Below are positions 1 through 64,000 of a stretch of 64,000 bases of DNA, piece after piece. The position numbers and the translations under genes are program-made. The first letter of the stretch is position 1; each line of letters begins with the position of its first letter. This stretch comes from Deltaproteobacteria bacterium (GTDB lineage: Bacteria; DRYD01): NCBI GenBank assembly GCA_028276365.1, contig JAPYWL010000002.1, forward strand, positions 36,305-100,304, read 5' to 3'. Under the pieces are notes generated by a model that ran no database searches, was not told the origin of the DNA, and worked only from the letters and a program-made list of their open reading frames with translations.

Positions 1-501
1 AAAATAATTTTTACTCTTTATAGGTAATTTATTTAATTTATTTTCAATTAGTAAGGTTAATACATAATCAATATCTCCATATTTTTTTATATTGCTTACT
101 GAGTTCTTAAGATTTTTAAAGTTTATATCAATAGATAATATTGCCTTATTAATAAAATGAGATAAAAATAAGGAAAAAGCCCCACTACCAGTACCTATTT
201 CCAATACTTTAGAATTTTTATTTATAGAAGTATTAACTAAAATATGAGCTATATCTTTTGAATTAATTGTATTAGTAGTCCTATTTATTTTTAAAATTAT
301 ATCCTTATAAGTAGGCTTTAAAATATAATAAAATTTACCTTTAGTTGTAAAAACCTTTTGACCATAATCTCTTAAATTATTAGTTAAATCATTATTTATT
401 AATATTTTTCCTTTATGAGTAATTATAGAATCTAAATTAGTTATATCAGAAATTAATATTTTTGATTCTACAGAGTTATACAACAAATATCCTTTTGACA
501 T
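1..501 (-). CDS. trmI: tRNA (adenine-58-N1)-methyltransferase, TrmI family (3' part cut by window edge)
   Basis: The frame is open from the ATG at 501 to base 1, giving 167 codons; the C-terminus lies outside the window. The N-terminal half has the TrmI layout: a short beta domain, then LKPTYKDIILKINR and INSKDIAHIL, then the SAM-binding motif VLEIGTGSGAFS (class I Rossmann fold). The family methylates N1 of A58 in the T-loop of tRNA using SAM. An AGAGG Shine-Dalgarno (511-515, reverse strand) supports this start. It lies 55 bp downstream of the CCA-type nucleotidyltransferase on the same strand, so the two tRNA-maturation genes may be co-transcribed. The family call is fairly secure; the catalytic C-terminal half cannot be inspected. 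Confidence 0.8.
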   Translation of the reverse strand, partial: MSKGYLLYNSVESKILISDITNLDSIITHKGKILINNDLTNNLRDYGQKVFTTKGKFYYILKPTYKDIILKINRTTNTINSKDIAHILVNTSINKNSKVLEIGTGSGAFSLFLSHFINKAILSIDINFKNLKNSVSNIKKYGDIDYVLTLLIENKLNKLPIKSKNYF

Positions 502-556
502 ATAAAACTAAACCTCTAAAAAACTAAAAATAACTTTAAAATAATTCAAAATAAAT

Positions 557-1774
557 TTAAACAGTTAATTCCATTAAATAATCCAAGTAATTTTCATATT
601 TGTTATCATTAAATAAGATTTTAAATTCATCAAAAGATAATAATTTTCTCTTAAATTGGCAAACATATCTACATAATTGCAATAATTTCTCTAAAGTTTG
701 TAAGTAATCCTTATTATTTAATTTTTTTAAATTTAGTAAGAAGTTATAATAAATAAATTCAAAGCCTATGTAATTTTTTTTATGTTTAAATATCTCAATA
801 AGGATTTTTTTATTATCTCTTTTATTCCAAAGTTCAATTAATTTTTTAGCTTTTTGATAAATATTTTCACCTAATATGTAATTTAACAAACTTTGAACAA
901 TTTCATTGTTAATTAAAGACATCATTATTAAAATGGAAACTGCTTTACTTTTTTCATAAATCTCTAAATCATATTCTTTTTTTAATAATTCCTTATAAAA
1001 ATTAAAAGTCAAATCCAAAATCTTAACAGATTCTACTAAATCATCATTAGGTTCTAAATTAAATAATCTACTAATTCCAAATAACCTAAAATCTAATAAA
1101 GCATTAAAAACAAATTCCAACTCAAATATCTTAAATAATTCTTGTTTCACTCTTACATGATTTAAGGAAAGAAGAGAGGAAATATTCTCTTGAATGTATT
1201 TTAAGGTATTATCTTCTATATTTAAGTTATATTTATTTTTAAATCTTATAGCTCTTAAAATTCTAATTGGATCTTCTGTTAAGCTCTCTAATCTATAAGT
1301 TCTTAAAATCTTATTTTCTATATCTTTTAGCGAATCTGTTAAATCTATTAATTTTTTTTCAAAAACATTAAAATATAAACTATTAATAGTAAAATCTCTT
1401 CTTATAGCATCTTGAAAAAGATCAGTAGTATATGTAGTGTCAATAACAACCTTAGGCTCACAATCTATTACTATCCTATATATATGCCTATTGGTATCTA
1501 ACTCAATTAATTTATAATTATACCCTTTATAACAATCAGTACATATTTTTAAAATAGCTTCCTTATAAACTGAAATATCATTGTTTTTTAATAAAAAAAC
1601 TATATCTAATTCATTATCTGTTTTATTTTCAAAAATAAGATTCCTTATAAATCCGCCCACCAAATATAACTCATAATCCAATTTATTACATTCTCTACAA
1701 AAAAGTTTATCTAATTTATAAAAACTTACAACTTCGGTTAACTTTTTTTCAATTTCCCAAATATTACTAATCAT
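557..1774 (-). CDS. CCA tRNA nucleotidyltransferase / poly(A) polymerase family protein
   Basis: Class II nucleotidyltransferase. Visible motifs are YLVGGFIRNL, the metal-binding region NELDIVF, RRDFTINSLYF and EDPIRILRAIRF, followed by a helical C-terminal part. The family adds CCA, or only A residues, to tRNA 3' ends. The usual Asp-x-Asp metal pair reads Glu-Leu-Asp here, and the usual RD of the GGxxRD motif is RN. No C-terminal HD phosphohydrolase motif is seen. The longest frame starts with TTG at 1786, but I prefer the ATG at 1774, which has GGA about 8 nt upstream. It is followed on the same strand by trmI. It could be a full CCA enzyme, an A-adding enzyme or a poly(A) polymerase; sequence alone does not separate these. 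Confidence 0.8.
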   Translation of the reverse strand: MISNIWEIEKKLTEVVSFYKLDKLFCRECNKLDYELYLVGGFIRNLIFENKTDNELDIVFLLKNNDISVYKEAILKICTDCYKGYNYKLIELDTNRHIYRIVIDCEPKVVIDTTYTTDLFQDAIRRDFTINSLYFNVFEKKLIDLTDSLKDIENKILRTYRLESLTEDPIRILRAIRFKNKYNLNIEDNTLKYIQENISSLLSLNHVRVKQELFKIFELEFVFNALLDFRLFGISRLFNLEPNDDLVESVKILDLTFNFYKELLKKEYDLEIYEKSKAVSILIMMSLINNEIVQSLLNYILGENIYQKAKKLIELWNKRDNKKILIEIFKHKKNYIGFEFIYYNFLLNLKKLNNKDYLQTLEKLLQLCRYVCQFKRKLLSFDEFKILFNDNKYENYLDYLMELTV

Positions 1775-1933
1775 ATATTTTTCCAATTTTTTAGTATATT
1801 CTTTTATTATATTATCTTTTTACTAAAAAAAATCCTTTCTAATTTTTATTTTATTCTTCTTTCCTAAAAATTACCGTTAAATAATTATGATTAAACAAAA
1901 GGTAATTGTAATATTTTAGTAAATAATATAAAT

Positions 1934-4042
1934 ATGGGAGTAGCAAACAGTATAAAATATAATATAAAAAATTTATTAGAGCCAGAAAGTATAGCTATAA
2001 TTGGTGTTTCAAGTAACAAAGAACACATAAGCTATTCATTTTTAGAAAATTTAATAAACTCTAATTATGAAGGGGTAATATATCCTGTTAATCCCAAACT
2101 AAAAGCAATAAAAGGGCTAAAAGTATATAATGATATTACTCAAATTCCGTTAGTAGATTTAGCAGTAGTAATCTTAAAACCTAACATAGCGTTAGAAGTA
2201 ATAGAAAAAGGGGCAATTAAAGGAATTAAAAACTTTATTGTACTTAGTAGTGGATTTGCTGAAATAGAAGAAGGCGAAATCTATCAAAATCAATTACAAG
2301 AATTAAGTAATAAATATAATTTAACTATTTTAGGTCCTAACTGTGTAGGAGTTATAAACACATATTATAATCTAAACGCTTCATTTGCTACTAAATATCT
2401 ACCAAAACAAGGACATATTTCCATAATCTCACAAAGCGGAGGATTTACTATAGGTGTAGTTAAATTCTTAAATAGAAGGAACTTAGGAATAAGTAAATTA
2501 ATTAGCGTAGGGAATAAAGCAGTTTTACAAGAAAGCCATTTCTTAGAATATCTATATAATGACGAAAAAACAAAAGCTATTATCCTATATTTTGAAGATA
2601 TAAAAAACATTGACGAATTTGAACAAATATCCTTAAAATTATTAGAAATAAATAAGCCAATTGTAGTTTTTAAAGGTGGTATAACTCCTAAAGGTCAAAT
2701 AGCATCATCCTCTCATACCGCAGCATTAGCAGGACATAATGAAATATTTGATTCACTCATAAATAAACTTAACCTAATAAAAGCAGATACTATAAAAGAT
2801 CTTTACAATATAACTTTATTACTTTCTAAAAATTTTGAATTATTTAAAGATAAGAAATCAAAAAGAGTATTAATAATAACAAATTGTGGCGGCTGTGGAG
2901 TAATAACTACTGATATGGCAGTAAAAAATAATTTAGAAGTTAATTCTATTTCCGAATCCTTTAAGAATGAATTATTAACAATATTACCAAAAGCTGCAGG
3001 ACTAAATAACCCTATAGATATAGTAGGCGATGCCGATGATATACGATTTAAACAAACCCTACAAATTACTTTAAATCATAAAGAAGAATATGATATTTTA
3101 TTAGTAGTTCCTGCTCAACAATCAACAATAAATATAGAAAAAGTTAGTAACTCCATAGCTTCCTTAGAACCTGAATTTACCAAAAGTAATATTCCAATTG
3201 TATGCTGCATGTATTCCTTAAATACTTTATCAAAAGAATTTGAAAAAATAAATCAAACAAATATACCCATATATGAATATCCCGAAGATGCTACCTATGC
3301 TATTTCTAAAATAATAGAATATAATCTTAATAGGCAAAAACTATTAAAGAATAAAAATCTACCTTTAATAGAAATTGATATCGATTATAGTTTAATACAA
3401 AAAATTATTTTAGATAATAAAAATGAGTTTTTACCTTTAAGCGAATGTATCAAAATCCTAAAAATTTTAGACTTAAATACTCCTAAATACAAGATAATAG
3501 ATAATATTCAAGATTTAGAAAATATTAATTTAGAATATCCATTAGTAATGAAATCCTTATCTTCTGAAATAATTCACAAAACAGAAAAACAAGCAATTAT
3601 TTTAAATATAAAAAATTATCAAGAATTACTAAATAGCTATAATAAATTAAAAGAACTATATCCTTCTGTTTTAATCCAAGAAATGATAATAGAAAAAGAT
3701 TTAGAATTAATAATAGGTTATAAAAAAGACAAAATCTTAAATAAGGGGTTTATTTTATTAGGATTAGGCGGAATATTTACAGAAATATTTAAGAAATTTG
3801 AAACAATTTTAGTTCCTTTAAATGAAGAAGATATTATAAATGCTCTAAACAAACTCAATCTAATTAAAATCTTCCAAAATTATAGAAATAAAAATTACAA
3901 CCTACAAAATATAATAGATATAGTATTAAAGATAAATGAATTAGTTATAAAAATTGATAAAATAGAAGAAATTGATTTAAATCCTGTTATAATAAATAAT
4001 AAAGGGGCTTTTGTAGTTGATATAAGATTAAAAAAAAATTAG
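1934..4042 (+). CDS. acdA: Acetate-CoA ligase (ADP-forming), fused alpha-beta subunits
   Basis: A 702-residue single-chain ADP-forming acyl-CoA synthetase. Order of domains: CoA-binding Rossmann domain (about 15-110, with AIIGVS and GPNCVG), succinyl-CoA-ligase-like flavodoxin domains (about 150-460), and a C-terminal ATP-grasp domain (about 490-702). The phospho-histidine site is visible as SSSHTAALAG with His261. The reaction is acetyl-CoA + ADP + Pi giving acetate + CoA + ATP, which yields ATP in anaerobic fermenters. No GNAT domain is present, so it is not a Pat-type protein acetyltransferase. The upstream Shine-Dalgarno is poor. It opens a plus-strand pair with the mnmA-like gene 53 bp downstream. 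Acetate is inferred; related enzymes accept other acyl-CoAs. Confidence 0.88.
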   Translation: MGVANSIKYNIKNLLEPESIAIIGVSSNKEHISYSFLENLINSNYEGVIYPVNPKLKAIKGLKVYNDITQIPLVDLAVVILKPNIALEVIEKGAIKGIKNFIVLSSGFAEIEEGEIYQNQLQELSNKYNLTILGPNCVGVINTYYNLNASFATKYLPKQGHISIISQSGGFTIGVVKFLNRRNLGISKLISVGNKAVLQESHFLEYLYNDEKTKAIILYFEDIKNIDEFEQISLKLLEINKPIVVFKGGITPKGQIASSSHTAALAGHNEIFDSLINKLNLIKADTIKDLYNITLLLSKNFELFKDKKSKRVLIITNCGGCGVITTDMAVKNNLEVNSISESFKNELLTILPKAAGLNNPIDIVGDADDIRFKQTLQITLNHKEEYDILLVVPAQQSTINIEKVSNSIASLEPEFTKSNIPIVCCMYSLNTLSKEFEKINQTNIPIYEYPEDATYAISKIIEYNLNRQKLLKNKNLPLIEIDIDYSLIQKIILDNKNEFLPLSECIKILKILDLNTPKYKIIDNIQDLENINLEYPLVMKSLSSEIIHKTEKQAIILNIKNYQELLNSYNKLKELYPSVLIQEMIIEKDLELIIGYKKDKILNKGFILLGLGGIFTEIFKKFETILVPLNEEDIINALNKLNLIKIFQNYRNKNYNLQNIIDIVLKINELVIKIDKIEEIDLNPVIINNKGAFVVDIRLKKN

Positions 4043-4095
4043 TTAAAAATTTAATTTTTTAAATAAAGCAAAAATAAATTAAAAAGGTGGGAAAA

Positions 4096-5325
4096 ATGGA
4101 TATTATAACACAAGAAATAACAAAAAAAGAAATAAAAAATAATGAAATAACAAAAGAAGAAATAAATAATTTACTTGAGGCTATAGAATCTAATTTAGAT
4201 TATGTAAAAAAGGATGCTGTAATAGCAGTAGGATTAAGTGGTGGCGTAGATTCTTCTACCACTTTATTATTACTAAAACTATTAAACTTTAAAGTAATTG
4301 GTTTAACAATGAAAATCTGGGATGAAAAATATAATGAGCTATTTAAATTCAATAAAATAGAAAATAAAATTCATGGATGCTTTGGACCCGAAGAATTTGA
4401 AGATATCCAAGATTGTATTAAACTAACTAAACAATTAAATGTAGATTATCATATTATTGATTTAACTAAGGAATATGAAAAAATAATTCTAAATTATTTT
4501 AAAGAAGAATATCTAAGTGGGAGAACTCCTAATCCCTGTGTAATGTGTAACTGGAAAATGAAATTCGAATATCTACTAGAAAAAGCAATTAATAGTAATA
4601 TAAAATTTGATTACTTTTCTACAGGGCATTATGTAAAAAAAATAAGATTTAAAAATTCATTTACTCTACAAAAAGCTAATTACCTTAAAAAAGATCAAAC
4701 CTATTATCTTTCTTTTTTAAATCAAAAACACTTAGAAAAATCAATATTCCCTTTAGGCTTAGTACAATCAAAAGAACAAGTTAGATTAATCGCTAAATAT
4801 TATAATCTACCAACTTATAACAAAATAGATAGCCAAAACTTTATATCTACTAACTATATAGAGATTTTTAAAAACGAGCAAATAAAAGATGGAATAATTG
4901 TAGATAAATACAACAATATTTTAGGAGAACATAAAGGAATACATAACTACACTATAGGACAACGAAAACATATTGGAATCTCATCAAATAAAAGATTATA
5001 TGTAATATCAATTGATAAAGAGAGAAATCTAATAATAGTAGGAGAAAAAGAGGATCTATATCAACAAAAGTTTATAGTTAAAAACCTAAACTGGATCATA
5101 AATCTAAACGAAATAAAAGAATTAAATGAAAAAGGGGAAATATTAGTAAAAATAAGATATACTCATAAAGAATCTCCTGCTAAACTATATTTTATTGATA
5201 ATGACAAAATTTTAGTAGAATTTAAAGAAAAGCAATTAGCAATTACACCAGGGCAAATCTCAGCATTCTATTATAATGATATCCTCTTAGGTGCAGGAAT
5301 AATCGATAAAATCATTTTTAATTGA
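4096..5325 (+). CDS. mnmA: tRNA 2-thiouridylase MnmA-like, lacking the second catalytic cysteine
   Basis: An MnmA-family protein. It has the PP-loop SGGVDSS (48-54), the first catalytic region NPCVMCN (Cys148/Cys151), the GEHKGIHNYTIGQRKHIGI signature and a C-terminal beta-barrel. MnmA makes s2U34 in tRNA for Lys, Glu and Gln. The second active-site Cys, normally in SQ-x-I-C-F, is absent: the sequence here is SQNFIS. There is also an extra N-terminal segment of about 40 charged residues. The ATG at 4096 is preferred over the GTG at 4087 because AGGTGG lies just upstream of it. Loss of this Cys means it may use a different sulfur-transfer chemistry, act on another substrate, or be impaired. 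The Cys95 and Cys107 region could contribute. Confidence 0.85.
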   Translation: MDIITQEITKKEIKNNEITKEEINNLLEAIESNLDYVKKDAVIAVGLSGGVDSSTTLLLLKLLNFKVIGLTMKIWDEKYNELFKFNKIENKIHGCFGPEEFEDIQDCIKLTKQLNVDYHIIDLTKEYEKIILNYFKEEYLSGRTPNPCVMCNWKMKFEYLLEKAINSNIKFDYFSTGHYVKKIRFKNSFTLQKANYLKKDQTYYLSFLNQKHLEKSIFPLGLVQSKEQVRLIAKYYNLPTYNKIDSQNFISTNYIEIFKNEQIKDGIIVDKYNNILGEHKGIHNYTIGQRKHIGISSNKRLYVISIDKERNLIIVGEKEDLYQQKFIVKNLNWIINLNEIKELNEKGEILVKIRYTHKESPAKLYFIDNDKILVEFKEKQLAITPGQISAFYYNDILLGAGIIDKIIFN

Positions 5326-5356
5326 TAAATCTTCAATTTAGCCAAATTCTTAATTA

Positions 5357-6568
5357 TTATATTTCTTTAACAAAATCCCCAATAACTTTAAGAAATTTCT
5401 CAATATAATTAGAATTTAAATAAATATTGTTTTTAGGTAAAAAATTATTATCAATAACTAAATGATTATTAAAAACATTAATGACTTTAAGCCAATGTTT
5501 AGAAGAATTATTAAAACTACTTTTAAAAATAGGATCAATTAAAAATAAATTGGCTACAACCGGAAATAGCCTACTAACAAAAACTCCATTATCAAATAAT
5601 TTTTTTAGTAACCTATCTCTATTAAAATTAACTCTTATATTAAATCTCCAAGAAAATAAATTATTATCTATTAATTCAAGATATATATTTGAACTATTTA
5701 ATTCTTTAGCTAACTCTTTTAAATTTGAATAGTAATATAAATTTACATTTCTTTTCAAATTTAGTAAAGAAAAATAAGAAATATTAAACCCATTTCTTAA
5801 TTTTATTTCAAAATCAACATTATTTAATATCTTATTTATTAAATTATCTAATTCTAAAGCAGTGGATAAATCTAATTCTGAATTATAACAATAAAAAACA
5901 TTCTTATTATTTAAAATTTTATTTAAAACTTTAACTTTATATTGTTTATCTTGAGAATAAAAAATATTACTACCTTTAAAGATTTTATCTACCTTATTAA
6001 TTAACTTAGGAATATTATCTTTATTTATTCGTAGTTTTAAATTAGTATCTAATTTAAAGGAACTAATTAATAAGCTACCGTATCCTAATTCTAATTGTTT
6101 AGCATAAGAAAAACTAAATACAAAAAAATCTTGTTTAAATAAATCTGAATTATCTAAAATAAAATTAATAACTTCTTTAGTAATCATAACTAAAGCCATG
6201 TCCCATAAAATTAATACTAATTTATTATCCTGTCTTATAGATTTATTTATTTTATTTATCTCCTTTTTTAAAGTTAATATTTTTTTAGATTCAAAATTAC
6301 CATAAGGGATAACTATAATTACTAAAATTAAAGAATCTTTAGGATAAAAAGATATAATATCTCCTAAATCTAAGGGATAAAGAGTATTATAATCTATATC
6401 ATAAAAAGAAATTTTAAAATTAGAATATAAAGATGCTAAAGGGAAAGTATAACATATATTAGCAGGAAAAGAAATAAACATATTTTTAAAATCTTTAAAA
6501 ATATTTTGTAAATTTAATAGAATTTTTAATAATGAATTAGAAGCCCTGGGTAAATAATAAATATCCAT
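5357..6568 (-). CDS. Divergent DegT/DnrJ/EryC1/StrS-type PLP aminotransferase fold protein
   Basis: A 403-residue protein with the pattern of the DegT (sugar aminotransferase) family. FPANICYTFPLASLYSN with FYDIDYNTLYPL matches the N-terminal part. Asp123 in LWDMA corresponds to the PLP-ring-binding Asp, and Lys157 in FSYAKQLELGYGSLL corresponds to the Schiff-base Lys. These residues are kept, but overall conservation is low and several Gly positions of the family are lost. Family members transaminate keto-sugars for cell-surface glycans. It is convergent with the mnmA-like gene and divergent from the membrane protein at 6705. A substrate cannot be named, and a non-sugar or structural role is possible. 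Confidence 0.55.
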   Translation of the reverse strand: MDIYYLPRASNSLLKILLNLQNIFKDFKNMFISFPANICYTFPLASLYSNFKISFYDIDYNTLYPLDLGDIISFYPKDSLILVIIVIPYGNFESKKILTLKKEINKINKSIRQDNKLVLILWDMALVMITKEVINFILDNSDLFKQDFFVFSFSYAKQLELGYGSLLISSFKLDTNLKLRINKDNIPKLINKVDKIFKGSNIFYSQDKQYKVKVLNKILNNKNVFYCYNSELDLSTALELDNLINKILNNVDFEIKLRNGFNISYFSLLNLKRNVNLYYYSNLKELAKELNSSNIYLELIDNNLFSWRFNIRVNFNRDRLLKKLFDNGVFVSRLFPVVANLFLIDPIFKSSFNNSSKHWLKVINVFNNHLVIDNNFLPKNNIYLNSNYIEKFLKVIGDFVKEI

Positions 6569-6704
6569 AATTAAAATTTTTATTGATTTTTTTTAAAACC
6601 TCTTTAGTTAACATAAATTTTACATTTTTTTTAAAAATCTTTAAAGGATTTTTACATAAAAATAAATAATTATAAAATAGCTTATGGCTTAATGAGGAAT
6701 AAAT

Positions 6705-8162
6705 ATGGAAATAAAAAATAATACAAATGCCTTAAATGTAAATAATAAAATAGAAAACTTAAATAATAAAAATGAAATTTTATCAAATTTTATAAATTCC
6801 CAAAACAGTGAAATATTAAAAATTTTAGACCAAATAGATTTAACTAAAATAAATGAAAATCTAAAAAATTTAGCAAATACGATAAAGGAAAAAATAAATA
6901 AAGAGCTAAAAGAATTTAAAAACACTCCTGTATCAAAAGAGTTAAATCCTTCATTATTAAGAGGTTTAATTTCAAGTGGAATACTAAGCAGTATTTTTCT
7001 TTTAGGTAATCCCTTTTTAGCTTTGGTACCGTTATTATCCACAGCAATATCATATAAAATCGGTGAGAAAATTGAAAATCCATTATATTCATTAATATCA
7101 TCTTTTACTCTACCACTTGCTATAAACTCACTTATCTTATTATCAAACTCTATAAATCCCATAAATTCTATTTCATTATTATTAACCTCATCCATCATAT
7201 CTACAGTAGGATTATTAAACTCAACTACCTCCAAAGAGGTAAATGATATAAAAAACTTTTCAATGCAAACTTTACCTATTAATTATCTTTTAGGTATTCC
7301 ATTAACAGTAAATTTAGTATCAAACTTTTCTTCAAGTTTAAGTAGTATATTTGAGATGGATGAAAATAAAAAAATAATATTTTCAACATTACTAAATATA
7401 GGATTATCATCGTTATTAGCTTTACCTTTTGGTATTACTAATTTTGCTATATTTAGTGCTTTAAGTTCTTTATATTCGATTATCAATTTAAAAGCTGCTT
7501 CCAAAATTGAAAATTTACTAAATAAATCACAAAATTACTTATCAAATAAAATATCTAATTTCTTAAAAGATAAACTAAGTTTTTTAAGAAAATTACCAAC
7601 AGCTTTAAGGTCTTTAATTGCAGGTTTAACAATAGGTGGATTAAGCTCATTATCTACTTCAATATTAGCTGGATTACTAAATCCAATTTTAGGGCCATTA
7701 AGCTTTGCTATCCCCTTAGCTACTTTCTTAATAACTACATTCTCCACTACTAAATCATTCTATACAATGCTAAAAGCTAAAGAACAATCACTAAAAATTA
7801 TAAATGATTTAGAATCATTAATAGAAAATAATCAAATTTCTAAAGCAGTCCAAACCTATAAAGATCACTTGCTAAATAATAATTCAAAAATGGATTTATC
7901 AAAAGTATCAGATGAAGAATTAAAAATATCAATGTTCAATGAATTAATACAATATCATTTAGCTAAGATGATATATTATTATAATGATAAAAAACTAAGT
8001 GAAGCTATAAAAGAGTTTAAATATATCCAATTTTTACAATTACTCTTTAATACCAATGATATAACCAAAGCTAAAGAAATAGCTGATAACCTTGATAAAG
8101 ATCAAGCTCTTAAAGCTATTGAAAACTTTATTAATTCTTTAAATAATGCTAACCCCCATTAG
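6705..8162 (+). CDS. Multi-pass membrane protein with internal duplication, unknown function
   Basis: A 485-residue protein I do not recognise. Residues 1-75 are hydrophilic, rich in Asn, Lys and Glu, and likely helical or coiled coil. Residues 82-345 hold several hydrophobic stretches rich in Ser, Leu and Ile. The last about 130 residues are again helical and charged, with a TPR-like look. The segments beginning PSLLRGLISSG (about 82) and PTALRSLIAGL (about 298) resemble each other, which suggests an internal duplication. There is no signal peptide. A GAGG Shine-Dalgarno (6693-6696) lies 8 nt before the ATG. It is a single-gene unit between divergent and convergent neighbours. Confidence 0.8.
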   Translation: MEIKNNTNALNVNNKIENLNNKNEILSNFINSQNSEILKILDQIDLTKINENLKNLANTIKEKINKELKEFKNTPVSKELNPSLLRGLISSGILSSIFLLGNPFLALVPLLSTAISYKIGEKIENPLYSLISSFTLPLAINSLILLSNSINPINSISLLLTSSIISTVGLLNSTTSKEVNDIKNFSMQTLPINYLLGIPLTVNLVSNFSSSLSSIFEMDENKKIIFSTLLNIGLSSLLALPFGITNFAIFSALSSLYSIINLKAASKIENLLNKSQNYLSNKISNFLKDKLSFLRKLPTALRSLIAGLTIGGLSSLSTSILAGLLNPILGPLSFAIPLATFLITTFSTTKSFYTMLKAKEQSLKIINDLESLIENNQISKAVQTYKDHLLNNNSKMDLSKVSDEELKISMFNELIQYHLAKMIYYYNDKKLSEAIKEFKYIQFLQLLFNTNDITKAKEIADNLDKDQALKAIENFINSLNNANPH

Positions 8163-8205
8163 ATCAATTTCCCTAAATTTTTAAAAACCACAATGAATTT
8201 ATAGT

Positions 8206-9723
8206 TTAGTAAATTTCAATATAATCAGAAGAAAATAAAGTAGCTTTTTTATTAAAATTAGGACCAATTATATAAGCTTTAGTATCTATTAAAAGAGGTA
8301 AAATATAAAAAGTATTAATTAATTCTTTTTGTAATTCAATTAAATATTGTTTTTGATTATAAGAATAACCTTGCATTATTTTATCAACTAAGTCATCATC
8401 TACATTAACTTTATAAAAATTATAAATACCTTTACTATTATAAATTTTTGAGTAATTAAAATAAGGCTTAAAATTTACTGAAATAATAACAAAATCATAA
8501 TTACCTAAATTTACATAATTTTCTAATGAAAAATTCGAGCTTTCTTCAGATAAGTTAAATAAAAAAGGTTCAAAATTAAAATTATTCCTTAGAGTATCAG
8601 TTATCAAATTTGCAAGCATTTTTTCATTAAAACTCCTGTATATTATCACACCCTGTAACTTATTTTTAGATAATTTTAGCTCTTTACTTTTATTAATAAT
8701 CTGATTAATAACTTTATCAGTATCATATAAAGCAAAATGATTATAAAGTAAGTAATAAGAATAAAGAGTATAATTAGAAGTTAGCTTATTTGATAAGTTT
8801 TTTCTTAAAAGGTAATAAACTACTTCTCGATCCTGAATATTTAACTTTGGATTAAACAAAATAAAAAATATGTTTTCATTAGGTAAAATCTTAACTTGAA
8901 AATCTTTAGGAATTTTGATTAGATTAACAACTTTAGGATCTAATTTAATCAAATCTAAACTAAAGATCTCTTTATTTAAATCTTCATAATTTCTATAACT
9001 AATAAACTCAATTAATCTTTTATTTTTTTGATTATATATAGTAAAAGTGTTTTTATCACTATTTTTATTATTTTTAATATCTTTTAGCTGATAAAAGTCA
9101 GAATTTTTTAAATCAGAAGAATAGGGAGTCAAAAAATCAAAATTAACTTTATCTTTATAAACAAAATCCAATATCTGCTGTTGATAATTAGAAAAATATT
9201 TACCTATTAAAATAACAGGGTAAGGGAAATATGGTAAAGAATAAGTATCATTATATTCAATTCTTAAAGAATCTCCAAAAATTATCATTCTATTTATACT
9301 AGAATTCTGCTTATATATCCATTTATTAGATAATAAATCCACAGAAAATAAAGAAGGAGTTTGTAATATATCATTTAAACTAATTAAATTTATTTCTTTT
9401 TTAAAATCTCCTTTATTTATAACTATAACAGTTTTTATAGAATTTAAATCTTTAATATAATTCATTTTTTGGTTATCTAAAGAAGGAATATTTTGTAAAA
9501 CCTTAGATTTAGGTAAATAATTATTATCATAATAAAACAAAGATGGACAAATTAAATTAAAAATATTTAAAGCTAAAAAATTAGGCTCATCTATGTAATT
9601 TAGATTTATATTATCACCTAATAAAGCTATCCTTAAATATGGTCTTACATTACAAGAACTAAAAAATAAAAAAACTATTAAAAATAAGCTCAAAACTAAA
9701 CTAAAATATATTATCTTTTTCAT
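8206..9723 (-). CDS. Extracellular solute-binding lipoprotein, family 5-like
   Basis: The N-terminus has Lys-Lys, a hydrophobic core and a lipobox ending FSSC with Cys24, so it is an exported lipoprotein processed after Lgt (encoded at 30955). The body has features of family-5 (oligopeptide/nickel type) binding proteins: NLICPSLFYYDNNYLPK near the start and FFILFNPKLNIQDREVVYYLLRK in the middle, like the region where the family has its fN-x-D-xxVR-A motif. It is divergent and somewhat short at 505 residues. No permease or ATPase gene is adjacent, so it may work with a distant transporter or have another envelope role. The glycosyltransferase relic lies immediately upstream. Confidence 0.65.
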   Translation of the reverse strand: MKKIIYFSLVLSLFLIVFLFFSSCNVRPYLRIALLGDNINLNYIDEPNFLALNIFNLICPSLFYYDNNYLPKSKVLQNIPSLDNQKMNYIKDLNSIKTVIVINKGDFKKEINLISLNDILQTPSLFSVDLLSNKWIYKQNSSINRMIIFGDSLRIEYNDTYSLPYFPYPVILIGKYFSNYQQQILDFVYKDKVNFDFLTPYSSDLKNSDFYQLKDIKNNKNSDKNTFTIYNQKNKRLIEFISYRNYEDLNKEIFSLDLIKLDPKVVNLIKIPKDFQVKILPNENIFFILFNPKLNIQDREVVYYLLRKNLSNKLTSNYTLYSYYLLYNHFALYDTDKVINQIINKSKELKLSKNKLQGVIIYRSFNEKMLANLITDTLRNNFNFEPFLFNLSEESSNFSLENYVNLGNYDFVIISVNFKPYFNYSKIYNSKGIYNFYKVNVDDDLVDKIMQGYSYNQKQYLIELQKELINTFYILPLLIDTKAYIIGPNFNKKATLFSSDYIEIY

Positions 9724-9751
9724 AAATAATTACAAAATAATTAATAAACTA

Positions 9752-10566
9752 TTAATCCCTAAATTCCTTATAATTCCCAATGTTTATCTTTATAATAAAT
9801 AATTCCTGTAATATTTTAAAAATAAATTTAATAATTTTAAAAAAATTAAAAGTGGAAAATTTTTCAGTTTCTTTGTTAAATAAAGGATAAACATTTTCAA
9901 TTTTAAAATTATTTAAAACTGCAAAAATCAATATTTCCAATTGAATTAAAGAAGTATTAGAAACAAAATTTTTATCTTTTATAAAATTAAAAAATTTATT
10001 ATTAAATGCTTTAAAACCACCCACAAAATCGTCTATTTTATACAAAATCCTAAAAAAAAGAAACTTAGTAATATAAATTAATCCTTTATGTAAAATCTTT
10101 CTAAAAAAAGATACATTATAAGATTCTTTTAATTTAGTTCTATCAATATTTACTAAATCACAATATCTTAATTTATTTATTGATTCATTAATAATAGACA
10201 AATCAAAAGGTAAATCAAAATCCATTATAAAAACTAAATTCTCTTTATTAATAAATTTTGGTTTATCATAGATATTTTTTAATTTATTAAAAGCAAACCT
10301 AATAGCGTATCCAACTCCTCGATTTTCTAAATAACTAAAATAATAAATAAACCCCTTCTTTGAATTTATATCTTTATAATACTCTCTTAAAAAAAACTTT
10401 AAATGATTTAATGTTTTATCTATACTACCATCATTAACAATAAAAATATAAAAAAAAAATCACTATTTACATTACAAAAATTATTTAAATAATCAATTAA
10501 CGTTGATAAAGAAGATTCAATTATATTTTCAGAATTATAAACAGGTAATATAAAAATTAAATTCAT
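9752..10566 (-). pseudogene. Family 2 glycosyltransferase, frameshifted at a homopolymer
   Basis: Two frames together give one GT2 glycosyltransferase of about 271 residues. It starts at the ATG at 10566 (MNLIFILPVYNSENIIE), continues to IVNDGSIDKT and ENRGVGYAIRFAF, then MDFDLPFDLS as the DxD-like region, and ends at 9752. The frame breaks at a run of ten A on the plus strand (10450-10459); one extra base there restores the whole reading frame. GT2 enzymes move sugars from nucleotide donors to lipid carriers or glycans. No second lesion is seen, so this may be a recent mutation, a slippage-controlled (phase-variable) gene or a sequencing indel. It ends 9 bp before the glyS stop region and may share its transcript. 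Confidence 0.72.
10450..10459. repeat. A10 homopolymer inside a glycosyltransferase gene
   Basis: Ten consecutive A on the plus strand (T on the coding strand), exactly where the reading frame of the GT2 gene breaks. With 11 residues the gene would be intact. Such tracts are typical slipped-strand sites. Confidence 0.85.
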
Positions 10567-10575
10567 AAAATATCA

Positions 10576-12837
10576 CTATTTAAAAGATAATTGAGAAAAA
10601 TCAGCAAACTTTGTTGTTAATAAAAATACATAATAAAGAGTTAATATTCTATTTAATCTCTTTTGTTTATCTTCAACCATTATCATTACATTAGTAAAGT
10701 AATTATCAACATATTTAGCCAAATTCTTAATAAATTCAAAAGCTTCCTCATATTTGCCTTTACTTATATTACTTAAATACAACTCCTTATTATTTTCAAC
10801 AAAATTAATCAATTCAAACTCAGTATTATTATCAAATAATTGCTTATCTATCTTAATAAAATCCAAGTTTTCAGGGTAATCTATTATATCTATATTATTA
10901 TATTTCCTATATAGATATTTAAAAATAGAATCAGAATCAGAATCAAAATCAGAATCAAACTCAGATTTAACTTTAATATTCCTAAAGTAATCATTAAAAA
11001 TAATATTCTTTAATCTTTTAGAAAGTAATGCAACATTCTTTAAAGTTTCGTCATCTTTATTAAAAATATCATTGATAAATTCAAGAATTTCAATTCCTTG
11101 CTTATATCTACAAAATAAAATATGCAAAACACTTCTAATAAAATCGTATCTATAACTTTCCAATTTCAAATTATCTTCCACTCTATTAAAGAAAAATTCC
11201 TTCAAATCCCTAATTATAGTACTAAATGGAACTGTTACTTCTATTTTATCAGAATAATTCTTGTCTTTTAGTAGATTATAAGAATATCTAAAAATACTTT
11301 CTAAATTTATAGGTAACCTAAAATTATGTAATAATAGAATAAGTTGAGCAAAAGTTCTTTTAAGGCCAAAAGGATCCTTAGATCCAGAAATCCTAAACCC
11401 AATAGAGTAAAAAGCAATAAGAGTATCAATTCTATCAGCTATCCCAACTATAATACCTGGGTAATCTGAAGGGAACTTAGGATTTTCTAAAGAATCAGGT
11501 AAATAATGTTCATATATTGCATTAGCTACAATCTGGTCCTCCCCTTGCCTTAAAGCTATATATCTACCAATAACTCCCTGTAAATTAGGAAACTCAAAAA
11601 CTATTTTAGTATCCCTATCAGCTTTACACAAATGCGCAGCCTTTATTATACTATCCTTAATCCTTGCATCTTCTATCAATAAATCCGAAAGATAAATAGC
11701 AATATTTTTAATCCTCATTGTTTTATCATATAAAGAACCTAATTTTTCATAGAAAGAGATATTTTTTAATTTAGGAACTCTGGAAGCTAATGGTACTTTT
11801 TCATCCTCTTCAAGTAAATGTAAAGAATCTCTAAATCTAGCTTCTACTACCTTCCTGTAATTATAACTCAATATCTCTTTATCTTCTACAATACCTTCTT
11901 TAAATACTAAAAATGAATTAATTATATTATCCCCTTTTTTAAGGGGAATAAATTTCTGCTGATTAATTAGCACATTAATAATTATTTCATCAGGCAAATC
12001 TAAATAATCCTCATTAAAATTACTATCTACTAAAACCGGATACTCATACATATAAACTAATAAATCTAGGAACTCATCATAAATAACAGCCTTAAGATCA
12101 TTTTTTAATTCATACTTACTTATACTATCTAAAATAATATTCCTTCTTTCATCAGCAAATATAATAACCCCTGCTTCCCTTAAAATTTCCGTATATTTAC
12201 TTACATCCCTTATTCTTAAAACCTTATTACTAAATATTCTATGACCATATGTACTATTAGAAGTTTTTAAATTTAAAATATCAAACTCAATACTTTCATT
12301 ATCTAACATGACTACTATCCATCTAATAGGCCTTATAAATCTAACCTTTTTATCATACCAATACATTGTCTTTTCAAATCTAAAACTACTAATGAATTTA
12401 TTGACTATATCAGGTAAAATATCCTTGATATTTTTAGATTCTTGTTCTAATTTATAAAAAATATACTCCTTATCTCCTATTCTCTTTATTTCTAATCCTT
12501 CTATTTGTTCTATACTAATATCTCTATTAAAAGAATTTAAATCAATTCCAACATTTTTCAAAAAACCAACTAATTCGTTCGTAACATTTCCATTAACATC
12601 AAATGCTTTATTAACAGGTGGTCCCTTCTTTTCTATAAAACTTCTCTCCTGATATTCATTAACATTATTTAAAATAAATCCTATTCTTCTATTAGTTAGT
12701 ATATAATCAATATCTTTATAAACTAATCTATATTCACTTAAAATTTTAGGTAAAAAATCCATCATTTGATTATATATATCTTTACATTGACTAGCAGGTA
12801 AATCTTCTACTCCTATCTCTACTAATAAATTTCTCAT
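10576..12837 (-). CDS. glyS: Glycyl-tRNA synthetase beta subunit
   Basis: A 753-residue GlyS of the bacterial alpha2-beta2 enzyme. The N-terminus MRNLLVEIGVEDLPASQC and blocks such as RFIRPIRWIV, GHRIFSNK, SRVPKLKNISFYEKLG, HLCKADRDTKIVFEFPNLQGVIGRY and DRIDTLIAFYSIG (internal) are typical. It charges tRNA-Gly together with the alpha subunit. glyQ is not next to it and is not in this window, although the two are usually adjacent. A short Asp/Ser repeat (SDFDSDSDS, from TCAGAA-type hexamers near 10930-10966) sits in the C-terminal part. The metK gene lies 34 bp upstream on the same strand. Confidence 0.96.
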   Translation of the reverse strand: MRNLLVEIGVEDLPASQCKDIYNQMMDFLPKILSEYRLVYKDIDYILTNRRIGFILNNVNEYQERSFIEKKGPPVNKAFDVNGNVTNELVGFLKNVGIDLNSFNRDISIEQIEGLEIKRIGDKEYIFYKLEQESKNIKDILPDIVNKFISSFRFEKTMYWYDKKVRFIRPIRWIVVMLDNESIEFDILNLKTSNSTYGHRIFSNKVLRIRDVSKYTEILREAGVIIFADERRNIILDSISKYELKNDLKAVIYDEFLDLLVYMYEYPVLVDSNFNEDYLDLPDEIIINVLINQQKFIPLKKGDNIINSFLVFKEGIVEDKEILSYNYRKVVEARFRDSLHLLEEDEKVPLASRVPKLKNISFYEKLGSLYDKTMRIKNIAIYLSDLLIEDARIKDSIIKAAHLCKADRDTKIVFEFPNLQGVIGRYIALRQGEDQIVANAIYEHYLPDSLENPKFPSDYPGIIVGIADRIDTLIAFYSIGFRISGSKDPFGLKRTFAQLILLLHNFRLPINLESIFRYSYNLLKDKNYSDKIEVTVPFSTIIRDLKEFFFNRVEDNLKLESYRYDFIRSVLHILFCRYKQGIEILEFINDIFNKDDETLKNVALLSKRLKNIIFNDYFRNIKVKSEFDSDFDSDSDSIFKYLYRKYNNIDIIDYPENLDFIKIDKQLFDNNTEFELINFVENNKELYLSNISKGKYEEAFEFIKNLAKYVDNYFTNVMIMVEDKQKRLNRILTLYYVFLLTTKFADFSQLSFK

Positions 12838-12871
12838 AATTCTATTTTTATTTCACCCTTTTGATTTCGGC

Positions 12872-14119
12872 CTATTTGACATTATTTTTTATACTAAAAA
12901 AATCTTTTAATTTTTCACTTAAATCAGTTTTTTCCCAACTAAGATTTAAATCTTTCCTACCAAAATGACCATACGAAGATAAAGGAGTATATTCAACATT
13001 AAATAAATCAAAATTTCTAATAATTCCACCAGGTGTTAAATCACATAATTTTTCTATAGCTTTTATTATCTCACTTTCTTCTATAATAGATGTATTAAAA
13101 GTATTAATATAAATAGAAACAGGTTTCTCTTCACCAATAACATAAGCTAACTGAACTTCTACCTTTTTTGCTAAATTAGCTTTCACAATATTTTTAGCAA
13201 TATACCTAGCCATATAAGCACCAGTTCTATCCACTTTTGTAGGATCCTTACCAGAAAATGAACCTCCACCATGAGCATATCCACCATAGGTATCTACTAT
13301 TACTTTTCTACCTGTTAATCCGCTATCCGCTCTTGGCCCTCCTATTACAAATTTTCCCGTAGGGTTTATATGAATATTAGTTTTATTACTAAAAAAATCT
13401 TTATTTAAATTATTTTCTTCAATAAATTCATTTAAGACAGGCTGTATAACAGTCTCTAAAATATCCCTACGTAAATCTTCATATGATTTTCCGTCTTTAT
13501 GTTGAGTAGATAAAACTATATCTTTTAGAAAAACAGGTTTAGAATCCTGATAATATATACTTACTTGAGTTTTTCCGTCAGGTCCCAAATAATCTAATAT
13601 CTTCTGTTTTCTAACTTGAGCAAGTCTATAAGCTAACCTATGAGCTAATAAAATAGGGGCAGGCATTAACTCTGCTGTTTCATCACACGCAAATCCAAAC
13701 ATCATCCCTTGATCTCCTGCTCCAAAATGCCAATCATCATTAACAACATCTTTTCCTCTGATTTCTGCAGGCTTTTCAACTCCTACAGATATATCTGGAG
13801 ATTGGGGATCTATTGAAGTTATAACTGCTATATATTCAGGATCATATCCCCATTCTATATTATATCCTATATCCTTTATTGTCTGTCTTACTATTAAAGG
13901 TATATTAACAAAAGATTTAGAAGTAACTTGCCCTACTAATAAACAACCACCAGTAAAGACAATGGTTTCAACTGCAACTCTTGAAAATTCTTTAGGTTTT
14001 CTGTTATTTTTTCTATCTTCTTTTAAATAAGCATCTAAGATGGCATCTGAAATCCTATCAGCTACCTTATCTGGATGCCCCTCAGTAACTGATTCCGATG
14101 TAAATACATATTCCTTCAT
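12872..14119 (-). CDS. metK: S-adenosylmethionine synthetase
   Basis: A 415-residue methionine adenosyltransferase that forms SAM from ATP and methionine. Hallmarks are SVTEGHPDKVADRISDAILD, GAGDQGMMFGFA, the loop GGGSFSGKDPTKVDRTGAY and the C-terminal SYGHFGR. It is slightly longer than the common 385-400 residues because of an N-terminal insert (KEDRKNNRKPKEFS) near residue 35. A strong GGGGAGG Shine-Dalgarno precedes the ATG. Its product feeds the SAM-dependent enzymes in this window (TrmI, the methyltransferase at 49237). Confidence 0.97.
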   Translation of the reverse strand: MKEYVFTSESVTEGHPDKVADRISDAILDAYLKEDRKNNRKPKEFSRVAVETIVFTGGCLLVGQVTSKSFVNIPLIVRQTIKDIGYNIEWGYDPEYIAVITSIDPQSPDISVGVEKPAEIRGKDVVNDDWHFGAGDQGMMFGFACDETAELMPAPILLAHRLAYRLAQVRKQKILDYLGPDGKTQVSIYYQDSKPVFLKDIVLSTQHKDGKSYEDLRRDILETVIQPVLNEFIEENNLNKDFFSNKTNIHINPTGKFVIGGPRADSGLTGRKVIVDTYGGYAHGGGSFSGKDPTKVDRTGAYMARYIAKNIVKANLAKKVEVQLAYVIGEEKPVSIYINTFNTSIIEESEIIKAIEKLCDLTPGGIIRNFDLFNVEYTPLSSYGHFGRKDLNLSWEKTDLSEKLKDFFSIKNNVK

Positions 14120-14215
14120 TATTTTCCTCCCCTTCCACTATATTTTTTTAATTCATTTAGTATTTTACTATAGAAATTCAACAAATGATAAAAAAAACCT
14201 CTAAATACTATTATT

Positions 14216-14623
14216 TTATTCTTTCTTAATCTTATCTTCTTTATCTTTCTCTGATGACTTTAACACTCTTTTAATCATATCAGTTATAAAAACCAACGAA
14301 TTAGAAGCTATTTTCTGTGTGTTATCCACTAACAACCTTATATTCTTTGTAATAAAGTTAATATCTTCTGTTATATTACCAACATTATTAGATATTTTTT
14401 TAGCATTAGATGTAACCTCTGTTATATTATACAATATTGGCTTAGAATTTTCTATAATTTCTTGTAATTTTCTTAAAGTATTATTAGTTTCATCAACAAC
14501 CGTTATTAATCTATCTATCTTTGAATTTAAATTATTTATAAAATTAACAAGAACAAAGATAAAAAATATAATCGGTATTATTATAATAACAGCTATTATT
14601 AAAATCAAAGTATTCAAATCCAT
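14216..14623 (-). CDS. DUF948-like membrane-anchored coiled-coil protein
   Basis: A 135-residue protein with one N-terminal membrane segment (about residues 5-28, very Ile-rich), then a long amphipathic helix with a polar heptad pattern (about 30-115), and a charged Lys/Glu tail. This layout, with NLNSKIDRLITVVDETNNTL after the membrane segment, matches DUF948-type proteins of unknown function found in many Gram-positive and related bacteria. It lies between metK and a zinc-ribbon protein on the same strand. Confidence 0.75.
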   Translation of the reverse strand: MDLNTLILIIAVIIIIPIIFFIFVLVNFINNLNSKIDRLITVVDETNNTLRKLQEIIENSKPILYNITEVTSNAKKISNNVGNITEDINFITKNIRLLVDNTQKIASNSLVFITDMIKRVLKSSEKDKEDKIKKE

Positions 14624-14659
14624 TTTATAATCTCCTTTTCTTTTTTAAGTAAATAAAAA

Positions 14660-15154
14660 TTACCATTCATCTTCTTCATCAGAAGATCTATATATTTTAG
14701 AATATTCTTCAAAATTGTCAAATTCAGTAATAGGTAAGCCACAACTAGGGCATTCTTCTAATCTTTTTAAGCGCTCTACCTCAATAATTTCACCACAATT
14801 AGGACATAATATTAAGTCATCCTCACTAACTAAATACTCCTCATTCTCATTAATAACTTCTTCATCCTCATCTTCATAACCCAAATCCATATCATAAAGA
14901 TCCTCAACATCTATTTCATCTAAACTAAATTCTTCTAAATTATTATTATCATCATCATTATCAATGTTTTTCATATCTTCTTTTTTGCTTTTTTTAGATT
15001 TATCAGAATTAGATTTATTAGAAACTACATTTTTAACCAATTCTTTTTCTTCTAATTCATTATTATTTTCATTATTAGTTATATTTTTTTTCTTAGGTGA
15101 TTTCTTAAGACTACCATTATTATTATTTTCATTGGCTTTATTTTTTTTAGGCAT
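14660..15154 (-). CDS. Acidic low-complexity protein with a C-terminal zinc ribbon
   Basis: 164 residues. The first about 60 are Lys/Asn/Ser-rich and basic, residues about 65-115 are strongly acidic (Asp/Glu runs), and the end has a four-Cys zinc ribbon, CPNCGEIIEVERL followed by CPSCG. The charge-segregated tail looks disordered. Zinc ribbons of this spacing bind nucleic acid or proteins; no specific function can be named. GGGGGAG precedes the ATG. It sits between rpe and the DUF948-like gene in a likely minus-strand operon. Confidence 0.8.
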   Translation of the reverse strand: MPKKNKANENNNNGSLKKSPKKKNITNNENNNELEEKELVKNVVSNKSNSDKSKKSKKEDMKNIDNDDDNNNLEEFSLDEIDVEDLYDMDLGYEDEDEEVINENEEYLVSEDDLILCPNCGEIIEVERLKRLEECPSCGLPITEFDNFEEYSKIYRSSDEEDEW

Positions 15155-15185
15155 TAAAATCTCCCCCTTACTGTAAAATAAATTA

Positions 15186-15884
15186 CTATATTACTTTTTG
15201 GATTACACTTTTTATTTTTTCAACATTTTTAATAATATTTCCTTTATATAAAAAAGAAGATAAAACAATATAATTAGCCCCAGCTTTTATTACCTTTTCT
15301 ATATTTGTATCATTTATCCCTCCATCTACACTAATAAAAACATCATCACAATCCCTTACTATTTCTCTTACTAACGATATCTTAATTAACATATTTTCAA
15401 TAAATTTTTGTCCAAAAAAACCAGGATCCACTGTCATAATTAGTATACTATCCACATACCCCCTTAAATATTTCAAAAAATTAATTTCAGTTATAGGATT
15501 TATTGCTATGCCTACTTTTACTTTTAATCCTTTAGTAAATATCATCTCCTTTATATTTTCAATAAATCTAAAAGGAAATCTAACTGCTTCTATATGAAAA
15601 TTTAAAATATCAACATACTCAATAACTTCTTTTATATAATTTTCTGGATTATTAACCATCAGATGTATATCTAAAGGTAAATTAGTTATACTTTTTATTT
15701 TCTTAGCAATAGAAACCCCGAAAGTTATATTAGGAACAAAATTACCATCCATAACATCTAAATGTAAATAATCAACACTAGCTTCCTCAGTTTCTTTTAT
15801 TAATTTTTCAATATTATAAAAATCTCCCGCTATTATTGAAGCTGATATCTTTATGTCTTTTATTTTTTTATCTTTTACTTCCAT
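15186..15884 (-). CDS. rpe: Ribulose-phosphate 3-epimerase
   Basis: A 232-residue TIM-barrel enzyme that interconverts ribulose 5-phosphate and xylulose 5-phosphate in the pentose phosphate pathway. Motifs are ISASIIAGDF, HLDVMDGNFVPNITFG (metal and catalytic Asp), DIHLMVNNPENYI, MTVDPGFFGQKFI and SVDGGINDTNI with catalytic Asp. The usual start LSPSIL is replaced by ISASII, a minor variant. The upstream region carries a 20-bp tandem repeat and a palindrome between this gene and the divergent M15 gene. Confidence 0.95.
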   Translation of the reverse strand: MEVKDKKIKDIKISASIIAGDFYNIEKLIKETEEASVDYLHLDVMDGNFVPNITFGVSIAKKIKSITNLPLDIHLMVNNPENYIKEVIEYVDILNFHIEAVRFPFRFIENIKEMIFTKGLKVKVGIAINPITEINFLKYLRGYVDSILIMTVDPGFFGQKFIENMLIKISLVREIVRDCDDVFISVDGGINDTNIEKVIKAGANYIVLSSFLYKGNIIKNVEKIKSVIQKVI

Positions 15885-15914
15885 AATAAACTACTTTAAA
15901 TATAAACTTTTTTA

Positions 15915-15954
15915 ACTCCTGGTTTTAATATTTTCCTCTTGGTTTTAATATTTT
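15915..15954. repeat. Two tandem 20-bp units sharing GGTTTTAATATTTT
   Basis: Units 15915-15934 and 15935-15954 share the 14-bp core GGTTTTAATATTTT and a similar C/T-rich lead. They lie 31-70 bp upstream of the rpe start codon, in the place of a promoter or operator on the minus strand. Confidence 0.7.
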
Positions 15955-16001
15955 TTTTTAAAAATAAAAAAAATCCTTCCAAAATTTTATAAATAATTTA
16001 A

Positions 16002-16017
16002 AAATCTAATTAGATTT
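16002..16017. promoter_or_regulatory. Perfect 16-bp palindrome AAATCTAATTAGATTT
   Basis: AAATCTAATTAGATTT is a perfect inverted repeat in the 239-bp region between the divergent rpe and M15 peptidase genes. It could be a site for a dimeric regulator. In such AT-rich sequence chance palindromes are fairly common, so the assignment is weak. Confidence 0.3.
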
Positions 16018-16123
16018 CAAATTAAATTAACAATTAATTTACATTATTTTTACTTATTTTTAACTTTTTTAAATCAATAAATAATTAAAATGAGTTAAAT
16101 TAATTTTAAGAGGTGTAAAAATT

Positions 16124-16669
16124 ATGAGAGAAATATCCAATAAAATAGAAAACAAAATAAATATAATAGACCAAAAATTTAATAACATAAATACTAAAAT
16201 ATCAGAAATAGATAATAAATTCGAAACAATTTTTAATAAATCTATTAATCAAAATCAAAATGTTAATCAAAATCAATCAAACCTAGAAGATTTATTAAAA
16301 ATATTAAACAATAATAATTCAGTGTTTAGTAATTCACTAAGCAATATAAAAGGGGATAGTATAATAGAGTTTAGGGGCTTTAAAATGAGAGCAGATGTAG
16401 CAGCTAAATTCCTTCAATTAGAAGAAATGATAAAAAAAGAATTCCCTAACAGACAAATAATACTAACTTCAGGAATGGATGGACAACATATGCCAGGTAG
16501 CAAACATTACGATGGTAAAGCTATAGACTTTGTAGTTGAACCACTTACAATAGAAGAATCCCAAAGAATAGAAGAATTAGCTAAAAAAGCAGGATTTGAT
16601 GTATATAACGAATACATATATGACAGCCCCTATAAAACAGGACCCCATATGCATATACAAATCCCATAA
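16124..16669 (+). CDS. M15-type D-Ala-D-Ala carboxypeptidase-like peptidase with coiled-coil N-terminus
   Basis: 181 residues. Residues 1-40 form a coiled-coil-like helix, 41-75 are an Asn/Gln-rich linker, and 85-181 a zinc peptidase domain of the M15/hedgehog fold. Zinc ligands are visible: His128 and Asp135 in SKHYDGKAIDF, Glu163, and His175/His177 in GPHMHIQ. This family cuts peptidoglycan stem peptides. There is no signal peptide, so either it is delivered by a non-Sec route (as phage-type lysins are) or it acts inside the cell. AAGAGGTG precedes the ATG. A double hairpin follows the stop, so it appears to be a single-gene transcript. Confidence 0.8.
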   Translation: MREISNKIENKINIIDQKFNNINTKISEIDNKFETIFNKSINQNQNVNQNQSNLEDLLKILNNNNSVFSNSLSNIKGDSIIEFRGFKMRADVAAKFLQLEEMIKKEFPNRQIILTSGMDGQHMPGSKHYDGKAIDFVVEPLTIEESQRIEELAKKAGFDVYNEYIYDSPYKTGPHMHIQIP

Positions 16670-16701
16670 TACAATTACAAAACCCATATTTCAAAAAAAA
16701 A

Positions 16702-16744
16702 CCCCAAAAGGGATTTGGGGGGTTGCTAGGGCTTATGCCCTAGC
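16702..16744. terminator. Two adjacent perfect hairpins after the M15 gene
   Basis: First hairpin: CCCCAAA (16702-16708), loop of 5, TTTGGGG (16714-16720). Second: GCTAGGGC (16725-16732), loop TTAT, GCCCTAGC (16737-16744). Both stems are perfect and unusually GC-rich for this genome. The downstream T run is interrupted. They probably terminate the M15 transcript, and may serve dprA from the other side. Confidence 0.6.
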
Positions 16745-16885
16745 TATTCTATTCATTTTTTAAAAATCAAAAAAAACAAAGAAAAACAACAAAAACTAAA
16801 ACTCCCTCCTCACAATCCCTCTCTCTATCTCCACTTCCCTTTATCCCTCCTATTCTTTCTATTTTTGGTTGTAATTATTTCTATA
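16745..16885. other. Strand-asymmetric intergenic tract (A-rich then C/T-rich)
   Basis: After the hairpins comes an A-rich stretch (about 16758-16800) and then about 65 bases that are almost entirely C and T on the plus strand (about 16800-16866), hence purine-rich in the 3' untranslated region of dprA. It has no open frame of note. It is compositionally unlike the surrounding sequence. Confidence 0.6.
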
Positions 16886-18118
16886 TTAAAACAAAACCCT
16901 ATATATACTACCATATTTACTCTCTATTTTCCCTAATAACTCAAGCTTACTTAAAATAGAAACTAAATTAGTAATACTTATTTCATAATTATTTTCCTTT
17001 AGTTTTTGATTTATTTCATTTATAGATAACTCTTGATATTCACTTAAAATCTCTAAAATCAAGTTCTCTAAAATCTCATTTTGATTACTTTCAACAGATT
17101 CAACCAAATTAGATAAATCACTATAATTTGAATCAAATAATTTATTTTGAAAAAACTTATTATTTTCTTGTTCTTGAGATCTATAGAAATTATAATTACC
17201 CAATTTTAAATAATTAGCTAAAATTTCAGCTAATTCATCAATAGAAGAGATTAATTTTCCTCCAGAGTTTATAAGCTTTTTAGATCCACTAAAAGAATAC
17301 CCAAAACCCAAAAATGGAACAATCAACTCCTTCCCAAATTCTAAAGCATATCTTCCAGTTATAATACTTCCACTTTTTTCTGATGCCTGAAAAACTACCA
17401 CAATATCCGAAATCAAAGAAATTATCCTATTCCTATAAGGGAAATAATACTTTTTAGGACTAATATTATCAGGATATTCAGCTAAAAGTAACCCCTTTTT
17501 AGGTATTTTTAGTTGTAATTCTTTATTAACAGAAGGATAGTAATAAAATATGCCATTCCCTAAAACCGCTATTGTTTTTATATTATTATCTAAAGAATAT
17601 TTATGTATCAAAGAATCAACACCAACAGCTAATCCACTAACAACTACAAAATTCTTTATTAAATCACTATACTTTTCAAAAAAAGAATCAATAAATCTAA
17701 TAGTTTTATTTTCAGGTTTTCGTGATCCTACTATCGCTATTTTCTTATAATTCTTACTTAACAAACTATAATCTCCTTTATAAAATAAAACCCCTACAGG
17801 ATAATCATTAAAAATTAATAAATCTAAGAATCCTTCTTCCCAAAAAAACTTAACCTTACTTTTAATGCCGTCTAAACTTAAATTATTAATATTAAATTTA
17901 TTACCCTCTTTACCATTAATATTATTTAAAATCTTTGAATCAATTTGATTTTCTAAGTTTTTTAAAACTTCATAAATTTTTGGTAAATCATATGGAAAAT
18001 TAATTAAATTATTATCCTCTAAAACCTTATATATCTTATAAAAATCAAAATGATAATAGTAATAGAGTTTTAAAAAAGTATTTTTTAGATCTTTATCTAA
18101 ATCACTATCATTAACCAT
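16886..18118 (-). CDS. dprA: DNA processing protein DprA
   Basis: A DprA/Smf protein, the recombination mediator that loads RecA on incoming single-stranded DNA in natural transformation. The Rossmann-like core shows KIAIVGSRKPENKT, VVSGLAVGVDSLIH, IKTIAVLGNG, FPYRNRIISLISDIVVVFQASEKSGSIITGRYA (key parts) and SGGKLISS. A C-terminal winged-helix-like part (about 350-410) is present, and a helical N-terminal region precedes the core. The ATG at 18118 is preferred to the TTG at 18124; it overlaps the tpiA stop by 8 bp, which suggests translational coupling. Confidence 0.93.
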   Translation of the reverse strand: MVNDSDLDKDLKNTFLKLYYYYHFDFYKIYKVLEDNNLINFPYDLPKIYEVLKNLENQIDSKILNNINGKEGNKFNINNLSLDGIKSKVKFFWEEGFLDLLIFNDYPVGVLFYKGDYSLLSKNYKKIAIVGSRKPENKTIRFIDSFFEKYSDLIKNFVVVSGLAVGVDSLIHKYSLDNNIKTIAVLGNGIFYYYPSVNKELQLKIPKKGLLLAEYPDNISPKKYYFPYRNRIISLISDIVVVFQASEKSGSIITGRYALEFGKELIVPFLGFGYSFSGSKKLINSGGKLISSIDELAEILANYLKLGNYNFYRSQEQENNKFFQNKLFDSNYSDLSNLVESVESNQNEILENLILEILSEYQELSINEINQKLKENNYEISITNLVSILSKLELLGKIESKYGSIYRVLF

Positions 18119-18902
18119 TAGCAAAGTGTTCTATATCAAATTGTATATTATTAACTCCACTAAAAGTTAGAGTAATAATTCTTTCAAATTCTACAGGATC
18201 TAAGCTTTTAGAACCAACCAATACACCAGATAATCCAGTATCAAAAGTAGCAAAATAAGCAGTATTCTCTTCCACACTACCACCATATAATACAGGCACT
18301 TCCTTATAATTTTGTTTTAAATATTGTAAAATAAAGTTAGCAGCTTCTTTAATATCATTAATTTCCATAGGTACTCCAGTACCAATAGCCCAAACAGGCT
18401 CATAAGCTAATATCATCAATTCAAACTTACTAAATCCCTTTAAAGCATTATCCAACTGCTTTTTAATAACCTCAAAAGCTAAGCCCTTTTGCCTTTGCTC
18501 TAAATTCTCACCAACACACAAAATAAACGGCATATCATAATCCTGACAAATTAAAACCTTCTTATTTATTAAATCATCTGTTTCATTAAATATATTTCTT
18601 CTTTCAGAATGCCCCAATATAACCCCATCACAATTTATAGACTTTAACATACTAATAGTAACTTCCCCAGTATAAGCTCCCTTTAAAACATGAGAAACAT
18701 TTTGTGCATATATCTTAGTTCTTTTAGCTAAATCTTTCAAAGGTTTAATATAAACATAAGGTACCGCAGCAATTATATTAATATATTCCTGATAATCCAA
18801 AATAACTCTTGTTACATCATTTTCAATATACTTAATCCAATTAACAGCCTGATCAAAAGTTAAATTAGCTTTCCAATTAGCAGCAGGAATAGAAACCTTC
18901 AT
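18111..18902 (-). CDS. tpiA: Triosephosphate isomerase
   Basis: A 263-residue TIM-barrel enzyme interconverting dihydroxyacetone phosphate and glyceraldehyde 3-phosphate. Catalytic sites are AANWKAN (Lys), ILGHSERRNIF (His) and AYEPVWAIGTG (Glu), and the phosphate loop LYGGSV is present. It is slightly longer than usual, with a C-terminal extension of about 10 residues. It lies between the YchF-like gene and dprA, overlapping dprA. Confidence 0.96.
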   Translation of the reverse strand: MKVSIPAANWKANLTFDQAVNWIKYIENDVTRVILDYQEYINIIAAVPYVYIKPLKDLAKRTKIYAQNVSHVLKGAYTGEVTISMLKSINCDGVILGHSERRNIFNETDDLINKKVLICQDYDMPFILCVGENLEQRQKGLAFEVIKKQLDNALKGFSKFELMILAYEPVWAIGTGVPMEINDIKEAANFILQYLKQNYKEVPVLYGGSVEENTAYFATFDTGLSGVLVGSKSLDPVEFERIITLTFSGVNNIQFDIEHFANG

Positions 18903-18928
18903 AAAAACACCTCCTATTTTATACTAAT

Positions 18929-19909
18929 CTAACTATTAGTCTTAATAGAAAGATAGTCATGATCCTTAACAATATAATTCTTAGTATAATTTTGAAATAC
19001 AGGAAATTTAGAATCCTTTAAATCCTGAATATTACAAACCATAGCAGAAATAAAATTTTTCCCTATTTCAGTATGTATCTTATAAGAAGCATCCAATACA
19101 GTTTTTCCCCTTGTAATTAAATAAGCCTTAACTTCCTTTTTATTACCCGTATAAAAAATAACCCAATACCTTAAAATATTACTTAATATCAAATTCAAAA
19201 TAAATTCAATAAAACTTTCTTTAGATAAATCATTTAAATTATCTTCTTTTAATAAATAATTTAACCCAAATTCATTAAATAACTCTAAAAATTCAAGAGC
19301 CTCTAAATCAATTAACTCACTAACAATATTAATAGGTAAAAATAAAATTCTAAATAAATTAGTATTAACCAAAATATTCTCACTCTTTTCAAATTTAGAA
19401 TCTATTATAAACAAAGATTTCTTAAAATAACCTAAAGCCAAAGAATTAATTAACTCCTCAAAATTAGTATTATAATAAATAAATTTTTCTAAATCAAATT
19501 GATTTTTATTTATAATTTCTATAAGATTTTCAATATCTTTTTCTGAGTATTTAGTTTGCTTTTTAAAATTCTTAGAATTTAAAAAATTATTTAATATTTC
19601 TAAATCCCTCGTTTTTAATTTTTCAATTTCATCAATAAAATCGTTAATATTATCAAAAAGCAAAACAAAGTAATCAGATTTAGATATTTCTTTTAAAGGT
19701 TCTATTTCTTTAGTATAAAATAAAATAGATTCATAAGTTACTTTATCAGGTTTAAAATAATCAATTAGTTTTTGAAAATTCTCGTTTTTTATATTTATTA
19801 CCAATTGTTTAATATTTTCCTTATATTCCTTTTTAATATAAAAAGATAACAGCTTAAAAAAATAAGAAACTAAATTTAAGTTATTAGAAAAAACAAATGT
19901 AGTAATCAT
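18929..19909 (-). CDS. Degenerate YchF/OLA1-like protein (P-loop lost, C-terminal domain kept)
   Basis: The last about 80 residues match the C-terminal TGS-like domain of YchF/OLA1: IFYTGNKKEVKAYLITRGKT (251-270), ASYKIHTEIGKNFISAMV (274-291) and NYIVKDHDYLSIK (311-323). Upstream, KKSLFIIDSKFE (163-174) and LFRILFLPINIVSEL sit where YchF has its nucleotide-specificity strand and following helix. The N-terminus, TTFVFSNNLNLVSYFFKLLSF, stands where YchF has its GxxNxGKST P-loop, but no Gly, Lys or Ser/Thr of that motif remains. Real YchF is a ribosome-associated ATPase; this relative should not hydrolyse nucleotide. It lies 23 bp after the pseudokinase gene. Confidence 0.72.
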   Translation of the reverse strand: MITTFVFSNNLNLVSYFFKLLSFYIKKEYKENIKQLVINIKNENFQKLIDYFKPDKVTYESILFYTKEIEPLKEISKSDYFVLLFDNINDFIDEIEKLKTRDLEILNNFLNSKNFKKQTKYSEKDIENLIEIINKNQFDLEKFIYYNTNFEELINSLALGYFKKSLFIIDSKFEKSENILVNTNLFRILFLPINIVSELIDLEALEFLELFNEFGLNYLLKEDNLNDLSKESFIEFILNLILSNILRYWVIFYTGNKKEVKAYLITRGKTVLDASYKIHTEIGKNFISAMVCNIQDLKDSKFPVFQNYTKNYIVKDHDYLSIKTNS

Positions 19910-19932
19910 GTTTTACATATTTATTTAATTTT

Positions 19933-21912
19933 TTATCCAAAAAGCATAATAGCAAAAGCTTTAGTCCAGTATTTAATAGCAGTATTTAGATCTTTGTTAT
20001 TAAAATAAATCACAGCAATATTAAAGTAAGCTAACCAGTATTTAGGATTAATTTCAATAACTCTTTCCCATTCCATAATAGCTAACTTATATTTTCCTTC
20101 AATATAATAAGCTTCACCTAAATTATAATGAGCTTGCCAATGTTTCTTATTCAAAGATGTAACCTTTTGCCAGTTTTTAACAGCAGTTTCTAAATCCCCA
20201 AACTCAAAATAACTAACATTAGCAATATTCCAATAAGGTTCCCAAATATCAGGATTATAAAAAGTAGTTTTCTTCCAATATTCTAGTGCTAACTCTACAT
20301 TACCTTGTAAGTAATAAGCATTAGCTAAATTATAATAAGCCTTCCATAATTTAGGGTTATAATTAACTGCTTTTAACCAAAAATCTATTGCACTAATAAT
20401 ATCAGATGCTTCAAAATAAAGATTACCTAAATTATAATAAGCTTCAGCAAAAGAAGGATTTAATTCTATACATTTTTCAAACATTTCTTGAGCCTTAGCA
20501 TAATCCCCAATCTCTAAATTATACAAAGCTAGACTATAATAACTCATAACAAAGTTAGGATCAACCTCAATAACTTTATTCCAATAATGTATAGCTTCCT
20601 CAATTCTATCTTGAGAGTAATAAGCATTACCTAAATTATACATAGCATCAACCAAGTTAGGATTAATAACCAAAGCCTTCTGCCAATTATCAATAGCTTC
20701 TTCTACAAATCCCTTCTTATAAAGCGCATTTGCTAAATTATGATACCCCGCAGCAAATTTAGGATTCAATAACACAACCTTCCTATAATGATCTATAGCT
20801 TTATCTAAGTCATTTAACCTATAATAAGCAGAAGCTATATTATAATGAGTAACAAAATTATTAGGACTTAACTCTACCGCTTTCTTATACTCATTCAACG
20901 CAATATCTAATTTAGATAACCCATCATAAGCAGTTCCTAAATTATTATGGATTAAAGGATTAAAAGGATCATAATCTGCAGCTTTCTCCCATTCCAATAT
21001 TGCTAACTCTAAATTTCCTTGCTTATAATAATTTGTCCCTAAAGTATTATGCATTACAGCTTTTGCTGGAGAAATATTCCATTTCTTAGATTCTTTTTTT
21101 ATCTCTATTAAACTTTCTATTATCTGTCTAAAACTATCTGGCCTTAATTCAGGATCTTTATATAAACATTTAGATATCAGATCACTTAAAGCTATCGGTA
21201 CTCTATTATTAATTTTATTTAAATCAGTTAATTTATCATTTATAATACTTTCAATAGTTTTAGTAATAGAATCTTTTAAGAATGGATGAACCCCACTAAT
21301 AAAATAGTAAAATAATAAAGCCCAAGAAAATATATCGGTTTTCTTGGTTATATTAGGAGATTTAGAACACTGCTCAGGAGCCCAAAATATTAATTTCTCA
21401 CTAAATTGATTACTATTAAATAAATAATTAGAATCAACATATCCAAACGCTAAATTAGTTATCTTAAAATTATCCCCAGTAAATATTATATTCTTGGGCT
21501 TTAGATCTTTAAACAATACATTGTATTCATGAATATAAGCTAAAGTCTTTGCTAATTCCAAAAAGAAATCAATATATTTTTCTAATTCCTTGTCATCTGT
21601 TACTTTTTTAGGTTGAAGAACTTCAGTAGAAATTAAACCATCTACTTTCTCAAAAGCTATATAAAATATCCCATCTTGCTCATTAAGCTCATAAATATGA
21701 GCAACATTAGGATGCTTAATTTTAGAAGCTAACTGAATCTCTTTTAATAAATTATCCTTATTTTCAGAATCTTCTAATAAAATAGGACTTAATAACCTTA
21801 AAAAAACATCTTTATTTAAAATAGGATCATAAGCAATGTATATCTGTCCCAATGGGCTGGAATCATATTCCTCTTTTACTTGATACCTACCAATAGTAGC
21901 AGTAAATTGCAT
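19933..21912 (-). CDS. Predicted Ser/Thr pseudokinase fused to eleven TPR repeats
   Basis: Residues about 7-270 have a bacterial Hanks-type kinase fold, and about 288-655 hold eleven 34-residue TPR units. Catalytic motifs are altered. The Gly-rich loop is degenerate (SSPLGQIY), the VAIK Lys is Arg39, HRD reads FKD (Asp136 kept), Lys138 and Asn141 are kept, and DFG reads NLA starting at Asn153. WAPEQ and KTDIFSW are retained, so the fold is sound but Mg-ATP chemistry looks lost. No membrane segment is seen, so it is probably a cytoplasmic scaffold binding partners through the TPR superhelix. It heads an operon with the degenerate YchF-like gene, tpiA and dprA. Confidence 0.85.
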   Translation of the reverse strand: MQFTATIGRYQVKEEYDSSPLGQIYIAYDPILNKDVFLRLLSPILLEDSENKDNLLKEIQLASKIKHPNVAHIYELNEQDGIFYIAFEKVDGLISTEVLQPKKVTDDKELEKYIDFFLELAKTLAYIHEYNVLFKDLKPKNIIFTGDNFKITNLAFGYVDSNYLFNSNQFSEKLIFWAPEQCSKSPNITKKTDIFSWALLFYYFISGVHPFLKDSITKTIESIINDKLTDLNKINNRVPIALSDLISKCLYKDPELRPDSFRQIIESLIEIKKESKKWNISPAKAVMHNTLGTNYYKQGNLELAILEWEKAADYDPFNPLIHNNLGTAYDGLSKLDIALNEYKKAVELSPNNFVTHYNIASAYYRLNDLDKAIDHYRKVVLLNPKFAAGYHNLANALYKKGFVEEAIDNWQKALVINPNLVDAMYNLGNAYYSQDRIEEAIHYWNKVIEVDPNFVMSYYSLALYNLEIGDYAKAQEMFEKCIELNPSFAEAYYNLGNLYFEASDIISAIDFWLKAVNYNPKLWKAYYNLANAYYLQGNVELALEYWKKTTFYNPDIWEPYWNIANVSYFEFGDLETAVKNWQKVTSLNKKHWQAHYNLGEAYYIEGKYKLAIMEWERVIEINPKYWLAYFNIAVIYFNNKDLNTAIKYWTKAFAIMLFG

Positions 21913-22152
21913 ATCTTATAATAAATTTTAATAATAAATTTTAAACTAAATAAATTACAAACTTAATAACTTACCTTAAAAATAACCAAATATCTATTTT
22001 TAAAATTCAACAATTCCTTTAAAATCCCCTTTAATTATATTTATTTTACATTATAAAATTAAATGATAAAACAGGATAATTTTAAAATAAAGAAAATAAT
22101 TAATAGGAATTTACTTTGCAAATTAAGAAAATAAAAAAAATAAAAAAATATG

Positions 22153-22170
22153 GTAATAACCGGTTATTAC
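22153..22170. promoter_or_regulatory. Perfect 18-bp palindrome GTAATAACCGGTTATTAC
   Basis: GTAATAACCGGTTATTAC is a perfect inverted repeat containing CCGG, with no spacer. It could be an operator for the now decayed alcohol dehydrogenase gene 110 bp downstream. An 18-bp perfect palindrome is unlikely by chance even at this base composition. Confidence 0.5.
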
Positions 22171-22172
22171 AT

Positions 22173-22201
22173 CTTTCAATTCCCCTATGGGTAAGCTAAA
22201 C
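22173..22201. repeat. Solitary sequence resembling a type I-B CRISPR repeat
   Basis: The 29 bases start CTTTCAATTCCCCTATGGG and end TAAGCTAAAC. From memory this resembles repeats of the GTTTCAATTCC...ATAGG type found with type I-B systems. Only one copy is present, with no second repeat at spacer distance and no cas gene in the window. It could be a relic or a coincidence. Confidence 0.3.
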
Positions 22202-22279
22202 TCGTATGCTATATATCTGCTACAATATAATAATTAAGTTAAAAAATAAAAAATCCTTCATAATAAAAAAAAACTGTTA

Positions 22280-23256
22280 ATGTGAAATAGGGTAGTTTTT
22301 TTGCTAAAGATCAATTAATAAAAAGCAAAAAGAAATACCTTACCTAAAAGAAGATGAAGTATTAATAAAAATAGAATACTGTGCTTTTTGTAGGACAGAT
22401 TTACATGTTATAGACAGTGAAATAGATGCTAAATACCCAATAATTCCAGGACACCAAATAGTTGGATACATCATCAAAAAAGGCCCTAAATTTAATAATT
22501 TTAATATAAACTATAAAGTAGGAGTTATATTCTAGCTGCTTAGAATGTAAGTATTATAAAAAAGGCTTAGAAAATTTATGCAATAATGCATTATTTACAG
22601 GATTTAATGTAGATGGTGGATATTCCGATTATATCATTGCTAAAAAAGACTATATAATTAATGACTTGAAAAATTATAGTGATTACGAATTAGCACCTAT
22701 GTTATGCGGTGGGGTTATTGGATATAGAGCTTTTAATTTTATCCAAGATAAAGATATTATTGGGATATATGGTTTAGGTTCAAGTGGGCATATCATCTCA
22801 CAAATAGCAATTAATCTAAATAAAAAATTAATAGCATTTATAAAACGAGATGATAAAAAAGGTAAAGAATTAGCAATTGATTTGGGAATCAATGAGATAT
22901 ATTATAGTGACGAAATCATAAAAACTAAATTAGAAGCTGGCATTATCTTTGCTCCTGTTGGAGATTTAGTAAAATACGCTCTAATGAATTTAGAAAAAGG
23001 TGGAAGTATAATCTCCGCAGGAATCCATATGTCAGATATACCATCTTTTGAGTATAAATACTTATGGGGAGAAAGAAGTATAAAAAGTGTAGCAAATGTA
23101 ACACGAAATGATGCCATAAATTTCTTTAAAATCATCTCTAAAATTTCCAAAATCAATATACATTACCAAATATTTAACCTAAATGAAGTAAATAAAATAA
23201 TTAACGATATAAGAGAATCTAAATTAAAACCATCTGTTGTCTTTAAAATAGATTAG
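22280..23256 (+). pseudogene. Zinc-dependent alcohol dehydrogenase (MDR family), frameshifted
   Basis: Joined across frames, the region reads as one medium-chain zinc alcohol dehydrogenase. Pieces seen are FFAKDQLIKS, EIPYLKEDEVLIKIEYC, FCRTDLHV, PGHQIVGYIIKKG, CLECKYYKKGLENLC, FTGFNVDGGYSDYI, IGIYGLGSSGHI and a C-terminal IFNLNEVNKIINDIR. The frame breaks near 22282 (stop after the first codon), in the A-rich run near 22325-22335, and at about 22530, where VGVIF meets a stop while SSCLEC continues in another frame. Only the last 196 codons (22666-23256, TTG start) are open. With three or more lesions this is a decayed gene rather than a single sequencing error. Confidence 0.85.
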
Positions 23257-24775
23257 TATCTTTTATTACATTTAAATAATCGTCTAAACTAAAAATAAAA
23301 AATGGCCAATACCTGGTTGATAAATCTAAAACATTACTTTTTATAAATAATACCTTCTTATTTAATTCTAAAACTAATTCCCTTAAATTATTTATATCTT
23401 CCCTTAATAAATCTTTGATAGATTTATTAACTTTTTCTAATTCTTTTGTTAGTTCTTTTTTAATTTTTCTATTAGCAGGATCACTTATCTTTCTTATTAA
23501 TTCTCTCTTATAAGATATTAACTCTTTACTATTTTCACCATTAATTTTACTTAAAATTAAATCTATGTAAAACTTAGTTTTACTAAATAAATCATCAAAT
23601 TCATTAATTAAGAAATTAGGTAAATTTTGAAAGAGACTATTTAACTTTTCAAAAACTTTTGGTAAATTCTCTATATTATACTCTAAACCAGATAATATCC
23701 CATTTATAACACTTAAAATATTATCCAATAACAAACCTAAATCAGCTATTAAATTATAATCAAATGGATAAAGAGTAGTAGTAATAATATCAGTTTTCTT
23801 TAGTTTTAAACTTTTTACATATTTTAAGTAATAATTAAATAATAGATAATCAGAAACAAAAGTATAATAAGAACTCCCAATTCCCAATATATCTATATTA
23901 GAAAAGTAAATTCTTCTAAAAGCAGCCCATACAACAGCCTTTGGTCTAATTAAATCCATTATTTTGTCATCTTTTATATCAATATAAACTCTTTGATTAC
24001 CATCTAAGTAAAAAACATCATTATCTTCAATATATAAAGTATTTCTAAAACCTTTATTACTTATAAACCAAAATGGTAATTCATATAACTCTATTTTTCT
24101 AACCGTTTTCATATTATTACTGTATAAAATATCAACAGCTTCATTATATAAAATATTTAAATCCCGATAATTTAAAACATAATTAACAAAAAAACGCTTA
24201 AACTCATCCGTTTTAGAAATTTCACTTACAGTCTTAAATTTTATCTCAAATCCTTTATTAAAGAATTCAAAATATTTATTAATAACAAAGTAAATAAAAT
24301 CACTAAAACTAAAAATATCCTTTAAATCAATAGAAGAAAATAAATTAATAAAATACAATATATTATCCTTAAAATCCTCTCTCTTAAAATAAATACCAAA
24401 TTTAAAATTAATCTCTTTTAAAAAATTACAATAATAATTTAGAAATTCTTTGATATATTTTAAAGATAGTGTTTCATAAGGGATATCTAATTCCCATGTT
24501 TTATTCAAAATATTAATAAAAAATTTATCAGAATCATTAAATATAATTAATTTATTTTTAAAATTAGTTTTAAATAGATAAACAAACTTAATAAATGTTC
24601 CAGGATAAAATAAATTAGGTTGATGTGAAACCGTTATATCATCACTATTAAATAACTGATTATATATTAATATTTCTTTAAAGATTAACTCTTCTTTAGT
24701 AGGTATATAAACTTGCTTTATAGAGTTTATAAAATCTGATAAATAAAAATTATAGTCTATAACTGATAACTCCAT
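23243..24775 (-). CDS. Conserved hypothetical protein with SHQPNLFYPG motif
   Basis: A 510-residue cytosolic protein. The N-terminal motif VSHQPNLFYPGTFIKFVYL, then LIIFNDSDKFF, and later RPKAVVWAAFRRIYFSNIDI with LGIGSSYYTFVSDYL recall, from memory, an uncharacterised family with TGHQPELFHPG, a D-x-D strand and RPRAL...HGIGGAKYD motifs, distantly like BshC. The C-terminus is a long Lys/Glu-rich helix, probably coiled coil. BshC adds Cys in bacillithiol synthesis, but that function is not shown here. It overlaps the end of the dead alcohol dehydrogenase by 14 bp (convergent). Confidence 0.6.
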   Translation of the reverse strand: MELSVIDYNFYLSDFINSIKQVYIPTKEELIFKEILIYNQLFNSDDITVSHQPNLFYPGTFIKFVYLFKTNFKNKLIIFNDSDKFFINILNKTWELDIPYETLSLKYIKEFLNYYCNFLKEINFKFGIYFKREDFKDNILYFINLFSSIDLKDIFSFSDFIYFVINKYFEFFNKGFEIKFKTVSEISKTDEFKRFFVNYVLNYRDLNILYNEAVDILYSNNMKTVRKIELYELPFWFISNKGFRNTLYIEDNDVFYLDGNQRVYIDIKDDKIMDLIRPKAVVWAAFRRIYFSNIDILGIGSSYYTFVSDYLLFNYYLKYVKSLKLKKTDIITTTLYPFDYNLIADLGLLLDNILSVINGILSGLEYNIENLPKVFEKLNSLFQNLPNFLINEFDDLFSKTKFYIDLILSKINGENSKELISYKRELIRKISDPANRKIKKELTKELEKVNKSIKDLLREDINNLRELVLELNKKVLFIKSNVLDLSTRYWPFFIFSLDDYLNVIKDTNLF

Positions 24776-24823
24776 TTATTATGATAATTTATTTATTATA
24801 AAGCTTTTTTCTTATTGTAAAGT

Positions 24824-25786
24824 TTATTTTGATTCAATTAACTGTTGTTCCCACTTATTTATAACACTAACAAAAATATCTTCCATCCTTAATTCTCTTT
24901 TATCTACATAAATTAACTTATAATTATTATCAAACAGATATTTATTAAGCTTATATAGATTATCTTCAATAGAATAGTCTGCTTTGATAGAAAATCCATC
25001 GTTATTAATTGTAACTTGTACATCTCTTAAAATATTTTTAATAGTATTTAGTAAATCATTATTATAACTAAAATCTTTAAATACATAATTAATAAATAAT
25101 CCACTACCTTCTTTAGCTAATTCATTTACTTCCTTACTTAATAATATATTTCCCTTATGAATGATAACAATATCATCACAAATAGCTTCCACTTCTTGCA
25201 TAATATGAGTACTTAAAATAACACTTCTATTTTTAGACAATTCCTTTATAAGTTTTCTTATCTCAATTATTTGAATAGGGTCAAGCCCTTGAGTAGGTTC
25301 ATCTAGTATAATAACCTTAGGATTACCTAAAATAGCTTGTGCTAAACCTACTCTTTGCTTATATCCCTTAGATAATTCCCTTAAAAAATAATCCTTATAG
25401 TTAAGGATTCCAACCATCTGCATAACCTTAAAAACTTCTTCTTTAACATTATCAACACCCTTAATATCCGCAACAAATTCTAAAAACTCATTAACTTTTA
25501 AATCTTCATAAATAGGGAAATTCTCAGGCAAATAACCCACAACTTTTCTAACACTAAGAGGATTCTCTATTACATTAATATTATCAACAAAAACTTCTCC
25601 ACTATCTGGTTTTAAATAAGTAGTAATAATTTTCATAGTAGTAGTTTTCCCCGCTCCATTTAATCCTAAAAACCCTGTTACCCTGTTCTTCCTAAAATCC
25701 ACACTTATATTATTCAATACCTTTGATAATCCTCCATAATAACTTTTATTAACATTCTTTAAACTAACTATTACATTTTCTTCCAT
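24824..25786 (-). CDS. ABC transporter ATP-binding protein (GldA/NosF/CcmA-type)
   Basis: An ABC ATPase of about 320 residues: Walker A GLNGAGKTTTMK, Q-loop region GYLPENFPIYEDL, signature LSKGYKQRVGLAQAIL, Walker B VIILDEPTQGLDP and the switch His in STHIMQE. A C-terminal extension of about 90 residues is typical of the GldA/NatA class that energises ABC-2 permeases. No permease gene is adjacent. The GTG at 25795 opens the longest frame, but GGGTGG favours the ATG at 25786. It follows atpD on the same strand. The GIFT-domain protein at 35981 could belong to a Gld-like system, but this is speculative. Confidence 0.9.
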   Translation of the reverse strand: MEENVIVSLKNVNKSYYGGLSKVLNNISVDFRKNRVTGFLGLNGAGKTTTMKIITTYLKPDSGEVFVDNINVIENPLSVRKVVGYLPENFPIYEDLKVNEFLEFVADIKGVDNVKEEVFKVMQMVGILNYKDYFLRELSKGYKQRVGLAQAILGNPKVIILDEPTQGLDPIQIIEIRKLIKELSKNRSVILSTHIMQEVEAICDDIVIIHKGNILLSKEVNELAKEGSGLFINYVFKDFSYNNDLLNTIKNILRDVQVTINNDGFSIKADYSIEDNLYKLNKYLFDNNYKLIYVDKRELRMEDIFVSVINKWEQQLIESK

Positions 25787-25843
25787 AAAATCCACCCTCT
25801 TATTTAAAACTTTTATTTTTTATAAATTTTATATTTTATTTTT

Positions 25844-27328
<1,485 letters not shown>

Positions 27329-27342
27329 TTACCTCCTTTATA

Positions 27343-29838
27343 TTACCTCCTTTTTATAGAATAAAGATCATTAAGATTATTTAAATACATATCAAAAAAT
27401 TCATTAATAATTTCAGAAGAAATATTCTCAAAAGGCTTTATAACTACTCTAAATGTATATGAATTTAGTTCTTTATAGTAATCTAATAAATATACATCAA
27501 TTATTTTAAATTTTAATGAACTAAATTTACTATTAAAATCATTTTCAATCTTTAGTAACTTTCTCTTTAAATCAAATAAAATATTACTATTAAAGAATTT
27601 ATCTTCAATAACAATAGAAAAATCCCTATAAATAAGTGGAATCTCAACTAATTCATAATTTTCCTTTAATTTATTAATTAAGCCCTGTTCCATTAAAACA
27701 TCCTTCCTTAAATTATCTTTAATAATTTGTTCTAATTTAGATAAATTAAAATTAAAAGCAATAGTATAAGGTGGTAATTCTCCATCTTTTATATATTCAT
27801 TAACTAAATAATTAGTAACACCAATAAATCCAACTTTATTACCTAAAATCTCAATATCATAAGCCTTCTGTAAAAACTTATAATCAACTTTTTTAAATTC
27901 AATTAAATCTCTTCCTATATCATAAGAAATAAGTACATTATAAAGAATATTTTTAAGTAATTGAAAATTAAAGATAAAATAATTCTTAGGATCTTTAAAT
28001 AAGAAATTAATATTATTGTTTACAATAACAGCAGCTAATTCCTTTTTTTCAACATCTAAATAACTATGACCTATTTCAAAAATTTTAAAACTTTTATATC
28101 CTTGTTTATAATTATAATCAGCAATCAATAAAGTAGAAGCTAATACATAATTCCTAAAAGCATCATACTCACTTGACATCGGATTTAATAACTTTAAATA
28201 ATTATCATCAAATAATTTTAAATATTCACTATTTAATAGATTATAACCAATAACATAAGTAAAATTATTATTAATAAAAGCCTTTTTAAAATCTTGTTCT
28301 AACTTTAAAGAAAACTCTTTAGTAGGGTTAAAATAATTAATTGTAGGTACTTTATTTATAGCTTTATTTTTAAAGAAATCATAGCCTTTAATCCTTGCAA
28401 TCTCTTCAGCTAAATCCCACCAATAATTTATATCCTTCCTATAAGTTCTTATAATTATATTTTCATTATCCAAATTATTTAATTCAAATCCCAATTTTTC
28501 AAAAATTTCTTTAGCTTCTGAAAACTTTAGCTCTTTAAATCCTAAATATTTTCTTATTCTATCTAAATTAACACTAACACTTTTTAATTCTAATGCTTTA
28601 TTTAAATCCCCTATATTTTTATTTGCTTTTGATAAAACAAATTTAATATTAGCTTGAGGAATAAAATCTTTTATTAAAAACGAAGCCCTTTTATAAGCTA
28701 AAAAAGAATAATAAATAGGAATATCTTTTTCAAAGCGCTTTGAAGAATTAGTAGATAAATTTAATCTCTTAGAAGTCCTTCTTATAGAAATAGGATCAAA
28801 ATTAGCAGATTCTAATAAGATAGTGTTAGTATTATCAAAAATAGAATAATTCCTAGAACCAATAATTCCCCCTAAAGCTAATACTTTATTATCCTTATCA
28901 GATATTACAACATCTTCTGATGATAAAATATAATCTTTATCATCTAAAGCTTGTAATATTTCTCCTTCATACGCTTGCCTTACTATAATTTTCTCTTTTA
29001 TAAAATTAAGATCGAAAGCATGTAAAGGATTAGCTAATTCATACATCACAAAATTCGTTATATCTACTATATTATTAATAGGCTTTATACCTACATTATT
29101 TAATAATATCTGAAACTCAACAGGAGACGGCATTATCTTAATACTATCAAAAATAACCCCCGTATAAACCCTACACCTATCAGTTAGCATCTCAATATCA
29201 AATTCAAAATCTAACTTTAAATTAGCATAATCTAAAATAGGTAATTCAATTAAATTTTTATTTAATTTAATAGATAATTCTTTTAAGATATGATAAAATC
29301 CAAAATAATCAGGTCTATTAGCAAAAGGTTGAATCTCTATTACATAATCTTGATTTTTTATAATTTCATATAAATATTTTCCAATACTATTAGAAAAATT
29401 TTTATCAAAATTAAACTTAGCTACCTTATCACCAATAACCTTAATATTATCCCAATTAATTTCTTTAGTGGATAACATCATTCCATAACTTTCTAATCCT
29501 TTCATTTTCCTTACATCAATAACTATCTTATTATTATCAAATTCCAATACTGCCCCTTTAAGAGCTACTAAAACTATATCCCCTTCTTTAACCGTTTCAT
29601 CAGCAGTTAATATCTGTAAAACCTCATTATTAAAATCTACTTTACATACATATAATCTATCAGCATTAGGATGTTTTTCCCTTAAAATAACCTTCCCTAT
29701 CCTTATATTAGAATAATCCCTATAGATCTTATGATAATTTTCAACCTGAACACCAATACTTACTAAAGAATTAACAATATCTTCTATTTGAAAGCTACTA
29801 TTAAAATATTGATTTATTAAATTTAGGCTCAAAAACAT
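27343..29838 (-). CDS. pheT: Phenylalanyl-tRNA synthetase beta subunit
   Basis: An 831-residue PheT. It has an N-terminal tRNA-binding (EMAP-like) domain (about 40-155, with HPNADRLYVCKVD), a B3/B4 editing domain (about 215-380), a B5 domain (about 410-480), a catalytic-like core, and a C-terminal anticodon-binding FDX-ACB domain (about 740-831, with IPLIYRDFSIV). It charges tRNA-Phe as alpha2-beta2. pheS, usually adjacent upstream, is not in the window. atpD follows 23 bp downstream. The Shine-Dalgarno is weak. Confidence 0.96.
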   Translation of the reverse strand: MFLSLNLINQYFNSSFQIEDIVNSLVSIGVQVENYHKIYRDYSNIRIGKVILREKHPNADRLYVCKVDFNNEVLQILTADETVKEGDIVLVALKGAVLEFDNNKIVIDVRKMKGLESYGMMLSTKEINWDNIKVIGDKVAKFNFDKNFSNSIGKYLYEIIKNQDYVIEIQPFANRPDYFGFYHILKELSIKLNKNLIELPILDYANLKLDFEFDIEMLTDRCRVYTGVIFDSIKIMPSPVEFQILLNNVGIKPINNIVDITNFVMYELANPLHAFDLNFIKEKIIVRQAYEGEILQALDDKDYILSSEDVVISDKDNKVLALGGIIGSRNYSIFDNTNTILLESANFDPISIRRTSKRLNLSTNSSKRFEKDIPIYYSFLAYKRASFLIKDFIPQANIKFVLSKANKNIGDLNKALELKSVSVNLDRIRKYLGFKELKFSEAKEIFEKLGFELNNLDNENIIIRTYRKDINYWWDLAEEIARIKGYDFFKNKAINKVPTINYFNPTKEFSLKLEQDFKKAFINNNFTYVIGYNLLNSEYLKLFDDNYLKLLNPMSSEYDAFRNYVLASTLLIADYNYKQGYKSFKIFEIGHSYLDVEKKELAAVIVNNNINFLFKDPKNYFIFNFQLLKNILYNVLISYDIGRDLIEFKKVDYKFLQKAYDIEILGNKVGFIGVTNYLVNEYIKDGELPPYTIAFNFNLSKLEQIIKDNLRKDVLMEQGLINKLKENYELVEIPLIYRDFSIVIEDKFFNSNILFDLKRKLLKIENDFNSKFSSLKFKIIDVYLLDYYKELNSYTFRVVIKPFENISSEIINEFFDMYLNNLNDLYSIKRR

Positions 29839-29901
29839 AGGGTTTTAACCATTAACCATGCCCTTTATAAAATAAAAAAAATAAAAAATAAAAAATTTAA
29901 A

Positions 29902-30609
29902 CTAATTAACTAATTTAACAGTATTATATACATTATTTTCCATAACATATTCTTGAACCTTTATAATAGTATCTATATTAACCTCTTGTAAAACGTTAGT
30001 ACCTAAATTCATATCAAATTCAGTATAAGATTTTAAGTTAATAATAAAATTGCCTTCTAAGATTTCAGATTTTCCGCTAATAATTTCAAGATTAATAGGG
30101 ATACTAAGATCAACTTCATTACTCTTTGCTTCGATAATAGCAATATTATTTTTTACTTCCTTTAAAGTATAAACCATATTAACATTAGCTTCCTTATTAA
30201 CAGTAGGTAATACAAACTTAATAGGGTTAGTCCATGAATCTCCAATATTTATATCATAATCAGGAAAAACAATTGTACTAACTTCATTACTTCCAGCACT
30301 TTCCAAAATCTCCCCCCTTGGATTAACCAACATATAAACAATTTGATTAGAAACAGGAATAATCGTGGTTTTAATATCGCTTGACATCTCCTGAGCTACT
30401 TCCTCTTCAGAAACATTATTATTAAAAACTTTTAATTTAAGATGAAATCCTTCTTCATCATAAGCAATAGGTTTAAGTAAGATCTTACTAAAAGATAAAA
30501 ATTTATTAGCATCAACTAATTCCATCACCTTAGATACCTGTCTTATAACCACAGATTTAGATTCATAATTAAGGATTTTGCCCACTTTATAATTAAAAAC
30601 TAATTTCAC
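29902..30609 (-). CDS. Conserved hypothetical protein, paralogue of the gene at 34716
   Basis: About 235 residues, mostly beta strand by pattern, with no signal peptide. It shares length and layout with the product of 34716-35426. VNPRGEILESAGSNEV followed by VFPDYDINIGDSWTNP parallels MDKKGKVISSTMDSPV followed by SFPDKPIEIGETWISK. The pattern resembles DUF6263-type proteins, but the function is unknown. The GTG at 30609 is preferred because GGAGG lies 9 nt before it; the TTG at 30615 is too close. It lies downstream of lgt, separated by a 340-bp spacer. Confidence 0.75.
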   Translation of the reverse strand: MKLVFNYKVGKILNYESKSVVIRQVSKVMELVDANKFLSFSKILLKPIAYDEEGFHLKLKVFNNNVSEEEVAQEMSSDIKTTIIPVSNQIVYMLVNPRGEILESAGSNEVSTIVFPDYDINIGDSWTNPIKFVLPTVNKEANVNMVYTLKEVKNNIAIIEAKSNEVDLSIPINLEIISGKSEILEGNFIINLKSYTEFDMNLGTNVLQEVNIDTIIKVQEYVMENNVYNTVKLVN

Positions 30610-30954
30610 TTTCAATTACCTCCATCTTATTCATATTTTTTTATTTTTAATTACTCACATTACACTTAATATTAATATTAAACATTAATAAAAATAAACC
30701 TCTAATAAAAACCTAATTAAAAAAACATATAAATTATCAAAAAGATTATTTGCTATGATCAAAAACTTAAATAAATCTCACCTTTCTTAGTCACCGCTAT
30801 AGCTTCTAAATTTTATATCAACGACAAATTCTTTTCTTTTTTTTCTTTTTGTTGTTTGTCTTTGCTTTTTTTCTTTTTGACTCTTTTTTCTTTTTTTTTT
30901 CTTTTTTCTTTCTTTTTTCTATTTTTTTATTTTCTTTTTTATCTCATTATAATA
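30610..30954. other. Spacer with a long polypurine/polypyrimidine tract
   Basis: Between lgt and the hypothetical gene. Bases about 30828-30945 are nearly all T and C on the plus strand with only a few other bases, i.e. A/G-rich in the minus-strand transcript. Next to it (30790-30812) is CACCGCTATAGCTTCTAAA. No intact gene is seen. Lys-rich codon strings and a short coding-like stretch (EAIAVTKKGEIYLSF) hint at a decayed reading frame. Confidence 0.5.
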
Positions 30955-31713
30955 TTAATTTTTTTTAATAAAAAAAATAAAGATTCCAAAAAGTAGCATA
31001 CTCAAAGCAACTAACTGCCCCAAAGTAAATCCCAACAATAAAGTAGGTTCTTCTCTATAAAACTCCACAAAAAATCTGATTAATCCATAAAAAATAAAAA
31101 ATAAAGCACTTATTTTGCCTTTATTTTCAATTAAAACATTATTATTTTTTAATTTATTAAAATAAAAATAAAGAAAAATAAAAGCAATCAAACTCAAAAT
31201 AGATTCCACAAGTTGAGTAGGATATCTAATAGCCCCATGTAAATATATCCCATACTCACAATGACAAGCTTTACCATAACAACAACCAGCTAACAAGCAC
31301 CCAATCCTACCTATAAATATACTAAATAAAGCTACTAACGTAATATTATCTAACAATACCCAAAAATTTAGCCTATAATACTTTGATAAAAAAGCTAAAG
31401 AAATAACAGAAAAAATAATTGCCCCTTGGATAGCTAAGCCTGCATAAATAAAATCAAACGGTAAATTAATCAAAAATTCTATTAAATTATTTTTATAATA
31501 ATCCGTAAAATGACTAAAAATATATCCTATTTTTCCGCCTATTATTAAAAATATAATATTAATAATAAAAATTTTAAAAGCTATTTCACTATCTATTCTA
31601 AAATATTTAGAATATCTTATAACCAAATATAAGGATACTAATAAATCTATTGCCAAAATAAAACCATAAGAATATATAGTTAAATCCCCTATCTTAAATA
31701 AGATTGGATACAT
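30955..31713 (-). CDS. lgt: Prolipoprotein diacylglyceryl transferase
   Basis: A 252-residue, seven-segment membrane enzyme that moves diacylglycerol from phosphatidylglycerol to the lipobox Cys of prolipoproteins. Motifs are IYSYGFILA near the start, the signature GRIGCLLAGCCYGKAC, the RYPTQLVES region (in place of the more usual HPTQLYE) and the C-terminal GLIRFFVEFYREE. Its substrates here include the solute-binding lipoprotein at 8206. A very long A/G-rich 3' tract follows the stop. Confidence 0.95.
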   Translation of the reverse strand: MYPILFKIGDLTIYSYGFILAIDLLVSLYLVIRYSKYFRIDSEIAFKIFIINIIFLIIGGKIGYIFSHFTDYYKNNLIEFLINLPFDFIYAGLAIQGAIIFSVISLAFLSKYYRLNFWVLLDNITLVALFSIFIGRIGCLLAGCCYGKACHCEYGIYLHGAIRYPTQLVESILSLIAFIFLYFYFNKLKNNNVLIENKGKISALFFIFYGLIRFFVEFYREEPTLLLGFTLGQLVALSMLLFGIFIFFIKKN

Positions 31714-31774
31714 AATAAAAAATGGATGGCTTCATAATAATGTTAGCTTACTAATATAACAATTTACGAATAGC

Positions 31775-33331
31775 TTAAAAATCCTGTGCTAAATATTTAT
31801 CTACTTTTTGTTTTTTAGAAGATTTTAAAGCTTTATTTTTTTGAATTAGCTCCTTATTAACTATATAAGTTATTTCAGATTGAGTAGGTTCAATCCTTTT
31901 TATAGTTTCCATTAATATTCCATTTTCTTTTAATTTTTCAATTATTTTATCTAAATCTTTACACCAACTATTAGCTACTTCATAATCCTTGTTTTTTTCA
32001 TATTCTGTTAAATTTTGAATATCTTTTTGATCCTCAAAAACTTTAACTAATCTAAGAAAAAGCTTACCATCCTCTAATTTAGCCTGTATTTTATAATTAT
32101 CTCCATAAATAGTATCTATATAAATAATTTCCCCCTTATAGAAATTCTCAATTAATTCCTGATCAACAACTTGATATCCAATATCTTCTAAAATTTCATT
32201 TAATTTAAATTTAAATGTATCCTTAATATATTCCATCTCTATATTCTTTTCTATTAGTGATAAAGTATCTAAAAATTCTTGCTCTATATTTAACATCTCT
32301 TCCTTTAAAATATATTTTTGATTTAAAACATCATTTAATTTATTTTTCAATTTCACAAAAATAGGTTCATAATAAGGATAATATTTACTAAAATTAATAT
32401 CAGATTTATAATTTTTATCTAAACTATCTAACATTTCCAAATATCCATTTAATTTTTCTTTATATCCCTTAGTATAAAAAGCCTTATTTAATAAATCATA
32501 ATACTCTAAGGAAACTTGCTCCTTTATTAACTTTAAATTATTAATATCTTGAATATTATATAAATTTTCAATATTTGTTTTTATGTTATAATTTTGATCA
32601 ATTCTCTTAATATTATTAACAAATTCATTAATTTTTTCAATTAATTGCTCTTTTTGAAATTTATTAACTAAGTTTTCCTTATTTACTACTTCAATCTTAG
32701 AAACAGATTGCTTTAAAGCTAACTCCTTTTGCTTAATATTAAATTCTAACTCTATTTTTTCTATATCCTCTAAAATCTGTTTTAATTCCTGCAAATTAGA
32801 AGAATTAAAATCTCGATTTAAAATATGATTTATATCTACATCTTTATAATTCCTAATTTTAGCTATTTTTTCATTTATCTTATTTAAAATATTATTATAT
32901 TGTTCTAAATAAATCTGATTTTGAGATTTTAAATCATTAAAAATATTAACAATATTTTTAATTGAGTTTTGTAATTTTTGAGCTTGCTCTAATTCATATA
33001 AATCAGATAAAACACCAGAATTAAGCAAATTATTGATTTCATTTAATAATCTTTGCTTTTGACTTCCTAATTCACTAACAGTATTTAAATTAGAAACTAT
33101 TTCTCTTAATTGTATTAACTGATTTCTTATAACATTTCTTACGTTTTTAACATATTCCTCTATATTCGTATTAGATTTAGAAAACAACTCTTGAACAATA
33201 TCTTTTTCACTTTTGTTAGTAGAAATATTATAAATAGTAGTAGCTGCACCTGTAGAAGCAGCTATTAAAGCAGCACCTGAAGCTAATATACCACCTAATA
33301 AAAATAATGCTCCTATTGATACTACACTCAT
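31775..33331 (-). CDS. Membrane-anchored long coiled-coil protein with conserved C-terminal domain
   Basis: 518 residues. One hydrophobic segment (about 5-33, rich in Gly, Ala and Leu) is followed by a long coiled coil (about 40-390) and a globular end (about 395-490). The end reads ILEDIGYQVV, GDNYKIQAKLEDGKLFLRLV and EVANSWCKDLDKIIEKLKENGI. From memory, this last pattern (a Tyr-rich beta part, then a WC-x-D helix) recurs at the end of uncharacterised coiled-coil proteins in other bacteria. Function is unknown; a scaffold or envelope-division role would fit the layout but is inference. It lies 7 bp after glnA. Confidence 0.8.
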   Translation of the reverse strand: MSVVSIGALFLLGGILASGAALIAASTGAATTIYNISTNKSEKDIVQELFSKSNTNIEEYVKNVRNVIRNQLIQLREIVSNLNTVSELGSQKQRLLNEINNLLNSGVLSDLYELEQAQKLQNSIKNIVNIFNDLKSQNQIYLEQYNNILNKINEKIAKIRNYKDVDINHILNRDFNSSNLQELKQILEDIEKIELEFNIKQKELALKQSVSKIEVVNKENLVNKFQKEQLIEKINEFVNNIKRIDQNYNIKTNIENLYNIQDINNLKLIKEQVSLEYYDLLNKAFYTKGYKEKLNGYLEMLDSLDKNYKSDINFSKYYPYYEPIFVKLKNKLNDVLNQKYILKEEMLNIEQEFLDTLSLIEKNIEMEYIKDTFKFKLNEILEDIGYQVVDQELIENFYKGEIIYIDTIYGDNYKIQAKLEDGKLFLRLVKVFEDQKDIQNLTEYEKNKDYEVANSWCKDLDKIIEKLKENGILMETIKRIEPTQSEITYIVNKELIQKNKALKSSKKQKVDKYLAQDF

Positions 33332-33338
33332 ATAGAAA

Positions 33339-34673
33339 TTAATAAATATATAAATATTTTTCTAATTCCCATTCAGTAACATAAGTAGAATAATCTTTCC
33401 ACTCTTGTTCCTTAGCCTCTAAGAAATTATAATAAATATGTTCTCCTAAAGTTTCTTTAATTAAAGGATCTTGTTTCATATATTCTAGAGCTTGATATAA
33501 ATTAGCAGGTAAATTATCTATACCATATTTTTGTTTAGTATCTTCATCTAATTCATAAACATTACCCTCAAAAGGCTTAGGAGGATTAATTTTATTAATA
33601 ATGCCATCTAATCCACTATTAATAATAACTGAAAAAGCTAAATAAGGATTACAAGAGGGATCAGGACTCCTTAATTCAATTCTAGTAGAATTTCCTCGCT
33701 TAGCAGGTACCCTAATTAAAGGACTTCTATTATGCTCACCCCAAGAAATATAAACCGGAGCTTCATAACCAGGAACTAATCTCTTATATGAATTAACTAG
33801 CGGATTAGTTATTGCACTAAAAGATTTAACATGTTTGAATATCCCACCTAAATAATTTAATAAAACCTCACTTAATCCATTAGGAGCATCTTTGTCATAA
33901 AAAGCATTAACCTCACCTTTAAACAAAGATTGATGCATATGCATACCAGATCCATTTATACCTCTTACAGGTTTAGGCATAAAAGTAGCATGTAAATTAT
34001 GTTTTAGTGCTATAGTCTTTACTATTATTTTAAATAATAATAATCTATCAGCAGTTTTTAAAGCATCAGAATATTTAAAATCTATTTCATGTTGAGAAGG
34101 AGCAACTTCATGATGTAAGGCTTCCACTTCAAAGCCAAATTCCTCTAACTTAGTTAAAATATCGCGTTTAACTTCTTCAGCAGCATCTAAGGAAAGCATA
34201 TCAAAATATCCACCCTTATCAGTATAACTTATATATGGCTTATATAAATACTCATTATCATAAGTTTCAATAGGAAATAAGAAGAACTCAGCTTCAACAC
34301 CTACCATCGGAATATATCCCATCTTATTACATTTTTCCATAATTAATTGTAATCTATATCTTGGATCTCCCTCAAATCTATTACCATTAGGATAATAAAC
34401 ATCACAAATAACAAAAGCTTCATTATATCCCTTTAAATCAGCTACAATAAAAGTAGATAAATCAGGGACTAATTTCATATCAGACTCTTCAATCCTAACA
34501 AACCCTTTAATAGAAGAACCATCAAATAAAATCTCTCCATTTAACATCTTCTTTACCTGACTAACAGGAATTTGAACACTCTTAGGAACCCCCAAAATAT
34601 CAGTAAACATCATCCTTATGCTCTTTACTTTCTTTTCATTTAAAATAGATATAATATCTTGAGTTTGTAACAT
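33339..34673 (-). CDS. glnA: Glutamine synthetase, type I
   Basis: 444 residues, the length of the GSI-alpha (Bacillus/Thermotoga) type. Motifs are DGSSIKGF, VGVEAEFFLF, NGSGMHMHQSLF, VPGYEAPVYISWGEHNRSPLIR (key parts) and IELRSPDPSCNPYLAF. It forms glutamine from glutamate, ammonia and ATP. The adenylylation-loop Tyr of GSI-beta is not evident, and the C-terminus resembles feedback-inhibited GSI-alpha enzymes. The start is the ATG at 34673. A DUF6263-like gene lies 42 bp upstream. Confidence 0.96.
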   Translation of the reverse strand: MLQTQDIISILNEKKVKSIRMMFTDILGVPKSVQIPVSQVKKMLNGEILFDGSSIKGFVRIEESDMKLVPDLSTFIVADLKGYNEAFVICDVYYPNGNRFEGDPRYRLQLIMEKCNKMGYIPMVGVEAEFFLFPIETYDNEYLYKPYISYTDKGGYFDMLSLDAAEEVKRDILTKLEEFGFEVEALHHEVAPSQHEIDFKYSDALKTADRLLLFKIIVKTIALKHNLHATFMPKPVRGINGSGMHMHQSLFKGEVNAFYDKDAPNGLSEVLLNYLGGIFKHVKSFSAITNPLVNSYKRLVPGYEAPVYISWGEHNRSPLIRVPAKRGNSTRIELRSPDPSCNPYLAFSVIINSGLDGIINKINPPKPFEGNVYELDEDTKQKYGIDNLPANLYQALEYMKQDPLIKETLGEHIYYNFLEAKEQEWKDYSTYVTEWELEKYLYIY

Positions 34674-34715
34674 TACAATATACCCCCTTCTTTATAATTA
34701 TTAATTAAAAATTTT

Positions 34716-35426
34716 CTACTTAATTAAGAATCCTTCTTCAGAGGTTTGTAGATCTTTTTGAATAAGCTTATCTAATATAACACTAACTTTAACATTAGAT
34801 ATAAACTCTTGATTATTATTAGTTAATTTAGCTTTAACTTCAGTTTCAACATCAGATTTAAGTAAAGCTCCATAATCCACAGAAAATAACGTATTACCTT
34901 TAGATACTAAAGATTGATAAACTTCATTTTCATTATTTTCCCATTTATCACTAGATACTTCAATAAGAATAGCATCTAAATTCTTAACCTTTTCAAATCC
35001 TTTAGCAGTATAATAATAATTTAATTCAATAGGGGAACCTTCAGCTAATCTTAAAGTAGTTTTAGAAATCCAAGTTTCCCCTATTTCAATTGGTTTATCA
35101 GGAAAAGAAGGACTACTAACAGGACTATCCATTGTACTACTTATAACTTTTCCTTTCTTATCCATAACCATTTTCATAGTTTGAGTAGGAATAGCTATTT
35201 CTTGAGGAGCATTATTCCTTAAAAAAGAAACTGGATCTATCTCTATCTCTAATTCAAATTCCCCATTAGGTAAAACTTTACTGACTTTTTGAGTTAGTTT
35301 CATTTTTATTTCATCAATCTCTTTTTCCTCATTATTACTATCTCTAAAGATCTTTATGTTATTAACAATAACATCATACAAATAAACCTGTCCCTCTTTC
35401 ATCTTATATTCTAAATTAATAGCCAT
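34716..35426 (-). CDS. Conserved hypothetical protein, paralogue of the gene at 29902
   Basis: 236 residues, beta-rich, no signal peptide and no membrane segment. It shares with the 29902 product the block GKVISSTMDSPV ... FPDKPIEIGETWISK and a similar C-terminal half, so the two are paralogues. The family resembles DUF6263, known mostly as exported proteins, yet neither copy shows an export signal. A G-rich Shine-Dalgarno (GGGGG) precedes the ATG. It sits between glnA and a coiled-coil protein. Confidence 0.75.
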   Translation of the reverse strand: MAINLEYKMKEGQVYLYDVIVNNIKIFRDSNNEEKEIDEIKMKLTQKVSKVLPNGEFELEIEIDPVSFLRNNAPQEIAIPTQTMKMVMDKKGKVISSTMDSPVSSPSFPDKPIEIGETWISKTTLRLAEGSPIELNYYYTAKGFEKVKNLDAILIEVSSDKWENNENEVYQSLVSKGNTLFSVDYGALLKSDVETEVKAKLTNNNQEFISNVKVSVILDKLIQKDLQTSEEGFLIK

Positions 35427-35453
35427 AATTATTTACCCCCTTTTTTAATTAAT

Positions 35454-35957
35454 TTACTTTATTTTTATATTAACTTTCTTAAGCTCAGCTTTAACATTAT
35501 CAGAAGCTTCTACTTTTTTAACTCCAACTTTGTTAGCTTCTAAATTTAACTCTATATTTTTCTTACTATTAGCAATAAAATTTAATATTTTCTTTAATTC
35601 TTCTTCAAAATTAGTTATAATCTTATAGACATATTTTTCAGCTTCATCTATCATATTTTGTGCTTCCTCATTTGCCTGAGCCTTTATTTTATTAGCATAT
35701 TCATAAGCCTGCATAACTATCTCATTATTATTCAATATATCATTAGTTAATACTTCTAACTTTTTCTCTTTTTCTTCTAATTCTCTTCTTAATCTATTAA
35801 CCTCATCAATAGATACAAAATTTTTATCTATAGCAGTTCTTAATTTAGTTATCAAAGATAAAGTTTCCTTAGTATTAACAACAGAAGAGCCAAAAATTTT
35901 TTTTGAACTTCTTATCATTTTTTCCAATTTGTCAAGCAACAATCTAATTTCCTCCAT
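35454..35957 (-). CDS. Small coiled-coil protein of the DivIVA/ATPase-like YlqD-type family
   Basis: 167 residues, nearly all helical. The start LLDKLEKMIRSSKKIFGSSV with KETLSLITKLRTAI parallels a conserved small protein of Clostridia-like bacteria (LLDELEELVESSRRVP...DREELLELIDELRAALP). It continues into an Ala/Glu heptad region (KIKAQANEEAQNMIDEAE) like ATP-synthase stalk or DivIVA proteins. It probably oligomerises; its function is not known. AAGGGGGG precedes the ATG. Confidence 0.65.
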   Translation of the reverse strand: MEEIRLLLDKLEKMIRSSKKIFGSSVVNTKETLSLITKLRTAIDKNFVSIDEVNRLRRELEEKEKKLEVLTNDILNNNEIVMQAYEYANKIKAQANEEAQNMIDEAEKYVYKIITNFEEELKKILNFIANSKKNIELNLEANKVGVKKVEASDNVKAELKKVNIKIK

Positions 35958-35980
35958 ATAATCCCCCCTTATTCAAAAAA

Positions 35981-36631
35981 TTATAAATAAGCAAAAATAT
36001 TTTTAACAAAATTAAAATTATCAAATTGAATAATACTAAAATTATCCCAAAATACACAAGTCCCAAAAGCTATTATCTTACCATTATTACTATTAAAAGC
36101 CCCCTTAATCAAAGGAACCTGATTTTCAGCTAAAAGTAAATCTACATAGTTAATATCTTCTTTATAATTATTAACAACACTAACAGAAGAACTACAAGGA
36201 AATAATATCTTATTAACATTTCTTTTTAATAAATCACTTACTTTAGAAGTAATTAATAAATATTTATCATTTTCTACGTTATTTACCTCATCAGTAACTT
36301 CATCATAATTTATATTTAGCCCTACTTGATTTAAAACTTTATTACATATTTTAGAACTATTATCCTCATTATTATAATAAGACAAAAATAAAATAGTTTT
36401 ACCTTTATAAAATAATTCTAAAATCCTTTGAACCTCAAAATCGCTAAACTCAATCTCAGGATAATTAAATACTAAAATATCTACATCATTATTAAATATA
36501 TCTCCAAAAGAAGTAGGTATATACAATTTATATTCCTTTAATAAAAAAGAATACAATTTAGAGAAATAATAATGATCAAAAACAACAAATTCGCCTTTAG
36601 AATAAGACCAAACTACATTCTTTAATTTCAT
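35981..36631 (-). CDS. GIFT-domain-like (GldG/IFT52-type) protein
   Basis: 216 residues with an alternating strand-helix pattern. It has DVDILVFNYPEIEFSDFEVQRI and KGKTILFLSYYNNED in the first half and GKIIAFGTCVFWDNFSI with FDNFNFVKNIFAYL at the end. This ending (a strand, then a Cys and a Trp-Asp, then a DN-x-x-F-x-x-N-I-F helix) is typical of the class-I-amidotransferase-like GIFT domain of GldG and DUF4350 proteins. No catalytic Cys-His-Glu triad is apparent. No membrane segments flank it. The call is tentative. Confidence 0.55.
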   Translation of the reverse strand: MKLKNVVWSYSKGEFVVFDHYYFSKLYSFLLKEYKLYIPTSFGDIFNNDVDILVFNYPEIEFSDFEVQRILELFYKGKTILFLSYYNNEDNSSKICNKVLNQVGLNINYDEVTDEVNNVENDKYLLITSKVSDLLKRNVNKILFPCSSSVSVVNNYKEDINYVDLLLAENQVPLIKGAFNSNNGKIIAFGTCVFWDNFSIIQFDNFNFVKNIFAYL

Positions 36632-36668
36632 ACTAAATACCCCTTATATTCCTATTTTTTTTACATTT

Positions 36669-37268
36669 TTATTTTAACTCTTGAAAAGAATTATTAACCT
36701 TTGTTATAATTTTTATTTTATTTTTTTTAATTAAGTATTTTAGGATTTTTTTTTCAATAATCCTAATAAATTTAGTAGTAATCAATTCAACTTTAGCTAA
36801 TGGTTTAACAAGAATGGTAGTTAATCCCAATCTATTACCTGCTAAAATATCAGTAAAAATTTGATCCCCAATAATGACAGTATTTTCAGGCTTTGAATTT
36901 AACATTTTTAAAGCTTTAACTATAGCCTTCGTAGAAGGTTTTATAGCATTTGAAATAAATGGAAAACCTAATTCCTTACCTATTCTCTTAACCCTTATGG
37001 ATAACCCATTAGATATAATACATACCTTAAAATTATTCACTTTTATATTATTTAACCAATTATATATTTCAGGATCTATATAATTATTATACCAAGGTAC
37101 CAAAGTATTATCTAAATCTAATAAAATAGTATCAATATTCTTTTGTTTTAATTTATTCAAATCTATATCACTTATCTTATCAAAATAATACTTAGGAGAA
37201 AGATAATTAATTATATTTTTAAATAATCTCTTTACCTTAGGTTTAATAAGTTTTATAAAATTAGCCAT
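36669..37268 (-). CDS. YqeG-family HAD phosphatase
   Basis: 199 residues of the HAD subfamily IIIA. Nucleophile motif LLDLDNTLVPW (Asp-x-Asp), motif II IISNG, Lys in KPSTKAIVKA and acidic motif IIIGDQIFTDILAGNRLG. A basic, membrane-apposing N-terminus is usual for YqeG. Relatives act on phosphate esters; in chloroplasts and bacteria a phosphatidylglycerophosphate phosphatase role is known for related proteins. The gene lies 24 bp after the exported stalk-domain protein. Confidence 0.88.
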   Translation of the reverse strand: MANFIKLIKPKVKRLFKNIINYLSPKYYFDKISDIDLNKLKQKNIDTILLDLDNTLVPWYNNYIDPEIYNWLNNIKVNNFKVCIISNGLSIRVKRIGKELGFPFISNAIKPSTKAIVKALKMLNSKPENTVIIGDQIFTDILAGNRLGLTTILVKPLAKVELITTKFIRIIEKKILKYLIKKNKIKIITKVNNSFQELK

Positions 37269-37291
37269 ATATATATTAATTCTCGATAATT

Positions 37292-38167
37292 TTAATTTTT
37301 CTCCTTTTTCTTTCCCTTAAAATCTATTTCAACCTTAACTTGGGGAACAATTACCATTGTATTATTTATCCAATAAATATTAAAACTCTTCTTTTCACCT
37401 GGTTTAAGAGAAGGGTATTTAAAAGTTTCTTCATAAAGATTTTGACCATCTGGAGAAACAACTCTAACCTTAACTACTATATCTTTTATTATTTCTTTAT
37501 AGTTATTTACTATAGCAGCTTGATACCTTAATTCCCCCCTATTATTCCTATCATCATATTGTTTATTTTCATCAACTAATTTAATAGCATCCTCAGGAAT
37601 CTCTTCAGCTTTTTCACCTACTTGAATATTCTTCTTTTTATTATATATCTCGTCTTTAACATTATAAATATTATCTTTGTTATAAATTACTTCCTTTGTA
37701 TAATTTTCCTGATAAACTTGCTCAACTTTCTTAGGGTCATAATAATCAATAATTCCCGTTTCCTTATTGTAATCAACTTTAGAATTAGTTAAATATGCCA
37801 ATTCAAATAAATCTACATAAATAACATTATCCCTTAATAAAACATATTTTAAAGGAGTCGTATTATAATAAACTAAAGACTTAAAATTAGAAGGAGGTAT
37901 TATATTAGATTTACTTAATACATAATAATTCCCAACCTTATAGTACTTTAGATTAGTTAATTTTATAAAATCTTCCAATTTAACATAAATCCTATTACCT
38001 TCTAAAAAATAATTACCCTTATAAGGCTTATTATGAATATATATATATACTTCACTATTAGCTATAACAATATTCTTATAAAAATAAAAAGTACTTAAAA
38101 AAAATAAAACTAAAATAGCAACAAAAAAAATAACACTTAAAATTTTATTTCCCATTTTATTAAACAT
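37292..38167 (-). CDS. Membrane-anchored protein with stalk (copper-amine-oxidase-N-like) and FxLYD-like domains
   Basis: 291 residues. One N-terminal membrane segment (about 10-35) is followed by a beta-rich part with YVKLEDFIKLTNLKYYKV and IYVDLFELAYLTNSKVDY, which resembles copper-amine-oxidase N-terminal-like stalk repeats (two units). The C-terminal about 75 residues, AAIVNNYKEIIKDIVVKVRV ... LKPGEKKSFNIYW, match an FxLYD-type immunoglobulin-like domain. It should face the outside of the membrane. The ligand is unknown. Confidence 0.72.
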   Translation of the reverse strand: MFNKMGNKILSVIFFVAILVLFFLSTFYFYKNIVIANSEVYIYIHNKPYKGNYFLEGNRIYVKLEDFIKLTNLKYYKVGNYYVLSKSNIIPPSNFKSLVYYNTTPLKYVLLRDNVIYVDLFELAYLTNSKVDYNKETGIIDYYDPKKVEQVYQENYTKEVIYNKDNIYNVKDEIYNKKKNIQVGEKAEEIPEDAIKLVDENKQYDDRNNRGELRYQAAIVNNYKEIIKDIVVKVRVVSPDGQNLYEETFKYPSLKPGEKKSFNIYWINNTMVIVPQVKVEIDFKGKKKEKN

Positions 38168-38181
38168 TTCTCTTCTCCTCC

Positions 38182-38784
38182 TTAAATATTCACTTTTATT
38201 TTATTTATTAGTTTATCAAAAAGAATAGCATTATAAACAGTATCCTTTATATTTTCACCTCTTAAAATCTCAATAACTTTAAAAGCTAATAAAAAAGTAG
38301 TAGCAGGCCCCTGGGAAGTTATCACATTACCATCCTGAAATACTAATTCATTTATATAATTTTCATACTGATCCTTTAAAGTAGGATAAGAAGTTAATTT
38401 AAGATCTTTAGTATTTAGAGATTCTTTTAAGACTAAAGGTCCAGCACATATAGCCGATACATACTTCTTAGAATTATAAAAATATCTTATTATCTCTTTA
38501 ACTTTTGAGTTAGATTTTAAATTTTCAACTCCCACTGATCCCCCTGGTATATACACTAAATCATAAATCTCATAATCCTTTATATCATTTATATTTTTAT
38601 CTGCTAATAATTTAATATTTCTTGAACATTGGATTAAATTATCGTTATCTTTAATAGAAACAATATCTACATTAATACCTGCCCTTCTTAATAAATCAAC
38701 AAAAATAACAATTTCCATCTCTTCACTACCATCAGCAACTAAAACTAAAACATTTTTTTTATCTATACTCTTAAAATCTGTCAT
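38182..38784 (-). CDS. DJ-1/PfpI family protein
   Basis: 200 residues. VLVLVADGSEEMEIVIF holds the conserved Glu, YIPGGSVGVENL follows, and the nucleophile elbow is SAICAGPLVL with the reactive Cys. DNVITSQGPATTFLLAFK-like text (GNVITSQGPATT) is the DJ-1 C-terminal signature. Members act as glyoxalases, deglycases or chaperones on oxidative or carbonyl damage. AGAAGGAGGA lies just before the ATG, indicating strong translation. Confidence 0.9.
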   Translation of the reverse strand: MTDFKSIDKKNVLVLVADGSEEMEIVIFVDLLRRAGINVDIVSIKDNDNLIQCSRNIKLLADKNINDIKDYEIYDLVYIPGGSVGVENLKSNSKVKEIIRYFYNSKKYVSAICAGPLVLKESLNTKDLKLTSYPTLKDQYENYINELVFQDGNVITSQGPATTFLLAFKVIEILRGENIKDTVYNAILFDKLINKIKVNI

Positions 38785-38849
38785 ATATCCTCCTTCTGTT
38801 CTTTTTTTTTATTCTATAATTTTAATAAAATATCCTCTTTATAATTTTT

Positions 38850-39809
38850 TTAAACTAAATCTTCTAAGGAATAAGTTTCAACATTAAGATTTTTAAATCC
38901 CTTTTGAATTAGATTAGTCAAAATTTTATTAGGTAAAAGCTCTAAAAAAATAAAATCATTATATTTTCTTACAATATTCTCAATAGTATTTATCCAATTT
39001 ACAGAACTAACCATCTGATCTAACATTAAATTTTTAATAATATCATTATTACTGTGTTCCCTAGAATCAACAGAAATAAAAACAGGTTTAACAGGATCTT
39101 TAAACTCAACTTTTAAAATTTCTTGTTTAAATAATTCATTAGCTTGATTAACTAAGGGACTATGAAAAGCTCCAGAAACTTTTAATGGTATAATCTTTAT
39201 ATTACTAAACTCCTTTTTTATTTCCTCCTTTAAATTTTCCACAACACCTAAATCACAAGAAACTATTAACTGATTATAAGAATTAAAATTAGCAATAACA
39301 GAATTAAATTTACTAACAATTTCATTTAATTTATTAATAGAATCGTTATCAAAATTATAAATAACAGCAAACATAGTACCTTCCTTAGAATAATTATACA
39401 TAAAATATCCCCTTTTAACTACTAAAGAAACAGCATCATATAAACTCAAACTTTCAAAAGCAGTCAATAAAGTATATTCTCCTAAACTATGTCCCGCACC
39501 AGTTAATATATTATCAAAATTTAAATATTCCCTTAAAAAATAAAATGAACTAATACTAACACTAAATATAGCTATCTGACTATACTTAGTTAAATCTAAT
39601 TTATCCTTATTTTCTTCTTTTTCTATTAAATCCTTCAAATCTATATCAATAAAATTAGATAAATTGCTATTTACATAATCTCTTATTTTATCAAAAGTTT
39701 GTTTATAAGTACTACTAAGTTCATATAATTTTTTACCCATTCCTATATATTGACTTGCTTGCCCAGGAAACAATAAGACAACTTTCCTATTTTTTAACGT
39801 ATCTAACAT
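38850..39809 (-). CDS. fabD: Malonyl-CoA:ACP transacylase
   Basis: A 319-residue FabD that loads malonyl groups on ACP for fatty acid synthesis. LFPGQASQYIGMGKKLYE at the start, the nucleophile GHSLGEYTLL, the conserved Arg in KRGYFMYNYSKEGTMFAV and His in SGAFHSPLV are all present. None of acpP, fabF, fabG or fabH is adjacent, but accA at 51937 serves the same pathway. GGGAGG precedes the ATG. Confidence 0.95.
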   Translation of the reverse strand: MLDTLKNRKVVLLFPGQASQYIGMGKKLYELSSTYKQTFDKIRDYVNSNLSNFIDIDLKDLIEKEENKDKLDLTKYSQIAIFSVSISSFYFLREYLNFDNILTGAGHSLGEYTLLTAFESLSLYDAVSLVVKRGYFMYNYSKEGTMFAVIYNFDNDSINKLNEIVSKFNSVIANFNSYNQLIVSCDLGVVENLKEEIKKEFSNIKIIPLKVSGAFHSPLVNQANELFKQEILKVEFKDPVKPVFISVDSREHSNNDIIKNLMLDQMVSSVNWINTIENIVRKYNDFIFLELLPNKILTNLIQKGFKNLNVETYSLEDLV

Positions 39810-39821
39810 AAAAACCTCCCT

Positions 39822-40505
39822 CTATATAGAAATTAAATTATAATTAAAGCTATACAAAATAAATGCTAATCTTCCTAATTGAGATCTAACAGTTATTATA
39901 TTGCTTTTAGTATAATTAGAAATACCTAAGGAAGAAAGAAATAAAATTTCATATTCTCCTTCATATTTAAATCCTTTTAAATAAGCCTTAGAAGCAGGTA
40001 TATCAAAAGCTAAAACCGAAGCTCTTATATTAACATCTACTTCAAGTTTAATTTCCTGCTTATCTTTTATCAAGAATAAAACAGATTCCATATCATAAAT
40101 AATAACATTTTTAACAGATTCTTTTAAATATAAATTAAATAAAGAATTAATATTAGCTAAAGTATGATCTAATCTATTTCCAATAACTCCAAAACAAAAA
40201 ATCCTACTAACTATAGAATCTAAATTATTTATATAATTTACAGCTAATTCTAAATCACTGAAATCCTTATCCTTAGGAAAACTAATTATTTTCTGCTTTA
40301 AAGTATCAACTAAACCTTTTTTTAATTTTCTAATTTTCTTAGAATCCAAATCTCCAATAATAAGATCAGGTAAAATATTTAACTTAACTAATTTATTACT
40401 TCCTCCATTAACTGCAATTACTTTATCAATTTGATTCTTATTAATAAATTGATTAGAAAGTACTTTATTATTAACCTTGCCATTAGCAACTAATAAGATA
40501 TTCAT
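39822..40505 (-). CDS. thiN: Thiamine pyrophosphokinase
   Basis: 227 residues. AVNGGSNKLVKLNILPDLIIGDLDS, FPKDKDFSDLELAVNYI and FGVIGNRLDHTLANI (key parts) are the three nucleotide- and metal-binding motifs of the family. It transfers pyrophosphate from ATP to thiamine. The MTH1187-type protein at 52920 is also linked to thiamine in some species. It ends 12 bp before fabD starts; a transposase relic lies upstream. Confidence 0.92.
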   Translation of the reverse strand: MNILLVANGKVNNKVLSNQFINKNQIDKVIAVNGGSNKLVKLNILPDLIIGDLDSKKIRKLKKGLVDTLKQKIISFPKDKDFSDLELAVNYINNLDSIVSRIFCFGVIGNRLDHTLANINSLFNLYLKESVKNVIIYDMESVLFLIKDKQEIKLEVDVNIRASVLAFDIPASKAYLKGFKYEGEYEILFLSSLGISNYTKSNIITVRSQLGRLAFILYSFNYNLISI

Positions 40506-40515
40506 AAATAATTAC

Positions 40516-40780
40516 TTAATTTAATCCACCTAAAAAGTTATATAAGCTATCATAAATATTATCTCTAAAGTTATATCTAAATTCAAGCTCTTTTAAATAG
40601 TAGATAAAATTATCTTTACTTACACTATGAAATTTAAGCACTTTCTTTTTCTATAGCTCCAACATCCTTTTTATATTTATATATACCTTAACCTTAGCTT
40701 TTAAGAACACCTTTTTCAGACAAGAATTCTTCATACTTTTCTTTTGATAAAGTCATTTGTAATAGTTCTAATAAATTCAT
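40516..40780 (-). mobile_element. IS1595-type transposase relic (N- and C-terminal ends only)
   Basis: On the minus strand, the ATG at 40780 starts MNLLELLQMTLSKEKYEEFL, like the N-terminus of IS1595-family transposases, and stops after 28 codons. A second piece in another frame reads KFHSVSKDNFIYYLKELEFRYNFRD and ends at 40516, like the C-terminal H-x-VS-x-K-x-L-x-x-YL-x-EF-x-F-R-Y-N-x-R signature. The DDE core is deleted. No terminal inverted repeats were found. This is an inactive remnant between thiN and fliQ. Confidence 0.65.
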
Positions 40781-40836
40781 GTTTTATTAGCTCCTATAAT
40801 ATTTTGAATATTTTAAGCAATCACCTTCATAAATAA

Positions 40837-41103
40837 TTACTTAATATTAGAGATATATTTAAAAACCTCAACAGCAAAAGTATAGAGCGAGCTAGCAACC
40901 CACCCTGCTGTTAAAGCAATCACAATAAAAGTAGCAACCATCTTAGGAACAAAACTTAAAGTTTGCTCTTGGATCTGAGTAACCGCTTGTAACAAACTAA
41001 TAACTAAACCTACAATCATAGCAGTAAGTAATACTGGAGCACTTAAAATAACTATTAAATATAAAGCCTGAACTATAAAATTATTTATATCAAACCCACT
41101 CAT
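40837..41103 (-). CDS. fliQ: Flagellar export gate protein FliQ
   Basis: 88 residues, two membrane segments, with the typical SAPVLLTAMIVGLVISLLQA and TQIQEQTLSFVPKMVAT. It forms the core of the flagellar type III export gate with FliP and FliR. It is the last gene of the fliM-N-O-P-Q run here; fliR, flhB and flhA, which usually follow, are absent and a transposase relic comes next. Confidence 0.96.
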   Translation of the reverse strand: MSGFDINNFIVQALYLIVILSAPVLLTAMIVGLVISLLQAVTQIQEQTLSFVPKMVATFIVIALTAGWVASSLYTFAVEVFKYISNIK

Positions 41104-41134
41104 TATTGATAATACTCATTATAAATGATACCTA

Positions 41135-41920
41135 CTATGGATAATAACTCTTAATAAGCCCTTCTGTTATTAACTTCCAACCATCTATACTAACAAAAAG
41201 CAATAACTTAAACGGTAAAGATACCGTCATAGGTGACATCATAAACATCCCCATTGCCATTAAAACTGATCCAACTATCATATCTATTACTAAAAACGGT
41301 AAATATATTAAAAAACCAATTATAAAAGCCACCTTTAACTCAGATAATATATAAGCAGGAATAACAACAGTTAAAGGTAAATCTTCCAATTTCTCTGGTT
41401 TCTTTATTTTTGAATAATTAATAAAAAATACTAAATCCTCTGATTTAGTATGTTTAATCATAAATTTTTTATACTCTTTAGTTACTCGAGAAATAAATTC
41501 TTCTTGAGTTATTTTTTTATTAAGATAAGGCTGTAAAGCTTCCTCATTTATTTTAATTAGTACAGGATTAAGAATATAAAGAGTAACAAAGAAAGAAAAA
41601 GCAATAATAACCTGATTAGGTGGAGTTTGTTGAGTTCCTAAAGCACTTCTTAACATGGAAAATACTATAACAACTCTTATATAAGGAGTCATCATTATAA
41701 TAATATAAGGAGCTAAAGATAAAACAGTTATTAACCCAATCGCCTTTAAAGGAGTAGCTATTGCGTCTGCAGTTTGCTTACCGTTAATTTCAATAGAAAC
41801 ATTAGGTAAAGTTATCTTAGGAGTATCTGCTGCATAAACATTATATATTAAAAACAAAAATAAAATTCCTAAAAATAAAATAAACAAATTCTTAAATATA
41901 TTTTTAAAAATTTTTTTCAT
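41135..41920 (-). CDS. fliP: Flagellar export gate protein FliP
   Basis: 261 residues with an N-terminal signal-like segment. Typical blocks are TVLSLAPYIIIMMTPYIRVVIVFSMLR, GTQQTPPNQVIIAFSFFVTLYIL and the C-terminal FIIGFLIYLPFLVIDMIVGSVLMAMGM with MMSPMTVSLPFKLLLFVSIDGW (parts). It forms the pentameric ring of the export gate. It starts 39 bp after fliO and ends 32 bp before fliQ. GGGAG precedes the start. Confidence 0.96.
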   Translation of the reverse strand: MKKIFKNIFKNLFILFLGILFLFLIYNVYAADTPKITLPNVSIEINGKQTADAIATPLKAIGLITVLSLAPYIIIMMTPYIRVVIVFSMLRSALGTQQTPPNQVIIAFSFFVTLYILNPVLIKINEEALQPYLNKKITQEEFISRVTKEYKKFMIKHTKSEDLVFFINYSKIKKPEKLEDLPLTVVIPAYILSELKVAFIIGFLIYLPFLVIDMIVGSVLMAMGMFMMSPMTVSLPFKLLLFVSIDGWKLITEGLIKSYYP

Positions 41921-41958
41921 ATCTCTTTTTCACTCCCTATTTCTAGTCCATTCTATAT

Positions 41959-42258
41959 CTATTTATCCTTAGAATTGCTTTTTAAATTAGTTACTTCATT
42001 TTCAATTTCGCTTAAATCAAATTCTTTGATTAAGTTAATATTGTTATCAGCAACAGAAATCATATAAACTTTTTTACTAACTTTAATAAAAACAATCCCT
42101 TTATTAGGAGCTAAATAAATTCTATCTAAAACCTGAGCAATTTTTATATTATAAGGATTCTGAATTTTATTGAAAAATTTTACAATAAAATATCCAATCC
42201 CCCCTATAATTAGTGCATATATAATAAAAACTAATCCCAAATTAAATAAAGGATCCAT
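41959..42258 (-). CDS. fliO: Flagellar biosynthesis protein FliO
   Basis: 99 residues with one N-terminal membrane segment (about 8-28) and a small cytosolic domain, KIAQVLDRIYLAPNKGIVFIKV. This is the FliO pattern, in which a conserved L-x-P-x-x-x-hydrophobic stretch follows the membrane anchor. FliO helps FliP assemble. The position between fliN and fliP supports the call. Confidence 0.85.
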   Translation of the reverse strand: MDPLFNLGLVFIIYALIIGGIGYFIVKFFNKIQNPYNIKIAQVLDRIYLAPNKGIVFIKVSKKVYMISVADNNINLIKEFDLSEIENEVTNLKSNSKDK

Positions 42259-42275
42259 TTTAATTTTCTCCTTAA

Positions 42276-42575
42276 TTATTTAACTATTTCAAGTATTCTA
42301 ACTCCAAAATTCTCATTAACAGCAATAACTTCACCCTTTGCTATGACTTTACCATTAACTAAAATATCTACAGGTTCTCCAGCTAGTTTATCTAACTCAA
42401 TAACAGATCCTACAGTTAATTTAAGAATATCTTTAACCAACATTTTAGCCCTACCAATCTCAACAGTAATAGTTAAAGGTACATCCTGAAGTATATCTAA
42501 ATTGGATTCGTCACTAGAAACAGTAGTCTTCTCTAATTGAGGTAAATTGAATTTAGATATATTTTCTTTATCCAT
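42276..42575 (-). CDS. fliN: Flagellar motor switch protein FliN
   Basis: 99 residues. The SpoA/SURF1-like domain reads VPLTITVEIGRAKMLVKDILKL, VIELDKLAGEPVDILVNGK and GEVIAVNENFGVRILEIV. It builds the lower C-ring with FliM. It is short and lacks the extra N-terminal CheC-like domain found in FliY-type proteins. It lies 23 bp from fliM and 17 bp from fliO. Confidence 0.95.
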   Translation of the reverse strand: MDKENISKFNLPQLEKTTVSSDESNLDILQDVPLTITVEIGRAKMLVKDILKLTVGSVIELDKLAGEPVDILVNGKVIAKGEVIAVNENFGVRILEIVK

Positions 42576-42598
42576 TAAATTCCCCCCTTTAATATATT

Positions 42599-43600
42599 TT
42601 ATTGATATTCTTCAGATTCTTCATCAGTTAAGACCTTTGTTATTTTAATCCCAATTTTGTTACCTACTATTCCTAAGGTACCTAAAAATTTAGTTTTACC
42701 CTCTATTTTTACCATAATAGGATCAGTTAATTTATTATCAAGAGTTATAATATCTCCAGGTTCTATATGAAGCAGATCTTGAAATAACACCTCAGTTTTA
42801 CCTAATATAGCTATAACATCTACTTTACTTAGACTTATATTTTTTTCACTTAATATTTTTTCTTTATCTTTAAGTATTTTATTTAATATATCTGGATTAA
42901 TAGTAGTAGTTATAGCAGCTTTTTGCTCAGGAATAATCTCTCTTAAATAATTAAAAGGGAAAATAATGGTTTGTAAAGATTCTAAAGATTCTATTCTAAT
43001 AATAGTATTAATCCTAGCAATATAAGAAGTATAAGGAATAGCTAAAGCACTAGCAGGTTCAGTAGAGATTTTCTCCAATTTAAGATAAGTCTTCTTATCA
43101 GGTTTATCTAAAGTACTTAAAATAGAATTAAATTCATTGATCATTTCTTCAACTATAAATTGTTGTAATAATTTACTTTCTAATTTAGTTAATTCTCTTA
43201 TATAAGTAGGAGCTTCCCCTTTACTACCCAATAACAAATTCAATAAAATAAAAATAATATAAGGATCAATAACTATTAAAGCTTTAGGAGTTGAAATAAT
43301 AGTACCTTCTATATCGATTCTTATTATTATACTAGGATTGGGTAAAAAATCAATAAACTCTGAAAACTGTAAAACCTCTATAGTAGATAAATCTATTATT
43401 ATTTTTTTTTGAATAATATCAGAAAGTTTTATAGATATTTTTTCTACATAATTCCTAAAGAAATTTAGTAAAAATTTATGCTCAAAGGATGTAAACTGAG
43501 GTTTAGTTAAAGAAAAATCTTTGCTCGGAATATTACTAATTCTATCTTCACTTGACTTTGATTTAATTATATACTTTTCAAAAGGATTACCACTTACCAT
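42599..43600 (-). CDS. fliM: Flagellar motor switch protein FliM
   Basis: 333 residues. The middle CheC-like domain is at about 45-230 and the C-terminal SpoA domain (VDVIAILGKTEVLFQDLL, LEPGDIITLD-like IEPGDIITLD, FLGTLGIVGNKIGIKI) at about 255-325. It links the rotor C-ring to FliG. The N-terminal CheY-P docking peptide, usually LSQ-x-E-I-D-x-LL, is not present: the protein begins MVSGNPFEKYIIKSKSSEDR. FliM without that peptide may not be steered by CheY in the usual way. No fliL precedes it. Confidence 0.93.
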   Translation of the reverse strand: MVSGNPFEKYIIKSKSSEDRISNIPSKDFSLTKPQFTSFEHKFLLNFFRNYVEKISIKLSDIIQKKIIIDLSTIEVLQFSEFIDFLPNPSIIIRIDIEGTIISTPKALIVIDPYIIFILLNLLLGSKGEAPTYIRELTKLESKLLQQFIVEEMINEFNSILSTLDKPDKKTYLKLEKISTEPASALAIPYTSYIARINTIIRIESLESLQTIIFPFNYLREIIPEQKAAITTTINPDILNKILKDKEKILSEKNISLSKVDVIAILGKTEVLFQDLLHIEPGDIITLDNKLTDPIMVKIEGKTKFLGTLGIVGNKIGIKITKVLTDEESEEYQ

Positions 43601-43687
43601 ATCTACTTCTTTAATTCTATATTAAAACAAGCCTACCTTTTAATAAAATCAATATTTAACTAATTTTATTGAATAGCATAGGTTATT

Positions 43688-45340
43688 TTAGTTAATTGTC
43701 TTATTGAATTTATTAGTTTTTAAAAAATTTATAAAGAAAGAAAATAATTTATTGGGTTTAAAAATCCGAGAATTAAATTCCGGATGAAATTGAACCCCTA
43801 AATAAAATGGATGATGAACATATTCCATAATTTCAACAACATTAAGCTCTTCATTTATTCCACTAACTATAAACCCCTTCTCTTTCAGTAAATCAAGATA
43901 CTCATTATTAATTTCATATCTATGTCTATGCCTTTCAATTATATATTCCTGTTGATATACCTTAAAAGCTAAAGTATTATCAATTACTTTACATTTATAG
44001 TTTCCAAGTCTCATTGTTCCACCAACTAATTTAACATACTTTTGATCTTCCATTAACTTAACCACAAAAGCAAAATCTTCATTATTAACAGCTTTATTAA
44101 CAGCTTTGTCTAAAACAAACTCTTGAGAAGTAGCATTAGCAATCTTTAAAACATTTCGACAAAACTCTATTACCATAAGCTGTAATCCAAAACATATACC
44201 CAATGTAGGAATCCCATTCTCCCTTAGGTATTTCAATATATTTATTTTTCCTTTTATACCTCTTATTCCAAATCCCCCAGCTATTATAACTCCATCTATA
44301 TAATTCAGTTCTTTTTTTATAACTTTTTTTTCATGCTTTAAAGAATCTATTAATTTTATATTGATTTTAATAAAGTTTTCAATAGAAGAATGTTTTAAAG
44401 CCTCAATTAAGCTTTTATATGAATCTTTTAATGTGGTATATTTCCCCACAATTGCTATATTAACTACATTAGGTTGCTTCTCTATCTTTTTTATAATTAT
44501 ATTTAAATCACTCCATTTACTTTGCTTTATCGTATTGTTTTTTTTATTATCAATTAATAATTTAGTAATCCCTTGATTTAATAGGAGCAAAGGTATTTGA
44601 TAAATATCTGATAAATAAGGAATATTTAAAACATACTTAGGTAATAAATTAGAAAATAGTGCAATTTTATTTCTAATTTCTTGAGTGATAGGGACCTCAG
44701 ATCTAACTATAATTAAATTAGGTTGAATACCTGACTCTTGAAGTTTTTTAATAGAATGTTGGGAAGGTTTTGTTTTTAACTCCTCAGTATTTTCCAAAAA
44801 AGGTACATAAGTTACATGAATAAACTTAACTTTAGTTTTAAATTCTATAGCCATTTGTCTAATAGCTTCTAAAAAAGGTAACCCTTCTATATCTCCTACC
44901 GTACCCCCCACTTCAACCAATGTAAAATCAAAATTCTGAGATAAATCTAATATCTTTTCCTTTATTTCATTAGTTAAATGTGGTACAACTTGTATAGTTT
45001 TACCTAAAAATACTCCTTCCCTTTCTTTATTTATTAAATCTCTGTATATTCTACCAGCTGTTATATTATTATTCTTACTGAAATAGATATTAGTAAATCT
45101 CTCATAATGTCCAATATCTAAGTCAGTTTCTCCACCATCAAAAGTTATAAATACTTCTCCATGTTCATAAGGATTCATTGTTCCCGCATCCACATTTAAA
45201 TAAGGATCTAACTTAATTATATTAACTTTATAATTAAGTTCTTCGATTAAAGAAGCTAAGGAAGCAGTTATTACTCCTTTACCTAAGGAAGATAAAACTC
45301 CACCAGTTATAAATATAAAGTTATTTCTTAACTTACCCAT
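43688..45340 (-). CDS. pyrG: CTP synthase
   Basis: About 550 residues. The N-terminal synthetase domain has FITGGVLSSLGKGVITASLA, KLDPYLNVDAGTMNP and GGETDLDIGHYERF. The C-terminal glutamine amidotransferase domain has the nucleophile loop TLGICFGLQLMVIEF with Cys and the QFHPEF His-Glu. It makes CTP from UTP and glutamine. The frame opens with TTG (45346), but the ATG at 45340 gives the normal N-terminus. A small in-frame duplication gives KAVNKAVNNED near residue 420. Confidence 0.97.
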   Translation of the reverse strand: MGKLRNNFIFITGGVLSSLGKGVITASLASLIEELNYKVNIIKLDPYLNVDAGTMNPYEHGEVFITFDGGETDLDIGHYERFTNIYFSKNNNITAGRIYRDLINKEREGVFLGKTIQVVPHLTNEIKEKILDLSQNFDFTLVEVGGTVGDIEGLPFLEAIRQMAIEFKTKVKFIHVTYVPFLENTEELKTKPSQHSIKKLQESGIQPNLIIVRSEVPITQEIRNKIALFSNLLPKYVLNIPYLSDIYQIPLLLLNQGITKLLIDNKKNNTIKQSKWSDLNIIIKKIEKQPNVVNIAIVGKYTTLKDSYKSLIEALKHSSIENFIKINIKLIDSLKHEKKVIKKELNYIDGVIIAGGFGIRGIKGKINILKYLRENGIPTLGICFGLQLMVIEFCRNVLKIANATSQEFVLDKAVNKAVNNEDFAFVVKLMEDQKYVKLVGGTMRLGNYKCKVIDNTLAFKVYQQEYIIERHRHRYEINNEYLDLLKEKGFIVSGINEELNVVEIMEYVHHPFYLGVQFHPEFNSRIFKPNKLFSFFINFLKTNKFNKTIN

Positions 45341-45474
45341 ATTCAAAAATTTTCAATTACTTTAATTATAGCATTCAAAAATAATTTTATTCATTATTAT
45401 TATTCCTAAAATTCTATCTACATTCAAAATATTTAAAGTATAAAATTCAAACAATTTTTCTCTTTTATTTTATT

Positions 45475-46404
45475 TTAAAATTTAACTTGAATAATTTTAA
45501 TCCCACCTATATTTTTATCATTTTTATAAAGTATATATAATTTATCACTCCATCTAAAAATGTTCATTATTTTAAATTTACTTTTTTCAAAGAATATGTT
45601 TATCTTTTCTAAAATTTTATCTTTATTTACAACATAAATTTCATCGTTTGATACTAAGTAAATTAAATCCTTCTCATCTATGTATATCTTATGTAATTTA
45701 GTTACATCAATTGAATAATTATTATAACTAATAAAATTAGCATTATTATCAAAAACTTGGATTCTATTATTATTTTTATCTAAAACATAAATAAAGCCTT
45801 TACTATCTACAGAAACGTCTATAGGTTCATCAAATTGAGAAGGTTCTTTCCCATATTTACCAAATAACATTAAAAAATTACCATCTAAATCATACTTAGC
45901 TATCCTATTATTTTTAGTATCAGCAATGTAAATAAATCCTATCTTATCAAGGCCAATCCCTAAAGGATTAGCAAAATTAGTTTCCTGATTCCCAAATTTC
46001 CCTACCTCCCAAATAACCTTCCCATTAGAATCCATCTTAACAAGCTTAGAAAGGTAAGAATCTAACACATAAATAAAATTATTTTTATCTACTTCAATAT
46101 CACAAGGCTCTCTAAATTGACCCCTATCATTACCATATTTACCTATTGAATCGATATATTTCAAGTTATATTCATCTACAGCGTATTTCTTTATTTCTCC
46201 TTTTAAATCCGTTATATATGCTATTTTTAGTAAACTATCATAAGCCAAAGAAGTAGGATTAAGATCATTAAATTCGGTATAAGCATTCTTAGGTAAATCT
46301 ATAGGAATTACACCCCTAAAAATAACTACATATATATATACCCCACCAATTAATATCAATAAAAAAATAATAATCATCAATAACCAATAAAATCTGCTTA
46401 TCAT
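45475..46404 (-). CDS. Membrane-anchored NHL-repeat (beta-propeller) protein
   Basis: 309 residues. One N-terminal membrane segment (about 5-32) is followed by an extracytoplasmic beta-propeller with NHL repeats: FREPCDIEVDKNNFIYVLDS, FANPLGIGLDKIGFIYIADT, FDEPIDVSVDSKGFIYVLDK, with linking NNRIAKYDLDGNFLMLFG. Such propellers bind proteins, sugars or RNA in different families; no ligand is evident. It lies upstream of pyrG and divergent from the beta-helix gene cluster. Confidence 0.88.
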   Translation of the reverse strand: MISRFYWLLMIIIFLLILIGGVYIYVVIFRGVIPIDLPKNAYTEFNDLNPTSLAYDSLLKIAYITDLKGEIKKYAVDEYNLKYIDSIGKYGNDRGQFREPCDIEVDKNNFIYVLDSYLSKLVKMDSNGKVIWEVGKFGNQETNFANPLGIGLDKIGFIYIADTKNNRIAKYDLDGNFLMLFGKYGKEPSQFDEPIDVSVDSKGFIYVLDKNNNRIQVFDNNANFISYNNYSIDVTKLHKIYIDEKDLIYLVSNDEIYVVNKDKILEKINIFFEKSKFKIMNIFRWSDKLYILYKNDKNIGGIKIIQVKF

Positions 46405-46580
46405 ATTTTAATTATTCTATAAAAAATTTAATCCCCATTTTTTATTTAGGTTTAGGTTTATTCAAGTTTAAAAAATAGCAATTTTCATTATCAAAATTCA
46501 TAATCAAATAAATTATCATATTAAAAATTAACTTTTTTTTTACAAATAAGTTATACTTTTTATTTAAAATTAATTTATTA

Positions 46581-46586
46581 TATAAT
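46581..46586 (+). promoter_or_regulatory. Putative -10 box TATAAT before the beta-helix cluster
   Basis: TATAAT at 46581-46586 lies 57 bp upstream of the first start codon of the three-gene cluster, in a 238-bp divergent intergenic region. No good TTGACA-like -35 is seen at the right distance. AT-rich sequence makes such matches common. Confidence 0.35.
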
Positions 46587-46642
46587 ATCAAAAACTAAAA
46601 TAGAAAAAAATAAAAAATACAAATCTAAGGGGGTGCTAAAAA

Positions 46643-47200
46643 ATGAACACAGGAATAAAAGGAAATAATATAAACATCCAAGCAGGTAATATAGTTATAA
46701 AAAATAATACAGTCGGTATAAAAGGGAAAACTACTAAAATAGAAGGCGGGAAATTAGAAATAGAATTAAATAAAACAGGAGTAGATAGTGTTAATTTATC
46801 AACTAATTTAGCAGAAATACAAATAAAATCAAATGAAAAAGGAGTTAAAGGAAGTAATTTAGGACTAAAAGCTGAAGAACTTATTAATATATCAAATAAT
46901 CAAAAAGGAGTAGAAGGAAAAAATGTAGGAGTTAAGACTTCAGGAGTTGTAATTTTAAGTGGTAATGGAAATGGAGTTAGTGGAGAAAATGTAGCTTCAC
47001 TAAAAGGACAAAGCGTTGTAATAACATCTAACAAAGTAGGAGCAGAAGGAGAAAATATGTATGTTAAAGGTTCTAAAGTAGTAGTTTCAAATAATACAGT
47101 AGGAGCTCAAGGCAATTCTATTAACGTTAAAGCAGATGAACTTATAGTAGTTGATAACGTATTAGGTTTCAAACAAAAACAAATAAAAAAAACAGCATAA
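46643..47200 (+). CDS. Eight-coil parallel beta-helix repeat protein (unknown function)
   Basis: 185 residues made almost wholly of eight repeats of 21-22 residues, starting at Gly 4, 25, 46, 67, 89, 111, 133 and 154. Consensus: G-[VIA]-x-G-x-N-[VIL]-x-[VIL]-x4-[VIL]-x-[VI]-x-x-N-x-x. The regular Gly turns, alternating hydrophobics and Asn ladder suggest a right-handed parallel beta-helix, different in period from bactofilins (about 17-18). There is no signal peptide, no Cys and no aromatic except two near the ends. AAGGGGGTG just upstream implies strong expression. The next gene carries one copy of the same coil. A self-stacking fibre or scaffold is inferred. Confidence 0.85.
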   Translation: MNTGIKGNNINIQAGNIVIKNNTVGIKGKTTKIEGGKLEIELNKTGVDSVNLSTNLAEIQIKSNEKGVKGSNLGLKAEELINISNNQKGVEGKNVGVKTSGVVILSGNGNGVSGENVASLKGQSVVITSNKVGAEGENMYVKGSKVVVSNNTVGAQGNSINVKADELIVVDNVLGFKQKQIKKTA

Positions 47201-47267
47201 AAAATATATAAAAACTTAAGGAGTTTATCTAAAAATTAAGAATTAAAAAAATAGGGAGGATTTTTAA

Positions 47268-47669
47268 ATGAATAACTTAAACAACATAAATAAATTAAAT
47301 AATATCAATAATATCCCTAAAAAAGATGCTCAAAAATTAGAGCAAACTGGAATCAAAGGGGAAAATATAAACATAAAAGCAGATAACGTATATATAATTA
47401 ACAATACAAATAATTTTAATAAACCTATTTATAATAATTTTAATTATCCAGTTTCCAATTACAACAACTTTAATTATCCTCCCTATTATCATAATTTTAT
47501 TAATTTCTATAATTTATTTAGCATAGGTTCATACAATTCAATGTTTTTATATAATCCAATATTTTTTAATTACTTTTATACTACTTCATTATTTAATCCT
47601 TATTTTTATTGTAATTTATTACCTAGTTATATATACTTAAGTTTATTCAATTTACTTAGATATTTTTAA
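47268..47669 (+). CDS. Protein with one beta-helix coil and an aromatic/Asn-rich tail
   Basis: 133 residues. Residues 1-25 are Asn/Leu/Ile-rich. Residues 27-47, TGIKGENINIKADNVYIINNT, align with the first coil of the preceding protein (15 of 21 identical by my count). The rest is Asn, Phe and Tyr-rich (NNFNYP-type repeats, then a hydrophobic Phe/Tyr/Leu end). No signal peptide. GGGAGGA precedes the ATG. The shared coil suggests it docks on, caps or is templated by the eight-coil protein; the aromatic tail could mediate phase separation or membrane contact. These roles are inference. Confidence 0.75.
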   Translation: MNNLNNINKLNNINNIPKKDAQKLEQTGIKGENINIKADNVYIINNTNNFNKPIYNNFNYPVSNYNNFNYPPYYHNFINFYNLFSIGSYNSMFLYNPIFFNYFYTTSLFNPYFYCNLLPSYIYLSLFNLLRYF

Positions 47670-47693
47670 AATAAAAAATGGGGGGCGAATTTT

Positions 47694-48215
47694 ATGGATA
47701 TAAATAATATAAAAAATACTAACCTACAAACTAATCTAACTATCCAAAATAGTTCAGTTAATCAGGTAAATTCACAAGCAAATCAAAATACATCAACTAA
47801 TATTCAAAGTAATCCTACTGTTAATGTCCAAGACAATTTTAATCTAAATAATACAAATAAACCAGAAATTATTAATACATCTTTAAATCTTCAAGAAATA
47901 AGTAATCAAGTATCACAATTAAGTTCAATGATAGGTAATCCATTTACACAAAACCCATTTTATCAAAATCCTATGATGCATAATAATCCATATTTAATAA
48001 ATACGGCTAATTACGATCCCAATATTACTAATGTAAATTCTGTTAACAATAGTGGTAATTTGTGGAAATACTTATTAGCAGGAGGATTAGGTTTCTTAAC
48101 AGGTGCAGCTTTATCCTCCTTAATGTTTTATTCTTATCCCCTTTATTATCCAATGTATTATTCATACTATTATAGTCCATATTGGTATAATTTTTATCCC
48201 TATATGTGGTGGTAA
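47694..48215 (+). CDS. Asn/Gln-rich protein with one membrane segment and Tyr-rich C-terminus
   Basis: 173 residues. Residues 1-120 are Asn/Gln/Ser/Thr-rich and likely disordered. Residues about 123-147 form one membrane segment with a Gly-zipper look (LLAGGLGFLTGAALSSLMF). The last 26 residues contain about 12 Tyr and 3 Trp. GGGGGGCG precedes the ATG by about 8 nt. It is the third gene of the compact cluster after the beta-helix genes (24-bp gap) and could anchor their products at the membrane. I know of no family for it. Confidence 0.75.
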   Translation: MDINNIKNTNLQTNLTIQNSSVNQVNSQANQNTSTNIQSNPTVNVQDNFNLNNTNKPEIINTSLNLQEISNQVSQLSSMIGNPFTQNPFYQNPMMHNNPYLINTANYDPNITNVNSVNNSGNLWKYLLAGGLGFLTGAALSSLMFYSYPLYYPMYYSYYYSPYWYNFYPYMWW

Positions 48216-48269
48216 TTAAAAATTTAAAAAATAATTAATTAATAATTAATTAAAAAGGAGTTTAATTTT

Positions 48270-49232
48270 ATGGAAGAATTACTAAATAAATATTTAAACA
48301 AAATTGTAGATAAAATAAAAATAAAGGAAGTATTAGTAAGAGAATTAGGTCCAAGAGAAGGCTTCCAAATGGAAAAGCAATTTGTAGATACTTCAATAAA
48401 AATAGATTTTATCAATAAATTATCAGATACGGGATTAAAATATATAGAAGTTACGTCATTTGTTAATCCTAAATGGGTTCCTAATTTAGCTGATGCTGAA
48501 GAAGTTTTAAAAAATATAAATAAAAAAGAAGGAGTTATATATGGAGCTTTAGTTCTTAATTCTAAAGGAGTCGATAGAGCTATTAATTTAGTTAAATATC
48601 TAAATACTACTATATTTGCTGATGAAAATATAAATTTAAAAAATAACAATAAAACTATAAAAGAATCTTTAAAAGAAGCGGAAGATATTATAAAAAAGTG
48701 TCAAGATAATAATATAGTATTAGAAGGTGGGATTTCTGCTGTTTGGGGATCCCCTTTAAATCAAGAAATACCTCTAAATAATATTTTAATGATATTAGAC
48801 TTTTGGGTTAAAAATGGAATAAAGAACATAATGTTAGCTGATACAACAGGTGAAGCAAATTATATAACTACTAAAGCAGTTTTAGCTATCTTAAAAGATA
48901 AATATCCACAAACCAACTTTATTATGCATTTCCATGATTCAAGAGGATTAGGACTAATTAATGTACTAGCTTCTTTAGAAGAAGGAGTTAATGTTTTTGA
49001 TAGTTCAGTAGCAGGATTAGGTGGATGCCCATTTGCACCTAATAGTGTAGGTAATATCTGTACAGAAGACCTTGTTTATTTATTAAATACATTAAATATA
49101 AAAACTAACATCAATTTAGAAAAACTAATCTCTTGTGCCTTATATATAGAAAATATTTTAAATAAAAAACTACCAGGTAGAATTAAAGATCTTTATAAAA
49201 ATCTTGAAAATTTTAATCTCCTTAAATTATAA
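48270..49232 (+). CDS. HMG-CoA lyase-family enzyme
   Basis: 320 residues, TIM barrel of the HMGL family. VRELGPREGFQMEK at the start, YIEVTSFVNPKWVPNLADAEEV, FHDSRGLGL with the metal-binding HFHD, and GLGGCPFAPNSVGNICTEDLVYLL with the catalytic-loop Cys. The canonical Arg-Asp of the first motif is Arg-Glu here. The classical reaction splits HMG-CoA to acetoacetate and acetyl-CoA (leucine breakdown); a related substrate is possible. No other leucine genes are near. The methyltransferase starts 4 bp after its stop. Confidence 0.85.
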   Translation: MEELLNKYLNKIVDKIKIKEVLVRELGPREGFQMEKQFVDTSIKIDFINKLSDTGLKYIEVTSFVNPKWVPNLADAEEVLKNINKKEGVIYGALVLNSKGVDRAINLVKYLNTTIFADENINLKNNNKTIKESLKEAEDIIKKCQDNNIVLEGGISAVWGSPLNQEIPLNNILMILDFWVKNGIKNIMLADTTGEANYITTKAVLAILKDKYPQTNFIMHFHDSRGLGLINVLASLEEGVNVFDSSVAGLGGCPFAPNSVGNICTEDLVYLLNTLNIKTNINLEKLISCALYIENILNKKLPGRIKDLYKNLENFNLLKL

Positions 49233-49236
49233 AATA

Positions 49237-49917
49237 ATGAATAATAAAATAATGAATATTTTTGATAAATATGCCAGAAATTATGACTTATGGTATGAAG
49301 AACCATTTGGAAAATCAGCTTTTAAACTTGAATTAGATTGTATAAATAAAATTTCAAATTATACTAATAAATCTATATTTTCCTATAAATCTTTAGAGCT
49401 AGGAGTAGGGAGTGCTAGATTTGCCCAAGATTTAAAAATTACCTATGGTATTGATACTTCAATAGAGCTACTAAAATTAGCTAAGAAAAGGAGAGTTTTA
49501 GGAATTCTTGGAAAAGCAGAAAATTTGCCTTTTAAAAATTCCTCATTTGACTTAGTACTTATAGTAGTTTCTATTTGTTTCTTTGAAAATCCAGAACTAG
49601 CTTTAAAACAAGTTTGGAGAATTTTAAAAGAAGATGGTAACTTAGTAATTGGGTTAATTTTATCAGAGAGTTTATGGGCTAAATTTTATAAAGAAAAAGC
49701 TAAAAAAGGACATCCTATCTATTCTAATGCTCGTTTTTATTCTTATAGTGAAATTAATTCAATGTTAATAAAAAATAATTTCAAAATTGAGAAAATATAC
49801 TCAACTCTTTTTGAGAATCCACAAGATCAAAAACCTATAGAAAATCTAGCAATAAAAGAAGGCTTTTATAAAGAGGGCGGTTTTTTCTGTATAATCTCTA
49901 AAAAATCTCATAAATAA
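49237..49917 (+). CDS. SAM-dependent class I methyltransferase (Methyltransf_11 type)
   Basis: About 226 residues. It begins MNNKIMNIFDKYARNYDLWYE. Motif I reads SLELGVGSARFAQDL, motif II region LGKAENLPFKNSSFDLVLIV, and LALKQVWRILKEDGNLVIGLI follows, the pattern of small-molecule methyltransferases near UbiE. The TTG at 49204 lies inside the previous gene; ATG 49237 (or 49252) is better and allows translational coupling with the lyase-family gene. Its end overlaps the convergent membrane-protein gene by 10 bp. Substrate unknown. Confidence 0.85.
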   Translation: MNNKIMNIFDKYARNYDLWYEEPFGKSAFKLELDCINKISNYTNKSIFSYKSLELGVGSARFAQDLKITYGIDTSIELLKLAKKRRVLGILGKAENLPFKNSSFDLVLIVVSICFFENPELALKQVWRILKEDGNLVIGLILSESLWAKFYKEKAKKGHPIYSNARFYSYSEINSMLIKNNFKIEKIYSTLFENPQDQKPIENLAIKEGFYKEGGFFCIISKKSHK

Positions 49918-50894
49918 AAAAAATAAAGATAATAATTCTTTGTAAATCTTATAAAAAATAAAGTCAAAAAAATAGCAATAAAAAATGATAATATTATCCA
50001 ATTAAGTAAGAAAAAGAAAATAAAATTAGTCATAACTATTTTTATCAAAAATAAATTCAAAATAACAAAAGGTAAATAAAAAATACTTAGCACTAATAAA
50101 TCCCAAAATATATCTACAAATAAATTCTTAAAAAACATCAAAGTATTATTATCATTTAAATCATCAAAAATATATAAAACATTATAATAAAATTCCCCAA
50201 TCTTATTAGTTTCTATTGCTTTTAAAATAATCACGGGAAACAAAAAATACCAAATTATCTGAATTATAAAAAGTAAGCTAAAAACAATAATAAATAAATA
50301 ATCTAATATCCCAAATTTTATAGTTTTAAATGTTATCAAATTTATAATCTTTAAATCATAAAATTTAGTAAATGTAAAAACAAAAAATAACATTAAAACA
50401 AGGAAAATATTAAAAACAAAGATCACATTTAAAGATAAAAAAATATAACTAAAGAATTCTTTAAAATTAAAGGATTTAAAAAAATCATTTAACAAAATTT
50501 GTAATTTATTAGATTTATTTAAATTTAAATTTAAATCATTAATATCTTGTATTTTTTTTATTTCTTTAAATTTTTCTAAAAAATCCTGATAAATAGAATC
50601 TTCATCTTCAGTTATAGAAGGATTTATAAAATATTGAATAACTTCATTTATCTTAGGTAAGATAAATCTAAAAAGATATATACTAAATGCTATTAACACA
50701 ATTAAAACCAAAATATTTAAAATTGGAAAAAATAAAAGAATCAAAAAATAAATAAAAAATATAATAGCAAAATTCGAATTAAATATAGCTATAATATCTT
50801 TAAAAGATATTTCAAAAAAAAACAAAATATCTAAAAACAAACTTTTAAAAGATAAAATCAAAAAATTAAAAATTTCCTTGAATTTACTTATCAT
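49908..50894 (-). CDS. Multi-pass membrane protein, unknown
   Basis: 328 residues, about seven hydrophobic segments, exceptionally rich in Phe, Ile and Leu. There are two blocks of membrane segments separated by a charged cytosolic stretch (about 95-135). The overall layout is like DUF4013-type membrane proteins, but no diagnostic motif is seen. It is convergent with the methyltransferase gene with a 10-bp overlap. Confidence 0.75.
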   Translation of the reverse strand: MISKFKEIFNFLILSFKSLFLDILFFFEISFKDIIAIFNSNFAIIFFIYFLILLFFPILNILVLIVLIAFSIYLFRFILPKINEVIQYFINPSITEDEDSIYQDFLEKFKEIKKIQDINDLNLNLNKSNKLQILLNDFFKSFNFKEFFSYIFLSLNVIFVFNIFLVLMLFFVFTFTKFYDLKIINLITFKTIKFGILDYLFIIVFSLLFIIQIIWYFLFPVIILKAIETNKIGEFYYNVLYIFDDLNDNNTLMFFKNLFVDIFWDLLVLSIFYLPFVILNLFLIKIVMTNFIFFFLLNWIILSFFIAIFLTLFFIRFTKNYYLYFFYL

Positions 50895-51043
50895 ATAAAA
50901 ATTATTTCTTTATATATATCATACCTCCTATTTAATAGTTTAGATTAACTAAATTAGTATTTTTTTAATATTTCTCAAAAGCATCACACTTCTTTAAATT
51001 TGTATCATTGTTTATTAAGATTTTTATAAAAGAATAATAAAAT
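50895..51043. other. Short AT-rich spacer
   Basis: No gene or clear structure seen; it separates a minus-strand membrane protein start from the glpK relic. Confidence 0.5.
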
Positions 51044-51318
51044 ATGCCCCAATATGTAATAGCTATAGATGAAAGAGCTTAAAGAGTTAGGAGCAGGTGG
51101 GGAACTTGTATTAATAATTTTTTGATACAATTTCAAGCTGCTTTATTAAACAAGCTATTTTATTAAATATGAAAATAATAAGACCAAAAATAATAGAAAC
51201 AACTGCCTTAGGGGCTGCATTAACCGCAGCTATATACACTAACTTCTGGTCTATTCAAGAATTTACCTTTAGTAGAAAAATAGATAAAATATTCTATACT
51301 TTGAATCTTAATAAATAA
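51044..51318 (+). pseudogene. glpK: Glycerol kinase relic (glpK), internally deleted
   Basis: Starts like GlpK with MPQYVIAIDERA (compare MxxYVIAIDQGT), then stops. Further on, in changing frames, come LKELGAGGELV, QFQAALLN and IIRPKIIETTALGAALTAA with FWSIQEF and IDKIFYTLNLNK, matching the C-terminal QFQADIL, RPxxxETTALGAA and GFW regions of glycerol kinase. About 400 internal codons are missing and several stops are present. It is dead. It implies the ancestor used glycerol. Confidence 0.85.
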
Positions 51319-51352
51319 AATTATAAATTACTAAATTATAATAAATAAAGTA

Positions 51353-51634
51353 TTATAAAAAATTAAGTTTTATTTGATTTTTTATAGAATTTTGCTTATA
51401 GTCATTAGGGACTATTTTTTTCTTATTTAAGTTTTTTCCAATATTATTCTCTATTTTTTTTAAAATAGTTAAAAGTGTAGTAGTTTTTAAAGATAATTCT
51501 AATACTTGTCCTACATATATATCCCTTGGTAATTTATTTTTAGGTAAATAACAGTAAGTTTTATCTTCAAACACTAGTTTTACATTTTCAGAATTTATCT
51601 CAGCAACAACAACTATATGATCTGCTCTTGACAT
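51353..51634 (-). CDS. Small protein, possibly DUF3006-like
   Basis: 93 residues. The start HIVVVAEINSENVKLVFEDKTYCYLP (split here by strands) with KLPRDIYVGQVLELSL has the pattern of DUF3006-type proteins: a beta-barrel-like stretch, then an LP-x-x-x-x-x-G-D/Q-V-L motif. The tail is Lys/Asn-rich. No strong Shine-Dalgarno. It lies between two regions of decayed genes, so it may itself be marginal, but the protein-like pattern favours a real gene. Confidence 0.5.
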   Translation of the reverse strand: MSRADHIVVVAEINSENVKLVFEDKTYCYLPKNKLPRDIYVGQVLELSLKTTTLLTILKKIENNIGKNLNKKKIVPNDYKQNSIKNQIKLNFL

Positions 51635-51936
51635 AAAATAACTTGAATTTAAATCTTTACCTAAGTATAGATTTTTAGATATCTTAATAAAGTCAATCTA
51701 CCTGATTCCTCTTTAATAGTCTAGTTTTTCTTTTATAAACTTTTCAAAATCCAACACAAGTCCAAATTCTACATACTTTAACAAGCTAATAACATATTTC
51801 GTCCCTATAAACATTTCTATAAACCTTATTAAAATCCTTTCCTTTATTTTCTTAAAATTGTAGAAATTCTATATAAAAATTCATATTTATAGAAAAATTA
51901 ATCTTTTAGAAAAACAAAACTTTTTGAAGCTTTTTG
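51635..51936. other. Intergenic stretch with a possible decayed minus-strand ORF
   Basis: About 300 bp with no intact gene. On the minus strand two short overlapping frames read like broken coding sequence: MNFYIEFLQF then NKVYRNVYRDEICY, and MFIGTKYVISLLKYVEFGLV then DFEKFIKEKLDY. I do not recognise the source. An AT-rich hairpin next to the accA stop is listed separately. Confidence 0.35.
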
Positions 51937-51938
51937 TT
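51913..51938 (-). terminator. Putative terminator after accA
   Basis: On the minus strand AACAAAA pairs with TTTTGTT around a 12-nt loop, directly after the accA stop, and is followed by TTTC. The stem is weak. Confidence 0.4.
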
Positions 51939-52905
51939 AAACTTTAATTAGATTATCAAAAATACCTATATTTCTATATTTTTGGAATCTATGTTCTTTA
52001 GGATTAGTTAAATTTAGTGATTTTTGTAAGTATAAAATAAGAGTATTTTTTATATTATTAAGAGTATATTTTAAATCTTTATGGGCTCCTTGAAGAGGTT
52101 CTTTAATAATTTCGTCTACAATATTTAAAGACAATAAATCATAAGCAGTAATTTTAAGGTTTCTAGCAGCTAATGGAGCTTTGGAAGAATCTCTATATAA
52201 AATAGAAGCAGCACCTTCTGGAGATATAACAGAATACCAAGCATTCTCTAACATTAACACAAAATTAGCTACATTTAAAGCTAAAGCCCCCCCTGAACCA
52301 CCTTCTGATAAAATTAGACTAACAACTGGTACTTCCAAATCAAATAATTTAGAAATAGCTCTTGCTATGGCTATAAATTGACCTCTTTGTTCAGCTAAAT
52401 CTCCAGGGTAAGCTCCAGGAGTATCAACTATTGTTATTAATGGTGTCCTAAAATTATTTGCTATTTCCATAATTCTAATAGCTTTATAAAATCCTTCAGG
52501 GTTTGGCATCCCATAGTTTCTTTTAATTCTTTCTTGAGTATTTTTACCTTTAGAATGTCCCAATACAAAAACAGGGTAATTTTCTAACTTTGCTAATCCT
52601 CCACTAATAGAGAAATCATTATACCCCATCCTATCTCCAAATAACTCATAAAAATCCTCAAAAATATTACTAATAATATCATCAAAAACAGGTCTATTAG
52701 GATGCCTTGATAATTGAACTCTATGATAAGGATGTAAATTAGTATATAATTCTTCTTTAATTTTTTGAGCTTTAATTTCTAAGATATTTAACTCTTCTGG
52801 ATTAGCTAATTGTCCTTTTTCTTTTAATTCCCTTAAAGCTAATATTTTTTGATCTAATTGATCTAAGAATTTTTCAATTTCATAAAGATTCCATATTTCA
52901 TCCAT
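51937..52905 (-). CDS. accA: Acetyl-CoA carboxylase carboxyltransferase subunit alpha
   Basis: 322 residues. RHPNRPVFDDIISNIFEDFYELFGDR, GHSKGKNTQERIKRNYGMPNPEGF (parts), TIVDTPGAYPG and LSEGGSGGALALN are the AccA hallmarks, with Gly-Gly oxyanion sites. It transfers CO2 from carboxybiotin to acetyl-CoA with AccD, the first step of fatty acid synthesis. accD is not adjacent. It lies 14 bp after the MTH1187-like gene; AGAGGA precedes the ATG. Confidence 0.96.
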   Translation of the reverse strand: MDEIWNLYEIEKFLDQLDQKILALRELKEKGQLANPEELNILEIKAQKIKEELYTNLHPYHRVQLSRHPNRPVFDDIISNIFEDFYELFGDRMGYNDFSISGGLAKLENYPVFVLGHSKGKNTQERIKRNYGMPNPEGFYKAIRIMEIANNFRTPLITIVDTPGAYPGDLAEQRGQFIAIARAISKLFDLEVPVVSLILSEGGSGGALALNVANFVLMLENAWYSVISPEGAASILYRDSSKAPLAARNLKITAYDLLSLNIVDEIIKEPLQGAHKDLKYTLNNIKNTLILYLQKSLNLTNPKEHRFQKYRNIGIFDNLIKV

Positions 52906-52919
52906 AAAATCCTCTTTTC

Positions 52920-53252
52920 TTATTTATTTAGTTTATTTTTTACACTATCTACTTTAGCTTTTATTCTATTTTCCCCTTGCCTTATATCCATTTTTATTAA
53001 TATACTTAATCTTGGTTCTTTATTTTCTTTTGATTTTATATAATTATTTACTTCAGTAATTGCTTTTTCTATTACTTTTAGAGAATCTTTTAAAGTAGGA
53101 GTTTCAAGGATAGTCCCCATAGCTGTTAACTCATATTTAAATCCATTTAACTTAGCTTCATTATCAATAACATTTACAGCCCTAGCTACGTATTCACTAA
53201 CACTTTCAGATCCTCCAATTGGAGTTATACTAATTAAAGAAACACAACTCAT
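52920..53252 (-). CDS. MTH1187/YkoF-family thiamine-binding protein
   Basis: 110 residues. SLISITPIGGSESVSEYVARAV, YELTAMGTILET and RLSILIKMDIRQGENRIKAKVDSVKNKL (parts) match the small ferredoxin-like MTH1187 family (old DUF77), some members of which bind thiamine or its HMP precursor. Likely a homotetramer in the cytosol. It sits between rpmF and accA; the thiamine pyrophosphokinase at 39822 gives a possible pathway link. Confidence 0.85.
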   Translation of the reverse strand: MSCVSLISITPIGGSESVSEYVARAVNVIDNEAKLNGFKYELTAMGTILETPTLKDSLKVIEKAITEVNNYIKSKENKEPRLSILIKMDIRQGENRIKAKVDSVKNKLNK

Positions 53253-53309
53253 TTTTTACTTCCTTATAAATATATATTAATTTTATTTACTCAATATATA
53301 ATTTTTTAT

Positions 53310-53561
53310 TTACTCGCTATGAGAATAATTTTTTTTGTAAAAAATAGATCTAACGTATTTTCTTGTTAATTCAGAATTAATTACTAATTTATCATCATAA
53401 TAGCCACAAAATTGGCATACAAAATGAGATAATTTAGGGTTCCCACAATTAGAACAAATTGACTTAGAATAATTAGGGTATCTATTTAAATCTATTTTTT
53501 CCGCATTATTTCTTCTATGCCTAACTCTTGAGCGAGATAATTTAAATTTAGGGTTTGCCAT
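53310..53561 (-). CDS. rpmF: Ribosomal protein bL32
   Basis: 83 residues. MANPKFKLSRSRVRHRRNN at the start, then a zinc site CSNCG ... CQFCGYY (C+ type). The C-terminal extension of about 20 residues is longer than the usual 57-65-residue L32. GGAG lies directly after a pseudoknot-forming element (53578-53616), so translation may depend on that fold. Often followed by fatty-acid genes in bacteria; here the MTH1187-like gene and accA follow. Confidence 0.93.
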   Translation of the reverse strand: MANPKFKLSRSRVRHRRNNAEKIDLNRYPNYSKSICSNCGNPKLSHFVCQFCGYYDDKLVINSELTRKYVRSIFYKKNYSHSE

Positions 53562-53577
53562 AGTTTTTATACTCTCC

Positions 53578-53616
53578 GCTGGGAAATTTATATTCCGCTA
53601 TCTACCCAGCAAGCGG
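53578..53616 (-). ncRNA. H-type pseudoknot in the rpmF leader (element A)
   Basis: Read on the minus strand: P1 CCGCT (53616-53612), one-base loop T, P2 GCTGGG (53610-53605), loop TAGAT, P1' AGCGG (53599-53595), A-rich loop AATATAAATTT, P2' CCCAGC (53583-53578). GGAG, the Shine-Dalgarno of rpmF, follows without a gap. The same layout occurs at 57110-57164 with a different but still complementary P2, which is strong evidence for RNA structure. Probably a cis-acting translational regulator. Confidence 0.65.
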
Positions 53617-53653
53617 TTCTTTATTAATATTTATTTAATTTTTTATTTAATTT

Positions 53654-54100
53654 TTATTCCTCTTGAATTATATAATCCACATGTTTGCTTCTTGAATATA
53701 GTTTTATTAATTCTTCATTTTTTTGATTATAATAATTTATATAATCATTTATAACATTTAATAAATGAGTAACAAAGTTAGTAGGTAAATGAGTTTTTCT
53801 CCAATTAAAATTATAAGCACTATAAACTAAATCTTTAACATTATCAGCATTAACCCCTAAACCAAAGTTATACAAAACCCAGAAGAATATATTATATTTA
53901 ATACCAGTAGGTACACTTTCACTTTGAATCATCTTAGAAGCAGTAGCTATAATTTCAGCAGATGAAAATTCTTTTAGTATTTTATTTTGAGCCCATTCAG
54001 GGTAATGGCTAGTTCCTCCAGAAGCATATAAAAATAACTCTTCTAAGGATAATTTTACATCTTCTTTGTATATATCATATATCAAATTGTATTTATCCAT
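53654..54100 (-). CDS. Conserved-looking hypothetical protein
   Basis: 148 residues, helical, soluble, not recognised. Features: LYASGGTSHYPEWAQNKIL near residue 27, then FFWVLYNFGLGVNADNVKDL and a Lys/Glu/Tyr-rich end. No zinc site, signal or membrane segment. It lies between rpsG and rpmF on the same strand (41 bp after rpsG), so it is probably co-transcribed with ribosomal genes. Confidence 0.7.
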   Translation of the reverse strand: MDKYNLIYDIYKEDVKLSLEELFLYASGGTSHYPEWAQNKILKEFSSAEIIATASKMIQSESVPTGIKYNIFFWVLYNFGLGVNADNVKDLVYSAYNFNWRKTHLPTNFVTHLLNVINDYINYYNQKNEELIKLYSRSKHVDYIIQEE

Positions 54101-54140
54101 AATTTTATCCTCGTTTATTAACTTATTTTATCTATACATT

Positions 54141-54608
54141 TTACCATTTAAAGTGAGCGAAAGCTCTATTAGCTTCAGCCATCCTATGAACATTTTCTCT
54201 AATTTTCATAGCCTTACCACCATTATTATAAGCCTCGATTATTTCATCAACTAATTTATCAACCATTCTAACTCCTTTAATCTCACGAGTAACTTGAAGT
54301 AACCATCTCATAGCTAAAGTCTCTGCTCTATCTTCTTCTACTTCAACGGGTACTTGATAAGTAGCCCCACCCACTCTTCTTGGTCTTACTTCATATACTG
54401 GTTTTAGGTTATCTATAGCCTTATTAAATACTTCTAAAGGATCTTTTTTGGTTTTTTCAGCTATTTTATTTAGTGCAGTATAGACTATTTTTTCAGCTAA
54501 AGCTTTTTTACCATCCCACATTAATTTATTTATAAATTTTTGTAATCTAACACTCCCATAAACACTATCAGGTTTTATTTCTCTTTTTTCAGCTCTTTTT
54601 TTTCGCAT
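54141..54608 (-). CDS. rpsG: Ribosomal protein uS7
   Basis: 155 residues, the normal length. [44 protein letters not shown]-like LAMRWLLQV and the C-terminal [13 protein letters not shown] are typical. It nucleates the 30S head on 16S rRNA. rpsL, fusA and tuf, its usual neighbours, are not adjacent. AGAGGAG precedes the ATG. Confidence 0.97.
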
Positions 54609-54718
54609 ATCAAAACTCCTCTCTTATTTTATTAATCTATCATTATTCTTATTCTATTTTTCTCTAAAATCCCCTTTATAAATTATCCAAACAATAATTT
54701 ATTATCTAAACAATAACT

Positions 54719-56200
54719 TTAGGTGATATCATCAATAAAATCAGAAAATCCCTTAGAAATTAATTTAATTAAATTAACTTGATAACTCCTTATCATAGAC
54801 TTAATTTTATTTATATTCTCAAGTATTTCAGGATTTAATGAAATATTAGAAAAAACATTTACTAAGTATTTATCAATTTTATTTTTATTAGCTTCCTCAA
54901 TAAGGATATTAATAGCTTTATTATAGTTAAATCCTGGTCTATAAGGTCTATCAAGTACTAAAGCATCAAATATATCTGCTACAGTTATAATCCTACTATA
55001 TAGTAGTATTTGTTTATCTTTAAGATTAAAAGGATAACCACTACCATCTAATTTCTCATGATGTAGCTGAGCTATATCTATTATTTCTTTAAAAAATGGA
55101 TATATAGGTAATAAAATATTCTTAAGTTCTTTAACATGTAGTTTTATTATTTCAAACTCCTGCGTAGTTAATTTCCCTTTTTTTTCTAAAATAGCATCAT
55201 TAACTAAAATCTTACCTATATCATGTATAGAAGCAGATTTATAAACCAAATCAATTTCATCAATAGATAAATTAATTTCTTTAGCTAAATAATAACTAAA
55301 GTAAGCTACTCTATTAGAATGATCAAATGTATATCTATCCCTACGCTCTAACACATCTACAAATAAATTAAGTAGCTCTAATATCTCCTCATTTATATTT
55401 ACAAAATACCTTAATATAAAATTAAAAATTAAAATACTTAAAACAGTTGTTAAAAATATTTCAAATTTAATCAAATTACTGTAATATAAAATAGCTACCA
55501 TAAAATAAATCCACAATATATTCATTACAAACAAAAATAAATCAAGCTTAAAGTTAGCAAATATTCGCTTTTGCTCGGATAATAAACTTAAAATGTAACT
55601 TTCTAAACTTAGTTTTCTTATGATAATATTATATATATAAAAAAGAAAATTCTTTAATGAATAAAATAAAACTATAAAAATAAATAAAAATAAATAAAAA
55701 TTATTAATAAAAGAGAAAAAAGAAAATATGAAAATTGTAATCAATAAAGAAAGATTATAAAAAATTATTTCTAAAATAATATCAGTTATTTTTTCTAAAG
55801 TTTTTTCAGTTTGAATTAAATATCCTTTATCAGCAAAAACTTTGCTTTTTCTAAAAATATTTTGTGAATACTTTTTTTTATAAACATGTTCAAAAGTAGT
55901 ATAAACCTTTATAATTAAAATAAAAAACAAAGCTACATTACCTATAAATAAGACATAATTTATATTATTAAAAATTGACATAAAGATAAAGTAAACTAAA
56001 AAAAAATTTAGTTCAAATTTTTTATTATAAATAGCATAAAGTTTAATTCTGCTTAAATAAAAAATTATAAGAATTGCTAAATCTATAAAAGCTTTCTTAA
56101 AATCAAAAAAAACCAAATTAAAGTTAAAAAATGTGAATATAAAAATAAAATAAAACCCAATTAAAAAATAATTTTTTAACTCCCAAAAAGGCTTATTCAT
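54719..56200 (-). CDS. Membrane HD-GYP domain protein (probable c-di-GMP phosphodiesterase)
   Basis: 493 residues. The first about 280 have about seven to eight hydrophobic segments (sensor part). The C-terminal about 200 form an HD-GYP domain: TFDHSNRVAYFSYYLA, SASIHDIGKI with the HD pair, LHVKELKNIL, HHEKLDGSGYPF and VADIFDALVLDRPYRP. HD-GYP enzymes hydrolyse cyclic di-GMP (or cGAMP). It could link an envelope signal to flagellar control, as fli genes are in the genome. It lies 14 bp before coaE in the reverse direction. Confidence 0.92.
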   Translation of the reverse strand: MNKPFWELKNYFLIGFYFIFIFTFFNFNLVFFDFKKAFIDLAILIIFYLSRIKLYAIYNKKFELNFFLVYFIFMSIFNNINYVLFIGNVALFFILIIKVYTTFEHVYKKKYSQNIFRKSKVFADKGYLIQTEKTLEKITDIILEIIFYNLSLLITIFIFSFFSFINNFYLFLFIFIVLFYSLKNFLFYIYNIIIRKLSLESYILSLLSEQKRIFANFKLDLFLFVMNILWIYFMVAILYYSNLIKFEIFLTTVLSILIFNFILRYFVNINEEILELLNLFVDVLERRDRYTFDHSNRVAYFSYYLAKEINLSIDEIDLVYKSASIHDIGKILVNDAILEKKGKLTTQEFEIIKLHVKELKNILLPIYPFFKEIIDIAQLHHEKLDGSGYPFNLKDKQILLYSRIITVADIFDALVLDRPYRPGFNYNKAINILIEEANKNKIDKYLVNVFSNISLNPEILENINKIKSMIRSYQVNLIKLISKGFSDFIDDIT

Positions 56201-56213
56201 AATTTATTAATTT

Positions 56214-56807
56214 TTAAAGTAATTTTAAAACTTGTTTTTCTAGTTCTTCAATAGTAGAATCATTAATGATAATTTTATTAGCTTTTTTAGCTTTAATAGA
56301 TTGAGGTTGCTGGGAATTTATAATCCTTAAAGCAAGATCTTGATCAATTTTATCCCTATTAACTAATCTACTAATAGCTACATTAATAGGTACATAAACT
56401 AACCAAACCTCATCAAATAAATATTCCAAATTAGCTTCATATAACAAAGGTACAATTATAAAGATTTTTTTATTTATTTTATTTCCTTTTTTTAACCTTT
56501 TTATTACATTTTCTATTTTTTTTATAACAATAGGGTGAATAATTTGTTCTAAAAGTTTTCTTTTTTTTTCATTACTAAAAATGATTTCTCTTATACATTT
56601 TTTATTTAGAAATATCCTTGTAAGACTACTTTTAGTACACTCAGGAAATAATTTAGCTATTTCTTCTCTTATTTTTTTATAACTCCTTTTTTTGTATATA
56701 TCTTTAACGAAATCATCTACATCATAAACTTTGTAATCATACTTTTCAAGGATTTTTTTTAAAGTAGTTTTCCCACTTCCTGCTATTCCTGTTATCCCTA
56801 TTACCAT
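56214..56807 (-). CDS. coaE: Dephospho-CoA kinase
   Basis: 197 residues. GITGIAGSGKTTLKKIL (P-loop), YDVDDFVKDIY with the conserved Asp, VPLLYEANLEYLFDEVWLVYVP (parts) and a lid helix with SRLVNRD. It phosphorylates dephospho-CoA in the last step of CoA synthesis, supplying the acyl-CoA enzymes here. It lies between the HD-GYP gene and the Trm112-like gene. Confidence 0.94.
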   Translation of the reverse strand: MVIGITGIAGSGKTTLKKILEKYDYKVYDVDDFVKDIYKKRSYKKIREEIAKLFPECTKSSLTRIFLNKKCIREIIFSNEKKRKLLEQIIHPIVIKKIENVIKRLKKGNKINKKIFIIVPLLYEANLEYLFDEVWLVYVPINVAISRLVNRDKIDQDLALRIINSQQPQSIKAKKANKIIINDSTIEELEKQVLKLL

Positions 56808-56837
56808 AAAAATCTTTAAAATTTGTTAATGCTTTTA

Positions 56838-56895
56838 TTATAGCTTTATCCACTAAAAATTATTTATTTAACTTTATAGCTTTATCTACTAAAAA
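56838..56895. repeat. 22-bp direct repeat at the 3' end of the Trm112-like gene
   Basis: TTATAGCTTTATC-C-ACTAAAAA at 56838-56859 repeats 56874-56895, with a single C/T difference. The second copy is the coding end (LVDKAIK) of the gene at 56860; the first lies just beyond its stop. It suggests a small tandem duplication of the gene end. Confidence 0.75.
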
Positions 56896-57096
56896 AACAG
56901 GGATCTCTTCAATTATAGGAAACAATAAGCTACAGTTATTACATTTATAACCGCTTATTTCTTTTCCTTTTATTTGTTTTAATAATTCGTCATTAGTATT
57001 TTCATTATAAAGGTAATTTTCAACAAATTCTAAATCTCCTTTACATTCAGGGCAACATAATATTTCTAATAATTCTATATATTTATTTTTATCCAT
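56860..57096 (-). CDS. Trm112-like zinc-ribbon protein
   Basis: 78 residues. LLEILCCPECKGDLEFVE and GYKCNNCSLLFPIIEEIPVFL have the C-x2-C ... C-x2-C zinc site and the P-x-x-x-x-I-P-hydrophobic ending of Trm112/UPF0434 proteins. In eukaryotes Trm112 activates methyltransferases; bacterial members are small stand-alone partners of methyltransferases or of lipid A enzymes. A pseudoknot-forming leader lies 13 nt before the ATG, with no obvious Shine-Dalgarno. Confidence 0.88.
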   Translation of the reverse strand: MDKNKYIELLEILCCPECKGDLEFVENYLYNENTNDELLKQIKGKEISGYKCNNCSLLFPIIEEIPVFLVDKAIKLNK

Positions 57097-57109
57097 ATTT
57101 TAATAGTTT

Positions 57110-57164
57110 GCCAAGTATTTATATTCCGCTTAAATATCCCTAAAGGGATATCCTTGGCTAGCGG
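57110..57164 (-). ncRNA. H-type pseudoknot in the Trm112-like gene leader (element B)
   Basis: Minus strand: P1 CCGCT (57164-57160), loop A, P2 GCCAAG (57158-57153), a loop carrying an extra hairpin ATATCCC-TTTA-GGGATAT (57151-57134), P1' AGCGG (57130-57126), loop AATATAAATA, P2' CTTGGC (57115-57110). P1 and the AATATAAAT loop match element A; P2 differs in sequence but still pairs. It lies in a 254-bp divergent intergenic region. Confidence 0.65.
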
Positions 57165-57350
57165 TTATTTATATACTATATATTTATTATTCTCTATTTT
57201 TTCTAACCTACTTTTTAAAAAATATAACAAAAAAAATTAAATATAAAATAATTTACATTAAAAGCACCTTAAATTTTACCCAATAGAAAAACTAAAAAGG
57301 GTTCAAAGAAAATAAGATAAAATATAAAGAAGATAAGGAAGGTGTAAAGA

Positions 57351-58880
57351 ATGAATAATTTATTGCCAATAGGAATTAGTGATTTTAAAAAATTAAGAGA
57401 ACAGAATTTTATATATGTTGATAAAACAGAGTATATTTATAAATTAATAACAGAGGGAGGAGGATATTATTTTTTAAGTAGGCCAAGACGCTTTGGAAAA
57501 TCCTTATTACTTTCTACACTTGATTGTTTATTTAAAGGAGAAAAAAATCTATTTAAAGGGTTATATATATATAATAAATGGAACTGGGAAGAGAGTTATC
57601 CAGTTATAAAAATAGATTTCGCAGAAACACAAGTAAAAAGTCAAGAGGAACTACAAAAGGAGCTAAAAGCTATAATAATAGAAACAGGAAAAAAATATGA
57701 ATATAAATATAATAAAGAATATACAATAAATAGGAATTTAAGATTGCTAATAGAGAAGATTTATGAATTAAGTAAAAAACAAGTAGTGATATTAATAGAT
57801 GAGTATGATAAACCGATATTAGATAATATAGAGAATAAAAAAGAAGTAGAGAAAATAAGAGAAGAGTTAAAAGGATTTTATACAATATTAAAGGGATTAG
57901 ATAGATACATAAGGTTTTTTCTAATAACAGGAGTAAGTAAATTTGCTAAAGTTTCTTTATTTAGTGGTTTAAATCAACTAAAAGATATCTCCTTAGATCC
58001 TAAATATGGCAACATTTGTGGTTATACCCAAAATGAATTAGAATTTTACTTTCAAGATTATTTACAAGGACTAAATTTAGATGAAATTAAAGAATGGTAC
58101 AATGGTTACTATTTCTTACAAGATACACTTTATAACCCCTTTGATATACTTTTATTCTTAGATAGTAAGGAGTTTAATAGTTATTGGTATGAAACTGGAA
58201 AAACTGAATTTTTATTTAAACTACTAAAAAACAAAGACTATCAATTACCCTATTTAACTAAAGCTTATTATACTAATGAGATATTGGATAAATTTGATTT
58301 AGAGTATATAAGTATAGAAGCTCTTATGTTTCAAACTGGTTATTTAACTATTAAAGAAGTAAAGAAAATAGATAATGAGAAATTTTTTATCTTAAATTAT
58401 CCCAATAAAGAAGTAAGGCAATCCTTTAATAGAGAACTTCTTTTTTATATCACTCATGAATACCAAATAAATTTAACCTCTAAACTCAAAATAGCAATAA
58501 TCCAAGAAAATATTGATGAAATAAAAAATCAAATAGATATATTTCTAAATTCAATAAGTTATCAGATACTAAAAAACGAGTATGTATATCAGGCTGCTAT
58601 TTATGGACTACTTTATTCAATGGGATACAATATTATAATAGAAGATAATACATCAAAAGGTAGAATAGATTTAACTATATTGGTAAATAAAAGTATAGTG
58701 TATATAATTGAATTTAAAGTAATTCAAAATTCTAAAGAGAAAGGACAAGCTCTAAAACAAATTCTACAAAAAGAACATTACAAAAAATATTTAAATTACG
58801 AAAAGATCTATATAATAGGGATAGAGCTAAATAAAGCTAAAAAAAAGATAGCAAATTTTGAGTATAAAAAAATAAAATAA
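57351..58880 (+). CDS. AAA-ATPase-like / PD-(D/E)XK nuclease-like protein (PF09820 + PF08011 type)
   Basis: 509 residues. MNNLLPIGISDFKKLREQNF and YVDKTEYIYKLI open the AAA-ATPase-like domain; Walker A RPRRFGKSLLLSTL, Walker B VVILIDEYDKP. The C-terminal about 110 residues carry a PD-(D/E)XK pattern: GRIDLTILVN ... IIEFKVIQ (Asp and Glu-x-Lys). The family is widespread and often multi-copy in host-associated anaerobes. Its role, possibly mobile-element or defence related, is not established. GGAAGGTG precedes the ATG. Single gene, divergent from the Trm112-like gene. Confidence 0.9.
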   Translation: MNNLLPIGISDFKKLREQNFIYVDKTEYIYKLITEGGGYYFLSRPRRFGKSLLLSTLDCLFKGEKNLFKGLYIYNKWNWEESYPVIKIDFAETQVKSQEELQKELKAIIIETGKKYEYKYNKEYTINRNLRLLIEKIYELSKKQVVILIDEYDKPILDNIENKKEVEKIREELKGFYTILKGLDRYIRFFLITGVSKFAKVSLFSGLNQLKDISLDPKYGNICGYTQNELEFYFQDYLQGLNLDEIKEWYNGYYFLQDTLYNPFDILLFLDSKEFNSYWYETGKTEFLFKLLKNKDYQLPYLTKAYYTNEILDKFDLEYISIEALMFQTGYLTIKEVKKIDNEKFFILNYPNKEVRQSFNRELLFYITHEYQINLTSKLKIAIIQENIDEIKNQIDIFLNSISYQILKNEYVYQAAIYGLLYSMGYNIIIEDNTSKGRIDLTILVNKSIVYIIEFKVIQNSKEKGQALKQILQKEHYKKYLNYEKIYIIGIELNKAKKKIANFEYKKIK

Positions 58881-58976
58881 ATCCTAAATTTAAAAAATTT
58901 AAAAGATAATTTTTATCTTAGGTAATTAATTTTTACAAAATAGTAAAAAATGTGTTAATAAAATGTAAATAGGTCC

Positions 58977-58995
58977 CCAAAATTCCCAATTTTGG
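58977..58995. terminator. Perfect hairpin CCAAAATT-CCC-AATTTTGG
   Basis: An 8-bp perfect stem with a 3-base loop lies between the AAA-ATPase gene and the next exported-protein gene, 36 bp before a TATAAT box. No T run follows directly. It may be a terminator of the upstream gene or an operator. A weaker hairpin, AAGATAA-TTT-TTATCTT, lies at 58903-58919. Confidence 0.4.
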
Positions 58996-59030
58996 AAACA
59001 ATTTTGTAACAATTTTTCCCTAAAAATCAT

Positions 59031-59058
59031 TATAATATATATTGAAAAAGGAGGTGAT
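59031..59058 (+). promoter_or_regulatory. TATAAT box and perfect Shine-Dalgarno of the exported EF-hand-like gene
   Basis: TATAAT at 59031-59036 and AAGGAGGTGAT at 59048-59058, five bases before the ATG at 59064. The ribosome-binding site is fully complementary to the standard 16S rRNA 3' end. If TATAAT is the -10 box, the leader would be very short (about 20 nt). Confidence 0.5.
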
Positions 59059-59063
59059 TAAAA

Positions 59064-60062
59064 ATGATAAAGAGAATAATAATTAGCTTATTAATATCAA
59101 TACTAATGCTAAACATATATAACTACATAAATCAAAATAACTACACAGTACAAGCAGGTATTAAAAAAGGTTCCATTCAAAAAGATTTCTCATATACCCA
59201 AAATGTTCAATTACCAGATTTTACATACGATAAAATAGTATCAAATAGAAATGTAACTATAAACAATTCAGTGGTTATAGGAAGTGAAGTAATAGGAACG
59301 GAAGTAAGAGGAGGGCACTTTGATCCTTATTATGAATTTAGAGGCTATAGAAACGCTGGTACAGTTACAACTACTCAAACTTCCTTAAATTACTTAGGAA
59401 CTGTTTTTGTAGGAGTTAACACTTCTGAATTCTCAGAAGGAGATGTTACTATTGTTACTTCTCAAAATGTTTATGAAAGACAATTTGAACAAGTAAACAC
59501 AACTATTAACACCGATCAATTAGTAGAACAATATGTAGAGGTTAGAGATCCAATAGTAGTAGATTTAGACGGAAATGGGAAACCTGATGTATCACAAAGC
59601 ATAAATACCCCTCATAACTTCTTTGATAAATCAAGATCTGTATTATTTGATATTAATGCAGACGGAGTTAAAGATTTAATGGAATGGATAGGCCCTAATG
59701 ATGGATTACTTATATTCTTTAAAAACGATGAATTTAGCTTAGACGTAGATGGATTTAATTTAATGTCTAATGCTTATGGTTTTGTTAATGGATATGAAAA
59801 GATGTTTGAAATGTTTGATTTTAATAAAGATAGGATACTAGATAAAAGTGAAATGGGTCAAATGTATATATGGCAAGATAAAAACCAAGATGCTAAAGTT
59901 CAAAAAGATGAATTAATAACTTTAGAACAATTAGGAATAGAGAAAATAGTATTAAGTTACGGAGCAAACAAAATGGAAAGTGTAATGTATAAAAAAGATG
60001 GTAGTATAGTAAAAACGTGGCAATGGTGGCCTTCTGTCTATTTTGGAATAGGTAATAAATAA
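59064..60062 (+). CDS. Exported calcium-binding-like protein (EF-hand/hemolysin-type repeats)
   Basis: 332 residues with an N-terminal signal peptide (about 1-35, MIKRIIISLLISILMLNIY and on). A beta-rich part with Asn, Thr and Val follows. The C-terminal half resembles the Asp-rich region of hemolysin-type calcium proteins: VVDLDGNGKPDV, LFDINADGVKDLMEWIGPNDG, FDFNKDRILDKSEMG and IWQDKNQDAKVQKDELITLEQLGI (parts). The D-x-N-x-D-x-x-x-D loops are probably calcium sites. No cell-wall anchor. A strong terminator follows at 60095-60124. Confidence 0.82.
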   Translation: MIKRIIISLLISILMLNIYNYINQNNYTVQAGIKKGSIQKDFSYTQNVQLPDFTYDKIVSNRNVTINNSVVIGSEVIGTEVRGGHFDPYYEFRGYRNAGTVTTTQTSLNYLGTVFVGVNTSEFSEGDVTIVTSQNVYERQFEQVNTTINTDQLVEQYVEVRDPIVVDLDGNGKPDVSQSINTPHNFFDKSRSVLFDINADGVKDLMEWIGPNDGLLIFFKNDEFSLDVDGFNLMSNAYGFVNGYEKMFEMFDFNKDRILDKSEMGQMYIWQDKNQDAKVQKDELITLEQLGIEKIVLSYGANKMESVMYKKDGSIVKTWQWWPSVYFGIGNK

Positions 60063-60094
60063 AAAGGAATAAAAAGTGTTTAATATAAACTTAA

Positions 60095-60124
60095 AAAGAG
60101 GAGCTAAATTTAAAGCTCCTCTTT
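60095..60124 (+). terminator. Rho-independent terminator
   Basis: Stem AAAGAGGAGCT (60095-60105) with AGCTCCTCTTT (60114-60124), 8-base loop, followed by a T run (60128-60133). The clearest intrinsic terminator in the window; it ends the transcript of the exported EF-hand-like gene. Confidence 0.9.
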
Positions 60125-60191
60125 CTGTTTTTTAATTAAATTTTATTATCTTCTAAATAAAAAAAATAAAAAAAAGGAGGAAACATTAAAT

Positions 60192-61301
60192 ATGTTAAAT
60201 AAATTTAATAGAATTAAATCAATTTATATTTATTCACTTATAATTTCAATCTTCGTTATATTACTTTCCATACAACATTTATCTGCTAACAATAATAATC
60301 AAAATAATCAAAATAAAAATGATATATATACCATAAATCTTGAAAATTACATTTATGAAAAATTAAATTTAAAAAATAATGAATACAAATTTAAAAAAGC
60401 TAATAATAATCCTTATGGAAACATAATATTCGCTTATACCCTATATAAAGCTAAAGGAACTTTGTTAATAAATATAAATATTCCTCAGAATTATATTGGT
60501 TATAGAGTACTAGAACAAGTAAAAGAAATAAGTGATATTTCAATAGGATACGATAATACAGTTTTACTTAATACATTAGCAGGAAAAAACAAATTTTATT
60601 ACCTAAATCCTACAGGTACTCTTGAATTTGATTCCCCATCATTTAATACAACTACCATTAGTTCATTTCCCAATGGTTTTTATTGGATAGGTTTTAAATA
60701 TTCTGATCCTAAAACTAAAAAATTAGAAAATAAAAACCAATATCTCTTTACTTATATTAATCAAAAAATTAATTCCTATGATATTTCATTTATTAATTCA
60801 AAAATTAACTCAAAAACTTTTAACATAATCGTACTAAATCAAGATAATATAATCATTCAAGAATATAATAATTTTTTATCTAATATTTACTTAATTAATT
60901 TGAAAACAAAGAATATAAAAGAAATTGAGAAAAAACAAGAAATAATAATAGGAAATTTTATAAGAAATAATTTCTATTATTTAAAGTATAATCCTCAAAA
61001 CCAAAAATTAACCATAAAAGAAATTAATATTAATAATTTAACTATAGAAGATAAAATCTCTATTGAATATCGAAAAGATAATTTTAAAATATTTTCATTA
61101 AATATAGGATTTAATGAATTTTTAATAAATAAAGGGGATAAACAAGGAAATATAAAGAGTATATTCTATGATTTGGAAGGTAAAGAAATAAATAATATTC
61201 AAACTTCCAAAGTTTATCCTACATTATACTCTACACCCAACAAAAGAGGTTTTTATTATTTATTTAAAAACGCTATTGAAATACATAATCTAAATTATTA
61301 A
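60192..61301 (+). CDS. Exported protein of unknown function
   Basis: 369 residues. An N-terminal signal peptide or anchor (about 13-33, YIYSLIISIFVILLSI) ends near HLSANN; an Asn-rich linker follows, then an all-beta body with repeated strand pairs (NGFYWIGFKYSD, NQYLFTYINQ, NIIVLNQDNIII, NFYYLKYNPQ, GFYYLFKN), suggestive of a beta-propeller. Not recognised. AAGGAGG lies upstream of the ATG. The MFS transporter begins 28 bp after its stop. Confidence 0.75.
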   Translation: MLNKFNRIKSIYIYSLIISIFVILLSIQHLSANNNNQNNQNKNDIYTINLENYIYEKLNLKNNEYKFKKANNNPYGNIIFAYTLYKAKGTLLININIPQNYIGYRVLEQVKEISDISIGYDNTVLLNTLAGKNKFYYLNPTGTLEFDSPSFNTTTISSFPNGFYWIGFKYSDPKTKKLENKNQYLFTYINQKINSYDISFINSKINSKTFNIIVLNQDNIIIQEYNNFLSNIYLINLKTKNIKEIEKKQEIIIGNFIRNNFYYLKYNPQNQKLTIKEININNLTIEDKISIEYRKDNFKIFSLNIGFNEFLINKGDKQGNIKSIFYDLEGKEINNIQTSKVYPTLYSTPNKRGFYYLFKNAIEIHNLNY

Positions 61302-61329
61302 TGTATTATTAATTTAAAGCTAAAAATCT

Positions 61330-62577
61330 ATGACAAAAGAGAAAGTTAATATAAATTTTACGGTTTTTGTAGCAGCTTTAGGATATTTTGTAGATATTTT
61401 TGATCTAACTCTATTTGGGGTCCTTAGAGTAAGTAGTTTAAAATATTTAAATTTAGCACCTGACCAAATAACAAACGTAGGACTTAATATATTATCAATA
61501 CAAATGTTAGGAATACTAATAGGAGGTATCTTATGGGGAATAATAGGAGATAAAATAGGTAGAAAATTTGCTATGTTTGGTTCAATATTAACTTTTTCTT
61601 TAGCAAATATAGCCAACGCTTTTATACTAGATGTAAATCAATATACCATATTAAGGTTTATAGCAGGGATTGGTTTAGCTGGGCAATTGGGCAGTGCCAT
61701 AACCCTTGTTTCTGAATTAGCTGAAAAAGAAAAACGAGGATATTATAATACAATTATAGCTGCTTTAGGTTTATTAGGTGCTATATTTGCTTCATTATTA
61801 TCCTTTATACTCCATTGGAGAATTATTTATTTTATTGGTGGTGTCTTAGGATTAGTATTATTGCTTCTTAGATATAATACTCTAGAAAGTGAAATATTTA
61901 AAGAAAAAAATAAAATCTATAACAAGGAAAGTTTAGTAAATAAAATGAAAAACCCAAATGAATTTTTTGAATATATAAAAAATATGTTTATAATTTTTAT
62001 AAGGTATATAAGAATTTTAGTATTGGGTATACCGATATGGTTCGTTTTTAGTATATTATTAACTTTTTCTCTTGAAGTTTCTCAAGCAATAAATAAGGGA
62101 TTTACAGCTAATCCAGCTATAAGTTTAATGTTAGGATATATAGGAGTCTCATTAGGTGATATTTTAGCCGGGATAATGTCTCAAAAACTAAAAAGCAGAA
62201 AAAAGCCTATCTTTGTCTTTCTTATATTACTTTCTATAAATATCCTTCTATATATTTATATAAGTCATAATTTAATGATATTTTACTTTTTTAATTTAAC
62301 TTTAGGGATTTTAAGCGGATATTGGGTCTTATTTTTAACAATAGGAGCAGAGGAATTTGGCACTAATATAAGATCTACTGTTGTAAATACTTTACCTAAT
62401 TTCGTTAGAGGCTCAGTTTTTTTAATTGTAATAATCTTTAAATCACTTAAAGACATTTTAGGATTTATTAATAGTACCTTAATAATTGGATTTTTCTTTA
62501 TAATTTTAGCTATGATATCACTTATCTTTATAAGAGAAACATTTGCTAAAGACCTTAATTTCTTTGAAGAAATTTAA
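61330..62577 (+). CDS. Major facilitator superfamily transporter
   Basis: 415 residues, about 12 membrane segments. The MFS loop 2-3 motif reads GDKIGRKFAMF, preceded by GGILWGIIGDK, and FIAGIGLAGQLGSAITLVSEL is the segment 4 region typical of sugar/acid transporters (SHS/AAHS-like). GAEEFGTNIRSTVVN in the second half is the matching R-x-x-x motif of that group. Substrate unknown, perhaps an organic acid. No Shine-Dalgarno is obvious; it may be translated by coupling with the upstream exported-protein gene. Confidence 0.9.
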   Translation: MTKEKVNINFTVFVAALGYFVDIFDLTLFGVLRVSSLKYLNLAPDQITNVGLNILSIQMLGILIGGILWGIIGDKIGRKFAMFGSILTFSLANIANAFILDVNQYTILRFIAGIGLAGQLGSAITLVSELAEKEKRGYYNTIIAALGLLGAIFASLLSFILHWRIIYFIGGVLGLVLLLLRYNTLESEIFKEKNKIYNKESLVNKMKNPNEFFEYIKNMFIIFIRYIRILVLGIPIWFVFSILLTFSLEVSQAINKGFTANPAISLMLGYIGVSLGDILAGIMSQKLKSRKKPIFVFLILLSINILLYIYISHNLMIFYFFNLTLGILSGYWVLFLTIGAEEFGTNIRSTVVNTLPNFVRGSVFLIVIIFKSLKDILGFINSTLIIGFFFIILAMISLIFIRETFAKDLNFFEEI

Positions 62578-62790
62578 TAAAGAAACCAAAAATAAATAAA
62601 AAAAGAAAAGAAAAAAAGAGATAAAAAAACAGAAAGAAGAAAGAAAAAGTTATAACTGTAAAACAGCAGAAAGCTATAGCAGTAGTCAGAATTCTAACAA
62701 ATAGCTGTTATTATATTCCATTTGTTAAAATAAGTAAAGTATTTAATTTTGAACAAGGAAAACCTTATTTAGTAAACTATAATTTAAAAA
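62578..62790. other. Polypurine tract and coding-like relic
   Basis: About 70 bases after the MFS stop are almost all A and G (62578-62650). They run into an open but startless frame (62625-62801, plus strand) reading KVITVKQQKAIAVVRIL, then TNSCYYIPFVKISKVF and NFEQGKPYLVNYNLKIMI. This looks like the end of a decayed gene, not recognised. It shares AGCTATAGC flanked by similar bases with the purine-rich spacer at 30790-30945. Confidence 0.4.
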
Positions 62791-64000
62791 TTATGATTTA
62801 AATTTGTTTAATAATTTAGAATTATACGATAATACTAAAATTAAAGGTAATATAAACAAAATATAAATTAAATTAAAAATTATTAAATAACCATTAAATG
62901 GTTGATAAACTAAATAGAATTGATATTCGCCTTTTGGTAATAAAACTCCTTTAACTAATCCATTAACTTTAATTATAGGTACCTCTACTTTATAATTTTT
63001 ATTTTTTATTAAGTAAGCTTTAAAACCTGGAAAATATAAATTATTTATTATAATAAATAAATTTTGATTACTTTTAATATTTAATTCTATATTTCCATTG
63101 CCTATTTTTTTAACAAAAAAACCCTTATTTTCTTTATTTTCTAAATTATCACTTTTTCCAAATTCATTAATTAAAATGTATTCTATAAAATCATCTGACT
63201 TTACATTTAATAATTTAAAATATTCTGAATATTTCTTATTTTTATATTTTTTTTGAAAATCTTTTGAATAAATAAAATCTTGACTAATAAGAGCTTCATT
63301 AGAAGGATTAAATTTTAAAAAATAAAAATAATATTTTACTTCATTTAAATCTTGTACTAATTTTAACTTATTAACAGAAAAAACAAATGGTAAAGCTTCA
63401 TCATTAACATAAACCCTTTTATCCATTATATTTTTAAGATAATAATAAGCATTAACTAAATCCAAATTATCTTTTTTTAAAAAGGAATTTTTAAAAGAAG
63501 GGACAAAAGCAAAAGGATATTCTAAAATTTCTATTTGTTTTATCTCGTATTTCCTAGAATAACTATAAAGAGGATAAATACTTAGCTTAACCTGACCATC
63601 AAATTCTTCTTTTTTCCTATTCTTTAAAACCAATGGAATAGATACATAACAATAGTCAGAATTACTAAAATAATAATCATTAATAAAGTAATAACATAAT
63701 GAATTATCATTTTTATCTTTTAATTCAACTCCCAATCCATCAGATTGATTAAAAATAAGTTTTCTATATCTTACTTTTAGATTTTCCTTAGTTAATTTTA
63801 CTTTAATAGCTAAAGCTAAAACTTCCGTTTCAGGATTTATTCTAAAAGAATAATTAATAACAGAATCACTACCTAAAGAAACAGTATAATAATAATCCTT
63901 TATAGATTTATCATATGTATAACTAAAAGAAACGTTTCTTGTTTCTAAATTAGTTAAATCTACTTTATGATATTTAATTTTTTTTAAATATTCTAAATAA
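62791..64000 (-). CDS. YfhO-like membrane protein, C-terminal part (5' end beyond window)
   Basis: The frame is open from the right edge of the window to the stop at 62791 (about 403 codons). The visible part is an extracytoplasmic beta-rich region ending in one membrane segment (YLIIFNLIYILFILPLILVL). The block LFIIINNLYFPGFKAYLIKN, then VKGVLLPKGEYQFYLVYQPF matches the C-terminal part of YfhO-type proteins (YPGW-x-A-x-V-D-G ... V-x-V-P-x-G-x-H-x-V-x-F-x-Y-x-P). YfhO-family proteins help glycosylate lipoteichoic acid or other envelope polymers. The TTG at 63735 is not the start, since the frame continues upstream. Confidence 0.68.
   Translation of the reverse strand, partial: YLEYLKKIKYHKVDLTNLETRNVSFSYTYDKSIKDYYYTVSLGSDSVINYSFRINPETEVLALAIKVKLTKENLKVRYRKLIFNQSDGLGVELKDKNDNSLCYYFINDYYFSNSDYCYVSIPLVLKNRKKEEFDGQVKLSIYPLYSYSRKYEIKQIEILEYPFAFVPSFKNSFLKKDNLDLVNAYYYLKNIMDKRVYVNDEALPFVFSVNKLKLVQDLNEVKYYFYFLKFNPSNEALISQDFIYSKDFQKKYKNKKYSEYFKLLNVKSDDFIEYILINEFGKSDNLENKENKGFFVKKIGNGNIELNIKSNQNLFIIINNLYFPGFKAYLIKNKNYKVEVPIIKVNGLVKGVLLPKGEYQFYLVYQPFNGYLIIFNLIYILFILPLILVLSYNSKLLNKFKS

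Follow-up and report, generated by a model that had tools for sequence, protein, structure and literature searches.

Three adjacent genes in a 64,000-nucleotide stretch of DNA, here called the window, are a real, conserved module, specific to one family of uncultured bacteria, in which a known fold occurs in an unfamiliar setting. The preliminary description is confirmed as to what was seen and upheld in part as to how it was read. The product of gene 1 is predicted with confidence, from structural modelling, to be a right-handed parallel β-helix that consists of coils only and has no helical cap. As a tentative reading, to which we give a probability of roughly 0.38, the trio would be a small intracellular, membrane-tethered β-helix scaffold working roughly like bactofilin.

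Organization of the gene trio

The window has a G+C content of 23.7% and comes from a draft genome of 1.59 Mb that is 87% complete. The features of the trio are as follows:

46530..46545, plus strand: AACTTTTTTTTTACAA, T-rich element 5' of gene 1, possible promoter part (upstream alignment; putative function)
46629..46635, plus strand: ribosome-binding site of gene 1, GGGGGTG (sequence; rank 9/51)
46643..47200, plus strand: gene 1, eight-coil right-handed β-helix protein (predicted), 185 aa, no Cys, no apparent signal peptide (sequence and model)
46652..47167, plus strand: coil region of gene 1, eight coils of 21-22 residues spanning residues 4-175 (self-similarity and model)
47254..47259, plus strand: ribosome-binding site of gene 2, GGGAGG (sequence; rank 13/51)
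47268..47669, plus strand: gene 2, Asn-rich start, one coil and aromatic tail with one Cys, 133 aa (sequence and orthologues)
47349..47411, plus strand: single coil of gene 2, residues 28-48, GIKGENINIKADNVYIINNTN (coil comparison with gene 1)
47680..47685, plus strand: ribosome-binding site of gene 3, GGGGGG (sequence; rank 16/51)
47694..48215, plus strand: gene 3, Asn/Gln-rich N-terminal part, membrane segment and Tyr/Trp-rich end, 173 aa
48072..48128, plus strand: membrane segment of gene 3 at residues 127-145, hydrophobic and rich in Gly (Kyte-Doolittle peak of 1.67 in a 19-residue span; conserved)
48129..48212, plus strand: Tyr/Trp-rich C-terminal tail of gene 3 (conservation among orthologues)

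The three ORFs form a tight unit on one strand, as had been stated in the preliminary description, with intergenic gaps of 67 nt (genes 1 and 2) and 24 nt (genes 2 and 3). Their ribosome-binding sites, regarded there as very strong, are strong but not exceptional, ranking 9, 13 and 16 among the 51 ATG-start ORFs of the window. About 100 nt before the gene 1 start codon, an element made up of a T-run and then ACAA is near-identical in four genomes of the family (G000, G001, G004 and G005) and weaker in a fifth (G002); judged from this alignment, it is possibly a promoter element with a long leader.

On the 3' side the trio is followed, on the same strand, by the gene of an HMGL-like enzyme. The 5' neighbour is a divergent gene (45475-46404, minus strand), which is not found beside the trio in G001; it codes for an NHL-repeat protein that has a single membrane segment at its N-terminus. 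Flagellar genes (FliM/FliN, FliP and FliQ-like, by reading) are located a few kb upstream of the trio at 40837-43600 on the minus strand. A tie between them and the trio was considered and dropped, since none of them occurs in the flanks of the trio in the other genomes. Elsewhere in the window, the ORF at 57351-58880 (plus strand) codes for an AAA-ATPase-like protein with a nuclease-like C-terminal domain (by reading), of a kind common in uncultured low-GC genomes.

Conservation and distribution

The family genomes are 71-90% complete, and in five of the six (G000, G001, G002, G004 and G005) the three genes lie side by side in an unchanged order. In the sixth, G003, a contig end cuts through gene 2 on the side where gene 1 would be expected, leaving gene 3 and the greater part of gene 2. 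The three-gene arrangement is thus a feature of the related genomes and not of the window only. In the genus of the window the upstream gene varies, coding for either the NHL protein or an enoyl-CoA hydratase-like protein, and the downstream HMGL gene is common; in the other genus the flanks include a HAD phosphatase and, upstream, either a large protein of pilus-like type or a gene resembling that of seryl-tRNA synthetase. The neighbours in both genera were named by reading. Since the trio keeps its order and adjacency in two genera although the neighbours change, it behaves as a single unit.

Profile searches did not find the trio in the order-level neighbour G006 (73% complete) or in about 380 further genomes. 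Weak profile matches of genes 2 and 3 (L028, L049, L050 and L060-L062) were rejected as Asn-rich proteins, stop-interrupted frames and an unrelated metallo-β-lactamase-like ORF. Viral contigs yielded no relatives of gene 1 or gene 3, so there is no sign of a phage origin.

Comparison with the orthologues in G001 gave substitution rates (dN/dS) of 0.095/0.626 for gene 1, 0.180/1.394 for gene 2 and 0.228/0.805 for gene 3. With the resulting ratios of about 0.15, 0.13 and 0.28, respectively, all three are real protein-coding genes under purifying selection.

Coils and predicted fold of gene 1

In the gene 1 protein, self-similarity is highest at a spacing of 21 residues (0.65 BLOSUM62 per residue), a value reached by none of 500 composition shuffles (maximum 0.195), and the same spacing leads in gene 1 of all five orthologues. 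The eight coils comprise residues 4-24, 25-45, 46-66, 67-88, 89-110, 111-132, 133-153 and 154-175, their lengths being 21, 21, 21, 22, 22, 22, 21 and 22 residues in that order; they are preceded by three residues and followed by about ten. The protein is therefore, as initially described, almost nothing but eight coils of 21-22 residues.

AlphaFold2 supplied with the five-sequence orthologue alignment returned a model of strands only, with no helices, at a pLDDT of 91.9 and a pTM of 0.87, so that prediction of gene 1 alone did give the proposed β-helix. The model obtained from the single sequence (pLDDT 65.8, meaningless fold matches) was set aside. Superposition of solved structures on the accepted model demonstrated that right-handed β-helices fit over about 170-180 residues at 2.7-3.0 Å, with right-handed matches reaching up to 3.4 Å overall, the best of them being Cthe_2159 (4phb; Z 18.1, 2.8 Å over 178 residues). 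No bactofilin structure stands among the matches listed, which is neutral as evidence. The left-handed matches LpxD, LpxA and GlmU, despite high Z scores, superimpose only at about 12 Å and were rejected as being of the wrong hand; it is this difference that assigns the right hand to the predicted fold. Foldseek found no match to the model at E ≤ 0.001 in the PDB or viral libraries, and matches to CATSPERB, ClpP and PRK10754 were judged to be due to chance. Solved right-handed β-helix enzymes usually bear an N-terminal helical cap, which makes the open ends of the modelled helix noteworthy.

In the comparison of orthologues, conservation is highest in coils 1, 2, 6 and 7. This pattern would also fit a binding surface, and the trio might accordingly have a function other than scaffolding, in storage, ligand buffering or signalling, with the β-helix serving as a rod that binds as a monomer and the gene 2 product regulating it. 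Everything measured here is compatible with such a role; against it, domain searches including Pfam recognized no catalytic, metal or nucleotide motif in the trio products, and we consider it possible but rather unlikely.

Relationship of gene 1 to the Cthe_2159 family

The Cthe_2159 family (Pfam PF14262) comprises β-helix proteins binding cellulose and polygalacturonic acid (PMC6712302), which need calcium to recognise their ligand (PMC8746771). Its profile matches gene 1 in three of the five orthologues at E ≤ 10 (best E 3.4e-8), the scores for G002 (27.3 bits) and G004 (30.7 bits) exceeding the curated cut-off of 25.8 bits; the window's own gene 1 has no match in Pfam, PF14262 included. In the reverse direction, a profile of gene 1 run against other genomes finds three PF14262 proteins, with E values from 1.5e-4 to 8.8e-4, and hhalign of gene 1 against these three gives a probability of 31% with very thin alignments. 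The two groups have in common the right-handed β-helix (modelled in gene 1), similar coils (GI..+N..I.GG...I) and the position of 4phb as the best solved structure. As the orthologue Pfam matches, the reverse profile search and the fold comparison agree, it is likely that gene 1 and Cthe_2159 share a distant common descent, though repeats can also converge. To call the structure undescribed is hence too strong as regards the coil itself, and the refuting condition of a match to a characterised family applies in part, through orthologues other than the window's copy.

Gene 1 nevertheless differs from the Cthe_2159 family in several respects. It is made of coils only (185 aa), its match covers only positions 89-202 of the 262 in the profile, and it belongs to a fixed trio. 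A hydrophobic export start is found in none of the five gene 1 proteins (by reading) and is present in the PF14262 proteins L045 and L046; likewise, DDG, the core of the repeated DDG(I/W) motif, is absent from all five and occurs two to six times in L043, L045 and L046. Lacking the export start, the DDG motifs and over half of the profile, gene 1 is probably a stripped, cytosolic derivative of the PF14262 family, to judge by its sequence, and was not filed as a member. The same differences, together with the unmatched copy in the window, weigh against the view that gene 1 acts within the Cthe_2159 family as a protein that binds carbohydrates or resembles a lyase, the products of genes 2 and 3 being accessory surface proteins. 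The Pfam scores, the reverse search and the first rank of Cthe_2159 among solved folds all speak for that view; repetitive coils can, however, score through a common repeat pattern, and we regard it as improbable.

Products of genes 2 and 3

Gene 2 had been described as one coil of the gene 1 type followed by an aromatic tail, and this is supported by the orthologues, whose Phe/Trp/Tyr content is 23-27%. Scored against gene 1, the coil at residues 28-48 exceeded all of 1000 shuffles in each of the five genomes. The more specific correspondence with coil 1 is clear only in the genus of the window (73 vs 51; 66 vs 51), whereas in the other genus the best partner in gene 1 is coil 1 (narrowly), coil 7 or coil 2. 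What stands is thus a likeness beyond chance in all five genomes, with no consistent partner coil.

The initial picture of gene 3 also proved correct: the Asn/Gln content is 23-27%, and there is a single hydrophobic stretch, at residues 127-145, ahead of the Tyr/Trp-rich end. The N-terminal Asn/Gln-rich part is variable; the membrane segment and the tail are nearly invariant. Exactly one cysteine is found in each of the five gene 2 orthologues, always within the aromatic tail (Cys 115 in the window, 47612-47614). The tail of gene 3 has at least one cysteine in four of the five orthologues, the window's copy being the exception, and gene 1 has none. The cysteines of the two tails could provide a disulfide or metal link between the products of genes 2 and 3.

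Reading of the orthologue sequences revealed no hydrophobic N-terminal signal in any trio protein. Spore coat proteins in general resemble the trio in their aromatic, Asn-rich composition, and a coat of a spore or dormant cell, built of highly expressed proteins of this kind without signal peptides, was therefore considered. The C-terminal domain of Spo0A was not found in about seven to eight family and neighbour genomes searched (five of them of the family), the control Bacillus subtilis being found. This absence disfavours a spore coat, as does the diderm genome, and the explanation is very improbable indeed.

A possible membrane-tethered scaffold

Given that signal peptides are lacking, that the helix consists of coils only and that it is accompanied by a one-coil protein and a membrane protein, an intracellular scaffold is the simplest reading of the trio. 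From the sequences and the model we infer polymerisation, docking between genes 1 and 2, membrane tethering, a cytosolic location and a biological role of the trio. The gene 1 protein is predicted with confidence to fold as a rigid right-handed β-helix without helical caps, and its two open ends could either stack end to end or take a docked coil. The single coil of gene 2 would most likely add to an end of this helix as an extra coil, which is the most natural arrangement because one coil cannot fold independently, and the aromatic tail may then sit in or on the membrane. A lone membrane segment on the C-terminal side and the lack of a signal peptide suggest that gene 3 is an inner-membrane protein whose Asn/Gln-rich part is cytosolic and which would hold the assembly at the membrane.

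Two observations at the level of sequence count against the scaffold: gene 1 has its nearest sequence relatives among exported proteins that bind carbohydrates, and the coil of gene 2 is not a consistent copy of the first coil of gene 1. It is doubtful, and at best possible, that the trio represents an undescribed nucleotide-free β-helix polymer which goes back to an exported fold for carbohydrate binding and whose assembly the one-coil partner and the membrane protein start, cap or tether. If the scaffold reading is true, a carbohydrate-binding β-helix has been turned into an intracellular scaffold, and a partner protein with one matching coil would be a simple control rule for a β-helix polymer. 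The small single-domain parts and the confident model make testing easy and might lend themselves to the design of fibres. Should the scaffold idea prove wrong, the trio remains a module conserved within its family and specific to it, without an assigned function.

Comparison with known systems

Among exported adhesins, the C-terminal domain of tapirin (6n2b) and SRRP (5nxk) resemble the gene 1 model in fold, at 2.8-2.9 Å; unlike gene 1, they are exported, and they have no sequence match with it.

Curli offer a parallel in organization. CsgA and CsgB are a major and a minor subunit sharing a repeat (PMC10192328), and the trio similarly combines a solenoid of about 22-residue repeats with a second protein that shares the repeat. 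The chief rival to the scaffold is based on this resemblance, namely an extracellular fibre or coat with gene 1 as the main subunit, gene 2 as the minor subunit or nucleator and gene 3 as the anchor, leaving the cell in a Sec-independent way. The cell is diderm, Omp85 being found in G000-G003, and the aromatic and Asn/Gln-rich tails would fit surface or matrix proteins. None of the three proteins has a Sec signal, however; gene 1 matches neither the curlin motif S-x5-G-x(1,2)-N-x5-Q nor a curlin Pfam profile, gene 2 has one coil only, and no curli export or other secretion gene adjoins the trio in the flanks of any genome. The modelled hand of gene 1 is right and that of curli is left, but for curlin repeats AlphaFold2 may yield models of both hands (PMC10192328). 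A fibre outside the cell is, on balance, unlikely.

The intracellular scaffold, for its part, is compared with bactofilin. Bactofilin coils have 17-18 residues, so that the difference in coil length from the 21-22 residues of gene 1, pointed out in the preliminary description, is confirmed. The bactofilin profile (PF04519) matches neither the gene 1 orthologues nor anything in the five family genomes searched, and it matches four of 14 control genomes. A bactofilin-like role is consequently open in the family, though with family genomes of this completeness the lack of a match is no proof of absence. Many bacteria without bactofilins have no substitute. Bactofilins polymerise without nucleotide at the inner face of the membrane, to which they are targeted by the start MFSKKKK (PMC12448750). 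The gene 1 proteins start with MNTGIKG and MAG[IV]..., unlike this sequence, and the candidates for membrane attachment are encoded by separate partner genes. In spite of these differences, gene 1 would be like bactofilin in its way of working, and in that only: a small, uncapped right-handed β-helix, as predicted, apparently cytosolic and with a possible link to the membrane.
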